Virus record (IMG/VR): IMGVR_UViG_3300034106_001222
Location: 1-32,190 of that record
DNA length: 32,190 nt
Source: a virus
Reading direction: 5' to 3' (one strand)
In this document: positions 1 through 32,190 of the stretch, in pieces
Position numbering within the stretch: the stretch's first letter is position 1
Layout of the letters: the number at the start of each line of letters is the position of its first letter
Program-made: the position numbers and the translations under genes
Notes under the pieces: generated by a model
Told to the model about the DNA's origin: nothing
The model's input: the letters and a program-made list of their open reading frames with translations, nothing else
The model's database searches: none

Positions 1-35
1 GAACTCTGAGGAAGATTGGGATGAATTCAAAGATC
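1..35. repeat. Left copy of 35-bp terminal direct repeat
   Basis: These 35 bases are identical to 32156-32190. The large terminase reading frame continues from the right edge through this copy without a break. The simplest reading is an assembly overlap of a circular or circularly permuted genome of about 32,155 bp. A true 35-bp physical terminal repeat is possible but less likely, because it would split an essential gene. Confidence 0.9.
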
Positions 36-178
36 AACTTTTGATGTTCCCCGCCCAAGGTGTTCACGATGACTTACCTGATGCTCTCTCCTACATTGAC
101 CAACTGGCTGTAACCTCATACTTTGTTGATGACCAAGAAGATGAGTGGGAGCCTCTAGATATTATTTCGGGGATATAA
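1..178 (+). CDS. terL: Terminase large subunit, C-terminal end (continues from right edge)
   Basis: The frame starting at base 2 is open to TAA at 176-178 and encodes the nuclease-domain C-terminus. It includes HDDLPDALSYIDQL, the typical last acidic cluster of the RNase H-fold terminase nuclease, where the Asp residues help bind metal. Joined to 31074-32190 through the 35-bp overlap it gives one uninterrupted protein of about 419 aa, a normal length for the family. The stop directly abuts the portal ATG at 179, which is typical of coupled terminase-portal translation. Confidence 0.9.
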   Translation, partial: NSEEDWDEFKDQLLMFPAQGVHDDLPDALSYIDQLAVTSYFVDDQEDEWEPLDIISGI

Positions 179-2254
179 ATGGCAACAGACAAAGAAGTCA
201 AGCTAGAACAAAACGAGTTTTATCAGCCCACCGAGGCTGACGAAGAACTTACAGCATTTGTTACTGACCACTGCACTAAGTGGCGTGACTACAGAGATAC
301 TAACTTTCTTCCTGATTGGCTTGAATACGAGCGCATCTTCCGAGGTCAATGGGCTTCTGAAGACAAGACCCGTGAGTCTGAGCGTAGTCGAATCGTAACT
401 CCTGCTACCCAACAAGCAGTCGAGACTCGCCATGCTGAGATCATGGAAGCTATCTTTGGTCAGGGTGACTTCTTTGACATTGAGGACAACATCCAAGACG
501 TTAATGGAAACCCCATTGATGTTGAGATGATTAAAGCTCAGTTGATGGAAGACTTCAAGAAAGACAAGATCAGGAAATCTATCGACCAGATAGAGTTGAT
601 GGCTGAAATCTATGGAACAGGTATTGGCGAGATCATCGTCAAGACTGAGAAAGAATTTATTCCTGCCACTCAGCCTATTCCTAATCAGATGGGTCAAGCC
701 GCTATTGGCGTGATTGAGAGGGACAGGATTGGCGTGAAGATCATGCCTATCAACCCAAAGAATTTCTTGTTTGACCCTAATGGCACATCCATTGATGACT
801 GCATGGGCGTGGCTATTGAGAAGTATGTCTCTATCCACAAGGTTGTGGCTGGTATTGAAAAAGGCATCTACCGCAAGGTAGACATCACGCCCACCTACGA
901 AGATACTGACTTAGAGCCTACCCAAGAGGTAAGCCAGTACCAAGATGAAAAGGTTCTTTTGTTGACGTACTACGGGTTAGTTCCCCGTGAATACCTCAAC
1001 AACATGGAAGAGAATAAAGACATTGTTGAGTTGTTCCCTGAGAATTCAGCGGCTGAAGACTACACAGATATGGTTGAAGCCATTGTCGTGATTGCCAACG
1101 ATGGTTTGTTGCTTAAGGCTGAAGAAAACCCCTACATGATGAAAGATAGACCTGTAATGTCTTATCAAGACGATACAGTTCCGAACCGCTTGTTGGGGCG
1201 AGGTACAGTGGAAAAAGCCTTCAATATGCAGAAAGCTATTGATGCTCAGACTCGGGCTCACTTGGATTCACTCGCTTTGACCACTGCCCCTATGGTTGCT
1301 ATGGATGCCACACGCTTGCCCCGTGGTATGAAGTTTGAAGTCAAGGCTGGTAAGGCTATTTTGACCAATGGCAACCCAAATGAGATCATTTACCCGTTCA
1401 AGTTTGGTCAAAATGACCCCAATAACCTAGCAACCGCCAAAGAATTTGAGCGTATGTTGCTTCAGGCTACTGGTACATTGGACTCTAACGGCATGGTTTC
1501 ACAGTCTAGCCGTGATGGTGGTGGTATGTCGATGGCTGTTGCTTCCATCATCAAGAAATACAAGCGTACTTTGGTGAATTTCCAAGAAGATTTCCTTGTT
1601 CCATTCATCAAAAAAGCGGCTTTCCGCTATATGCAGTTTGACCCAGAGCGTTATCCCTCTGTGGACATGAATTTTGTGCCTACAGCCACCTTGGGCATCA
1701 TTGCTAGGGAGTATGAACAACAGCAATTCATTGGTTTGTTGCAGACTTTGGGTGCAAATACCCCTGTTTTGCCTATTCTGCTCAAAGGAATTGTAGGAAA
1801 CAGCAGTTTGTCTAACAGAATGGAGTTGATTGCCAAGCTGGATGAGATGATGCAACCTAATCCTCAACAGCAACAGATGGAGCAGATGCAACAAGAGTTG
1901 GCAATGCAAGCGGCACAGGCTCAGATTGCTGTTAACACCACTCAAGCAGAGCAAAATCGTGCTGAAGCTACGAAATTGTCTGTTGAGGCTCAGTTGATGC
2001 CGCAAGAAGTGCAAGCTAAGAACATGGCGGCAATAACCAAGAATCTTCCCAATGAAGATGACCAAGCATCTAGAGAATTTGACAAGCGAGTTAGGATTGC
2101 TGAATTGATGTTGAAGGAAGCTGACATCAAGAACAAGTCTAAGATTGTTGAATTGCAGATGGCTGAGAAAAACAATAAGATTTCAGGCATGGAAGAAGAC
2201 TTCTTGAATCAACTTACCCAACAGTTAAATTCAGCCCAAACTGGTACTCAATAA
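179..2254 (+). CDS. Portal protein
   Basis: This 691-aa protein follows the large terminase with no gap, the standard place for the portal: the dodecameric ring at the head vertex through which DNA is packaged and ejected. The N-terminal third is rich in acidic and aromatic residues (WRDYRDTNFLPDWLEYERIF, about residues 36-55), as in portals of podoviruses with P22-like or related heads. A central section carries VTPATQQAVETRHAEIMEAI and later DRPVMSYQDDTVPNRLLGRG, both typical of portal wing/stem regions. The C-terminus (about residues 555-640) is Gln-rich coiled coil (NPQQQQMEQMQQEL), as seen in portal barrels of this type. The size and the scaffold and coat genes downstream fit. Family placement is by pattern recognition only. 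Confidence 0.85.
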   Translation: MATDKEVKLEQNEFYQPTEADEELTAFVTDHCTKWRDYRDTNFLPDWLEYERIFRGQWASEDKTRESERSRIVTPATQQAVETRHAEIMEAIFGQGDFFDIEDNIQDVNGNPIDVEMIKAQLMEDFKKDKIRKSIDQIELMAEIYGTGIGEIIVKTEKEFIPATQPIPNQMGQAAIGVIERDRIGVKIMPINPKNFLFDPNGTSIDDCMGVAIEKYVSIHKVVAGIEKGIYRKVDITPTYEDTDLEPTQEVSQYQDEKVLLLTYYGLVPREYLNNMEENKDIVELFPENSAAEDYTDMVEAIVVIANDGLLLKAEENPYMMKDRPVMSYQDDTVPNRLLGRGTVEKAFNMQKAIDAQTRAHLDSLALTTAPMVAMDATRLPRGMKFEVKAGKAILTNGNPNEIIYPFKFGQNDPNNLATAKEFERMLLQATGTLDSNGMVSQSSRDGGGMSMAVASIIKKYKRTLVNFQEDFLVPFIKKAAFRYMQFDPERYPSVDMNFVPTATLGIIAREYEQQQFIGLLQTLGANTPVLPILLKGIVGNSSLSNRMELIAKLDEMMQPNPQQQQMEQMQQELAMQAAQAQIAVNTTQAEQNRAEATKLSVEAQLMPQEVQAKNMAAITKNLPNEDDQASREFDKRVRIAELMLKEADIKNKSKIVELQMAEKNNKISGMEEDFLNQLTQQLNSAQTGTQ

Positions 2255-4860
2255 TGGATGTAGAAAACCTAGCCAAAGAGTTAATTCTCAAGAATATGAC
2301 TCCTGAACAGCAGATGGCTGTTTTGGATTCTGTGCGTCAGTCGGTTCTTCAAGCCAAAGAAGTGCAAAAGAAGAAGATTGGTGAGAATGTTGACTTGGTT
2401 GTCCAAGCACTCAAGAAGATTGAATCTGACATTCGCAGTCGCTTTGATGATGTAGGTAACTCCATTGAAAAGCGTGTTGCATCTATCCAAGATGGTCGAG
2501 ATGGCGCTGATGGCAAGGATGGTCGAGATGGAAAAGACGGAAAAAACGGCAGGGATGGAGCAAAAGGTGATCGGGGTGAGCGTGGTCAAGATGGGCGTGA
2601 TGGAGTGGATGGTTCTGATGGTGTTTCTGTCTCCAATGCTCGTATTGATTTTGATGGTTCACTTATCATTACTCTGTCTAGCGGTGTTGAACTCAATGTT
2701 GGTGAGGTTGTTGCTCCTGATCTTGCTGAATCCATCAAAGTCATTACTAATGGTGGCGGCACTTCTCAGTATGTACTTGATACTCTAGCTTCTTTACAGA
2801 CACAGATTACCAATCTAATTCCTAGTCAGACAGGGAACTCAGGTAAGTTCTTAACTACCAATGGGACTAGCGTTTCTTGGGCTACTGTTTCTGGTGGTGG
2901 TGCGTTAAGTTATCAAGGAACTTGGAACGCATCTACTAATACGCCAACACTGGTAAGTAGCACTGGTGTTAATGGTTATTATTACATCGTTGCTACGGCT
3001 GGTTCTACCAATTTAAACGGCATCACTGATTGGCAAATTGGCGATTGGTTGTTGTTCAATGGCACTGTTTGGCAGAAGATTGACCAAAGTAACTTGGTTA
3101 CAAGTGTTGCTGGTAGAACTGGTGCTGTTACCTTATCAAATACTGACATCAGTGGTTTGGGTACGATGTCTACCCAAAATGCTAATTCTGTAGCTGTTAC
3201 AGGCGGGACAATAAATGGCACTACCATAGGCGCTACAACTGCTACAACTGGTGCATTTACAACAGTTACTGCATCTACAAGCCTTACAACTCCCACTGTT
3301 CAAGCAACAAACTCAGGTGGTTTGAGCCTCAAAAATTCTGCTGGTACAACCCAATTAAGCATGGGTGGTGGAGGTGGAGATAATTTATCACTGCTGGTAT
3401 CAACAAATATCAATGGAACAAATGCACAAATTGATATTAGCCCAACGGGTACGGGTCATGTTCACATAAAGCCTACAGGCGTTAATTCAATTGAGATTGC
3501 TCCTACTTATGTTGGCGAAATAGACAACATGACCATAGGTGCGACAACACCTAAGAATGGTAGTTTTGTTGATTTAAGTGTAACTGGAACAACAAGTTTT
3601 GATGGCAGTCAAGGCACTGTTGGACAAGTTCTTACTTCTGCTGGAACAGGTGCTACCCCTACTTGGACAACACCAACAACAGGAACAGTTACCTCTGTAA
3701 CAGGCACTTCTCCAGTTGCTTCTAGTGGTGGTGCTACTCCTGCCATATCTTTAGAGGCAAATTATGGGGATACTCAAAATCCTTATGCGTCTAAGACTGC
3801 AAACTATGTTTTAGCCGCACCTAATGGCAGTTCTGGCGCACCTACATTCAGAGCAATTGTTGCCGCTGATATTCCTACACTAAATCAAAATACCACTGGC
3901 ACGGCATCGAATGTTACTGGTACTGTTGCAATTGCCAATGGTGGTACTGGAGCAACAACACTTGATGGTGCTGGTATTGTTACTAAAACAGATACACAGA
4001 CATTAACAAACAAAACATTAACATCCCCTGTTATTTCAAGTATTTCCAATACAGGAACTTTGACTTTACCCACAACAACAGGAACAGTTGCATTAACAAG
4101 TAATATTGTTGAAATTCAACCAATTTCCGCTTCTGTCGCAAGCAATGCTTTAACAATTACAGCATCTCAGCTTAGACTTGATTTTCGTTCCACTACATTA
4201 GGAAGTGGAGCAGTTACAACTGTTACTGGAACACCATCAAATTTAGTAATTTCAAGCGGTTCAACTCTTGGAACAGTAAACGCACAGCAATCACGAATTG
4301 TAGTGATAGCTATGAACAATGCTGGAACAATTGAGTTAGCCGCTGTAAATATCGGTGGTGGAACTCAACTTGATGAAACAAACCTTATTAGCACAACCGC
4401 TGAAGGTGGTGCTGGTGCGGCTGATAGTGCAAGTGTAATTTATTCAACAACAGCTAGAACATCTCTTGCATATCGTGTGATTGGTTTTATTCAATCCACT
4501 CAAGCAACAGCAGGAACATGGGCAACTGCTCCGTCAACTATTCAGGGTGTTGGTGGTCAGGCTTTAACTGCATTGAGTTCTCTAGGTTATGGGCAAACTT
4601 GGCAAAACGTAGCGGCAAGTAGGGCGCTTGGCACTACCTACTACAACACAACAGGTAAGCCAATTCTGGTTTCTGCAACTCCTCAAGCAACTACAAATGG
4701 CACTTCTACACTGGTTGTTAATGGCATTGAAGCTAGCAGATCAGTCCCATCTGCAAATCTTGGAATTGCTGTAACTTCAATAGTTCCATCAGGAGGAACT
4801 TATGTTGTAGACAATAATCAAGCATCTAAATCAATTATTTCTTGGGCAGAACTTCGTTAA
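2254..4860 (+). CDS. Tail fibre/receptor-binding protein with collagen-like segment
   Basis: This 868-aa protein starts at an ATG that overlaps the portal stop (TAATG). Residues 1-75 are charged and helical, possibly a virion anchor. Residues 81-125 form 15 uninterrupted Gly-X-Y triplets (GRDGADGKDGRDGKD...), a collagen-like trimeric stalk. The rest is low-complexity, Thr/Ser/Gly-rich beta sequence with fibre-type repeats, such as GGTGATTLDG (about residue 562), TQTLTNKTLTSPVIS (about residue 580) and an earlier GTINGTTIGATTATTGAFTT block. These are common in phage fibres that trimerise and bind host surfaces. Its position between portal and scaffold is unusual, since fibres normally sit after the tail genes. 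The distal C-terminus (about residues 620-868) has few repeats and is the likely receptor-binding head. No chaperone or endosialidase motif was recognised. Confidence 0.8.
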   Translation: MDVENLAKELILKNMTPEQQMAVLDSVRQSVLQAKEVQKKKIGENVDLVVQALKKIESDIRSRFDDVGNSIEKRVASIQDGRDGADGKDGRDGKDGKNGRDGAKGDRGERGQDGRDGVDGSDGVSVSNARIDFDGSLIITLSSGVELNVGEVVAPDLAESIKVITNGGGTSQYVLDTLASLQTQITNLIPSQTGNSGKFLTTNGTSVSWATVSGGGALSYQGTWNASTNTPTLVSSTGVNGYYYIVATAGSTNLNGITDWQIGDWLLFNGTVWQKIDQSNLVTSVAGRTGAVTLSNTDISGLGTMSTQNANSVAVTGGTINGTTIGATTATTGAFTTVTASTSLTTPTVQATNSGGLSLKNSAGTTQLSMGGGGGDNLSLLVSTNINGTNAQIDISPTGTGHVHIKPTGVNSIEIAPTYVGEIDNMTIGATTPKNGSFVDLSVTGTTSFDGSQGTVGQVLTSAGTGATPTWTTPTTGTVTSVTGTSPVASSGGATPAISLEANYGDTQNPYASKTANYVLAAPNGSSGAPTFRAIVAADIPTLNQNTTGTASNVTGTVAIANGGTGATTLDGAGIVTKTDTQTLTNKTLTSPVISSISNTGTLTLPTTTGTVALTSNIVEIQPISASVASNALTITASQLRLDFRSTTLGSGAVTTVTGTPSNLVISSGSTLGTVNAQQSRIVVIAMNNAGTIELAAVNIGGGTQLDETNLISTTAEGGAGAADSASVIYSTTARTSLAYRVIGFIQSTQATAGTWATAPSTIQGVGGQALTALSSLGYGQTWQNVAASRALGTTYYNTTGKPILVSATPQATTNGTSTLVVNGIEASRSVPSANLGIAVTSIVPSGGTYVVDNNQASKSIISWAELR

Positions 4861-4869
4861 AGGTAAATC

Positions 4870-5136
4870 ATGCACTACAAAGCCCCAGACAATTCTTTGC
4901 ACTTCCTTGATGACGATAGTTTCGCTCATCTTCTCCCCGCTGGATCTGTTGCCATTACGGATGCAGAAGCTGAAGCATTGCGCCCTGTGTACACATTGAC
5001 GTATGCTGAAAAACGTGCGGCTGAATATCCTCCAATGACTGATTATCTTGATGGTGTAGTAAAAGGCGATCAAGTGCAGATTGATAAATACATTGCTGAT
5101 TGTTTGGCAATCAAAGCAAAATACTCTAAAAGTTAA
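4870..5136 (+). CDS. XkdW-like small tail-associated protein
   Basis: This 88-aa protein lies 9 bp after the fibre gene, with AAAGGTAAATC just before its ATG. The C-terminal half (EYPPMTDYLDGVVKGDQVQI followed by DKYIADCLAIKAKY) matches the recurring pattern of small XkdW-type phage proteins encoded next to fibre genes, whose biochemical role is not established. The N-terminus (YKAPDNSLHFLDDDSFAHLLP) resembles the short domains attached to tail-fibre assembly proteins. Adjacency suggests that it assists or decorates the fibre, but this is inference. Confidence 0.6.
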   Translation: MHYKAPDNSLHFLDDDSFAHLLPAGSVAITDAEAEALRPVYTLTYAEKRAAEYPPMTDYLDGVVKGDQVQIDKYIADCLAIKAKYSKS

Positions 5137-5138
5137 AA

Positions 5139-5378
5139 ATGACCCCTGAACTACAAAAGTATTACGAATCCCGATTTGAAATGATGGGCATGGAAGGCTG
5201 GAAGGAATTGTGCATAGATATTGACAATATGATAGAGTCGCTCAATAATCTAAGCGTTATTCCTGATGAAAAGACCTTAATGTTCAAAAAAGGTGAACTT
5301 TCCATCTTGACTTGGCTGAAAACCTTGAAAGAGGTCAGTGAACGAGCCTACGAGGAATTGAATGAAAAGAATTTATGA
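5139..5378 (+). CDS. Hypothetical protein, conserved type in phage structural operons
   Basis: This 79-aa, mostly helical acidic protein begins with MTPELQKYYESRFEMMGMEG. Proteins with this opening recur in environmental podovirus structural regions between portal and scaffold genes, with no known function. It starts 3 bp after the preceding stop and overlaps the next gene by 17 bp, so it is clearly part of the late operon. No metal site, membrane segment or known fold was recognised. Confidence 0.65.
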   Translation: MTPELQKYYESRFEMMGMEGWKELCIDIDNMIESLNNLSVIPDEKTLMFKKGELSILTWLKTLKEVSERAYEELNEKNL

Positions 5379-5589
5379 ATTTGTCTGCGAAAGTGGACAC
5401 AGAATTGAGAGGTACTGTGATTATGAGACACAGGAAACTCAGTGTGAGTGCGGTGGTTCAGCCAATCGCACAATCTCTGCTCCAAGCATTAACTTGGAAG
5501 GTTGGTCGGGTCATTTTCCATCTTCATGGATGAAATTTGACAAGAAACATCGTGATAAGTTAGTGCAAGAGCAAAAAACCACAACATAA
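5362..5589 (+). CDS. FmdB-like zinc-ribbon protein
   Basis: This 75-aa protein has an N-terminal zinc-ribbon pattern: YEFVCESGHRIERYCDYE followed by CECGGSANRTIS. The cysteines at about residues 9, 19, 28 and 30 and a nearby His could bind one zinc. The organisation (short Tyr/Phe-rich start, Cys pair, CxCGG, then R-x-I) follows the FmdB/CxxC zinc-ribbon family, which is often found in phage head operons without a proven role. The gene overlaps its upstream neighbour by 17 bp. The tail (SWMKFDKKHRDKLVQEQK) is basic, so nucleic-acid or protein binding is possible. Confidence 0.65.
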   Translation: MKRIYEFVCESGHRIERYCDYETQETQCECGGSANRTISAPSINLEGWSGHFPSSWMKFDKKHRDKLVQEQKTTT

Positions 5590-5644
5590 GCATTTATGCC
5601 GTTGTGTATCCTAGAACCCAAAAGTGGCAGGAAAAAGGAAAAAT

Positions 5645-6406
5645 ATGTTGATAGATAATCCAGATGAGATGTTAGGTGAGTTAGAGACTGTTGAAAAGCA
5701 GAAACTTGAAACCAGTATTGAGCCGATGAGTAATGACATTCCCGACAAGTATCGGGGCAAAGAGTTGTCAGACATCATCAAAATGCACCAAGAAGCTGAG
5801 AAGCTGATTGGTAAACAGGCTCAAGAAGTTGGTGAAGTACGCAAATTAGCAGATGAACTCATCAAGCAAAACCTTGCTGGTAAACCTCAACCTATTAAAG
5901 AGGAAGAACCTGAAGTAGATTTCTTTGAGAATCCACAGGCGGCGGTTCGTAAGACTGTTGATAACCATCCTGATGTACTTGCGGCTAGACAAGCTGGTCA
6001 AGAGTTCAAAAAGATGCAAATTCAGCAAAAGTTAGCGGCAGAACATCCTGATTTTGGTCAGATTGTTCAAGACCCAGACTTTGCAAATTGGGTGAAATCT
6101 TCACCTATTCGCATTGGTTTGTACGCTAAAGCTGATGGTGAGTTTGACTATGACAGTGCTAATGAATTGCTGAGTACCTATAAGCAGTTGAAGGGCGTTA
6201 AGGCTAAACAGACTAATGAAGCAGGGGAAACTCAGCGCAAGTCAAACCTTAAGGCGGCAACAGTTGATGTAGGTGGCAGTGGAGAGTCTGGAAAGAGAGT
6301 CTATCGCAGGGCAGACCTTATTCGGCTGAAGATGACTGACCCAAACCGCTACGATGCCTTGAGTGATGAGATCATGCAAGCGTATCAAGAGGGTAGGGTC
6401 AAATAA
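5645..6406 (+). CDS. Capsid scaffolding protein
   Basis: This 253-aa, acidic, mostly helical protein sits immediately before the major coat gene, the classic place for the scaffold that guides procapsid assembly and then leaves. It has a long charged helical section (IIKMHQEAEKLIGKQAQEV and onward), a middle with Pro/Glu-rich linker and DHPDV-type segments, and a basic C-terminus (KRVYRRADLIRLK), as expected for a coat-binding helix-turn-helix tail. An in-frame GTG at 5624 would add 7 residues. I chose the ATG at 5645 because AGGA at 5636-5639 lies 5 bp upstream of it, while the GTG has no ribosome-binding site. The call rests on position and composition. Confidence 0.75.
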   Translation: MLIDNPDEMLGELETVEKQKLETSIEPMSNDIPDKYRGKELSDIIKMHQEAEKLIGKQAQEVGEVRKLADELIKQNLAGKPQPIKEEEPEVDFFENPQAAVRKTVDNHPDVLAARQAGQEFKKMQIQQKLAAEHPDFGQIVQDPDFANWVKSSPIRIGLYAKADGEFDYDSANELLSTYKQLKGVKAKQTNEAGETQRKSNLKAATVDVGGSGESGKRVYRRADLIRLKMTDPNRYDALSDEIMQAYQEGRVK

Positions 6407-6436
6407 CTTAACTTTTGATTTTATTGGAGTACACAA

Positions 6437-7420
6437 ATGGCAACATCATTTTCCCCCACCAATTCGGTGACAGTAACAACCGCTGACAAATTCATTCCTG
6501 ATATTTGGTCAGACGAAATCGTTGCGGCTTATAAGAAAAACCTCGTTTTAGCTAACTTGGTTATGAAGATGAACTTCAAGGGCAAGAAAGGTGACACTGT
6601 TCACATTCCTGCACCTACCCGTGGTTCAGCTTCTGCTAAAGCCGCAGAGACAGCAGTCACTTTGATTGCCGCTACTGAGTCTGAAGTCACTGTGTCTATC
6701 AACAAGCACTATGAATATAGCCGCTTGATTGAAGATATCGTTGAGGCACAGGCTTTGAACTCTATGCGTCAGTTCTACACTTCTGATGCTGGTTACGCCT
6801 TGTCTCGTCAAGTTGATACCGACTTGGTTCAGCTTGGTCGTTTGGCTAATGGCGGTTCTACTGGCGCTCAGTACGGCTCTGCTTTCATCGGCGGTGACGG
6901 AACAACTACCTTTGACTACACCGCAAACACCAACACTGGTAATGCGTCTGCATTGACTGATGCCGCTATTCGCCGCACCATTCAGCGTTTGGATGACAAC
7001 GATACTCCTATGGACAATCGTTTCTTCTTGATTCCTCCCTCAAGCCGCAACACTTTGATGGGTCTGGCTCGCTACACCGAACAAGCATTTGTAGGTAATG
7101 GCGATGCTATCCGCAATGGTGAAATCGGTAATCTCTATGGTATCCCCGTGTTCACTTCCAGCAACGCTGACTCAGCATCTGCAACTGCCGCTTTCCCAAC
7201 TAGCGGTTCTGCTATTGCTCGTGTCTGCTTGATGGGTCACAAGGACTCTATGGTTCTGGTTGAGCAAGTTGGTGTACGTTCACAAGTTCAGTACAAACAA
7301 GAGTATTTGGCTACTCTGTTTACATCTGACACTTTGTATGGCGTTGCCGCTTTGCGTAATGCCGCTACTGTGGGAGCCGCTAAGTCGTCTTCTATGTTCG
7401 CTTTGGTTGTTCCTAGCTAA
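6437..7420 (+). CDS. Major capsid (coat) protein
   Basis: This 327-aa protein follows the scaffold and has a strong site (TTGGAG, 9 bp before ATG). The N-terminus (FIPDIWSDEIVAAYKKNLVL, then KGKKGDTVHIPAP) and the following VTVSINKHYEYSRLIEDIVE are characteristic of HK97-fold coat proteins in podoviruses with a scaffold-dependent, P22/N4-type arrangement. The section around RFFLIPPSSRNTLMGL, then GNLYGIPVFTSSN, is the usual A-domain pattern of these coats. Codon use is even and G/C-balanced compared with neighbours, as expected for the most highly expressed gene. It is closely followed by a strong hairpin terminator. Confidence 0.88.
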   Translation: MATSFSPTNSVTVTTADKFIPDIWSDEIVAAYKKNLVLANLVMKMNFKGKKGDTVHIPAPTRGSASAKAAETAVTLIAATESEVTVSINKHYEYSRLIEDIVEAQALNSMRQFYTSDAGYALSRQVDTDLVQLGRLANGGSTGAQYGSAFIGGDGTTTFDYTANTNTGNASALTDAAIRRTIQRLDDNDTPMDNRFFLIPPSSRNTLMGLARYTEQAFVGNGDAIRNGEIGNLYGIPVFTSSNADSASATAAFPTSGSAIARVCLMGHKDSMVLVEQVGVRSQVQYKQEYLATLFTSDTLYGVAALRNAATVGAAKSSSMFALVVPS

Positions 7421-7428
7421 TAGTAGTT

Positions 7429-7459
7429 TCCCCCTGCCTTAGTGGTGGGGGGACTTTTT
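7429..7459 (+). terminator. Rho-independent terminator after the coat gene
   Basis: A 10-bp stem, TCCCCCTGCC with GGTGGGGGGA (two G-T pairs), encloses the 5-nt loop TTAGT and is followed by CTTTTT. It lies between the coat stop and the next ribosome-binding site. It is probably a partial terminator that lowers expression of genes beyond the coat. Confidence 0.8.
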
Positions 7460-7481
7460 AACCTAATTAGGAGAAATCAAA

Positions 7482-7808
7482 ATGGCATCAGCAACAGCAG
7501 TCGTTTCCCGCAGGGGCAATGACCAATTTCGTGGTCTGTTTACAGATACTTGGGATGTTTCATGTACTTTAGATAGCGGCTCAGTCGCTACTACAGCTAC
7601 AGCTACAGACACAGTAACTGTTGCAGGAGTGGCTTTGGGTGACATGGTTCTTGGTATGTCAGTTGGTGTAAGTGAAGCAGGATTGGTTCGCCGAGCCTAT
7701 GTTTCAGCCGCCAACACTGTGACTATCGTGACCTATAACCCAACAGCAGGTTCTGTTGATTTAGCTTCAACTACATTGCAACTTATTATTGGTCGCCCTG
7801 TGGTTTAA
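7482..7808 (+). CDS. Probable capsid decoration or minor structural protein
   Basis: This 108-aa, Ala/Thr/Val-rich protein has almost no charged patches and alternating beta-type sequence (TATATDTVTVAGVALGDMVL). It is preceded by TTAGGAGAAATCAAA. Its place directly after the coat gene, small size and beta-rich composition fit a head-decoration protein that binds the outside of the expanded shell. It is the only gene between two strong hairpins, so it may have its own expression level. No family was recognised. A head-tail joining protein is an alternative. Confidence 0.5.
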   Translation: MASATAVVSRRGNDQFRGLFTDTWDVSCTLDSGSVATTATATDTVTVAGVALGDMVLGMSVGVSEAGLVRRAYVSAANTVTIVTYNPTAGSVDLASTTLQLIIGRPVV

Positions 7809-7813
7809 TGATG

Positions 7814-7840
7814 GGGGGGGTAGTCCCCCCTATCTCTTTT
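7814..7840 (+). terminator. Hairpin terminator after the decoration-like gene
   Basis: A run of G pairs with CCCCCC across the 4-nt loop TAGT (stem 7815-7820 with 7825-7830), followed by TATCTCTTTT. The stem is all G-C and the T-tract is imperfect, so termination is probably partial. The next ATG (7851) follows closely. Confidence 0.6.
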
Positions 7841-7850
7841 AAGGGGTTTT

Positions 7851-8066
7851 ATGGCTACTTTTCGTTGTCTACAATCGGGTAATTGTGTGACTTTTACCCT
7901 CCAACATGATATTGACTCTATGGAAGGTCATCAGGGTTATGTTTTGGTAGATGAAGAAGTAACCATAGAGTCTGTAGAATCAGAACTTAGAACAGATACC
8001 GCATTTGCGCCTGTCATTCCAACAATTAAGCGTATGGGAAGACCCAGAAAGGTAGCAAATGTCTGA
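7851..8066 (+). CDS. Hypothetical small protein of the head region
   Basis: This 71-aa protein starts after AAGGGGTTTT. The opening MATFRCLQSGNCVTFTLQHD, then DSMEGHQGYVLVDE, is a pattern seen in many small phage structural-operon proteins that read as a beta-rich fold of unknown role. The tail KRMGRPRKVANV is a basic, AT-hook-like segment (GRPRK), so contact with DNA is conceivable. It overlaps the next gene by 8 bp, which suggests translational coupling. Confidence 0.6.
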   Translation: MATFRCLQSGNCVTFTLQHDIDSMEGHQGYVLVDEEVTIESVESELRTDTAFAPVIPTIKRMGRPRKVANV

Positions 8067-8262
8067 AGTTGACGCAAGAGACTTTGGTAAGTTAGAGGCT
8101 CAAGTAGAGGCTCTACAAAAGGAAGTCCACTCACTTAGTACCGATGTAAAAACATTGCTTGAACTTGCCAACAAAGGCAAAGGTGGTTTTTGGATGGGTA
8201 TGACAATCGCTTCATTCATGGGCGGTTTCATTACCTTTATTGCTGATCGACTCTGGAAATAA
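8059..8262 (+). CDS. Coiled-coil plus C-terminal membrane-segment protein (XhlA-like architecture)
   Basis: This 67-aa protein has heptad-rich helix at about residues 8-40 (DFGKLEAQVEALQKEVHSLS), then a single hydrophobic segment (WMGMTIASFMGGFITFIADR) and a short basic end. The coiled coil followed by a C-terminal membrane anchor is the architecture of XhlA/hemolysin-type holin accessories. It sits far from the lysis genes, so a membrane-anchored assembly role is also possible. It overlaps its upstream gene by 8 bp. Confidence 0.55.
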   Translation: MSEVDARDFGKLEAQVEALQKEVHSLSTDVKTLLELANKGKGGFWMGMTIASFMGGFITFIADRLWK

Positions 8263-8272
8263 GGAAAATACT

Positions 8273-8458
8273 ATGCCTTCAGTTGGAAAAAAGAAGTTTC
8301 CCTACACCGAAAAAGGTGAAAAAGAAGCAAAAGAATACGGCAAGAAAAAGGGTATTCCAGTGACTGTTATGGTTGCTATTGGTAAACCCAAGGGTCTGCC
8401 TATGAAGGGTGGAAGGACTGCTACCAACATGATGAAGAAATCTTCAAGGGGTAAATAA
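8273..8458 (+). CDS. Small lysine-rich basic protein
   Basis: This 61-aa protein starts at the ATG with AAGGA (8261-8265) 7 bp upstream. An earlier in-frame ATG (8240) lies inside the previous gene without a comparable site. It is strongly basic (KKKFPYTEKGEKEAKEYGKK at the start, MMKKSSRGK at the end). It is the first of several tiny basic proteins in a row. Its stop overlaps the next start (TAATG). DNA binding inside the head is a guess; the function is unknown. Confidence 0.6.
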   Translation: MPSVGKKKFPYTEKGEKEAKEYGKKKGIPVTVMVAIGKPKGLPMKGGRTATNMMKKSSRGK

Positions 8459-8742
8459 TGGCATCTTTAACATCACCTATCACACTCCTGAATGCAGTTG
8501 GCGCTACAGGTGAATCTAAAGCCGTTCAAGTTGACTCTGGTCAACCAGCTTTCTTACAGGTTTCTGGAATTACATCAGCTACTGTTGCATTGCAAGGTAG
8601 TCTTGATGGCACAAACTGGGCAACTATTGGCACTGCTTTGACAGCTAACGGCATCGTTACAGTAGCTAATGCCCCTAAGTATTTGCGAGCAAATTGCACT
8701 GTTTTTGTCACAGGCACGATTACAGCCAAGATAATGTACTAA
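8458..8742 (+). CDS. Hypothetical beta-rich structural protein
   Basis: This 94-aa protein of low charge is rich in Thr, Ala and Val. The sequence VALQGSLDGTNWATIGTALT and the following Thr/Val strands resemble a small immunoglobulin-like or carbohydrate-binding beta sandwich of the kind decorating phage virions. It is translationally coupled to the upstream gene (TAATG). A head-surface or neck role is inferred from context only. Confidence 0.5.
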   Translation: MASLTSPITLLNAVGATGESKAVQVDSGQPAFLQVSGITSATVALQGSLDGTNWATIGTALTANGIVTVANAPKYLRANCTVFVTGTITAKIMY

Positions 8743-8753
8743 GGAGAAACCCT

Positions 8754-8915
8754 ATGAAAATGACTAAATCACAAAAGAAGGTCAAAAAGGTCATGGGGGA
8801 GTACAAGGAAGGTACTTTGCATTCAGGCAAGGGCGGCAAGGTTGTGACTAATCCCAAACAGGCGGTTGCCATTGCTTTATCTGAAGCTGGCAAAGCCAAA
8901 AGGAAGATGAAATGA
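8754..8915 (+). CDS. DUF6496-like small basic protein
   Basis: This 53-aa protein starts at the ATG 6 bp after AAGGAGAAA. An upstream in-frame start at 8694 lies within the previous gene and is unlikely. It is very basic (KSQKKVKKVMGEYKEGTLHS), followed by GKVVTNPKQAVAIALSEAGK. This last segment matches the typical DUF6496 pattern (VMxEYKxGxLHSGxxGxxVTNxKQAIAIALSEA), found in bacteria and phages without a known function. It ends overlapping the next ATG (ATGA). Confidence 0.65.
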   Translation: MKMTKSQKKVKKVMGEYKEGTLHSGKGGKVVTNPKQAVAIALSEAGKAKRKMK

Positions 8916-9070
8916 AAACTGGACTTTATGCCAATATTAATGCAAAACAGGCTCGTATCAAGGCAGGGTCTGGCGAGAAAATGCGTAAGGTAGGTAGCAA
9001 GGGCGCTCCTACTGCTGATGCGTTTAAACAAGCGGCAAAGACTGCGAAGAAGCCTAAAAAGGTGAAGTAG
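8912..9070 (+). CDS. Small lysine-rich protein (52 aa)
   Basis: This short gene starts at an ATG that overlaps the preceding TGA (ATGA) and ends at TAG 9068-9070, immediately before the next ATG at 9071. The product begins MKTGLYANINAKQARIKAGS and ends in a Lys-rich tail (AAKTAKKPKKVK). Tight start/stop coupling on both sides makes it very likely real. It resembles other small basic phage proteins with the GEKMRKVGSKGAPTADAF pattern, whose role is unknown. Confidence 0.75.
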   Translation: MKTGLYANINAKQARIKAGSGEKMRKVGSKGAPTADAFKQAAKTAKKPKKVK

Positions 9071-9373
9071 ATGAAAACACCCACTTGGCAAACAAAAGCT
9101 GGTCAAAATCCAAAAGGCGGCTTGAATGCCAAGGGTAGATCATCTTATAATGCGGAAACTGGTGGTAATCTGAAGCCTCCAGTAAAGTCGGGGGATAACC
9201 CTCGCAGAGCAAGTTTCTTGGCTCGCATGGGCAACAATGCTGGTGCAGAGTACAAGGATGGTGAACCAACAAGACTGCTTCTTTCGCTCAAGGCATGGGG
9301 TGCAACCTCAAAGGCTGACGCAAAGGCAAAAGCTAAAGCTATATCCGCAAGGAATAAGGCAAAAGCGAAATGA
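9071..9373 (+). CDS. DUF6321-like small basic protein
   Basis: This 100-aa, strongly basic protein directly abuts the previous stop. The core (TWQTKAGQNPKGGLNAKGRS followed by SYNAETGGNLKPPVKSG, then RRASFLARMGNN) follows the DUF6321 pattern found in bacteriophages and some bacteria. The C-terminus is a repetitive Lys/Ala tail (KADAKAKAKAISARNKAKAK), recalling histone-like tails, so packaged-DNA binding is plausible but not shown. It overlaps the next gene by 4 bp (ATGA). Confidence 0.65.
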   Translation: MKTPTWQTKAGQNPKGGLNAKGRSSYNAETGGNLKPPVKSGDNPRRASFLARMGNNAGAEYKDGEPTRLLLSLKAWGATSKADAKAKAKAISARNKAKAK

Positions 9374-9705
9374 GAGCATTATCAGTTGGAGTTAGTCCCA
9401 CAGCGGCAGTAGACACAACAGTGTATACCTGTCCTACTGGCTATTACTCAAAATTTACTGTAATGTATATACACAATACAGGTGGCTCTACCAAGCATAT
9501 AACTGTTCAATGGTTTGACGCAAGTGCTAATACCACTCTTGATATATTGACCCAATACGATTTCTCATCAAAAACCTATTTGCAGTTTGATGGCAATGCC
9601 TATATTGTTTTAGAGGAAGGCGACAAAATCAAAATAACTACTCAGTCTGCAAGTTCATTCAGTTTTATAGCAACATTTGAAGAAGAAGGGTTGACTAGAG
9701 CATGA
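9370..9705 (+). CDS. Hypothetical beta-rich virion protein
   Basis: This 111-aa, Thr/Tyr/Ser-rich protein has alternating strands (TTVYTCPTGYYSKFTVMYIH) and ends FIATFEEEGLTRA. The pattern of a short N-terminal strand, TCPxG, then I-H-N-T-G-G resembles small phage structural proteins encoded just before tail adaptors. ATGA overlaps at both ends place it in the structural operon. No specific family was recognised; a head-completion or neck protein is the working guess. Confidence 0.5.
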   Translation: MRALSVGVSPTAAVDTTVYTCPTGYYSKFTVMYIHNTGGSTKHITVQWFDASANTTLDILTQYDFSSKTYLQFDGNAYIVLEEGDKIKITTQSASSFSFIATFEEEGLTRA

Positions 9706-10349
9706 CCTACCTAGAACTTGTAAACGATGTACTCGTAAGGTTGCGTGAGACAACAGTTTCTACTGTTTCCGAAACCTCTTATTCTTCCTTAATTGGCAAG
9801 TTTGTAAATGATGCCAAACGTCAGATTGAAGATGCTTTTGCTTGGAATGTTCTAGGCAGAACTATTACTCTGTCTACTACTTCTGGCACATATGAATATT
9901 CCTTAACTGGTGCTGGTCAGAAGTTTCAGGTTATTGATGTTATCAATGTCACAAGCAATGTTGGCATGAAGAATATTGATTTTGCTTCAATGAACCGAAA
10001 GCAGAATTTCTCTACTCCAGTTAGCGGCATTCCATACGAATACGCTTTTGATGGTGTAGATACTAACTATGACACTAAGGTAACTATTTATCCACGCCCT
10101 GATGGTGTGTATAGCATCCCATTTAGCTTAACAGTACCACAAGCTACCTTGTCATCAGATTCAACTGTTGTTGCTGTTGCTGACTCTCTGGTGGTTCAGA
10201 ATGCCTATGCTCGTGCTTTGGTAGAGCGTGGTGAAGATGGCGGTTTATCTTCTTCTGAAGCGTACCAGTTGTATAAAGCCATGTTGTCTGACTACATTGC
10301 ATTGGAAGGCACTCGTTATCCTGAGAATCAGGAGTTTGTGGCAGTATGA
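9702..10349 (+). CDS. Head-tail adaptor / tail tubular protein A-like
   Basis: This 215-aa protein has an N-terminus (MTYLELVNDVLVRLRETTVS, then GKFVNDAKRQIEDAFAWNVL) that matches the adaptor proteins of podoviruses (T7 gp11/P22 gp4-type). These form a 12-subunit ring between portal and nozzle. The C-terminal helix (VVQNAYARALVERGEDGGLS) is also typical. The central part is beta-rich. The gene lies immediately upstream of the nozzle-like protein and overlaps it by 4 bp, in the order expected for a short tail. Confidence 0.75.
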   Translation: MTYLELVNDVLVRLRETTVSTVSETSYSSLIGKFVNDAKRQIEDAFAWNVLGRTITLSTTSGTYEYSLTGAGQKFQVIDVINVTSNVGMKNIDFASMNRKQNFSTPVSGIPYEYAFDGVDTNYDTKVTIYPRPDGVYSIPFSLTVPQATLSSDSTVVAVADSLVVQNAYARALVERGEDGGLSSSEAYQLYKAMLSDYIALEGTRYPENQEFVAV

Positions 10350-11905
10350 GCCAACAAATACAAACCTACAGTATTTCAGCACCAGCACTTTATGGTCTGA
10401 ATACGCAAGACTCACCTCTTGATCTTGCGGCTGGATTTGCTTTGGTTGCAACAAACTGCATCATTGACCAGTATGGTCGTATGGGTTCACGCAAAGGTTT
10501 CTCAAGGGTCAATGCGTCTAGTGGCAATCTAGGCGCTAATGATGTCAAGGTCATCCATGAATTAGTTCAATCTGATGGCACTTTGACTGTATTGTTTGCT
10601 GGCAACAACAAGATATTTAAGTTAAGTTCAACTAATACTGTTACTGAACTTACCTATGGTGGGGGGGGTACTGCTCCAACCATTACCGATAGTAACTGGC
10701 AATGTGCATCATTAAATAACATAACTTACTTCTTTCAGTCTGGTCATAACCCTTTGATCTATGACCCTGCTGTTAGCACCACAACCTATCGTAGAGTCTC
10801 TGAGAAGACGGGCTATGTGGGTACTGTACCTGATGCCAATATTGCAATCTCTGCTTTTGGTAGATTGTGGTCGGCAACTACAACAACAAATAACTCTACT
10901 GTATTTTTCTCTGATTTGATTGCTGGTCATGTTTGGTCAACAGGTACATCAGGTTCTTTGAATGTAGATCGTGTATGGGCGAATGGCGCTGACCAGATTA
11001 CAGGTCTTGCCGCACACAATGGATTTTTGTTTATATTTGGCAAGCGTCAAATTCTTGTTTATCAAAATGCTACTACACCAGCATCAATGTCATTGAGTGA
11101 CACTGTTGAGGGTATCGGTTGCATTGCAAGGGACAGTATTCAGACTACTAGCACTGATGTGCTTTTCTTGTCTAACTCTGGTGTTCGTTCTTTGATGAGG
11201 ACAATTCAAGAGAAGTCTGCTCCAGAGAGAGACTTATCTAAGAATATTCGCAATGATTTAACGACTGTAATTGCTGGAGAGACATTAGCAAATATCAAGT
11301 CTGTTTATTCTGAGCGTGAAGCGTTCTATTTGTTGAGTACACCATCTATCTCCTCTGTATATTGTTTTGATACAAAGGCTTATTTGCCTGATGGTGCGGC
11401 TAGAGCAACAACTTGGGACTCTATAACACCAACCGCTTTTTTATCTCGCCGTGATGGTACTTTGTACATTGGCAAGAATGGCTATATTGGTTTGTATAGT
11501 GGTTATCAAGATTATCAATCTGCATATCGTATGTTGTATTACACAAACCATGCAGACCTTGGAAATCAGAATCAAACTTCTATTTTGAAGAAGTTGTCTA
11601 TTGTGGTTATTGGCGGTACAAACCAGACTGTTACCTTTAAGTGGGGTTTTGACTTTAAGACAAACTACTTGTCTGACAACGATACGATTCCAACGCAAGG
11701 CGAGTCCTATTATGGAATTGCTGAGTATGGTGCAAATGCGACTGTAGTTGCACAGTATTCTGATGGTGTTGCGCTACAAACTTTAACTGTTCCAGCATCA
11801 GGAAGTGGTAAGGTTGTGCAAACGGGTTACGAATCTGACATCAATGGAACTGCATTGTCGATTCAAAAGATTGAAATTCAAGCCAAAAATGGCAAAATAA
11901 GTTAA
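10346..11905 (+). CDS. Tail nozzle / stabilisation protein (tail tubular B-like)
   Basis: This 519-aa beta-rich protein directly follows the adaptor. The N-terminus (APALYGLNTQDSPLDLAAGF, then CIIDQYGRMGSRKGF) is a hallmark of podoviral nozzle/tail-stabilisation proteins (P22 gp10/T7 gp12-like), which form the hexameric tip of the short tail. The body shows repeated beta-propeller-like strands (GNNKIFKLSSTN; RLWSATTTTNNSTVFFSDL), consistent with that family. A run of eight G bases inside the gene (10661-10668) encodes GGGG in frame. Confidence 0.72.
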   Translation: MSQQIQTYSISAPALYGLNTQDSPLDLAAGFALVATNCIIDQYGRMGSRKGFSRVNASSGNLGANDVKVIHELVQSDGTLTVLFAGNNKIFKLSSTNTVTELTYGGGGTAPTITDSNWQCASLNNITYFFQSGHNPLIYDPAVSTTTYRRVSEKTGYVGTVPDANIAISAFGRLWSATTTTNNSTVFFSDLIAGHVWSTGTSGSLNVDRVWANGADQITGLAAHNGFLFIFGKRQILVYQNATTPASMSLSDTVEGIGCIARDSIQTTSTDVLFLSNSGVRSLMRTIQEKSAPERDLSKNIRNDLTTVIAGETLANIKSVYSEREAFYLLSTPSISSVYCFDTKAYLPDGAARATTWDSITPTAFLSRRDGTLYIGKNGYIGLYSGYQDYQSAYRMLYYTNHADLGNQNQTSILKKLSIVVIGGTNQTVTFKWGFDFKTNYLSDNDTIPTQGESYYGIAEYGANATVVAQYSDGVALQTLTVPASGSGKVVQTGYESDINGTALSIQKIEIQAKNGKIS

Positions 11906-11915
11906 TGGAGTAACT

Positions 11916-12593
11916 ATGTCAGATTACACAAAATCAACCAACTTTGCAACCAAAGATAATCTTTCTTCTGGTAATGCCTTAAAGATTGTTAAGGGTACTG
12001 AGATTGATACTGAATACAACAACATTGCTATAGCTATTGCAACAAAAGCTGATCTTGCAAGTCCTACTTTTACGGGTACTCCTACATTGCCTACAGGAAC
12101 TATTGCAACTACTCAGTCTAGTGGTAATAGTTCAACAGCAATAGCAACAACAGCCTTTGTTCAAGCGGCAATTTCTTTACTGTATCCAGTTGGTTCAATC
12201 TATACAAATGCGGCTGTTAGCACTAACCCTGCAACATTGTTAGGTTTTGGTACATGGACTGCATTTGGTGCTGGTCGTGTAATGGTTGGTTTTAACTCAG
12301 GTAATGCGTTATTTGATACTGCTGAAGAAACTGGTGGTAGTGCAGACGCAATTGTTGTGAGTCATACTCATACTGCCACTGTTACCGACCCAAGTCACGT
12401 TCATAGTCTTCCTATTGCAGACGCTGGTGCTGGTGGCGCTAGTGGTTCTGGATTGGTTGCTAATGGTACGGGTTATCAAACAGGTGCAAATACTACGGGA
12501 ATTACTGTAGCCAACTCTACTACTGGCTCAAGTGGCACTAACGCTAACTATCAGCCATATATCACTGTCTATATGTGGAAGCGTACAGTATGA
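11916..12593 (+). CDS. Short tail-fibre protein with collar-type C-terminal domain
   Basis: This 225-aa protein has an N-terminal attachment-like segment (residues 1-45), a fibre repeat PTFTGTPTLPTGTIATT, and a C-terminal domain starting at LYPVGSIYTNAAVSTNPATL. GFGTWTAFGAGRVMVGF and the HxH pairs (VSHTHTATVTDPSHVHS) are typical of phage collar/short-fibre tips, in which histidines from three chains bind metal. ITVYMWKRTV is the usual family ending. It is probably a second, short receptor-binding fibre. It is coupled to the downstream cupin gene (ATGA). Confidence 0.75.
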   Translation: MSDYTKSTNFATKDNLSSGNALKIVKGTEIDTEYNNIAIAIATKADLASPTFTGTPTLPTGTIATTQSSGNSSTAIATTAFVQAAISLLYPVGSIYTNAAVSTNPATLLGFGTWTAFGAGRVMVGFNSGNALFDTAEETGGSADAIVVSHTHTATVTDPSHVHSLPIADAGAGGASGSGLVANGTGYQTGANTTGITVANSTTGSSGTNANYQPYITVYMWKRTV

Positions 12594-12910
12594 TGATTCA
12601 AGACAGTCAATTCCGCATTACTCATCATTTTAGTGATGGGTTGTATGCCAAAGAATCATTCTTTACGGCAGGAATGGCGATCATGAAGCATACGCACAAC
12701 TTTAGTCATTTGTCTATTTTGGCTCATGGGAAAGTTGCTGTATTGCGTGGTACTGAGATTGATATTGTTTCTGCTCCTGCTTGCATTGAGATTGAAGCTG
12801 GTGTTACTCATGGTGTAAAAGCCATTACGGATTGTGTTTGGTTTTGTATTCATGCCACAGACGAAAAAGACCCGTCTAAAGTGGATGAGATTTTGATTAA
12901 AGGGGATTGA
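12590..12910 (+). CDS. Small cupin-fold protein
   Basis: This 106-aa protein starts at an ATG that overlaps the fibre stop. HTHNFSHLSILAHGKVAVLR resembles cupin motif 1 (HxH, then a third ligand, then G), with His in place of the usual Glu. IEAGVTHGVKAI supplies the second motif with another His. It could bind a metal and form a small beta barrel. No catalytic partner genes are nearby, so a structural role on the tail or host-sugar modification are both possible. Such small cupins recur next to fibre genes in environmental phages. The function is unknown. Confidence 0.6.
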   Translation: MMIQDSQFRITHHFSDGLYAKESFFTAGMAIMKHTHNFSHLSILAHGKVAVLRGTEIDIVSAPACIEIEAGVTHGVKAITDCVWFCIHATDEKDPSKVDEILIKGD

Positions 12911-12911
12911 T

Positions 12912-13976
12912 ATGCCATTCAGTGCAGTATTAGGATATTTAGGGGCGCAAGAACAAGCGTCTGCTACAGAGGCGGCGGCAAATACATCTGCGGCGGCTCA
13001 ACGTGATGCGGCTCGACAAGCGGCTGAAGCGGCTAGATTTCGCCCTGTTGGAATTACTACCCGTTATGGTAGTTCTAACTTTCAAATGTCTCCTGAAGGA
13101 TACTTAACTGGTGCTGGTTACACAGTTAGCCCTGAACTCAAAGCCTATCAAGATCGCTTGATGGGTCTTACTGGTGGTGCGTTAAGCCAAGCTGAAATGG
13201 CTCAGCAACAGTATCAGCCTTTGTCTCAGGCGGCTACAGGGTTGTTTGGCTTGGGTCAGCAGTATCTTGCACAGAGTCCTGAACAGGTTGCGGCTAAATA
13301 TATCCAACAGCAACAGGACTTGCTTGCTCCTAGCCGTGAACGTCAGATGGCTCAGTTGCAAAACCAGTTGTTCCAACAAGGTCGTGGTGGATTATCTGTA
13401 GGTGCTACAGGTATGCGCCCCAGTGGTGCGGCTGGCTTGGGTGCTACAACACCTGAGTTAGAAGCCTACTACAACGCTATTGCCCAACAAGATGCTCAGT
13501 TGGCGGCACAAGCACAGCAAGCTGGTCAGCAGAATGTTGCGTTTGGCGCTGGATTATTTGGTACTGGTGCAGGGATGTTGGGTCAATATCAAGCTGGTCA
13601 GGTGGGTGCATTGAGTCCATTTACATCCTATTTAGGTGCTGGTCAAACCATTGAAGAACTTGGACAAGCGCCTTTGAAGTTGGGTGCGGCTTTGGGTGGT
13701 CAAGCGGCGGCTTATGGTGGAAATGTTGGTCAGTCATTGTTGCAAGGTGGATTAGCGGCGGCTAGAACTCAACAAGCTGGTGCTGGATATAGTCCTTTAG
13801 GCGGTTTGTTGCAAGGTGCGGCTAGTAGTCCAAGACTGCAAACTGGATTTGAGAACTTGTTTAGAGGTAGTCAACCATATGAAACCTATAGTGGATACCA
13901 AGTTGGACCACCACAGCAAGGACAAACTCAGCCTTATGGGAATACAAGTTTTTCATATGATGGACAACAAATTTAA
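12912..13976 (+). CDS. Internal virion / ejection protein, Gln-Ala-rich
   Basis: This 354-aa protein is rich in Ala, Gln and Gly. It has an N-terminal helix containing QEQASATEAAANTSAAAQRD, then MAQQQYQPLSQAATGLFGLG and long Gly/Ala/Leu repeats. Position (first after the tail fibres, before two larger proteins), low-complexity composition and amphipathic Ala/Gly segments match the small ejection protein of podoviruses (T7 gp14 or P22 gp7/gp20 analogues). Such proteins enter the cell envelope ahead of the DNA. AAAGGGGATTGAT precedes the ATG. Confidence 0.65.
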   Translation: MPFSAVLGYLGAQEQASATEAAANTSAAAQRDAARQAAEAARFRPVGITTRYGSSNFQMSPEGYLTGAGYTVSPELKAYQDRLMGLTGGALSQAEMAQQQYQPLSQAATGLFGLGQQYLAQSPEQVAAKYIQQQQDLLAPSRERQMAQLQNQLFQQGRGGLSVGATGMRPSGAAGLGATTPELEAYYNAIAQQDAQLAAQAQQAGQQNVAFGAGLFGTGAGMLGQYQAGQVGALSPFTSYLGAGQTIEELGQAPLKLGAALGGQAAAYGGNVGQSLLQGGLAAARTQQAGAGYSPLGGLLQGAASSPRLQTGFENLFRGSQPYETYSGYQVGPPQQGQTQPYGNTSFSYDGQQI

Positions 13977-13985
13977 GGAGTAATC

Positions 13986-15443
13986 ATGGCATCAGAAATT
14001 CTCGGTTTATTTACTACTCCTGAACAGTATCAACTTGCTCAACAGCAAGCACAACAGGCGCAAGCTATTCAGTATGCAAATCTTGACCCTATGGCTCGTG
14101 CTAACTATGGGACTTTTCGTGCTGGTCAACAGTTAGGTGGTGCTATTGGCGGTGCTTTGGGTGGTGAAGACCCACAGTTGAAGATGATCTCTCAGCGTCA
14201 ACAGTTGGCTAGTCAGTTAGACCCATCTGACCCACAGTCATACATGAAGATTGCACAGGTTGCGGCTCAATCTGGTGACCAACAATTTGCTACTGCTATT
14301 GCTAATGCTGGTCGTCAAGCGGCTGTTCAGGTTGCTCAAGCTAATAAAGAACGTAAATTAGCTGTATCTCCTAGAATTCAAGAAATACAGATGATTCCTC
14401 AGATTCAAAGTGCCATTACTCAATATAAGGCAATGGAGCAAACACCTGAAATAAAACAAGAAATTGCAAACCTTGAACGTATGTTGTCAGTTATTGCTCC
14501 TGAACAGAAACCTAAAACAGAAGCAACACCTAATGAAATTCAAATTGCAACTAAATTTGCTTTACAAAAAGGTGCAGAAGGAACACCAGAATTCAATACT
14601 GAATTTAATTCTCAACTTACTCGTTTGACAACAAAAGACACAAAGACTCCCGCAAAAGAAGAAATCTTTGATTTAGTTGATAAACTAAAAACACTTGACC
14701 CAGTTAAAGACAAATTTGAGTATGACACTCTAAAAGCAAGAGTTGACAAACTCACGACTAAAGGTAAATCCATAGAAGAAACTATAGGTGAAGGTTTTGG
14801 AGTGCTTGGAAAAGCATTAGCCGCAGGACAAAAGAAAGAAGCTGAAGCTATTGGTACTTTTAGTGCTGAAAGTTTCAAGAATCTTGGCTCTGCTGTTGCC
14901 GCCTCTACCGCATCTAGAAGGAATATTGCAACTCTTGAGTCAGCATTGCAAAACGCATTTACTGGTAAATTTGCAGAAGGAAAAGAATCTGCTGTTGGTG
15001 CTTTGATTGCTCTAGGAGTTCCTGTTGGAAGTGATTTGAAGAATGCAACATCAAACACTCAACTGATTCAAGCTATGGGTACTCGGTATATCTTCCCATT
15101 GGTTAAGAATTATCCGGGCTCTTTGGCGGCAAAAGAATTGGCAAGTTTGGAAAAAACTGCGCCTAATGCTTTGCAACAACCTGAAACAATTCAAAGACTT
15201 GTTAACTTGTTAAAAGTAGATTTGGCTGAGAATGAATATACATATGGCAAGGCAAAAGAGTTTAAACAAGCAAACAAGGGTTCATTGATAAACTTTAATG
15301 AAGCTGATGCTCGTATTGACTTCCAAAAGAAATTTGGTAGATTGCAAGAGGTTGTCAATGGTGTTAAGCGCAAGCAAGCTAAGACAAGAGAAGAAGACGC
15401 AGAAATCAACCAGTTGAAAAAAGAACTTGGTATTGGAGGCTAA
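13986..15443 (+). CDS. Internal virion / ejection protein
   Basis: This 485-aa, mostly helical protein starts 9 bp after the previous gene with TTAAGGAGTAATC. The N-terminus is Gln-rich (PEQYQLAQQQAQQAQAIQYA) with a Gly-rich segment (GGAIGGALGGED). The remainder is charged helix. The three consecutive large proteins 12912-17274 correspond in order and character to the ejectosome set of podoviruses. No lytic transglycosylase motif was seen in it. Confidence 0.62.
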   Translation: MASEILGLFTTPEQYQLAQQQAQQAQAIQYANLDPMARANYGTFRAGQQLGGAIGGALGGEDPQLKMISQRQQLASQLDPSDPQSYMKIAQVAAQSGDQQFATAIANAGRQAAVQVAQANKERKLAVSPRIQEIQMIPQIQSAITQYKAMEQTPEIKQEIANLERMLSVIAPEQKPKTEATPNEIQIATKFALQKGAEGTPEFNTEFNSQLTRLTTKDTKTPAKEEIFDLVDKLKTLDPVKDKFEYDTLKARVDKLTTKGKSIEETIGEGFGVLGKALAAGQKKEAEAIGTFSAESFKNLGSAVAASTASRRNIATLESALQNAFTGKFAEGKESAVGALIALGVPVGSDLKNATSNTQLIQAMGTRYIFPLVKNYPGSLAAKELASLEKTAPNALQQPETIQRLVNLLKVDLAENEYTYGKAKEFKQANKGSLINFNEADARIDFQKKFGRLQEVVNGVKRKQAKTREEDAEINQLKKELGIGG

Positions 15444-15444
15444 G

Positions 15445-17274
15445 ATGGCTGATGAATATGATGTAAGTGCTATTCCTTTTACCGATGAAAAGCCTCAAGC
15501 GCCAGCATTAGACATGAGCAAGTCAGTGATGAGTCCTGAGTATCGTTCTCGTGAGGCTTTTGGCGCACAAGAATTAGGTGGTCTTGCTGGCGCTTTAACA
15601 TTTGGTGGAATTGGAACTGCTGTTGGTACTCCATTACTAGGTATACCAGCTAGTGCTGTTGGCGCTGGTGTTGGTGGGTTTTTAGGTGAAACCTATGAAC
15701 AATACTCAAGAGGAGAAAAGCCATCTGTTTCATTGGCAACTGATGCTGGTATAGAAGAAGCGGCTTGGGATTTGGGTGGCAATCTTGTTCTCAAAGGACT
15801 TGGAAAAACATTACGCTTTGGTGCTGACAAGTTAGGCTTTACAGCCAAGGATGCTCCTGATGCAAACAAGGCGGCAGAAACATTCTTACAACAATATGGT
15901 TCTTCTTTGCCAGCAAGTCAAAGGACTGGTAAAAATATCTTCTCTGCCTTAGAGGGTATTACTATGACTCCTGCTACTTACGACATCTTTAGGGCAAAAG
16001 AAAAAGAAATCCAAGATGCCTTAACTACTGGCTCACAAGATATTTTGAAGTCTTTGGCAAAAAGCCCTGAGTTAGATATGGCGTTGCGAACAAACACTTC
16101 AGCGCAATATTCATCTGGTCAAATTTTGCAAAACTTCATTAAGCAAGGTGAAGATTCTTTAAGCAAGGCTGTTGACCCACTTTACAGAGATATTTTTACA
16201 GATAAAGCATCTCGTGTATCCATGTTCAGCGTAAAACAATTTGCTGATAAATTGTTGTCAGACCCCGCCGCATTAACTAAAGGTCAACGATCAATTCTTG
16301 AAGAAATGAGGGCATTACCTCCTCAAGTTGATGTTCCTTTATTACATCAAATTCGCAGTCGTTGGCTTGCGGAAAATCGTGATAAGTATTCTTCTCGTGT
16401 ATCAAGTGAGAAAGACTCTCGTGCCGCTGGCACAATATCAGATTTTATTTCCAAGTTTGATGAGGCAATGGATTTTTCTGCTAACAGGACTCTTAGCAAA
16501 GACTCATTGACCAAATATAGGCAAGTAACAAATACTTATCGCAAAGGAATCCAAGGTCTTCAGACTGAAGCTATACAAGACGCATTGACAAAAAACCCTG
16601 AAGAAGTTGGTGGATTTTTATTTGGTTCTGGTAAAGAAACTCCAATTAAAGATTTGTTTAAATCTGTTACTGCCGCATCTAATCTATCAGGTAAGCCATC
16701 AAAAGAAATCTTTGACGCTTTGAGATATGGGTATCTTGAGGCGATGGTTAACACGCCTGAAAATATGTTGAAGTTTGCAAAGAATTTAGAGCAAGACAAA
16801 GCATTTGCAAACACATATAACAGGCTGTTTAGCGGAACGAGTCAAGATGCCGCCATCAAGCAAATGAATGAAGGCGCTAAATTAGGGTTGGTTGAGGCAA
16901 AGCCTATGGCTGGACTTAACTATAGAACAACTGCCGCCGCCTTGAATGTTTTAGCGCCAACAGTAGGACTTGGATATTACTTCCTTTTGAGCCCTGAACA
17001 GCAACAGAAGATTACTGACAATCTTGGCTCTGCCGCTATTGCTGGTGGTTCTCTTGTGTTATCCCAAAGAACACTTGCCAAGGCTCTACTAGACCCTAAA
17101 GGTGCAAAAGCAATTAAATACTTATCTACAGCAAGAGATAAATTGACTTCTCCTACAGCATTTACAAAGTTAGTGGTAGAGCCATTGTCAAACATTATTT
17201 CTGCTGAAGAAAAGCCTATTCAATTGCGTGATGTTGAAAATGAATTTGATGTTTCTAACTTTCCAATAAGGTAA
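15445..17274 (+). CDS. Internal virion / ejection protein with glycine-zipper-like segment
   Basis: This 609-aa protein starts at the ATG with GGAGG (15435-15439) 5 bp upstream. An in-frame ATG at 15427 lies inside the preceding gene and has no such site. A hydrophobic Gly/Ala-rich stretch near residues 40-80 (GGLAGALTFGGIGTAVGTPL and following) looks like a membrane-inserting glycine zipper. The rest is helical and charged, with another hydrophobic patch near residue 515 (LNVLAPTVGLGYYFLLSPE). This is the last of three ejection-type genes and likely forms part of the DNA conduit. No enzymatic domain was recognised. Confidence 0.62.
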   Translation: MADEYDVSAIPFTDEKPQAPALDMSKSVMSPEYRSREAFGAQELGGLAGALTFGGIGTAVGTPLLGIPASAVGAGVGGFLGETYEQYSRGEKPSVSLATDAGIEEAAWDLGGNLVLKGLGKTLRFGADKLGFTAKDAPDANKAAETFLQQYGSSLPASQRTGKNIFSALEGITMTPATYDIFRAKEKEIQDALTTGSQDILKSLAKSPELDMALRTNTSAQYSSGQILQNFIKQGEDSLSKAVDPLYRDIFTDKASRVSMFSVKQFADKLLSDPAALTKGQRSILEEMRALPPQVDVPLLHQIRSRWLAENRDKYSSRVSSEKDSRAAGTISDFISKFDEAMDFSANRTLSKDSLTKYRQVTNTYRKGIQGLQTEAIQDALTKNPEEVGGFLFGSGKETPIKDLFKSVTAASNLSGKPSKEIFDALRYGYLEAMVNTPENMLKFAKNLEQDKAFANTYNRLFSGTSQDAAIKQMNEGAKLGLVEAKPMAGLNYRTTAAALNVLAPTVGLGYYFLLSPEQQQKITDNLGSAAIAGGSLVLSQRTLAKALLDPKGAKAIKYLSTARDKLTSPTAFTKLVVEPLSNIISAEEKPIQLRDVENEFDVSNFPIR

Positions 17275-17283
17275 GGAAACAAA

Positions 17284-17973
17284 ATTGACCCAATCTCTAT
17301 TTGTCTTCTTGCGGCTGGCTTGGTCAAAAACATCCAAGCTGGCTGTGACCTTTACAAGCAAGCTAAAGAATCTTTTGTCGAAATCAGGAACACCGCTAAT
17401 GAAGTTGTCGCTATTGGCAAAGAGGTCAAAGGATTTTGGGGTTCATTGCGTAAACTATTTGGCGGTAGTCCCAAGCCTGAAGCTACAAAGTCTGTGGCAA
17501 AGGCTAAGAAGTCAGACTATGTTGCTGTTGAAGAAACTCAAGTCAAAGCTGACATCGTTAAGAACCTGACTGAGTTTTTCAAGTTACAGGAACAGTTAGA
17601 AGCGCACATCAGGGAATCAGAGGAGAAGGCTAGGACTGTAGTTTTCTCTGATGATGTGAACTTGATGGAAGAAGCCCTAAACAGGGTTTTGGCGCAACAA
17701 GAGATGGAGAGGTTGGTAGTTCAGATACGAGAGTGCATGGTCTATCAGTCGCCCCCTGAGATGGGTGCTTTGTATTCTGAAGTGTTCAGCATGAGAGACA
17801 TCATTGCTGGAGAGCAAGAGAAGGCTAGAAAGAAAAGAGATGCAGAGTCATGGCTACGAAAGGAAAGGGAGCGTCTTCTAGCAGAAAAACAAGCATACCT
17901 GTTGGTAGCTTTCCTGTTCCTCCTATACCTATGGATGCTAATAGGTCTGGTAAGCAAGATTGGGAGAACGTAG
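17284..17973 (+). CDS. Coiled-coil protein with C-terminal membrane segment; candidate ATT start
   Basis: This protein is 229 aa if translation begins at the ATT at 17284, or 217 aa from the TTG at 17320. The longer form begins (M)DPISICLLAAGLVKNIQAG, which matches the DPIT/S...LLAxGLVK opening of a widespread phage family, and AAGGA (17273-17277) sits 6 bp before the ATT. The TTG has no site. Residues about 90-190 are charged coiled coil (LTEFFKLQEQLEAHIRESEE), followed by a membrane helix (AYLLVAFLFLLYLWMLIGLV) at the C-terminus. It is first in a row of membrane genes near lysis functions. Its role is unknown. The last 124 bp also encode the start of the next gene in another frame. Confidence 0.65.
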   Translation: MDPISICLLAAGLVKNIQAGCDLYKQAKESFVEIRNTANEVVAIGKEVKGFWGSLRKLFGGSPKPEATKSVAKAKKSDYVAVEETQVKADIVKNLTEFFKLQEQLEAHIRESEEKARTVVFSDDVNLMEEALNRVLAQQEMERLVVQIRECMVYQSPPEMGALYSEVFSMRDIIAGEQEKARKKRDAESWLRKERERLLAEKQAYLLVAFLFLLYLWMLIGLVSKIGRT

Positions 17974-18137
17974 TGGGATGGATTGCCGCTTGTGTACTTG
18001 TCATATTGTTGCTACCAATTTTGGGCATGATGTACATAGATGTACTGCAAACCAAGCATGAAGCCAAACAGCAAGTAGAGAAGGTCGAGAAACTCAGAAG
18101 ACAAGTTGAACAAAAGGAAAGAGAGAAAGAGAAATGA
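17850..18137 (+). CDS. Single-span membrane protein with C-terminal coiled coil
   Basis: This 95-aa protein has a Pro/Ser-rich N-terminus (SIPVGSFPVPPIPMDANRSG), then a membrane helix (VVGWIAACVLVILLLPILGM) and a charged coiled coil (KHEAKQQVEKVEKLRRQVEQ) to the end. It overlaps the preceding gene by 124 bp in a different frame and the next by 4 bp (ATGA). The membrane segment plus coiled coil recalls an inner-membrane spanin, but a clear Rz/Rz1 pair follows. A partner of the adjacent lipoprotein is one possibility. Confidence 0.6.
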   Translation: MATKGKGASSSRKTSIPVGSFPVPPIPMDANRSGKQDWENVVGWIAACVLVILLLPILGMMYIDVLQTKHEAKQQVEKVEKLRRQVEQKEREKEK

Positions 18138-18319
18138 ACATTTACTGTATTTGGGGCTTATCTATCCTATTGGTACTGCTAGTTGGCTGTGATGACCGCT
18201 ACCGCTACCCTTGCCAAGACCCATTGAATTGGTCTAGCGCTGAATGCAAACCCCCTATTTGTACCGCTTCTGGTACTTGCCCTGAGATGTTAGTTAAACC
18301 CGAACAGGAGAAGAAATGA
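18134..18319 (+). CDS. Small lipoprotein, predicted inner-membrane retained
   Basis: This 61-aa protein has a lipoprotein signal: hydrophobic SILLVLLVGC with the lipobox Cys at residue 19. Asp follows at +2, which in enterobacteria causes retention in the inner membrane. The mature part is Cys- and Pro-rich (DDRYRYPCQDPLNWSSAECK, then CTASGTCPEM), with four further cysteines able to form disulphides. This DRYRYPCQDP pattern recurs in environmental phages with unknown function. It overlaps its neighbours by 4 bp at both ends. Confidence 0.65.
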   Translation: MNIYCIWGLSILLVLLVGCDDRYRYPCQDPLNWSSAECKPPICTASGTCPEMLVKPEQEKK

Positions 18320-18642
18320 TGCCTACCATTGGATACAAACCAAATACTCGCCTTAGTTCTGATGAAATTGAAGTCAGAGTATGGGCATTCGTTATCGTGG
18401 TCTTGGTGAGCATTCTGTTGGCTTCTATGGGTATGTTCTTGTACTCTGTTTCGTTTGTTCAACAGCCAATGAACGGCAGTATGGCGGCGATTGACAAGGT
18501 GTATACACAGCAGATTAGTACCATCATGGTGTTCATTACTGGTGTTTTAGGTGGTGTAGCTGGTAGGTCTGGAGTTAAGGCAATAGCTAATGCGAGTGCC
18601 AAGGCTGAAGCCATTGACAACGATGAACCCCCAAAGCCATGA
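18316..18642 (+). CDS. Two-span membrane protein, holin candidate
   Basis: This 108-aa protein has two hydrophobic segments: VWAFVIVVLVSILLASMGMF (about residues 23-42) and ISTIMVFITGVLGGVAGRSG (about residues 67-86). It ends in a charged tail (EAIDNDEPPKP). The size, the topology and the location directly before the Rz/Rz1 genes fit a class II-like holin. No specific holin family was recognised, so this remains a context-based call. It overlaps both neighbours by 4 bp. Confidence 0.55.
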   Translation: MMPTIGYKPNTRLSSDEIEVRVWAFVIVVLVSILLASMGMFLYSVSFVQQPMNGSMAAIDKVYTQQISTIMVFITGVLGGVAGRSGVKAIANASAKAEAIDNDEPPKP

Positions 18643-19121
18643 GCCTCTTTAATCCTTGGGTGCTGTTGGGCATCCTGATGACTGTTTTAGGCGCTTTTGG
18701 TAGCGGTTATTACAAGGGTGGCGAGGATGAAAATGCTCGTCAACAGGCTGAAATAGCCTCTTTGAATGCTGAAGCTAGGGCGAAAGAACAAGCCTTAGTT
18801 CAAGCCGTTAACACTCAAACAACACAATTATTGAAGGTAGAAAACAATGCGAAGATTCAGATTGCGAAGCGTGATGCCGCTATTAGTGCTGGCGCTCTCA
18901 AGTTGCGGATTCCTGTCCAAGCCCCAGTCTGCCCCGTACACACCGCCCCAGATGCCCCCGTTGCCCCCAGAGATAGCGTTCAAGCAACAGCCGAACTTGA
19001 CCGAGAGACTGCTAAATCTCTTGTCGCCATCACAGACGATGGAGACAAAGCCATCAGACAACTGAATGCGTGTATTGATGCGTACAACACTGTTTATCAA
19101 ACTTTGAACAAATCACGTTAA
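18639..19121 (+). CDS. Rz: i-spanin (Rz-like)
   Basis: This 160-aa protein has an N-terminal membrane anchor (NPWVLLGILMTVLGAFGSGY) followed by a periplasmic coiled coil (ARQQAEIASLNAEARAKEQA and onward) and a variable end. This is the Rz layout: an inner-membrane protein that spans the periplasm and, with Rz1, fuses the inner and outer membranes at lysis. The identification is strengthened by the Rz1-type lipoprotein encoded entirely within it in the +1 frame. It is the last gene of the overlapping membrane set. Confidence 0.8.
   Translation: MSLFNPWVLLGILMTVLGAFGSGYYKGGEDENARQQAEIASLNAEARAKEQALVQAVNTQTTQLLKVENNAKIQIAKRDAAISAGALKLRIPVQAPVCPVHTAPDAPVAPRDSVQATAELDRETAKSLVAITDDGDKAIRQLNACIDAYNTVYQTLNKSR
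18847..19065 (+). CDS. Rz1: o-spanin (Rz1-like lipoprotein) embedded in Rz
   Basis: This 72-aa protein lies fully inside the Rz gene in another frame. The basic start MRRFRLRS is followed by a hydrophobic stretch and lipobox (MPLLVLALSSC, Cys 20) with Gly at +2, compatible with outer-membrane sorting. The mature part is Pro-rich (SAPYTPPQMPPLPPE), typical of Rz1. An internal ATG (18874) just before the lipobox region is an alternative start. A nested gene with both signal and proline-rich features is very unlikely by chance. Confidence 0.8.
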   Translation: MRRFRLRSVMPLLVLALSSCGFLSKPQSAPYTPPQMPPLPPEIAFKQQPNLTERLLNLLSPSQTMETKPSDN

Positions 19122-19157
19122 GATTCACGCTGTTGTCATTGATTTAGTTTAATTTCA

Positions 19158-19179
19158 GACAACTTTACTGGAGTTGTCA
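19158..19179 (+). promoter_or_regulatory. Hairpin over the start of the metallophosphoesterase gene
   Basis: GACAAC (19158-19163) pairs exactly with GTTGTC (19173-19178), immediately before ATG 19179. The loop and 3' arm hold the GGAG ribosome-binding site. A second GTTGTCAT lies upstream at 19132-19139 and could pair with the same GACAAC, giving two mutually exclusive hairpins. Confidence 0.4.
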
Positions 19180-20135
19180 TGGGTAAAACTGTTTACAGCG
19201 ATGCAGAGTTTATTGAACTTTGGAAAACTTATGAATCTGCCAGTGCCTTTGCCAAAGCCGTTGGCATGGATATGCGTAATATCATCAGGCGCAAAAACAA
19301 CTTAGAGGCTAAGTACGGCGAGCCACTCAAGTCAAAGAATAGTAAGCATCAAACCATCAAAGAAAATTCAGTTCGCAAACAATTGGGGATTGAGAATGGC
19401 ATTGTTTTGGTGTTCAGTGATGCTCACTTCTGGCCTAGCATCCATACAACAGCGTATAAAGGTCTTCTTTGGGCAATTAAGGAGTTTCAGCCAAAGGCTG
19501 TGATTGCCAATGGAGATATATTTGATGGCGCTAGTATCTCTCGTTATCCTCGAATTGGATGGGATTCAACGCCAAGTGTTATACAAGAGTTGAAGGCCTG
19601 TGAACTGGCAATGGGCGAGATAGAGGAAGCCGCCAAGAAAGCAAGACACAATGTAAACCTAGTGTGGACACTTGGCAACCATGATGCTAGGTTTGAGAAC
19701 CGCCTAGCCGCTAATGCGCCTCAATATGAGCAAGTTAAGGGATTTTCCCTGAAAGACCATTTCCCTGCATGGCATCCTTGCTGGTCTTGCTGGCCTACTG
19801 AGGAAGTAGTGGTTAAACATCGCTGGAAGGGCGGTGTACACGCTACCCATAACAACACAGTCAATGCTGGCGTAAGCATCGTTACAGGGCATCTACACAG
19901 CCTTAAAGTCACCCCTTTTGCTGATTACCAAGGAAACAGGTTTGGCGTGGATACTGGTACTTTGGCTGATACTGATGGGGCGCAGTTTGTAAACTATCTT
20001 GAAGACTCTCCTACCAACTGGAGGTCAGGGTTTGCTGTACTGACATTTCATAATGGGAAATTGCTTTGGCCTGAGTTAGTCCATAAGTGGACTGAAGGTC
20101 AAGTTGAATTTAGGGGTAAGGTATATGACGTATGA
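19179..20135 (+). CDS. Calcineurin-like metallophosphoesterase with N-terminal helical domain
   Basis: This 318-aa protein has residues about 75-300 with the full metallophosphoesterase signature: D81-x-H83 (VFSDAHF), NGD 111-113 with D116, GNHD 166-169, His near 221-224 and GHLH 237-240. Together these bind two metal ions for hydrolysis of phosphoesters, which may include nucleotides or nucleic acids. Residues 1-45 (SDAEFIELWKTYESASAFAK, then MRNIIRRKN) look like a small helix-turn-helix, hinting at DNA association. It follows the lysis genes at the end of the plus-strand operon. DNA-processing (Mre11/SbcD-like or DNA phosphatase) is possible; the substrate is unknown. Confidence 0.75.
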   Translation: MGKTVYSDAEFIELWKTYESASAFAKAVGMDMRNIIRRKNNLEAKYGEPLKSKNSKHQTIKENSVRKQLGIENGIVLVFSDAHFWPSIHTTAYKGLLWAIKEFQPKAVIANGDIFDGASISRYPRIGWDSTPSVIQELKACELAMGEIEEAAKKARHNVNLVWTLGNHDARFENRLAANAPQYEQVKGFSLKDHFPAWHPCWSCWPTEEVVVKHRWKGGVHATHNNTVNAGVSIVTGHLHSLKVTPFADYQGNRFGVDTGTLADTDGAQFVNYLEDSPTNWRSGFAVLTFHNGKLLWPELVHKWTEGQVEFRGKVYDV

Positions 20136-20337
20136 CCTTGTAGCTTATTTAAGATCAGAAATCAAAGAACTGCATAACATTCTGCATGAAACGCAACTTG
20201 CTTTAGCGCAAGCAAATGACAGGTTAAGCCGAAGATCTGAGCCTTTAAGTGAAGAGCGTGTATATACATTGTATAGACGTAGCTTGGATTGGCGACAGTT
20301 AGCTAGGGACATCGAGGCAGATCACGATATTGAATAG
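20125..20337 (+). CDS. Hypothetical small helical protein
   Basis: This 70-aa protein starts at the ATG within the last codons of the metallophosphoesterase, with AAGG/GGGG just upstream. A TTG 21 bp earlier is less likely. It contains a leucine/alanine-rich helix (YLRSEIKELHNILHETQLAL) and an Arg-rich C-terminal half (YTLYRRSLDWRQLARDIEAD). No family was recognised. It is the last gene on this strand before an oppositely oriented terminator. Confidence 0.5.
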   Translation: MTYDLVAYLRSEIKELHNILHETQLALAQANDRLSRRSEPLSEERVYTLYRRSLDWRQLARDIEADHDIE

Positions 20338-20366
20338 CAAATCGAAACCAATGCGTTTAAGCATAC

Positions 20367-20394
20367 AAAAAAAAGGGGAGTCCGAAGACCCCCC
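20367..20394 (-). terminator. Terminator for the minus-strand acidic-protein gene
   Basis: The hairpin GGGGAGTC / GACCCCCC (one A-C mismatch), with loop CGAA, spans 20375-20394 and has eight A bases on its left (20367-20374). Read on the minus strand this is a stem followed by eight T residues. It lies just beyond the stop at 20418. On the plus strand it lacks a T-tract, so it may stop plus-strand transcription only weakly. Confidence 0.75.
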
Positions 20395-20417
20395 TGCAAG
20401 TAACAACTGCACCTGAA

Positions 20418-20717
20418 TTATGACACACGAACCCAGACTAAGCCATCTTCGTCTTCTACGATCTCTCCGATTTCGAATTCTTCGGATTCTTCGTCTTCAT
20501 AAGTTTCGTCTTCGTCAACTTCGTCTTCGCTGACTTCTTCATCGCATTGGTTGTATTCGTACTCATCGGTAACGTCATAGTCAACAGCCCAGCCATGCAA
20601 TTGCTGGAACTCGATGAATTCTTGGATGATTGCAATCTTCTCAAAATCATCTGTCTCAATAGTTACTGAGTCATCTCCAAATTCCCACTCTGCAATGTTA
20701 ATCTCAATCTTGTACAT
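20418..20717 (-). CDS. Highly acidic small protein, possible DNA mimic
   Basis: This 99-aa protein starts at the ATG (20717) that follows AAGGGGAATATC. An in-frame extension to 20777 has no site and is unlikely. By my count it has about 38 Asp/Glu against 3 Lys/Arg (net charge near -35), with the acidic run concentrated in the C-terminal half (DEEVSEDEVDEDETYEDEES). The N-terminus reads as beta strand plus helix (MYKIEINIAEWEFGDDSVTI). Such charge is typical of proteins that mimic DNA, for example restriction inhibitors, but no family was recognised. It has its own promoter-like sequence and terminator. Confidence 0.65.
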   Translation of the reverse strand: MYKIEINIAEWEFGDDSVTIETDDFEKIAIIQEFIEFQQLHGWAVDYDVTDEYEYNQCDEEVSEDEVDEDETYEDEESEEFEIGEIVEDEDGLVWVRVS

Positions 20718-20748
20718 GATATTCCCCTTGGTTATGGCACTATTGCCA

Positions 20749-20777
20749 AGTAAAATGCTATCTCTGATTTGTGACAA
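20749..20777 (-). promoter_or_regulatory. Putative sigma70-type promoter for the acidic protein gene
   Basis: On the minus strand, TTGTCA (20777-20772, 5/6 match to the -35 consensus) is followed after 17 bp by TTTACT (20754-20749, 4/6 match to the -10). It lies about 30 bp upstream of the start codon, leaving a short leader with the AAGGGGAA site. Seen only by consensus matching. Confidence 0.4.
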
Positions 20778-20822
20778 CTACCAGCAATAATCCATCAATT
20801 TTTACAACGAAAGGTTAAATAA

Positions 20823-21287
20823 ATGAACTTATCTGCCAATTTTTCTTTGAAAGAACTAACAAAATCTGACACCGCTACCCGTCTTGGCATCGACAACACA
20901 CCTGATGAGGAAGCCATTGACAATCTCAAGACTTTGTGTGACAAGGTGCTTCAGCCTGTGCGTGAGCATTTTGGTAAGTCTGTGACTGTGAATTCAGCCT
21001 ATCGTAGCCCTGAGTCCAATGCGGCTGTTGGTGGTTCTAAGACTTCAGACCACTGTAAAGGTATGGCGGCAGACATTGAGATTGCTGGCGTTGCCAATGC
21101 TGATCTCGCCCAATGGATTATGGACAATTTGGACTATACACAACTAATCTTGGAATTCTACACACAGGGTATACCTGACTCTGGTTGGGTTCATGTGTCG
21201 TATGACCCCAATAACCTTAAGAAGCAGGAATTGACTGCTGTTAAGGTGGCAGGGAAGACCCAGTATCTCCAAGGACTACAGGCTTAA
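20823..21287 (+). CDS. Endolysin: M15-family zinc metallopeptidase
   Basis: This 154-aa single-domain protein matches the Peptidase_M15 type that cleaves peptidoglycan stem peptides. SDHCKGMAAD (residues 75-84) fits the SxHxxGxAxD zinc motif (H77, D84), and GWVHVSY (121-127) provides the third ligand, H124. VNSAYRSPESNAAVGGSKTS leads into it, as usual for this family. There is no signal peptide, so export would depend on a holin. The gene stands alone on the plus strand between minus-strand genes, away from the spanins. Its 3' end overlaps the convergent gene at 21241-21444 by 47 bp. Confidence 0.85.
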   Translation: MNLSANFSLKELTKSDTATRLGIDNTPDEEAIDNLKTLCDKVLQPVREHFGKSVTVNSAYRSPESNAAVGGSKTSDHCKGMAADIEIAGVANADLAQWIMDNLDYTQLILEFYTQGIPDSGWVHVSYDPNNLKKQELTAVKVAGKTQYLQGLQA

Positions 21288-21444
21288 TCTGACGCTTGCA
21301 GAAGTGTTTGGGGACAAGGTGTTCAAAGAAGATCACCTCCCCGCACTTCTCACATAGCCATGCTTCACCTCGGTCAATGGTGGTAACTTTGTTTCCATGT
21401 TGACCATTACGTCTGCCGTAAAAGGTTCTTATCTTACGAATCAT
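21241..21444 (-). CDS. Small zinc-binding protein
   Basis: This 67-aa protein is the last gene of the minus-strand early operon. EAWLCEKCGEVIFFEHLVPK followed by HFCKR gives CxxC plus His/Cys ligands for a single zinc. The N-terminus is basic (MIRKIRTFYGRRNGQHGNK). It overlaps the upstream gene by 11 bp and the endolysin 3' end on the opposite strand. It is likely a small DNA- or protein-binding early protein; the function is unknown. Confidence 0.55.
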   Translation of the reverse strand: MIRKIRTFYGRRNGQHGNKVTTIDRGEAWLCEKCGEVIFFEHLVPKHFCKRQIKPVVLGDTGSSLPP

Positions 21445-21616
21445 TCTTTAATTTAGCCCTTGAATAGATTGTAAATTCTTTCTTTTCTGTCAGTGCAATG
21501 CGTTCTCTTGCGTTTTTACCAAGAATATGACCCGCTGTTATTTGCTTGAGTTTCTTATCTGTTGTCCAAATACTAGGTTGTCCTCGCCAATCAAAGTCAT
21601 TCTTTGTTTTGTTCAT
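21434..21616 (-). CDS. Hypothetical small early protein
   Basis: This 60-aa basic protein reads MNKTKNDFDWRGQPSIWTTD at its start, then KKLKQITAGHILGKNARERI. Its ATG overlaps the previous gene's stop (ATGA), and its end overlaps the next gene by 11 bp, so it is translated as part of the operon. A short helix-turn-helix is possible in the middle, but no family was recognised. Confidence 0.55.
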   Translation of the reverse strand: MNKTKNDFDWRGQPSIWTTDKKLKQITAGHILGKNARERIALTEKKEFTIYSRAKLKNDS

Positions 21617-21834
21617 GTGTAATCGCCCTCTTGGGTATGTTCTAAAAGTCGTTTCTGAAGTCTAGCAATTCTTGCATCGTTGTATTGGATAGCGGCACGA
21701 GAATACTCAGTGGCAGTTTCTGCCTCTAGTTTACGTAGATGTGCCTCTTGCAGTTCTTTAGCAATTACCTCATGGATAGTTCTTGCTCTCATTATGTCTT
21801 TAAAGTATTTAATTGTTGACTGTCTGAATGTCAT
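21613..21834 (-). CDS. Hypothetical coiled-coil early protein
   Basis: This 73-aa protein starts at the ATG (21834) with GAGGAGTG six bases upstream; an extension to 21876 is not needed. It is helical throughout: MTFRQSTIKYFKDIMRARTI, then HEVIAKELQEAHLRKLEAET. Proteins with this opening and a long Glu/Arg/Ala helix recur in environmental phages, with no known function. Its ATGA overlaps on both sides fix its frame. Confidence 0.65.
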   Translation of the reverse strand: MTFRQSTIKYFKDIMRARTIHEVIAKELQEAHLRKLEAETATEYSRAAIQYNDARIARLQKRLLEHTQEGDYT

Positions 21835-21980
21835 AACACACTCCTCATTTCCCACCCCATTAAAAAGTAGTTCCATCGGGTTTGCAAGGCGGGTACGTTG
21901 TATCTGTCTTTTGTTTTGCTTAAGTCTGTGTGACCCTTTGATCGCATCATTGCTTCAAATACTTGCTGTGCTTTGGTCAT
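21831..21980 (-). CDS. Small early protein (49 aa)
   Basis: This short gene begins at an ATG overlapping the previous stop (ATGA) and ends overlapping the next ATG. It encodes MTKAQQVFEAMMRSKGHTDL, then SKTKDRYNVPALQTRWNYFL and a short tail. Tight coupling on both sides and the aromatic, compositionally normal sequence (RWNYFLMGWEM) support a real gene. The QTRWxxFLxGWE ending resembles many small phage accessory proteins; the function is unknown. Confidence 0.7.
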   Translation of the reverse strand: MTKAQQVFEAMMRSKGHTDLSKTKDRYNVPALQTRWNYFLMGWEMRSVL

Positions 21981-22321
21981 GTGTTGAGTTCCTTTAATCT
22001 AGCTTCAATGGCTGTAAAAACAGTAGCATCTGGTTTACTGTCTAGCCACATACTAAACATAGATATTTCCTCATCCGTCAGCCCTACCCATGTGCGCTGT
22101 GGTGGGGTGGTATAGCACTGCCCACAGTTGTGGCATTGCACAACGCCGTTAAACGGATTCCACTTCACTGCACTTGCATCTGTGTATCCGCAACAAGGTA
22201 ACACCACAGGCTCTTGCTCTGTGCGCCGTGGTGGCACTGGTTGTGCATCTAACATATCTCTACACGCAAGGATGGATGCAATGTCATCACTCACAGGCTC
22301 TTGGCTTTTATTTTGTGTCAT
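21977..22321 (-). CDS. Zinc-ribbon protein, Lar-like
   Basis: This 114-aa protein has a central zinc ribbon: PVVLPCCGYTDASAVKWNPF followed by VVQCHNCGQCY, giving CC...CxxC ligands. The spacing and the V-x-C-x-x-C-G pattern recall the Lar family of restriction-alleviation proteins, but the first knuckle is CCG rather than CPxCG, so this is only a resemblance. A helical acidic C-terminus follows (LTDEEISMFSMWLDSKPDAT). It is coupled to its neighbours by ATGA overlaps. Confidence 0.55.
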   Translation of the reverse strand: MTQNKSQEPVSDDIASILACRDMLDAQPVPPRRTEQEPVVLPCCGYTDASAVKWNPFNGVVQCHNCGQCYTTPPQRTWVGLTDEEISMFSMWLDSKPDATVFTAIEARLKELNT

Positions 22322-22542
22322 TTCTTCATCCCTTCAATGTAAACAGCCAAGCTGTCTATTGTGTCTTTACCAAAAGAAGTTAGCTTCCTAACCTCTCTAG
22401 CAACTTCTTCAATTACGTTATTGCGTAGTTCGTCATAGAACTCCTGTGCAGACTTGGGTCTTAGAAAGTTTGCTTTGACAGACTCTTGGCGTTGTTTGGC
22501 TTGTCGTTCAATGTCGCTGAATGCTTCATCTTCTTCATTCAT
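22318..22542 (-). CDS. Hypothetical helical early protein
   Basis: This 74-aa, charged, probably fully helical protein includes EEDEAFSDIERQAKQRQESV, then FYDELRNNVIEEVAREVRKL. It overlaps both neighbours by 4 bp (ATGA), placing it firmly in the operon. No membrane segment, metal site or known family was seen. Confidence 0.6.
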   Translation of the reverse strand: MNEEDEAFSDIERQAKQRQESVKANFLRPKSAQEFYDELRNNVIEEVAREVRKLTSFGKDTIDSLAVYIEGMKK

Positions 22543-22799
22543 AGCCTCTCCTTCAAATAAAACTCCATTGCAATGCGGTATGGGTCAAGCAAAGGTAGAG
22601 GGCGGTCGTTGAAGAAATAGTATTTTGGCTTGCTCTCATCTACGCTGGTAACAACTATCCCATCAACAACGTGGTGATACCTTGTTTCTTCAACCCGAAT
22701 GGCGTAGCCCTCTGCCCTTGCCACAGCCAACTTCAACTCAATGCTTCCAATGGGAACATGGTTCTTAATGGTATCATCTATACCGATCAATTTATTCAT
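22539..22799 (-). CDS. Hypothetical early protein
   Basis: This 86-aa protein starts at the ATG with GAGG six bases upstream; an extension to 22856 would run through the gene at 22792-22911 and lacks a site. LKLAVARAEGYAIRVEETRY and PLPLLDPYRIAMEFYL suggest an alpha/beta fold. It weakly recalls the phage ABA-sandwich/DUF2591 type, but not well enough to name. It shares 8 bp with the 39-aa membrane gene upstream. Confidence 0.6.
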   Translation of the reverse strand: MNKLIGIDDTIKNHVPIGSIELKLAVARAEGYAIRVEETRYHHVVDGIVVTSVDESKPKYYFFNDRPLPLLDPYRIAMEFYLKERL

Positions 22800-22911
22800 T
22801 GTCAGCCTCGTTTTGTAGGAAATAAAGCGCACCAATGAGGATTGCACCAAAGGCAATCACGACAAACGCACCAAACATCATCAGCATAAAAGTCACGAGT
22901 ACATCCCACAT
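22792..22911 (-). CDS. 39-aa single-span membrane protein
   Basis: The gene starts at an ATG overlapping the previous TAA (TAATG) and has a strong site (GGAGGGCGGT) upstream. Its product, MWDVLVTFMLMMFGAFVVIA then FGAILIGALYFLQ, is almost entirely one hydrophobic helix with an acidic end. Its last 8 bp overlap the next gene. Size and topology are like small phage membrane effectors that affect host envelope or superinfection, but the function is unknown. Confidence 0.7.
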   Translation of the reverse strand: MWDVLVTFMLMMFGAFVVIAFGAILIGALYFLQNEADNE

Positions 22912-23249
22912 TAGACCGCCCTCCATTCACGCTCATTCAGCCCTGAATCTGACTTGACTTTATTACCTGTCAACTCTATTAAACCTAGCTTTAATAACTC
23001 GTTTAAACGGCGTGAAACTTGATTTCTGTCTAACCCGCTATGTGTGGCTATGCCATCCTTACCAAGCGCACCATGAGCCTTTAAACAGTCCACAATGATG
23101 CTGAAATGCTTGGATGCCAAGTCTTTAGCGGCATCTGCGGCTTCATAGCTGGTTACTGGGTCGGAACATCTAACCCGATTGAAGATTGGCAAGTCAAAGA
23201 ACTTCTTTACACTGCCGCCAAAATGAATATCGTCTAGTTTTGTCATCAT
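22911..23249 (-). CDS. Winged-helix DNA-binding protein
   Basis: This 112-aa protein carries DPVTSYEAADAAKDLASKHF, then LKAHGALGKDGIATHSGLDR and NQVSRRLNELLKLGLIELTG. This is a helix-turn-helix with recognition helix NQVSRRLNELLKLG and a wing (IELTGNKVKSDSG). Proteins of this pattern are common in phage early regions and resemble small MarR/ArsR-type regulators or resolvase accessory factors. An imperfect palindrome lies just upstream of the gene (23271-23288). The start could be either of two adjacent ATGs. Confidence 0.72.
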   Translation of the reverse strand: MMTKLDDIHFGGSVKKFFDLPIFNRVRCSDPVTSYEAADAAKDLASKHFSIIVDCLKAHGALGKDGIATHSGLDRNQVSRRLNELLKLGLIELTGNKVKSDSGLNEREWRAV

Positions 23250-23270
23250 TCACTCCTATCAATTAAAAAG

Positions 23271-23288
23271 TTAGTGGGTACTCACTTA
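23271..23288. promoter_or_regulatory. Imperfect 18-bp palindrome before the winged-helix gene
   Basis: TTAGTGGGTACTCACTTA matches its own reverse complement at 14 of 18 positions. It lies in the 60-bp gap between the SSB-like and winged-helix genes (both minus strand). It is a possible operator for the adjacent regulator. Confidence 0.35.
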
Positions 23289-23309
23289 CGCTTTCCCCGT
23301 TGGTTTACA

Positions 23310-23564
23310 TCAGAATGGGATTGAATCATCCATATCATCAAAGCCACTTGAAGGCTTCTTCTTTGGCGAGGAAGTATTGGCTTCTTCTTTAGGGCTTACT
23401 GCAAGACCCATGAATTTGCCTGATTTACCCTCTTTAATCCAAGCTGAGAGCCAGTAGGACTGACCATCAACTGTGATGTTTCCCTTATAGTGAGGCTGTG
23501 ATTCTTTTTCACGCCTATCGTTTTTGAACATCACGCCACTGTTATCTCTTTGGTTTTCATCCAT
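23310..23564 (-). CDS. Small SSB/DUF736-like protein with acidic tail
   Basis: This 84-aa protein has a core of NITVDGQSYWLSAWIKEGKS followed by GKFMGLAVSPKEE, which matches the DUF736-type OB-like pattern (xWLSxWxKEGKSGKFxxLxVxPKE). It ends in DDMDDSIPF, closely like the C-terminal protein-interaction tip of bacterial SSB (DDDIPF). It likely binds single-stranded DNA and recruits host or phage partners. It sits between the exonuclease and the winged-helix gene, fitting a recombination set. Only the tail is a strong motif. Confidence 0.65.
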   Translation of the reverse strand: MDENQRDNSGVMFKNDRREKESQPHYKGNITVDGQSYWLSAWIKEGKSGKFMGLAVSPKEEANTSSPKKKPSSGFDDMDDSIPF

Positions 23565-23566
23565 AT

Positions 23567-24187
23567 TTACACCTTAATTTCATTGAGTTTTTTAACTTTG
23601 TCATCCACTTCCGCAAGAAACTGGATAACCTCTTTTTCGAGTTCTGCAATATACATATCATTGCGCTCGATTCTTTTGATGAACAGTTGTAGGTGTTCAG
23701 GCATTCGTGGGTCGAAACTCACAAAGTCGCACCAACTTCTATCTGCACATCGCATCTGCCATTGCATTTGGTCATAGTATTTCTTTGCTGGTTCATCTCC
23801 CAAAATGGTATCAATATGGGTTGCCGTATTGGGACACTTGATCTCTAGGCATCCATCATCGCCCACCAAGCCATCAGGAGAGGCGGCAGACATAGGAACA
23901 GTTGGATGGTCAATAGCACCTACCTGATCGACCATATTGCCTGTTTTAGACTCATACGCCGCACGAGCATAAACTTCCTGCTCGATTCCCCACTCCATAG
24001 CCGCATTGGTGTACGACTCTGCTACTTGGTTTGTCATACGCTCGACTACCAGTTGAGCCATGTAGTTAGCCCTGCTGGTGCTGTAGCCTGACTTAGTTTT
24101 GGCAACAATGTCAGAGATGCGTGATGCAGTAGCTTTGCCACAACGCTGTGCAAACCATTCGGGTGTGCCTTGTTCAATATCGCTCAT
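23567..24187 (-). CDS. YqaJ-family viral exonuclease (recombinase)
   Basis: This 206-aa protein opens with EQGTPEWFAQRCGKATASRI, a hallmark of YqaJ/lambda-exonuclease-type nucleases. The catalytic site is visible as SPDG (103-106, Asp105), LEIKCP (114-119, Glu115 and Lys117), and the YYDQMQWQM helix that follows (127-135). These proteins resect one strand of double-stranded ends and act with an annealing protein, here encoded two genes upstream. It overlaps the neighbouring small gene by 4 bp. Confidence 0.85.
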   Translation of the reverse strand: MSDIEQGTPEWFAQRCGKATASRISDIVAKTKSGYSTSRANYMAQLVVERMTNQVAESYTNAAMEWGIEQEVYARAAYESKTGNMVDQVGAIDHPTVPMSAASPDGLVGDDGCLEIKCPNTATHIDTILGDEPAKKYYDQMQWQMRCADRSWCDFVSFDPRMPEHLQLFIKRIERNDMYIAELEKEVIQFLAEVDDKVKKLNEIKV

Positions 24188-24399
24188 ACTTCCCTCGCTT
24201 TCAACATTGCGTCTGCTTGGTTGTATGCGGCATAAGCAGTATCAGAAAAGTCCATGTCTATTCGCCATTCAGGGTCAGAGTACAAGCCTTGCATAGCCTT
24301 TGCCGCAAAGTAGTCCCGCAAGGTCATGCCTGTATCAAACCCTGATGGGCTTATTCCATTGGCGTATTGGTTTGTTGGAAATGCTGGTGGATTTTTCAT
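24184..24399 (-). CDS. Hypothetical early protein
   Basis: This 71-aa protein contains MTLRDYFAAKAMQGLYSDPE, a segment that recurs in many small phage and prophage proteins of unknown function, with a following Tyr/Ala-rich helix (TAYAAYNQADAMLKAREV). It has ATGA overlaps at both ends, between the annealing protein and the exonuclease, suggesting a link to recombination, but no activity is known. Confidence 0.65.
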   Translation of the reverse strand: MKNPPAFPTNQYANGISPSGFDTGMTLRDYFAAKAMQGLYSDPEWRIDMDFSDTAYAAYNQADAMLKAREV

Positions 24400-24965
24400 T
24401 TCAATGCTCCTTTACGCTTTTCTTTGGCATCGATCACTTTCTTTTGCCAGCCCTTATCACCACCGCAATGAGCGTAAGCAGTGCTGTATACATTTTTGAG
24501 CTCCTCTAAAGTTGAAGCCGCATCAATAGCCGCCAAGTGGTCAATCATCATGCCTACATCTATATCTGAACCTGAGTCACCCTCGGGCAAGTCTTCTCCA
24601 GCATAGATGTAAAGACCCAAGCCATGCAGAGACAAAGCCTTAGTCATGCACCGCATGATGGCGGTATTGACTGCAAATGCGTCAGGGTTAGGGATAGCTT
24701 TATTGCGATAGTCCATTACTGGAAGTTGGCAAGTCATTGGTTTGCCAAACATGGTGACTGTGACGAACACCATTGCTGTGCCGTTTATGTCCATGTAGCA
24801 CTTGTCGCCAAACATATCCACCTTGTAGATGGCTGTTGGGTCTGCCTTTAGTGCTTCAGCCCATGCCCAAGCCCATGAGAGATAGGTTAGGTTGGCTTTC
24901 TTCTCGGTATGCTCATTGACGTTCTTGTTGAGCAACATCAACACCTGTTCCTGATTCATATTCAC
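24396..24965 (-). CDS. Single-strand annealing protein (DUF1071 / Sak3-type)
   Basis: This 189-aa protein includes KKANLTYLSWAWAWAEALKA, the signature opening of DUF1071. That family is grouped with phage single-strand annealing proteins of the Rad52-like/Sak3 type. A beta-rich middle (TAMVFVTVTMFGKPMTCQLP, then MRCMTKALSLHGLGLYIY) and an acidic linker (EDLPEGDSGSDID) precede a C-terminal helical tail. Paired with the exonuclease it forms a two-part recombination module that anneals complementary single strands. It has a GGAGTGAAT site. No DNA polymerase was found, so recombination may be important for replication. Confidence 0.78.
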   Translation of the reverse strand: MNMNQEQVLMLLNKNVNEHTEKKANLTYLSWAWAWAEALKADPTAIYKVDMFGDKCYMDINGTAMVFVTVTMFGKPMTCQLPVMDYRNKAIPNPDAFAVNTAIMRCMTKALSLHGLGLYIYAGEDLPEGDSGSDIDVGMMIDHLAAIDAASTLEELKNVYSTAYAHCGGDKGWQKKVIDAKEKRKGALK

Positions 24966-25034
24966 TCCTGTTTAAATTCTTGAAAAGTTTTTGAAATGTT
25001 TGTTTTGGTTGAGTCTGTATATACAAACTCAGGG

Positions 25035-25250
25035 TCAGTCAGTTTTTTTGTTGGGTACACCTTTCTGTGAGTTGAAGATTTGTTGGGCAATTGAGAATTG
25101 GGTATCAAAGTCAAAGTCGGCAAGTTTGAACCAATTCCCTGAGCATGAGCAGATCGGGAGAGAGCCAACTTTAGGCTTTGTGCAAAACTGGCAAAAATAT
25201 TCATCTTGGCTTTCCTCTAAGATCGTTGCAATAGTGTTTTTAAGTTTCAT
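25035..25250 (-). CDS. Small zinc-ribbon protein
   Basis: This 71-aa protein has YFCQFCTKPKVGSLPICSCS, giving CxxC...CxC zinc ligands. AGGGAGAT precedes its ATG by six bases, and it overlaps the gene upstream by 11 bp. An overlapping frame (24962-25204) lacks these features and was not kept. It is probably a small early regulatory or anti-host protein, function unknown. Confidence 0.6.
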   Translation of the reverse strand: MKLKNTIATILEESQDEYFCQFCTKPKVGSLPICSCSGNWFKLADFDFDTQFSIAQQIFNSQKGVPNKKTD

Positions 25251-25530
25251 CTTTATCTCCCTTGTATTCTTCTTTCAACCACAAAATTCGCAAGGTACGC
25301 AGTTCATCTTCATCATCAATTGATGGTGTCTTTGTCTTGCTGTACAAGTAAAACTCAGCCCTGCGAGTCATCTTGTTCTCAATTCGATCTCTAATGAACT
25401 GAAAGGCATACTCCCAGTCGCCTGATTTGATGGCAAGAGGGATGGCTACAGAGCCAGAGATAGCTTCCATGATGTCATCATCATTGAGTTGTTGGTAGGA
25501 TTCCCAAACGGCTTTGTTAAATGCTGTCAT
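25240..25530 (-). CDS. Hypothetical early protein
   Basis: This 96-aa protein starts at the ATG preceded by GAGGAGT (six bases), which lies within the last codons of its upstream neighbour; an upstream in-frame ATG at 25614 is not used. It is helical and charged: MTAFNKAVWESYQQLNDDDI, then AFQFIRDRIENKMTRRAEFY, and an acidic tail. No family was recognised. It is part of the leftward early operon. Confidence 0.6.
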   Translation of the reverse strand: MTAFNKAVWESYQQLNDDDIMEAISGSVAIPLAIKSGDWEYAFQFIRDRIENKMTRRAEFYLYSKTKTPSIDDEDELRTLRILWLKEEYKGDKDET

Positions 25531-25744
25531 CGATAGACTCCTCAATCTGTTTTTCAATTTGTTTGCACTCCTTGGCAGAGAGTTCATCTGTAATGTCAAT
25601 GCGGTTGTTGCCAACCATTAAGTAGGCTGACCAAATGAATTTATCGTAGACTCCCTCGTTGGGAGAGTAGTTGGGGTCATATTCCCATTCGACCCAAGCC
25701 TTGATATCTATTTCAAGGTCACAAAAATCTATATCCAGTTCCAT
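25517..25744 (-). CDS. Hypothetical acidic early protein (first gene of leftward operon)
   Basis: This 75-aa protein starts at the ATG after AAAGGCGTGAAT; the in-frame ATG at 25759 lacks a site. It is Trp/Tyr- and acid-rich: MELDIDFCDLEIDIKAWVEW, then DKFIWSAYLMVGNN, and a Glu/Ser/Ile helix. As the gene next to the divergent control region, it is probably the earliest expressed on this strand. The function is unknown. Confidence 0.6.
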   Translation of the reverse strand: MELDIDFCDLEIDIKAWVEWEYDPNYSPNEGVYDKFIWSAYLMVGNNRIDITDELSAKECKQIEKQIEESIDDSI

Positions 25745-25770
25745 ATTCACGCCTTTCAATGTGTTGGTAG

Positions 25771-25860
25771 AGAGTTCGTAGTGTTACACAGAATATAATG
25801 TTTAACACTAGGATAAACCCTAATTGTGGTATTTGTTTAACACTACACAATCACGCCTCT
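25771..25860. promoter_or_regulatory. Divergent control region with three operator-like repeats
   Basis: TAGTGTTACAC (25779-25789), GTTTAACACTA (25800-25810) and a second GTTTAACACTA (25835-25845) flank an AT-rich box that reads TATAAT on the plus strand (25794-25799) and TATATT on the minus strand. They lie between the leftward operon and the rightward RHH gene. The exact motif recurs at 29942-29952 in the other control region. Clear -35 boxes were not found, so promoter limits are uncertain. Confidence 0.6.
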
Positions 25861-26016
25861 ATGCCAAGACCTAAATCTGAAATGACCAAAAGCGGCAAGA
25901 CCATTGCTGTACGAGCCACCTTAAGTGAGTGGAATGAGTTCAAACGACTGGGAGGAACTAAATGGTTGCGACAACTATTAGCCGACTCAATTGAGAGACA
26001 GAAGAAAACAGTATAA
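25861..26016 (+). CDS. Ribbon-helix-helix (CopG/Arc-like) regulator
   Basis: This 51-aa protein starts at the ATG at 25861; an in-frame ATG at 25798 would sit on the -10-like box and is unlikely. MPRPKSEMTKSGKTIAVRAT provides a basic start with the beta-ribbon KTIAVRAT, followed by two helices (LSEWNEFKRLGGTKWLRQLL), the ribbon-helix-helix fold of small repressors. The gene is directly next to three operator-like repeats. It has no strong ribosome-binding site. It is the best candidate for the phage's early-gene repressor. Confidence 0.65.
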   Translation: MPRPKSEMTKSGKTIAVRATLSEWNEFKRLGGTKWLRQLLADSIERQKKTV

Positions 26017-26017
26017 T
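26012..26017 (+). promoter_or_regulatory. TATAAT box at the 3' end of the RHH gene
   Basis: A perfect TATAAT (26012-26017) is preceded by TTGAGA (25991-25996) with a short 15-bp spacer. A start near 26024 would begin just before the structured RNA at 26029-26094. Confidence 0.35.
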
Positions 26018-26028
26018 GATTTGAAACT

Positions 26029-26094
26029 TGGCTACCTTTAGCGGGGGAAAAGGCGATTCGTTACCGCCCTGCCAGTGTTTCTTCAGTAACGGCA
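26029..26094 (+). ncRNA. Structured RNA, resembles phage C4 antisense RNA
   Basis: Three potential stems are visible: GCTA/TAGC (26031-26042) with loop CCTT, GGCG/CGCC (26052-26068) and TGCC/GGCA (26070-26094). A further CGTTAC (26059-26064) can pair with GTAACG (26086-26091). The segment GGGGGAAAAGGCGATTCGTT and the following ACCGCCCTGCC recall, from memory, the C4 antisense RNA consensus found in phages upstream of replication genes. The CCTT loop with its preceding A is complementary to AAGGT at the DUF1376 ribosome-binding site (26106-26110). Not verified against a covariance model. Confidence 0.45.
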
Positions 26095-26115
26095 ACCGAA
26101 AACGTAAGGTTTTAT

Positions 26116-26880
26116 ATGCACTACTACAAACGAAATATTGGCGACTATGCAAAAAAAGCTGGTCGGCTAACTATGCTTCAGCACGGAGCGTATACGCTTC
26201 TTATTGATGCGTGTTATGACAGAGAAGTATTCCCCACAATAGAACAGGCGCTTGAATGGACTTGGGCATCTACTGAAGCAGAAGTAGAGGCGGTAAAGTT
26301 TGTTTTGTCTAGGTTTTTCAAGCTGGATAAGGATGGCTGTTATGTGCAGGACAGAGTTCTTGAAGAACTACTGAACTATCACAAGAACGCAGAGACAAAC
26401 AAACGAATCGCTGACGAAAGAGAGGCGAAGCGTAAAGAAAGTCGCACGAAGCGTGAACCAAGCGTAGACGAACCTCCACCTAACCATAAACCACTAACCA
26501 TTAACCAAGAACCAATTAAAGAGCGCACAAGAGGCTCACGCCTCTCTGCTGATTGGGTTTTGCCAAAAGAATGGGCAGACTGGGCTAAACAGGAAAGACC
26601 CGACCTAGATTTGCGTAGCGTGAGTGAGCAGTTTAGGGATTACTGGAGTGCAAAAGCTGGTTCAGGCTCTACAAAGCTGGATTGGCAAGCAACATGGCGT
26701 AATTGGGTGAGAAACCAAAAGCAAGTGTTTAAACAGGCTGACATCATCAGAACGACAGTACCCTCAAGCTCACAGCGTGACCCTGCACTTGCAAAACTTG
26801 ATGAAGATATGAAGAATGCCAAGCCAAACCCTGAGATTCTTGCCAAAATCAAAGAAGCATTAAGGGGTAAAGTAGCATGA
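26116..26880 (+). CDS. DUF1376 protein, probable replication protein
   Basis: This 254-aa protein has residues 1-100 (MHYYKRNIGDYAKKAGRLTM, LLIDACYDREVFPTIEQALE) of the DUF1376 (YdaU) type found at phage replication loci. After a charged, Pro-rich linker, the C-terminus has WVLPKEWADWAKQERPDLDL and FRDYWSAKAGSGSTKLDWQA then TWRNWVRNQ, common to phage replication-initiation proteins. It probably acts in origin recognition or helicase loading; this is inferred from family context. TAAGG precedes the ATG. It is followed by the RuvC-like gene. Confidence 0.72.
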   Translation: MHYYKRNIGDYAKKAGRLTMLQHGAYTLLIDACYDREVFPTIEQALEWTWASTEAEVEAVKFVLSRFFKLDKDGCYVQDRVLEELLNYHKNAETNKRIADEREAKRKESRTKREPSVDEPPPNHKPLTINQEPIKERTRGSRLSADWVLPKEWADWAKQERPDLDLRSVSEQFRDYWSAKAGSGSTKLDWQATWRNWVRNQKQVFKQADIIRTTVPSSSQRDPALAKLDEDMKNAKPNPEILAKIKEALRGKVA

Positions 26881-26886
26881 CAAAAC

Positions 26887-27156
26887 ATGAAGCCAATCGA
26901 CTATTGGACAGATGCAGGGAAACCTCGCAACTTAGCTACGCTGACACCACAAGAGCGCTTACAGCTACGGGAGACATTGAAGCAGATGGAGGCGAAAGAG
27001 TGGATTTTGAGATACAAGAGGAAAGCCAAAGACCTTGGGAAAATGAAAGCATCCGCATGGTGGTGGCAGACCTTATCCGACATAGAGAAAAAGCGTGGGT
27101 TACCCGCCACTAATGAACTACGTTGGCGCATGAACAACATACAAGGAAATAAATGA
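26887..27156 (+). CDS. Hypothetical basic early protein
   Basis: This 89-aa, Lys/Arg/Trp-rich helical protein reads MKPIDYWTDAGKPRNLATLT, then EWILRYKRKAKDLGKMKASA and WWWQTLSDIEKKRG. I prefer it over the overlapping frame at 26877-27113, because proteins with this Trp/Lys pattern recur in phage replication regions and it overlaps the resolvase start (ATGA). It may bind DNA, but no function is known. Confidence 0.65.
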   Translation: MKPIDYWTDAGKPRNLATLTPQERLQLRETLKQMEAKEWILRYKRKAKDLGKMKASAWWWQTLSDIEKKRGLPATNELRWRMNNIQGNK

Positions 27157-27611
27157 TTTACATAGGTATTGACGCTGGTTCAGTTAATGGCGCACTTGGG
27201 GCAATAGACCATGATGGGAATTATGTCGAGTCATTCATGATTGACCATAAGGACAAGCATATCCTCGCCTTGGTGTTTAAGAGTCGCATCCTATCCATTG
27301 TCGACCCTAAAGAGGGCGCACAGATTTGCATGGAACAGGTACACGCTATGCCTAAACAGGGTATATCGTCAACATGGAATTTTGCGAGAGCAGTCGGGGT
27401 TATTAGTGCAGTTTGCGAATTAACTAACTACCCTTTTCACTTGGTCAGCCCTCAGAAATGGAAGGGCTATTTTGGGCTAACAGCAGACAAAAACGAGGCT
27501 TTAGACCTAGCTCGAAAGCTATTCCCTAAAGCGCCACTAAAGCTCAAAAAGGACATAAACAGAGCAGAGGCGCTATTAATCGCAGAGTATTGGAGACAGT
27601 GCAATGTCTGA
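27153..27611 (+). CDS. RuvC-like Holliday-junction resolvase
   Basis: This 152-aa protein has the RNase H-fold layout of RuvC: IYIGIDAGSVNGALGAIDHD with Asp7, ICMEQVHAMP with Glu61, and DINRAEALLIAEYWR with acidic residues near the C-terminus. These acids bind the metals that cut four-way junctions. The length is normal for phage RuvC relatives. In a recombination-based phage it would resolve branched DNA before packaging. It is coupled to both neighbours by short overlaps. Confidence 0.8.
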   Translation: MIYIGIDAGSVNGALGAIDHDGNYVESFMIDHKDKHILALVFKSRILSIVDPKEGAQICMEQVHAMPKQGISSTWNFARAVGVISAVCELTNYPFHLVSPQKWKGYFGLTADKNEALDLARKLFPKAPLKLKKDINRAEALLIAEYWRQCNV

Positions 27612-27801
27612 AACTGTTGACAAAAAGGGTATTGTTATCAAGTTTGACCCCGTTGAATACGAAGCAATAAGGGCAATAGGCGAGGGTAATTTAAGCGAAG
27701 GGTTCAGGGTTTGCCTACGTTGGGCGGTGCATTTCCATGCTATCGGTTTGAGGTCTGATGACAATCTTGAATATGTTGGGCTTTGCACAGTGGCAGATTG
27801 A
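27604..27801 (+). CDS. Small ribbon-helix-helix-like protein
   Basis: This 65-aa protein contains GIVIKFDPVEYEAIRAIGEG, then NLSEGFRVCLRWAVHFHAIG. The short strand (IVIKF) plus two helices matches the ribbon-helix-helix pattern of small regulators. It overlaps the resolvase by 8 bp and is the last gene of this plus-strand set. It could regulate the early/late switch, but this is inference. Confidence 0.5.
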   Translation: MSETVDKKGIVIKFDPVEYEAIRAIGEGNLSEGFRVCLRWAVHFHAIGLRSDDNLEYVGLCTVAD

Positions 27802-27811
27802 CCCCTGCGAG

Positions 27812-27845
27812 GGCTTTAAAGGTGCTTTCCAGCCGTTATTTTTGT
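27812..27845 (+). terminator. Possible terminator after the rightward early genes
   Basis: GGCT...AGCC and an inner AAAG-GTG-CTTT form a weak two-part stem (27812-27834) followed by GTTATTTTTG. It lies about 10 bp after the last stop. The T-tract is good, but the stem has an internal loop. Confidence 0.4.
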
Positions 27846-27895
27846 AAATCCATCAAAAGGTACATTGTCGGGCTTTCAGGGTCTTAAAAGTAGGC

Positions 27896-27919
27896 AATAA
27901 AAAACCACCCGAAGGTGGT
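27896..27919 (-). terminator. Terminator of the second leftward early operon
   Basis: AACCACC pairs perfectly with GGTGGTT (27902-27919) around loop CGAA. On the minus strand it is followed by TTTT and more T/A (from 27901 leftward). It lies just after the end of the 27941-28144 gene. On the plus strand there is no T-tract. Confidence 0.75.
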
Positions 27920-27940
27920 TATATGTAAGTGCTTACTAAC

Positions 27941-28144
27941 TTATTGAATGGTTACATAATCGGGCGCATCTTCCCTCTCAAGCACTATAGCTTCTTGTTT
28001 TGTTGTTTTTCGCAACTCAGAGGCAACGCTATCAACTAACTTCATGAATTCATCTTGATTCATGTATTCATCAAGGTTATTCAATGTAGCAAATAAACCA
28101 AGGTCGCCATCTTCACGCATAAAACCAATTGAAACTGTTTTCAT
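27941..28144 (-). CDS. Hypothetical early protein
   Basis: This 67-aa protein starts at the ATG after GAAAGGCTTAAAA; an ATG 15 bp earlier lies on that site. MKTVSIGFMREDGDLGLFAT, then LNNLDEYMNQDEFMKLVDSV, suggest a short beta strand followed by helix. It is the last gene of the operon, followed by a strong terminator. No family was recognised. Confidence 0.6.
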   Translation of the reverse strand: MKTVSIGFMREDGDLGLFATLNNLDEYMNQDEFMKLVDSVASELRKTTKQEAIVLEREDAPDYVTIQ

Positions 28145-28202
28145 TTTTAAGCCTTTCATTTTCGGAGAATAATTTTTAAGAGTAGGGCAATGGTGGCATA
28201 TA

Positions 28203-28394
28203 TCACAAAGCCACCTCTAAGGCTTTGGTTTTTTGCTCTTCAGTAGGGTCATTTAAAGCCCACCATTCCAGCGACCCATATTTGGGGTTTTGTTTGCAAA
28301 TATCGTAAAGCCACACGTTTGCATGGGGAGAAATAAATTTCACTATTTGCCCAACAAATTGGGGTTTTGTTTGTGCGTTTGTGCCTTTAGTCAT
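28203..28394 (-). CDS. Hypothetical early protein
   Basis: This 63-aa protein reads MTKGTNAQTKPQFVGQIVKF, then ISPHANVWLYDICKQNPKYG and SLEWWALNDPTEEQ. It starts at an ATG that overlaps the previous stop, with GAGGTGAAAG upstream. It is aromatic-rich and soluble. No domain was recognised. Confidence 0.6.
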   Translation of the reverse strand: MTKGTNAQTKPQFVGQIVKFISPHANVWLYDICKQNPKYGSLEWWALNDPTEEQKTKALEVAL

Positions 28395-28546
28395 TCTTTC
28401 ACCTCATTTTTGTTAAGTATTTCTAGAATGGCTTGCACTTGCTCGGGTGATATGGTCATCCAACGGGTTTGACCATTGATAGAACGTAGCTGTATGTCTG
28501 CCTGACGTTCACCTAGTTTCTGCACTTCTTTGTCATAGTAGGTCAT
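28391..28546 (-). CDS. Small early protein (51 aa)
   Basis: This short gene starts at an ATG overlapping the preceding TGA (ATGA), preceded by AAAGGTGGGCGC, and ends overlapping the next ATG. The product is MTYYDKEVQKLGERQADIQL, then RSINGQTRWMTISPEQVQAI and a short helix. Start/stop coupling at both ends makes it very likely translated. The RWMTISPEQV segment resembles many small phage proteins of unknown function. Confidence 0.7.
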   Translation of the reverse strand: MTYYDKEVQKLGERQADIQLRSINGQTRWMTISPEQVQAILEILNKNEVKE

Positions 28547-28815
28547 GCGCCCACCTTTGAATTGTCAAAACAAAAAGAATAACCCTTTCCGTCTGCGCTA
28601 TCGCCATAACGCATATCTGCTAAATCCCAGTCTAATTTGTGCTTTTCAACTAATGCTTTAACTGCCTGAAAATGGCAGACTTCATGCGAATATTCATGAG
28701 GATATGAAATAGTGGCTTGAAAGCCTTTTCTCATGCTGTTGCCCACTGTATAGGCTTTTATTCGTGACCCTTTGGTGTTAGTGGGTGGAATATATTTTGT
28801 GTGTATTGCTATCAT
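28543..28815 (-). CDS. Hypothetical early protein
   Basis: This 90-aa protein starts at the ATG after TTGAAAGGCTTAAAC; an extension to 28854 lacks a site. KYIPPTNTKGSRIKAYTVGN, then ISYPHEYSHEVCHFQAVKAL, include several His/Cys residues that could bind metal, but no clear motif. The same opening (IAIHTKYIPPTNTKGSRIKA) occurs in many small phage proteins. The function is unknown. Confidence 0.6.
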   Translation of the reverse strand: MIAIHTKYIPPTNTKGSRIKAYTVGNSMRKGFQATISYPHEYSHEVCHFQAVKALVEKHKLDWDLADMRYGDSADGKGYSFCFDNSKVGA

Positions 28816-28883
28816 GTTTAAGCCTTTCAAAGTCTTGCAAAAGCGCAAGCCCAAGGGGACAAAATCCCCAAGGGTTTGAACTC

Positions 28884-29525
28884 TTACTCCGCCACTGTTT
28901 CGGTTATTTCGGCTTCTACGGGTTTAGTTTTTGACCGATAGCACCATGCTGGAACTTTCGCCATTGCTTGCTCTTTAAATGGCATCATTACCCCTACAAA
29001 GTGGTCATCCATCATAGGAAAACTAACTAAACAAGAATCTTTTCCTCTTTGAAGCAAGCTAGGGACTTGTCTTTTTCCCCAAATTTCCTCTGAAAAGTCA
29101 ACGAAACGAACTAAAAGGTCAGGGTTAAAAGTGGCGGGTTTTATATCTTCATCCTTGAAAACAAGGGGAATAACTCTATCAGTATCGGGAAAACGTGCCT
29201 CATGAGCTTGAAAACGCACTGTTTGATTGTCGCAAATACACTCTATTGCTAACCCGTCAACGCTAAAATGCAACATATCGTCACCTTGCTTTTTAGTGCC
29301 TTTGAGTTTAATTAAATGCTCAGTAGGCAAAATCACGTTAATCGGCGTATCTGACTGGATGCCGTCAACAAACAAACGCCCTAAAACGTGCCCGTCAGTG
29401 GCTTCTATATATGTGCCCCGATTGTCACGGGCTACGTTAATTCCTTGCAAATAGTAGCGAATATCCTTTTTAGCACAGAGGTGCAACATACCCCGAATGT
29501 CTTTGCGGCGGAGAGTGAATTTCAT
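28884..29525 (-). CDS. Short sliding-clamp-like protein (DnaN beta-clamp fold)
   Basis: This 213-aa protein contains YIEATDGHVLGRLFVD (residues 39-54), matching the TDGHRL signature of the bacterial DNA polymerase III beta clamp. It also has RRKDIRGMLHLCAKKDIRYY near the start and HFVGVMMPFKEQ near the end, like the clamp's VGVIMPM closing strand. It is much shorter than the usual ~370 aa, so one or more of the three clamp domains must be missing or reduced. It may load host replication proteins on phage DNA or block the host clamp. The RBS is AAAAAGGC ahead of ATG. Confidence 0.7.
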   Translation of the reverse strand: MKFTLRRKDIRGMLHLCAKKDIRYYLQGINVARDNRGTYIEATDGHVLGRLFVDGIQSDTPINVILPTEHLIKLKGTKKQGDDMLHFSVDGLAIECICDNQTVRFQAHEARFPDTDRVIPLVFKDEDIKPATFNPDLLVRFVDFSEEIWGKRQVPSLLQRGKDSCLVSFPMMDDHFVGVMMPFKEQAMAKVPAWCYRSKTKPVEAEITETVAE

Positions 29526-29549
29526 ATTAAAGCCTTTTTAGTTGAAAAC

Positions 29550-29567
29550 CCTAGCAAAATCGCTAGG
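29550..29567 (-). promoter_or_regulatory. Hairpin in the clamp gene leader
   Basis: CCTAGC (29550-29555) pairs with GCTAGG (29562-29567) upstream of the clamp-like gene; on the minus strand it is followed by GTTTTC. It could be a weak attenuator between the 27-aa gene and the clamp gene. Confidence 0.35.
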
Positions 29568-29605
29568 TGCTAGGATACTGCAAGCAATACCCTAAACCCT
29601 AGAAT

Positions 29606-29689
29606 TTATCCCCTAAATGCAAGCAAAGCGCCGATATAAGCAAAGACTATAACGCAAGCAATAGCCCAAAGAATTTCTTTTTTATCCAT
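29606..29689 (-). CDS. 27-aa single-span membrane peptide
   Basis: This very short gene has the leader AAGGGGCTTAAC before its ATG, nearly identical to that of its neighbours. The product is MDKKEILWAIACVIVFAYIG then ALLAFRG: a charged start, one membrane helix and a basic end. It lies in the gap between two larger genes of the same operon. The shared leader supports translation. The function is unknown. Confidence 0.6.
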   Translation of the reverse strand: MDKKEILWAIACVIVFAYIGALLAFRG

Positions 29690-29690
29690 G

Positions 29691-29876
29691 TTAAGCCCCT
29701 TGATTCTTAGCTATAGCGTTAAAGCTACGCAAATATGCAAGGGCGTTGCTTCTGTCATCGCAAAGTATTTTGTCCAATAATTCGCCCGAGCTTTTGTAGA
29801 GTTTGACTAAATAGTAACCGCTTTGGGTTTGCTCAAAAACTGTCCAATTCCCATTCTTTTGCTCTTTGATTTTCAT
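29691..29876 (-). CDS. Hypothetical early protein (first gene of second leftward operon)
   Basis: This 61-aa protein reads MKIKEQKNGNWTVFEQTQSG, then YYLVKLYKSSGELLDKILCD, a beta-meander with a helix following (NALAYLRSFNAIAKNQ). The site is AAGAGGCTTCAAT before ATG. It is closest to the operator-like repeat at 29942-29952. No known family was recognised. Confidence 0.55.
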   Translation of the reverse strand: MKIKEQKNGNWTVFEQTQSGYYLVKLYKSSGELLDKILCDDRSNALAYLRSFNAIAKNQGA

Positions 29877-29941
29877 ATTGAAGCCTCTTTAGTTTGTTGA
29901 TTGTTTACTAGGTTTTGTTTCCTAGTGACTCTAATATAACG

Positions 29942-29952
29942 TAGTGTTAAAC
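29942..29952. promoter_or_regulatory. Operator-like repeat at the second control region
   Basis: TAGTGTTAAAC is the exact reverse complement of GTTTAACACTA at 25800-25810 and 25835-25845. It lies between two ATATAA boxes upstream of the leftward operon, and the bases that follow (ATAAACCCTAAT) also recur near the first control region. Confidence 0.55.
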
Positions 29953-29994
29953 AATATAACATAGGTATAAACCCTAATCGACCTACAATTATTT

Positions 29995-30018
29995 CTATTG
30001 ATAAAGAATAATCAATAG
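29995..30018. repeat. 8-bp inverted repeat
   Basis: CTATTGAT (29995-30002) pairs exactly with ATCAATAG (30011-30018) across an AT-rich loop. AATAGG just after can instead pair with the later CCTATT, so alternative structures are possible. It lies in the AT-rich part of the origin candidate. Confidence 0.55.
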
Positions 30019-30096
30019 GTTTTCCCTATTCTAGTTTATTTGTATTTAATGACCCATTGGTCAGTATCCCTAAAATGGTGCATAACTCCCATATGC

Positions 30097-30118
30097 TTAC
30101 TGACTGACTGGTCAGTAA
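30097..30118. repeat. 8-bp inverted repeat TTACTGAC/GTCAGTAA
   Basis: TTACTGAC and GTCAGTAA pair exactly around TGACTG. The 9-mer TGGTCAGTA in this element also appears at 30058-30066, next to a TGACC/GGTCA pair. It lies 32 bp before the tandem repeats. Confidence 0.55.
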
Positions 30119-30149
30119 TTAACTGTTGATAATTAATTATCGTTTGACT

Positions 30150-30224
30150 TAAGTTAGTCAGCGCTTACTTCGCCTAAGTTAGTTAGTGCTTACTCCGCTT
30201 ATGTTAGTTAGCGCTTACTTTGAT
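30150..30224. repeat. Three 25-bp tandem repeats (iteron-like)
   Basis: Three consecutive units of exactly 25 bp (30150-30174, 30175-30199, 30200-30224) share TAAGTTAGTTAGcGCTTACT, with a few substitutions. An AT-rich region and inverted repeats lie upstream, and a G-rich tract follows. This layout is typical of iteron-type replication origins or partition sites. The DUF1376 protein is a possible binder. Confidence 0.75.
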
Positions 30225-30248
30225 GGGGGGGAGGGGTGGTTGGTGGTG
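30225..30248 (+). other. G-rich tract
   Basis: Seven G, A, four G, then repeated GG pairs separated by T follow the tandem repeats at once. It could form a G-quadruplex on the plus strand or mark a replication/packaging landmark. Confidence 0.4.
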
Positions 30249-30292
30249 AGTAAATATTGGGGTAGCCTCCGCCACACTGGAAAAGCCAAATG

Positions 30293-30305
30293 TAGTGTTT
30301 AACAC
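30293..30305. promoter_or_regulatory. Operator-like element before the late operon
   Basis: TAGTGTTTAACAC combines both orientations of the TAGTGTT / AACAC motif found at the two early control regions. It lies between the tandem repeats and the late genes. Confidence 0.4.
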
Positions 30306-30610
30306 GAACAAAGGCTTATCTGGATTAGGAAAGGAGGTTGGTTGACAAATAGGAATGTCACCCGTGAGTGGGTATGTCCTTTTAAAGGAGAGCCTCTCGT
30401 TTATCTAAGTTAGAGTAGGTTGTCAGTCCTTACTCTCCACGCTACAAGCCCCGTTCAAGATGTGAGTCTTTACTTAAGAACTACATGGTTCACTACGTTT
30501 ATCCTACTTGGTCGGCTCAACCGCATAGAGGGGTGGGTGATGCCCCCGTTTGATGTCACTATACAAGATTCCTGTTCTCGTGTAAAGTATGTACTAACTT
30601 CCAAGACGCA

Positions 30611-30655
30611 TGGAGACTGACTCTAGGGACTACTGGGGTAGCGCAACAGTCTCCA
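30611..30655. promoter_or_regulatory. 9-bp inverted repeat before the small terminase gene
   Basis: TGGAGACTG (30611-30619) and CAGTCTCCA (30647-30655) are exact reverse complements. An inner CTAC/GTAG pair (loop TGGG) lies between them. The stem ends 33 bp before the small terminase ATG. It is a possible leader structure, or a recognition site for packaging, since pac/cos sites often lie next to this gene. Confidence 0.5.
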
Positions 30656-30688
30656 GCCGTGTTGGTGATCTTCCTGATTGGATAAAAG

Positions 30689-31081
30689 ATGAACGTAGTA
30701 GATGCACTTCCTGACAACCTAAAGAAAAAGGGTCGCCCCAAAGGTTCAGGTAAATTGACTATGGCTAAGTATGCTGATGCCAAGCCATTAGCTATGTTGC
30801 CCAAGACTGAGAATCAAAGGGTCAAGGAACTCAAGGATTTGTTGATAAACAGTGCTGGAGTCAATGTTGTACAGAAGACTGTTCAGATTGCCCTTGATGA
30901 TGACCACCCTGCACAGATGGCGGCATTGAAGCTATGTATGGATAGGATGCTTCCCGTTGCTCTGTTTGAAAAAGAGAAGAATCAGAGAAGTGCTGTAAAC
31001 ATTACAATCTCAGGCATTGGTGGCGTAACCATTGGTGACAACACAGTAGAAGCTGAAGATATAGAAAGCAAAGATGTCTGA
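30689..31081 (+). CDS. Probable terminase small subunit
   Basis: This 130-aa protein lies directly before the large terminase and overlaps it by 8 bp. The N-terminus is basic with GRPKGSGKL (AT-hook-like, DNA-binding). The centre is helical (RVKELKDLLINSAGVNVVQK) and ALKLCMDRMLPVALFEKEKN resembles small packaging subunits of the DUF5681-type pattern (RPKG...ALRLCxxRxxP). The C-terminus (AVNITISGIGGVTIGDNTVE) could contact the large subunit. It would recognise the packaging site and regulate cutting. Position is the main evidence. Confidence 0.65.
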   Translation: MNVVDALPDNLKKKGRPKGSGKLTMAKYADAKPLAMLPKTENQRVKELKDLLINSAGVNVVQKTVQIALDDDHPAQMAALKLCMDRMLPVALFEKEKNQRSAVNITISGIGGVTIGDNTVEAEDIESKDV

Positions 31082-32190
31082 CCTTAACTTTAGCCTCCTG
31101 CCGTGGCAACAAGAAGTCTTTGCTGATAAAACAAGGTTCAAAGTCATTGCGGCAGGGCGGCGTTGCGGTAAGTCTAGGCTCTCAGCCATCACCCTCTTGA
31201 TTGAAGGACTGCAATGTAGTGCAGGGTCTGCTGTGCTTTATGTTGCACCTACCAATGGTCAGGCAAGACAGATTATTTGGGATGTATTGATGGAGTTGGG
31301 GAGGGAAGTTATCCAAGCCAGCCACATCAATAATATGGACATTACCTTGATAAACGGAGCAAAGATTTATGTCCGAGGTGCTGATAGACCAGATACTTTG
31401 CGGGGAGTGTCACTCACCTACGCTGTGCTTGACGAGGTTGCAGACATCAAACCAGAAGCATGGGAACAGGTTATTCGTGCTTCTCTGTCAGACAAAAAGG
31501 GCAGAGCAATGTTTATCGGCACTCCCAAGGGTCGCAATTTCTTCTATGACATCTTTAAACTTGGAATGTCAGAAGAAGATACAGACTGGAAAAGTTGGCA
31601 TTTCACCACCAAAGATAATCCTTTAATCGACCCTAGCGAAATCGAGAGCGCAAAGAAGACCCTAAGTTCGTTCGCCTTCAAGCAAGAGTATATGGCATCT
31701 TTTGACAATGCGGGTAGCGATGTCTTCAAAGAAGAGTGGATTAAGTACGGGACTGAGCCTGAGTATGGTTCTTACTTCATTGCTGTTGACTTGGCTGGAT
31801 TTGAGGAAGTGGCTAGACAGGCGGCTAACTCTAAGAAAAGGCTAGACCAGACTGCGATCGCTGTGGTTAAGGTTACTGATGATGGCAAATGGTTTGTCAA
31901 AGAGATTGTTTTTGGGCGTTGGGACATTCGGGAGACTGCGGCGACTATTCTGCTGAAGATGCGGGAATACCGCCCTTTGAGTGTTGGAATTGAGCGAGGT
32001 GCGTTAAAAAACGCTGTTTTGCCTTATTTAAGTGACCTAATGAGGAAAAATAATGTATATTCCCACATAGTTGACTTAACGCATGGCAACAGGAAAAAGA
32101 CTGACAGAATTATCTGGAGTCTCCAAGGAAGGTTTGAGCATGGGCGTATTGTGCTGAACTCTGAGGAAGATTGGGATGAATTCAAAGATC
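31074..32190 (+). CDS. terL: Terminase large subunit, N-terminal 372 codons (continues at window start)
   Basis: This is the packaging ATPase plus nuclease. The ATPase part has Walker A GRRCGKS (residues 28-34), Walker B YAVLDE (116-121) and a motif III-like GTPKGR (149-154). The nuclease part starts at YFIAVDLA with Asp239, then GIERGALKN with Glu307; the third acid cluster lies in the fragment at 1-178. A moderate insert (about residues 242-257) separates the first nuclease strand from DQTAIAVV. The start is the ATG inside the small terminase gene. The joined protein is about 419 aa. Family and function are well supported. Confidence 0.92.
   Translation, partial: MSDLNFSLLPWQQEVFADKTRFKVIAAGRRCGKSRLSAITLLIEGLQCSAGSAVLYVAPTNGQARQIIWDVLMELGREVIQASHINNMDITLINGAKIYVRGADRPDTLRGVSLTYAVLDEVADIKPEAWEQVIRASLSDKKGRAMFIGTPKGRNFFYDIFKLGMSEEDTDWKSWHFTTKDNPLIDPSEIESAKKTLSSFAFKQEYMASFDNAGSDVFKEEWIKYGTEPEYGSYFIAVDLAGFEEVARQAANSKKRLDQTAIAVVKVTDDGKWFVKEIVFGRWDIRETAATILLKMREYRPLSVGIERGALKNAVLPYLSDLMRKNNVYSHIVDLTHGNRKKTDRIIWSLQGRFEHGRIVLNSEEDWDEFKD
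32156..32190. repeat. Right copy of 35-bp terminal direct repeat
   Basis: Identical to 1-35; see the left copy. Removing one copy gives a circle of about 32,155 bp with an intact large terminase. Confidence 0.9.

Follow-up and report, generated by a model that had tools for sequence, protein, structure and literature searches.

A short motif recurs at two control regions of an uncultivated phage, and the question is what this motif is, which protein recognizes it, and which genes it would control. The window analyzed here is the whole 32.2-kb phage record IMGVR_UViG_3300034106_001222, 32,190 nucleotides in length. The large terminase gene, as judged from the ORFs, appears to exit at the right end of the window and to resume at its left end. 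Region 1 (25760-25860) is a divergent intergenic stretch, with the leftward early operon on one side and a rightward operon on the other. The first gene of the rightward operon encodes the 51-aa protein P1, and the next one is of the DUF1376 replication type. Region 2 (29880-30690) is located ~4 kb from region 1 and is bounded by the second leftward operon and a putative small terminase gene. The latter was assigned from its position next to the large terminase gene, and homologues of it were found. The genes relevant to this analysis are the following.

22911-23249, gene for a winged-helix (wHTH) protein, another candidate regulator
25517..25759, minus strand, ORF, first gene of the leftward early operon, kept beside region 1 in the clade of the window
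25861..26016, plus strand, ORF, P1, candidate repressor of 51 aa, ribbon-helix-helix-like by pattern only
27604-27801, P2, second small regulator-like protein, another candidate regulator
29691..29876, minus strand, ORF, first gene of the second leftward operon, downstream of the site at 29942
30689..31081, plus strand, ORF, putative small terminase gene, the anchor for comparisons of region 2

We consider it probable that the motif is the operator of P1, a phage-encoded repressor that would repress the divergent early promoters, the second leftward operon, and perhaps the late side.

A 15-bp palindrome in two control regions

The original prediction placed an 11-mer, TAGTGTTNAAC, at five positions. 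It was found exactly at 25800 (minus strand), 25835 (minus), 29942 (plus), and 30293 (plus), but the copy at 25779 (TAGTGTTACAC) differs from it by one mismatch and is hence inexact. A reversed control pattern of the 11-mer had no matches genome-wide. The 11-mer was nevertheless rejected as the informative unit, as it was not enriched when two mismatches were allowed (42 copies found, 38 expected). Comparison of relatives indicates that the informative unit is a 15-bp palindrome, TAGTGTNNNACACTA (TAGTGT-nnn-ACACTA). The window contains three such palindromes with at most one mismatch (at 25796, 29942, and 30293), all outside genes, compared to 0.05 expected from 100 shuffles, where the largest count was 1. 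Two weaker copies, at 25779 and 25831, are recognizable mainly through better versions at the same place in relatives. All five copies lie within the two control regions (sites are listed without strand).

25779..25793, operator site A, TAGTGTTACACAGAA, two mismatches to TAGTGTNNNACACTA
25796..25810, operator site B, TAATGTTTAACACTA, one mismatch, perfect in many relatives
25831..25845, operator site C, ATTTGTTTAACACTA, three mismatches, right arm perfect and left arm weak, within the spacer of the proposed P1 promoter
29942..29956, operator of region 2, TAGTGTTAAACAATA, one mismatch
30293..30307, late-side operator, TAGTGTTTAACACGA, one mismatch, ~380 bp before the small terminase gene

The same pattern was seen in 22 representative loci, including the window (318 kb in total), where 43 sites with at most one mismatch were found (0.8 expected), 20 of them perfect (0.1 expected). 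The motif is not equally common inside genes, because 39 of these 43 sites lie outside ORFs of at least 100 aa. The palindrome is thus repeated at the proposed promoters and rare elsewhere in these loci.

P1 was searched against viral contigs, which yielded 80 loci; ~47 of these encode a P1 with at least 80% identity. Sites at -82, -65, and -30 relative to the P1 start are kept in most of these ~47 close relatives. Deeper relatives, gathered via the terminase and a recombination-type gene, encode P1 at 49-60% identity and carry diverged versions of the same sites, TAnTGTnnnACAnTA. An exact scan of the collection for the 15-mer gave at least 117 new loci; among the matches listed, ~14 clearly have genes in common with this phage group.

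Three loci (L008, L009, and L014) contain an extra leftward gene, encoding 130 aa in L008 and L009 and 66 aa in L014, that splits the divergent region. The A/B-type sites stayed with the old leftward operon, C remained on the P1 side, and a separate operator is found at -178 of the added gene, in a layout that resembles region 2 of the window. Every transcription unit in these loci kept or gained an operator. The operator is absent directly upstream of P1 homologues with G16 or K18, and also of P1 homologues located inside operons of other phages (L052-L084). A site with two mismatches in L053, TAGTGTTAAACGTTA, 3.8 kb from the P1 homologue, was rejected as being at about chance level in 14 kb. 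L324, L343, and L312 were rejected as examples of an operator without P1, as these contigs do not show the P1 slot.

The operator follows P1

A sister clade of 66 loci (559 kb) was found with the RuvC-like gene of L267. The gene order in this clade is similar, and the P1 slot is filled by an unrelated 122-aa gene, R1. No TAGTGTNNNACACTA site with at most one mismatch was present in these 66 loci and 559 kb, which include 37 RuvC-to-terminase intervals. The loss of the operator therefore covers both regions, the second included. The divergent region of the R1 clade contains a different palindrome, CACTGC-N5-GCAGTG, for which a convincing second copy elsewhere in the clade was not found. In L381, the RuvC gene is of the sister type, yet P1 is present, and so are the P1-type operators. 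L313, L315, and L321 have both P1 and the operator, but an 80-aa leftward neighbor was undetected in these loci.

The wHTH protein and P2 are both encoded clade-wide near these regions, and the wHTH protein weakly matches DNA-binding families, so it could be one of these regulators that binds the palindromes. We regard this as unlikely, because homologues of both proteins (34-44% identity for wHTH and 35-49% for P2) are retained in the sister clade, where the palindrome is absent, and the same operators are accompanied by clearly divergent versions of P2 (~42% identity). Since wHTH and P2 persist without the operator and the 80-aa neighbor was undetected in three loci with the operator, P1 is, as far as these genome comparisons tell, the only one of the four candidates that follows the operator. 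The P1 gene is both adjacent to the operator and co-inherited with it, although for region 1 linkage alone could explain the co-occurrence, and the relatives are not independent. The operators are real, conserved, and confined to control regions, and they track P1 both nearby and at a distance. The proposed tie between a shared operator and the neighboring small protein is hence well supported by the enrichment of the site, its conservation in dozens of upstream regions, and its loss in the sister clade.

The operator and P1 also vary together. Operator base n3, which immediately precedes the right ACA, was compared with P1 residue 14 in 110 distinct upstream/P1 pairs. It was G in none of the 113 sites associated with a P1 with T, Y, or I at residue 14, and in 59 of the 86 sites associated with Q14 or K14, with very few independent changes behind these counts; the Fisher value exaggerates the association. 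In the P1 tree, a well-supported grouping joins the Y14 proteins to those with Q14 or K14, yet the operators of the Y14 proteins are of the T14 type. The link between residue 14 and n3 goes in the right direction for a direct contact, and would fit strand residues that set specificity, through few independent events. Because the site is absent where P1 is replaced, and because the operator base and residue 14 change together, P1 is very probably the binder and the autorepressor of the divergent early promoters. We infer that P1 binds 15-bp palindromes of the type TAnTGTnnnACAnTA, with TAGTGTTTAACACTA as its predicted target, and that it represses by this binding.

A second conserved element

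As originally predicted, both regions have a second segment, ATAAACCCTAAT, after the motif (25813-25824 in region 1 and 29967-29978 in region 2); its distance from the motif is not the same in the two. The conserved elements are listed here.

25810..25824, second element of region 1, AGGATAAACCCTAAT, with a GGA-N5-CCCT core that hardly varies among the relatives with P1
29962..29976, second element of region 2, TAGGTATAAACCCTA, present as TAGGGATAAACCCTA in relatives, 20 bp from the operator (center to center)

The ATAAACCCTAAT element is separate and is not simply a P1 site, because a CCCT-bearing version persists in the R1 sister clade, which is without P1. A reading of AAACCCTAAT as a constant -35 element for the leftward promoters was rejected, because regions 1 and 2 differ in the spacing between it and the -10-like box.

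This AGGA..CCCT element, which persists without P1, could be a contact of a host factor or of RNA polymerase. The palindrome itself might be bound by a transcription factor of the host, used by the phages for their early promoters; a search of reference genomes found no P1-like genes. This explanation is quite improbable, as the operator is lost precisely in the phages with another gene in place of P1, and operator sequence and P1 residue 14 covary.

Arrangement of sites at the proposed divergent promoters

The promoters of region 1 were read from the sequence and the alignment of relatives, and their positions are to be taken as proposed.

25792..25797, minus strand, leftward -10-like box TATATT, between sites A and B
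25824..25851, plus strand, proposed P1 promoter, with -35 TTGTGG, a 16-bp spacer containing site C, and -10 CACAAT

Site A would coincide with the start of the leftward operon and is near-perfect in relatives (TAGTGTGTCACACTT in L010 and TAGTGTTACACACTT in L022). The leftward -10-like box reads TACAAT in the aligned relatives, and no good -35 was readable for the leftward promoters, either in the alignment or in the promoter scan. Four of the five motif copies had been placed near ATATAA boxes; this applies to three of them (25779 and 25800 flank one box, and 29942 has two), but not to 25835 and 30293, which have none. Across relatives, the aligned P1 promoter has -35 TTGTCA, -10 TACAAT or TACTTT, and spacers of 15-17 bp, with site C in versions such as TATTGTTAAACACTA and TACTGTTAAACACTA. 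The automatic promoter scan neither reported nor scored the proposed leftward and P1 promoters. In the clade of the window, the P1 ATG is located 10 nt after the -10, and a Shine-Dalgarno-like 4-mer was found in just 2 of 70 P1 upstream regions; the P1 mRNA thus probably has little or no leader.

The location of C in the promoter spacer and of the leftward -10-like box between A and B favors repression as the likely outcome of binding. Early-made P1 would repress its own gene through site C, and the leftward early operon, with its first gene at 25517..25759, would be governed by sites A and B on the leftward promoter. A different main role of the P1-bound sites, either in activation of the leftward promoters, which are without a clear -35, or in replication or packaging control near the terminase, where one site lies within the long untranslated stretch ahead of the gene, is very improbable, because C fills the P1 promoter spacer and A and B cover the -10 and the start, an arrangement that would block RNA polymerase rather than help it.

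Searches of the window and four relatives found neither component of a CI-type lysogeny control, with no integrase (PF00589) and no HTH_3 repressor (PF01381). Control of timing in the lytic cycle, or early-gene shut-off of the Cro or Arc kind, is therefore more likely than control of lysogeny.

The second leftward operon and the late side

The palindrome of region 2 is perfect (TAGTGTTAAACACTA) in the second regions of L014, L021, L030, L044, and L048, and in several relatives TAGTGTTAAACACTA is followed by TAGGGATAAACCCTA five bases on. A site with at most one mismatch was found in 10 of 38 distinct P1-bearing second regions, compared to 0 of 14 in R1 phages. The homologue of the 29691..29876 gene in L105, a distant relative, also begins next to a perfect site. 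These data support control of the second leftward operon, on which P1 would act via the 29942 site, as a real feature that varies between phages. The originally proposed regulon over both leftward operons is thus well supported for region 1, and for the second operon it is supported in the window and in those 10 of 38 regions in relatives.

The late-side site occupies the same alignment column in nearly all loci of the clade of the window, with a variable right arm, and is missing in the sister clade. The possibility of late-side control had also been raised; the position of the site is conserved, but its sequence is degenerate, and this is a weak indication that P1 perhaps acts on the late side via 30293. 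In L306, the late site (CTGTACGACACAA) has the same center as the region 1 site of that locus (TAATGTACGACACTA), suggestive of a factor that acts from afar.

The P1 family

P1 had been described as a ribbon-helix-helix protein. Its gene does begin beside the first cluster, at 25861, but the family is not established. The conserved pattern x-I-A-V-R-x-T is suggestive of a ribbon-helix-helix fold, which is plausible but unproven. No family matches for P1 were obtained in Pfam (RHH and Arc included), NCBIfam, or PDB, so neither sequence nor profile searches connected it to the Arc/MetJ/CopG superfamily. Comparison of P1 with a narrow Arc alignment by hhalign gave no match (probability 0.2%), and the Arc family search gave 0 of 9. 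No match to helix-turn-helix families was found either. The AlphaFold2 model of the P1 monomer, of moderate confidence (pLDDT 76, pTM 0.39), has helices at residues 21-29 and 34-50 and no strand, and a Foldseek search with this model returned no match.

P1 was found neither in the collection of isolate phages searched nor in a search of 84,980 genomes. Both the regulator family and the phage group appear undescribed in the libraries used. A more far-reaching reading, which is possible but doubtful, is that P1 founds an unrecognized family of DNA-binding repressors and serves as the master switch for timing in a large, apparently strictly lytic uncultivated group, with a regulatory cassette that is copied and exchanged. 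The cassette meant here is the promoter-operator, copied before new genes and swapped as a unit for R1 with its own operator.

Comparison with known systems

In this uncultivated phage group, sequence alone was enough to predict a regulator together with its operator and target promoters, and the isolate phages searched contain no relative of this regulator. The natural swap of P1 and its operator for R1 and another operator, in otherwise similar genomes, makes the assignment of operator to regulator testable.

In lambdoid phages, Cro-type repressors are early products that lower the activity of divergent early promoters via several palindromes of 15-17 bp. P1 would resemble them as an early repressor that acts on divergent early promoters with several palindromes. 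In contrast to Cro, P1 matches no helix-turn-helix family, and neither a CI-type partner nor an integrase was found. The Arc/Mnt region (immI) of P22 is also similar: according to the record annotation, Arc (53 aa) is encoded directly behind its own promoter, with the operator inside this promoter and a divergent promoter adjacent. However, P1 has no sequence or profile similarity to Arc, no antirepressor or lysogeny module was found here, and the operators are also located 4 kb away at the second operon and before the late genes.

A regulatory sequence shared by early genes has been described for Aca8 and SIRV2, where Aca8, a predicted winged HTH protein of an archaeal virus, is an Aca-type repressor of anti-defence operons (PMC11065993). 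There too, a small early protein is proposed to shut off several early operons through one regulatory sequence; that system is archaeal-viral and of the predicted winged HTH type, whereas no anti-CRISPR gene was seen here (none was sought). AmrZ is a cellular ribbon-helix-helix autorepressor of 108 aa (PMC3325190). Its autorepression via paired half-sites is what would be proposed for P1 if P1 is a ribbon-helix-helix protein, although AmrZ is cellular and larger, and the P1 profile matches no PDB chain, AmrZ included. While the regulator family appears undescribed, the kind of system, a phage repressor with its operators, is well known.

Variants of the candidate operator and repressor in related phages

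Perfect variants of the 15-bp candidate operator (TAGTGTCAGACACTA and TAGTGTACGACACTA) precede a different leftward early gene in three deeper relatives, at the following positions, each counted on the reverse complement of the locus.

L329, 4532: perfect operator variant before another leftward early gene
L324, 10941: perfect operator variant before another leftward early gene
L343, 2798: perfect operator variant before another leftward early gene

Because of this placement, the set of promoters under putative operator control varies from phage to phage. Four related loci (L304, L306, L309, and L325) encode two paralogues of P1, the 51-aa candidate repressor. In the second paralogue, A16 is replaced by G16 and R18 by either K18 or V18, and no operator was found upstream of this paralogue in these four loci.

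The place of P1 is taken in the sister clade (L267 and about 28 relatives) by R1, a 122-aa gene unrelated to P1. The divergent region of these phages bears the palindrome CACTGC-N5-GCAGTG, which is probably the operator of R1.

L267, 2476–2608: R1 replacement and divergent-region palindrome (sister clade)

Region upstream of the small terminase gene

Repeats of the form TTAGTTAGTGCTTACT were observed upstream of the putative small terminase gene (window 30150–30220), and a unit resembling them adjoins the operator in L008, L009, and L014. A G-rich run, GGGGGGGAGGGGTGGTTGGTGG (window 30225–30250), lies ahead of the late-side operator and is kept in most relatives of the window clade. The ~350 bp upstream of the terminase gene (window 30340–30690) are apparently untranslated and contain a strongly conserved core, TTGACAAATAGGA...CACCCGTGAGTGGG.

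Putative RNA element downstream of P1

The DUF1376 gene, next in the rightward operon, shares ~40 bases (window 26476–26516) with Pseudomonas phages MR13, MR15, and psageK9 at 97.6% identity; no further match to these phages was found in 12 kb. Between P1 and this gene lies a match to the int-alpA RNA (Rfam RF02996).

Window 26025–26092 (+): RF02996 match, 38.2 bits (cut-off 35.8 bits)

The match is also present in L007, while all eight other relatives searched gave none. In phage P22, too, arc is followed by a small RNA (sar).
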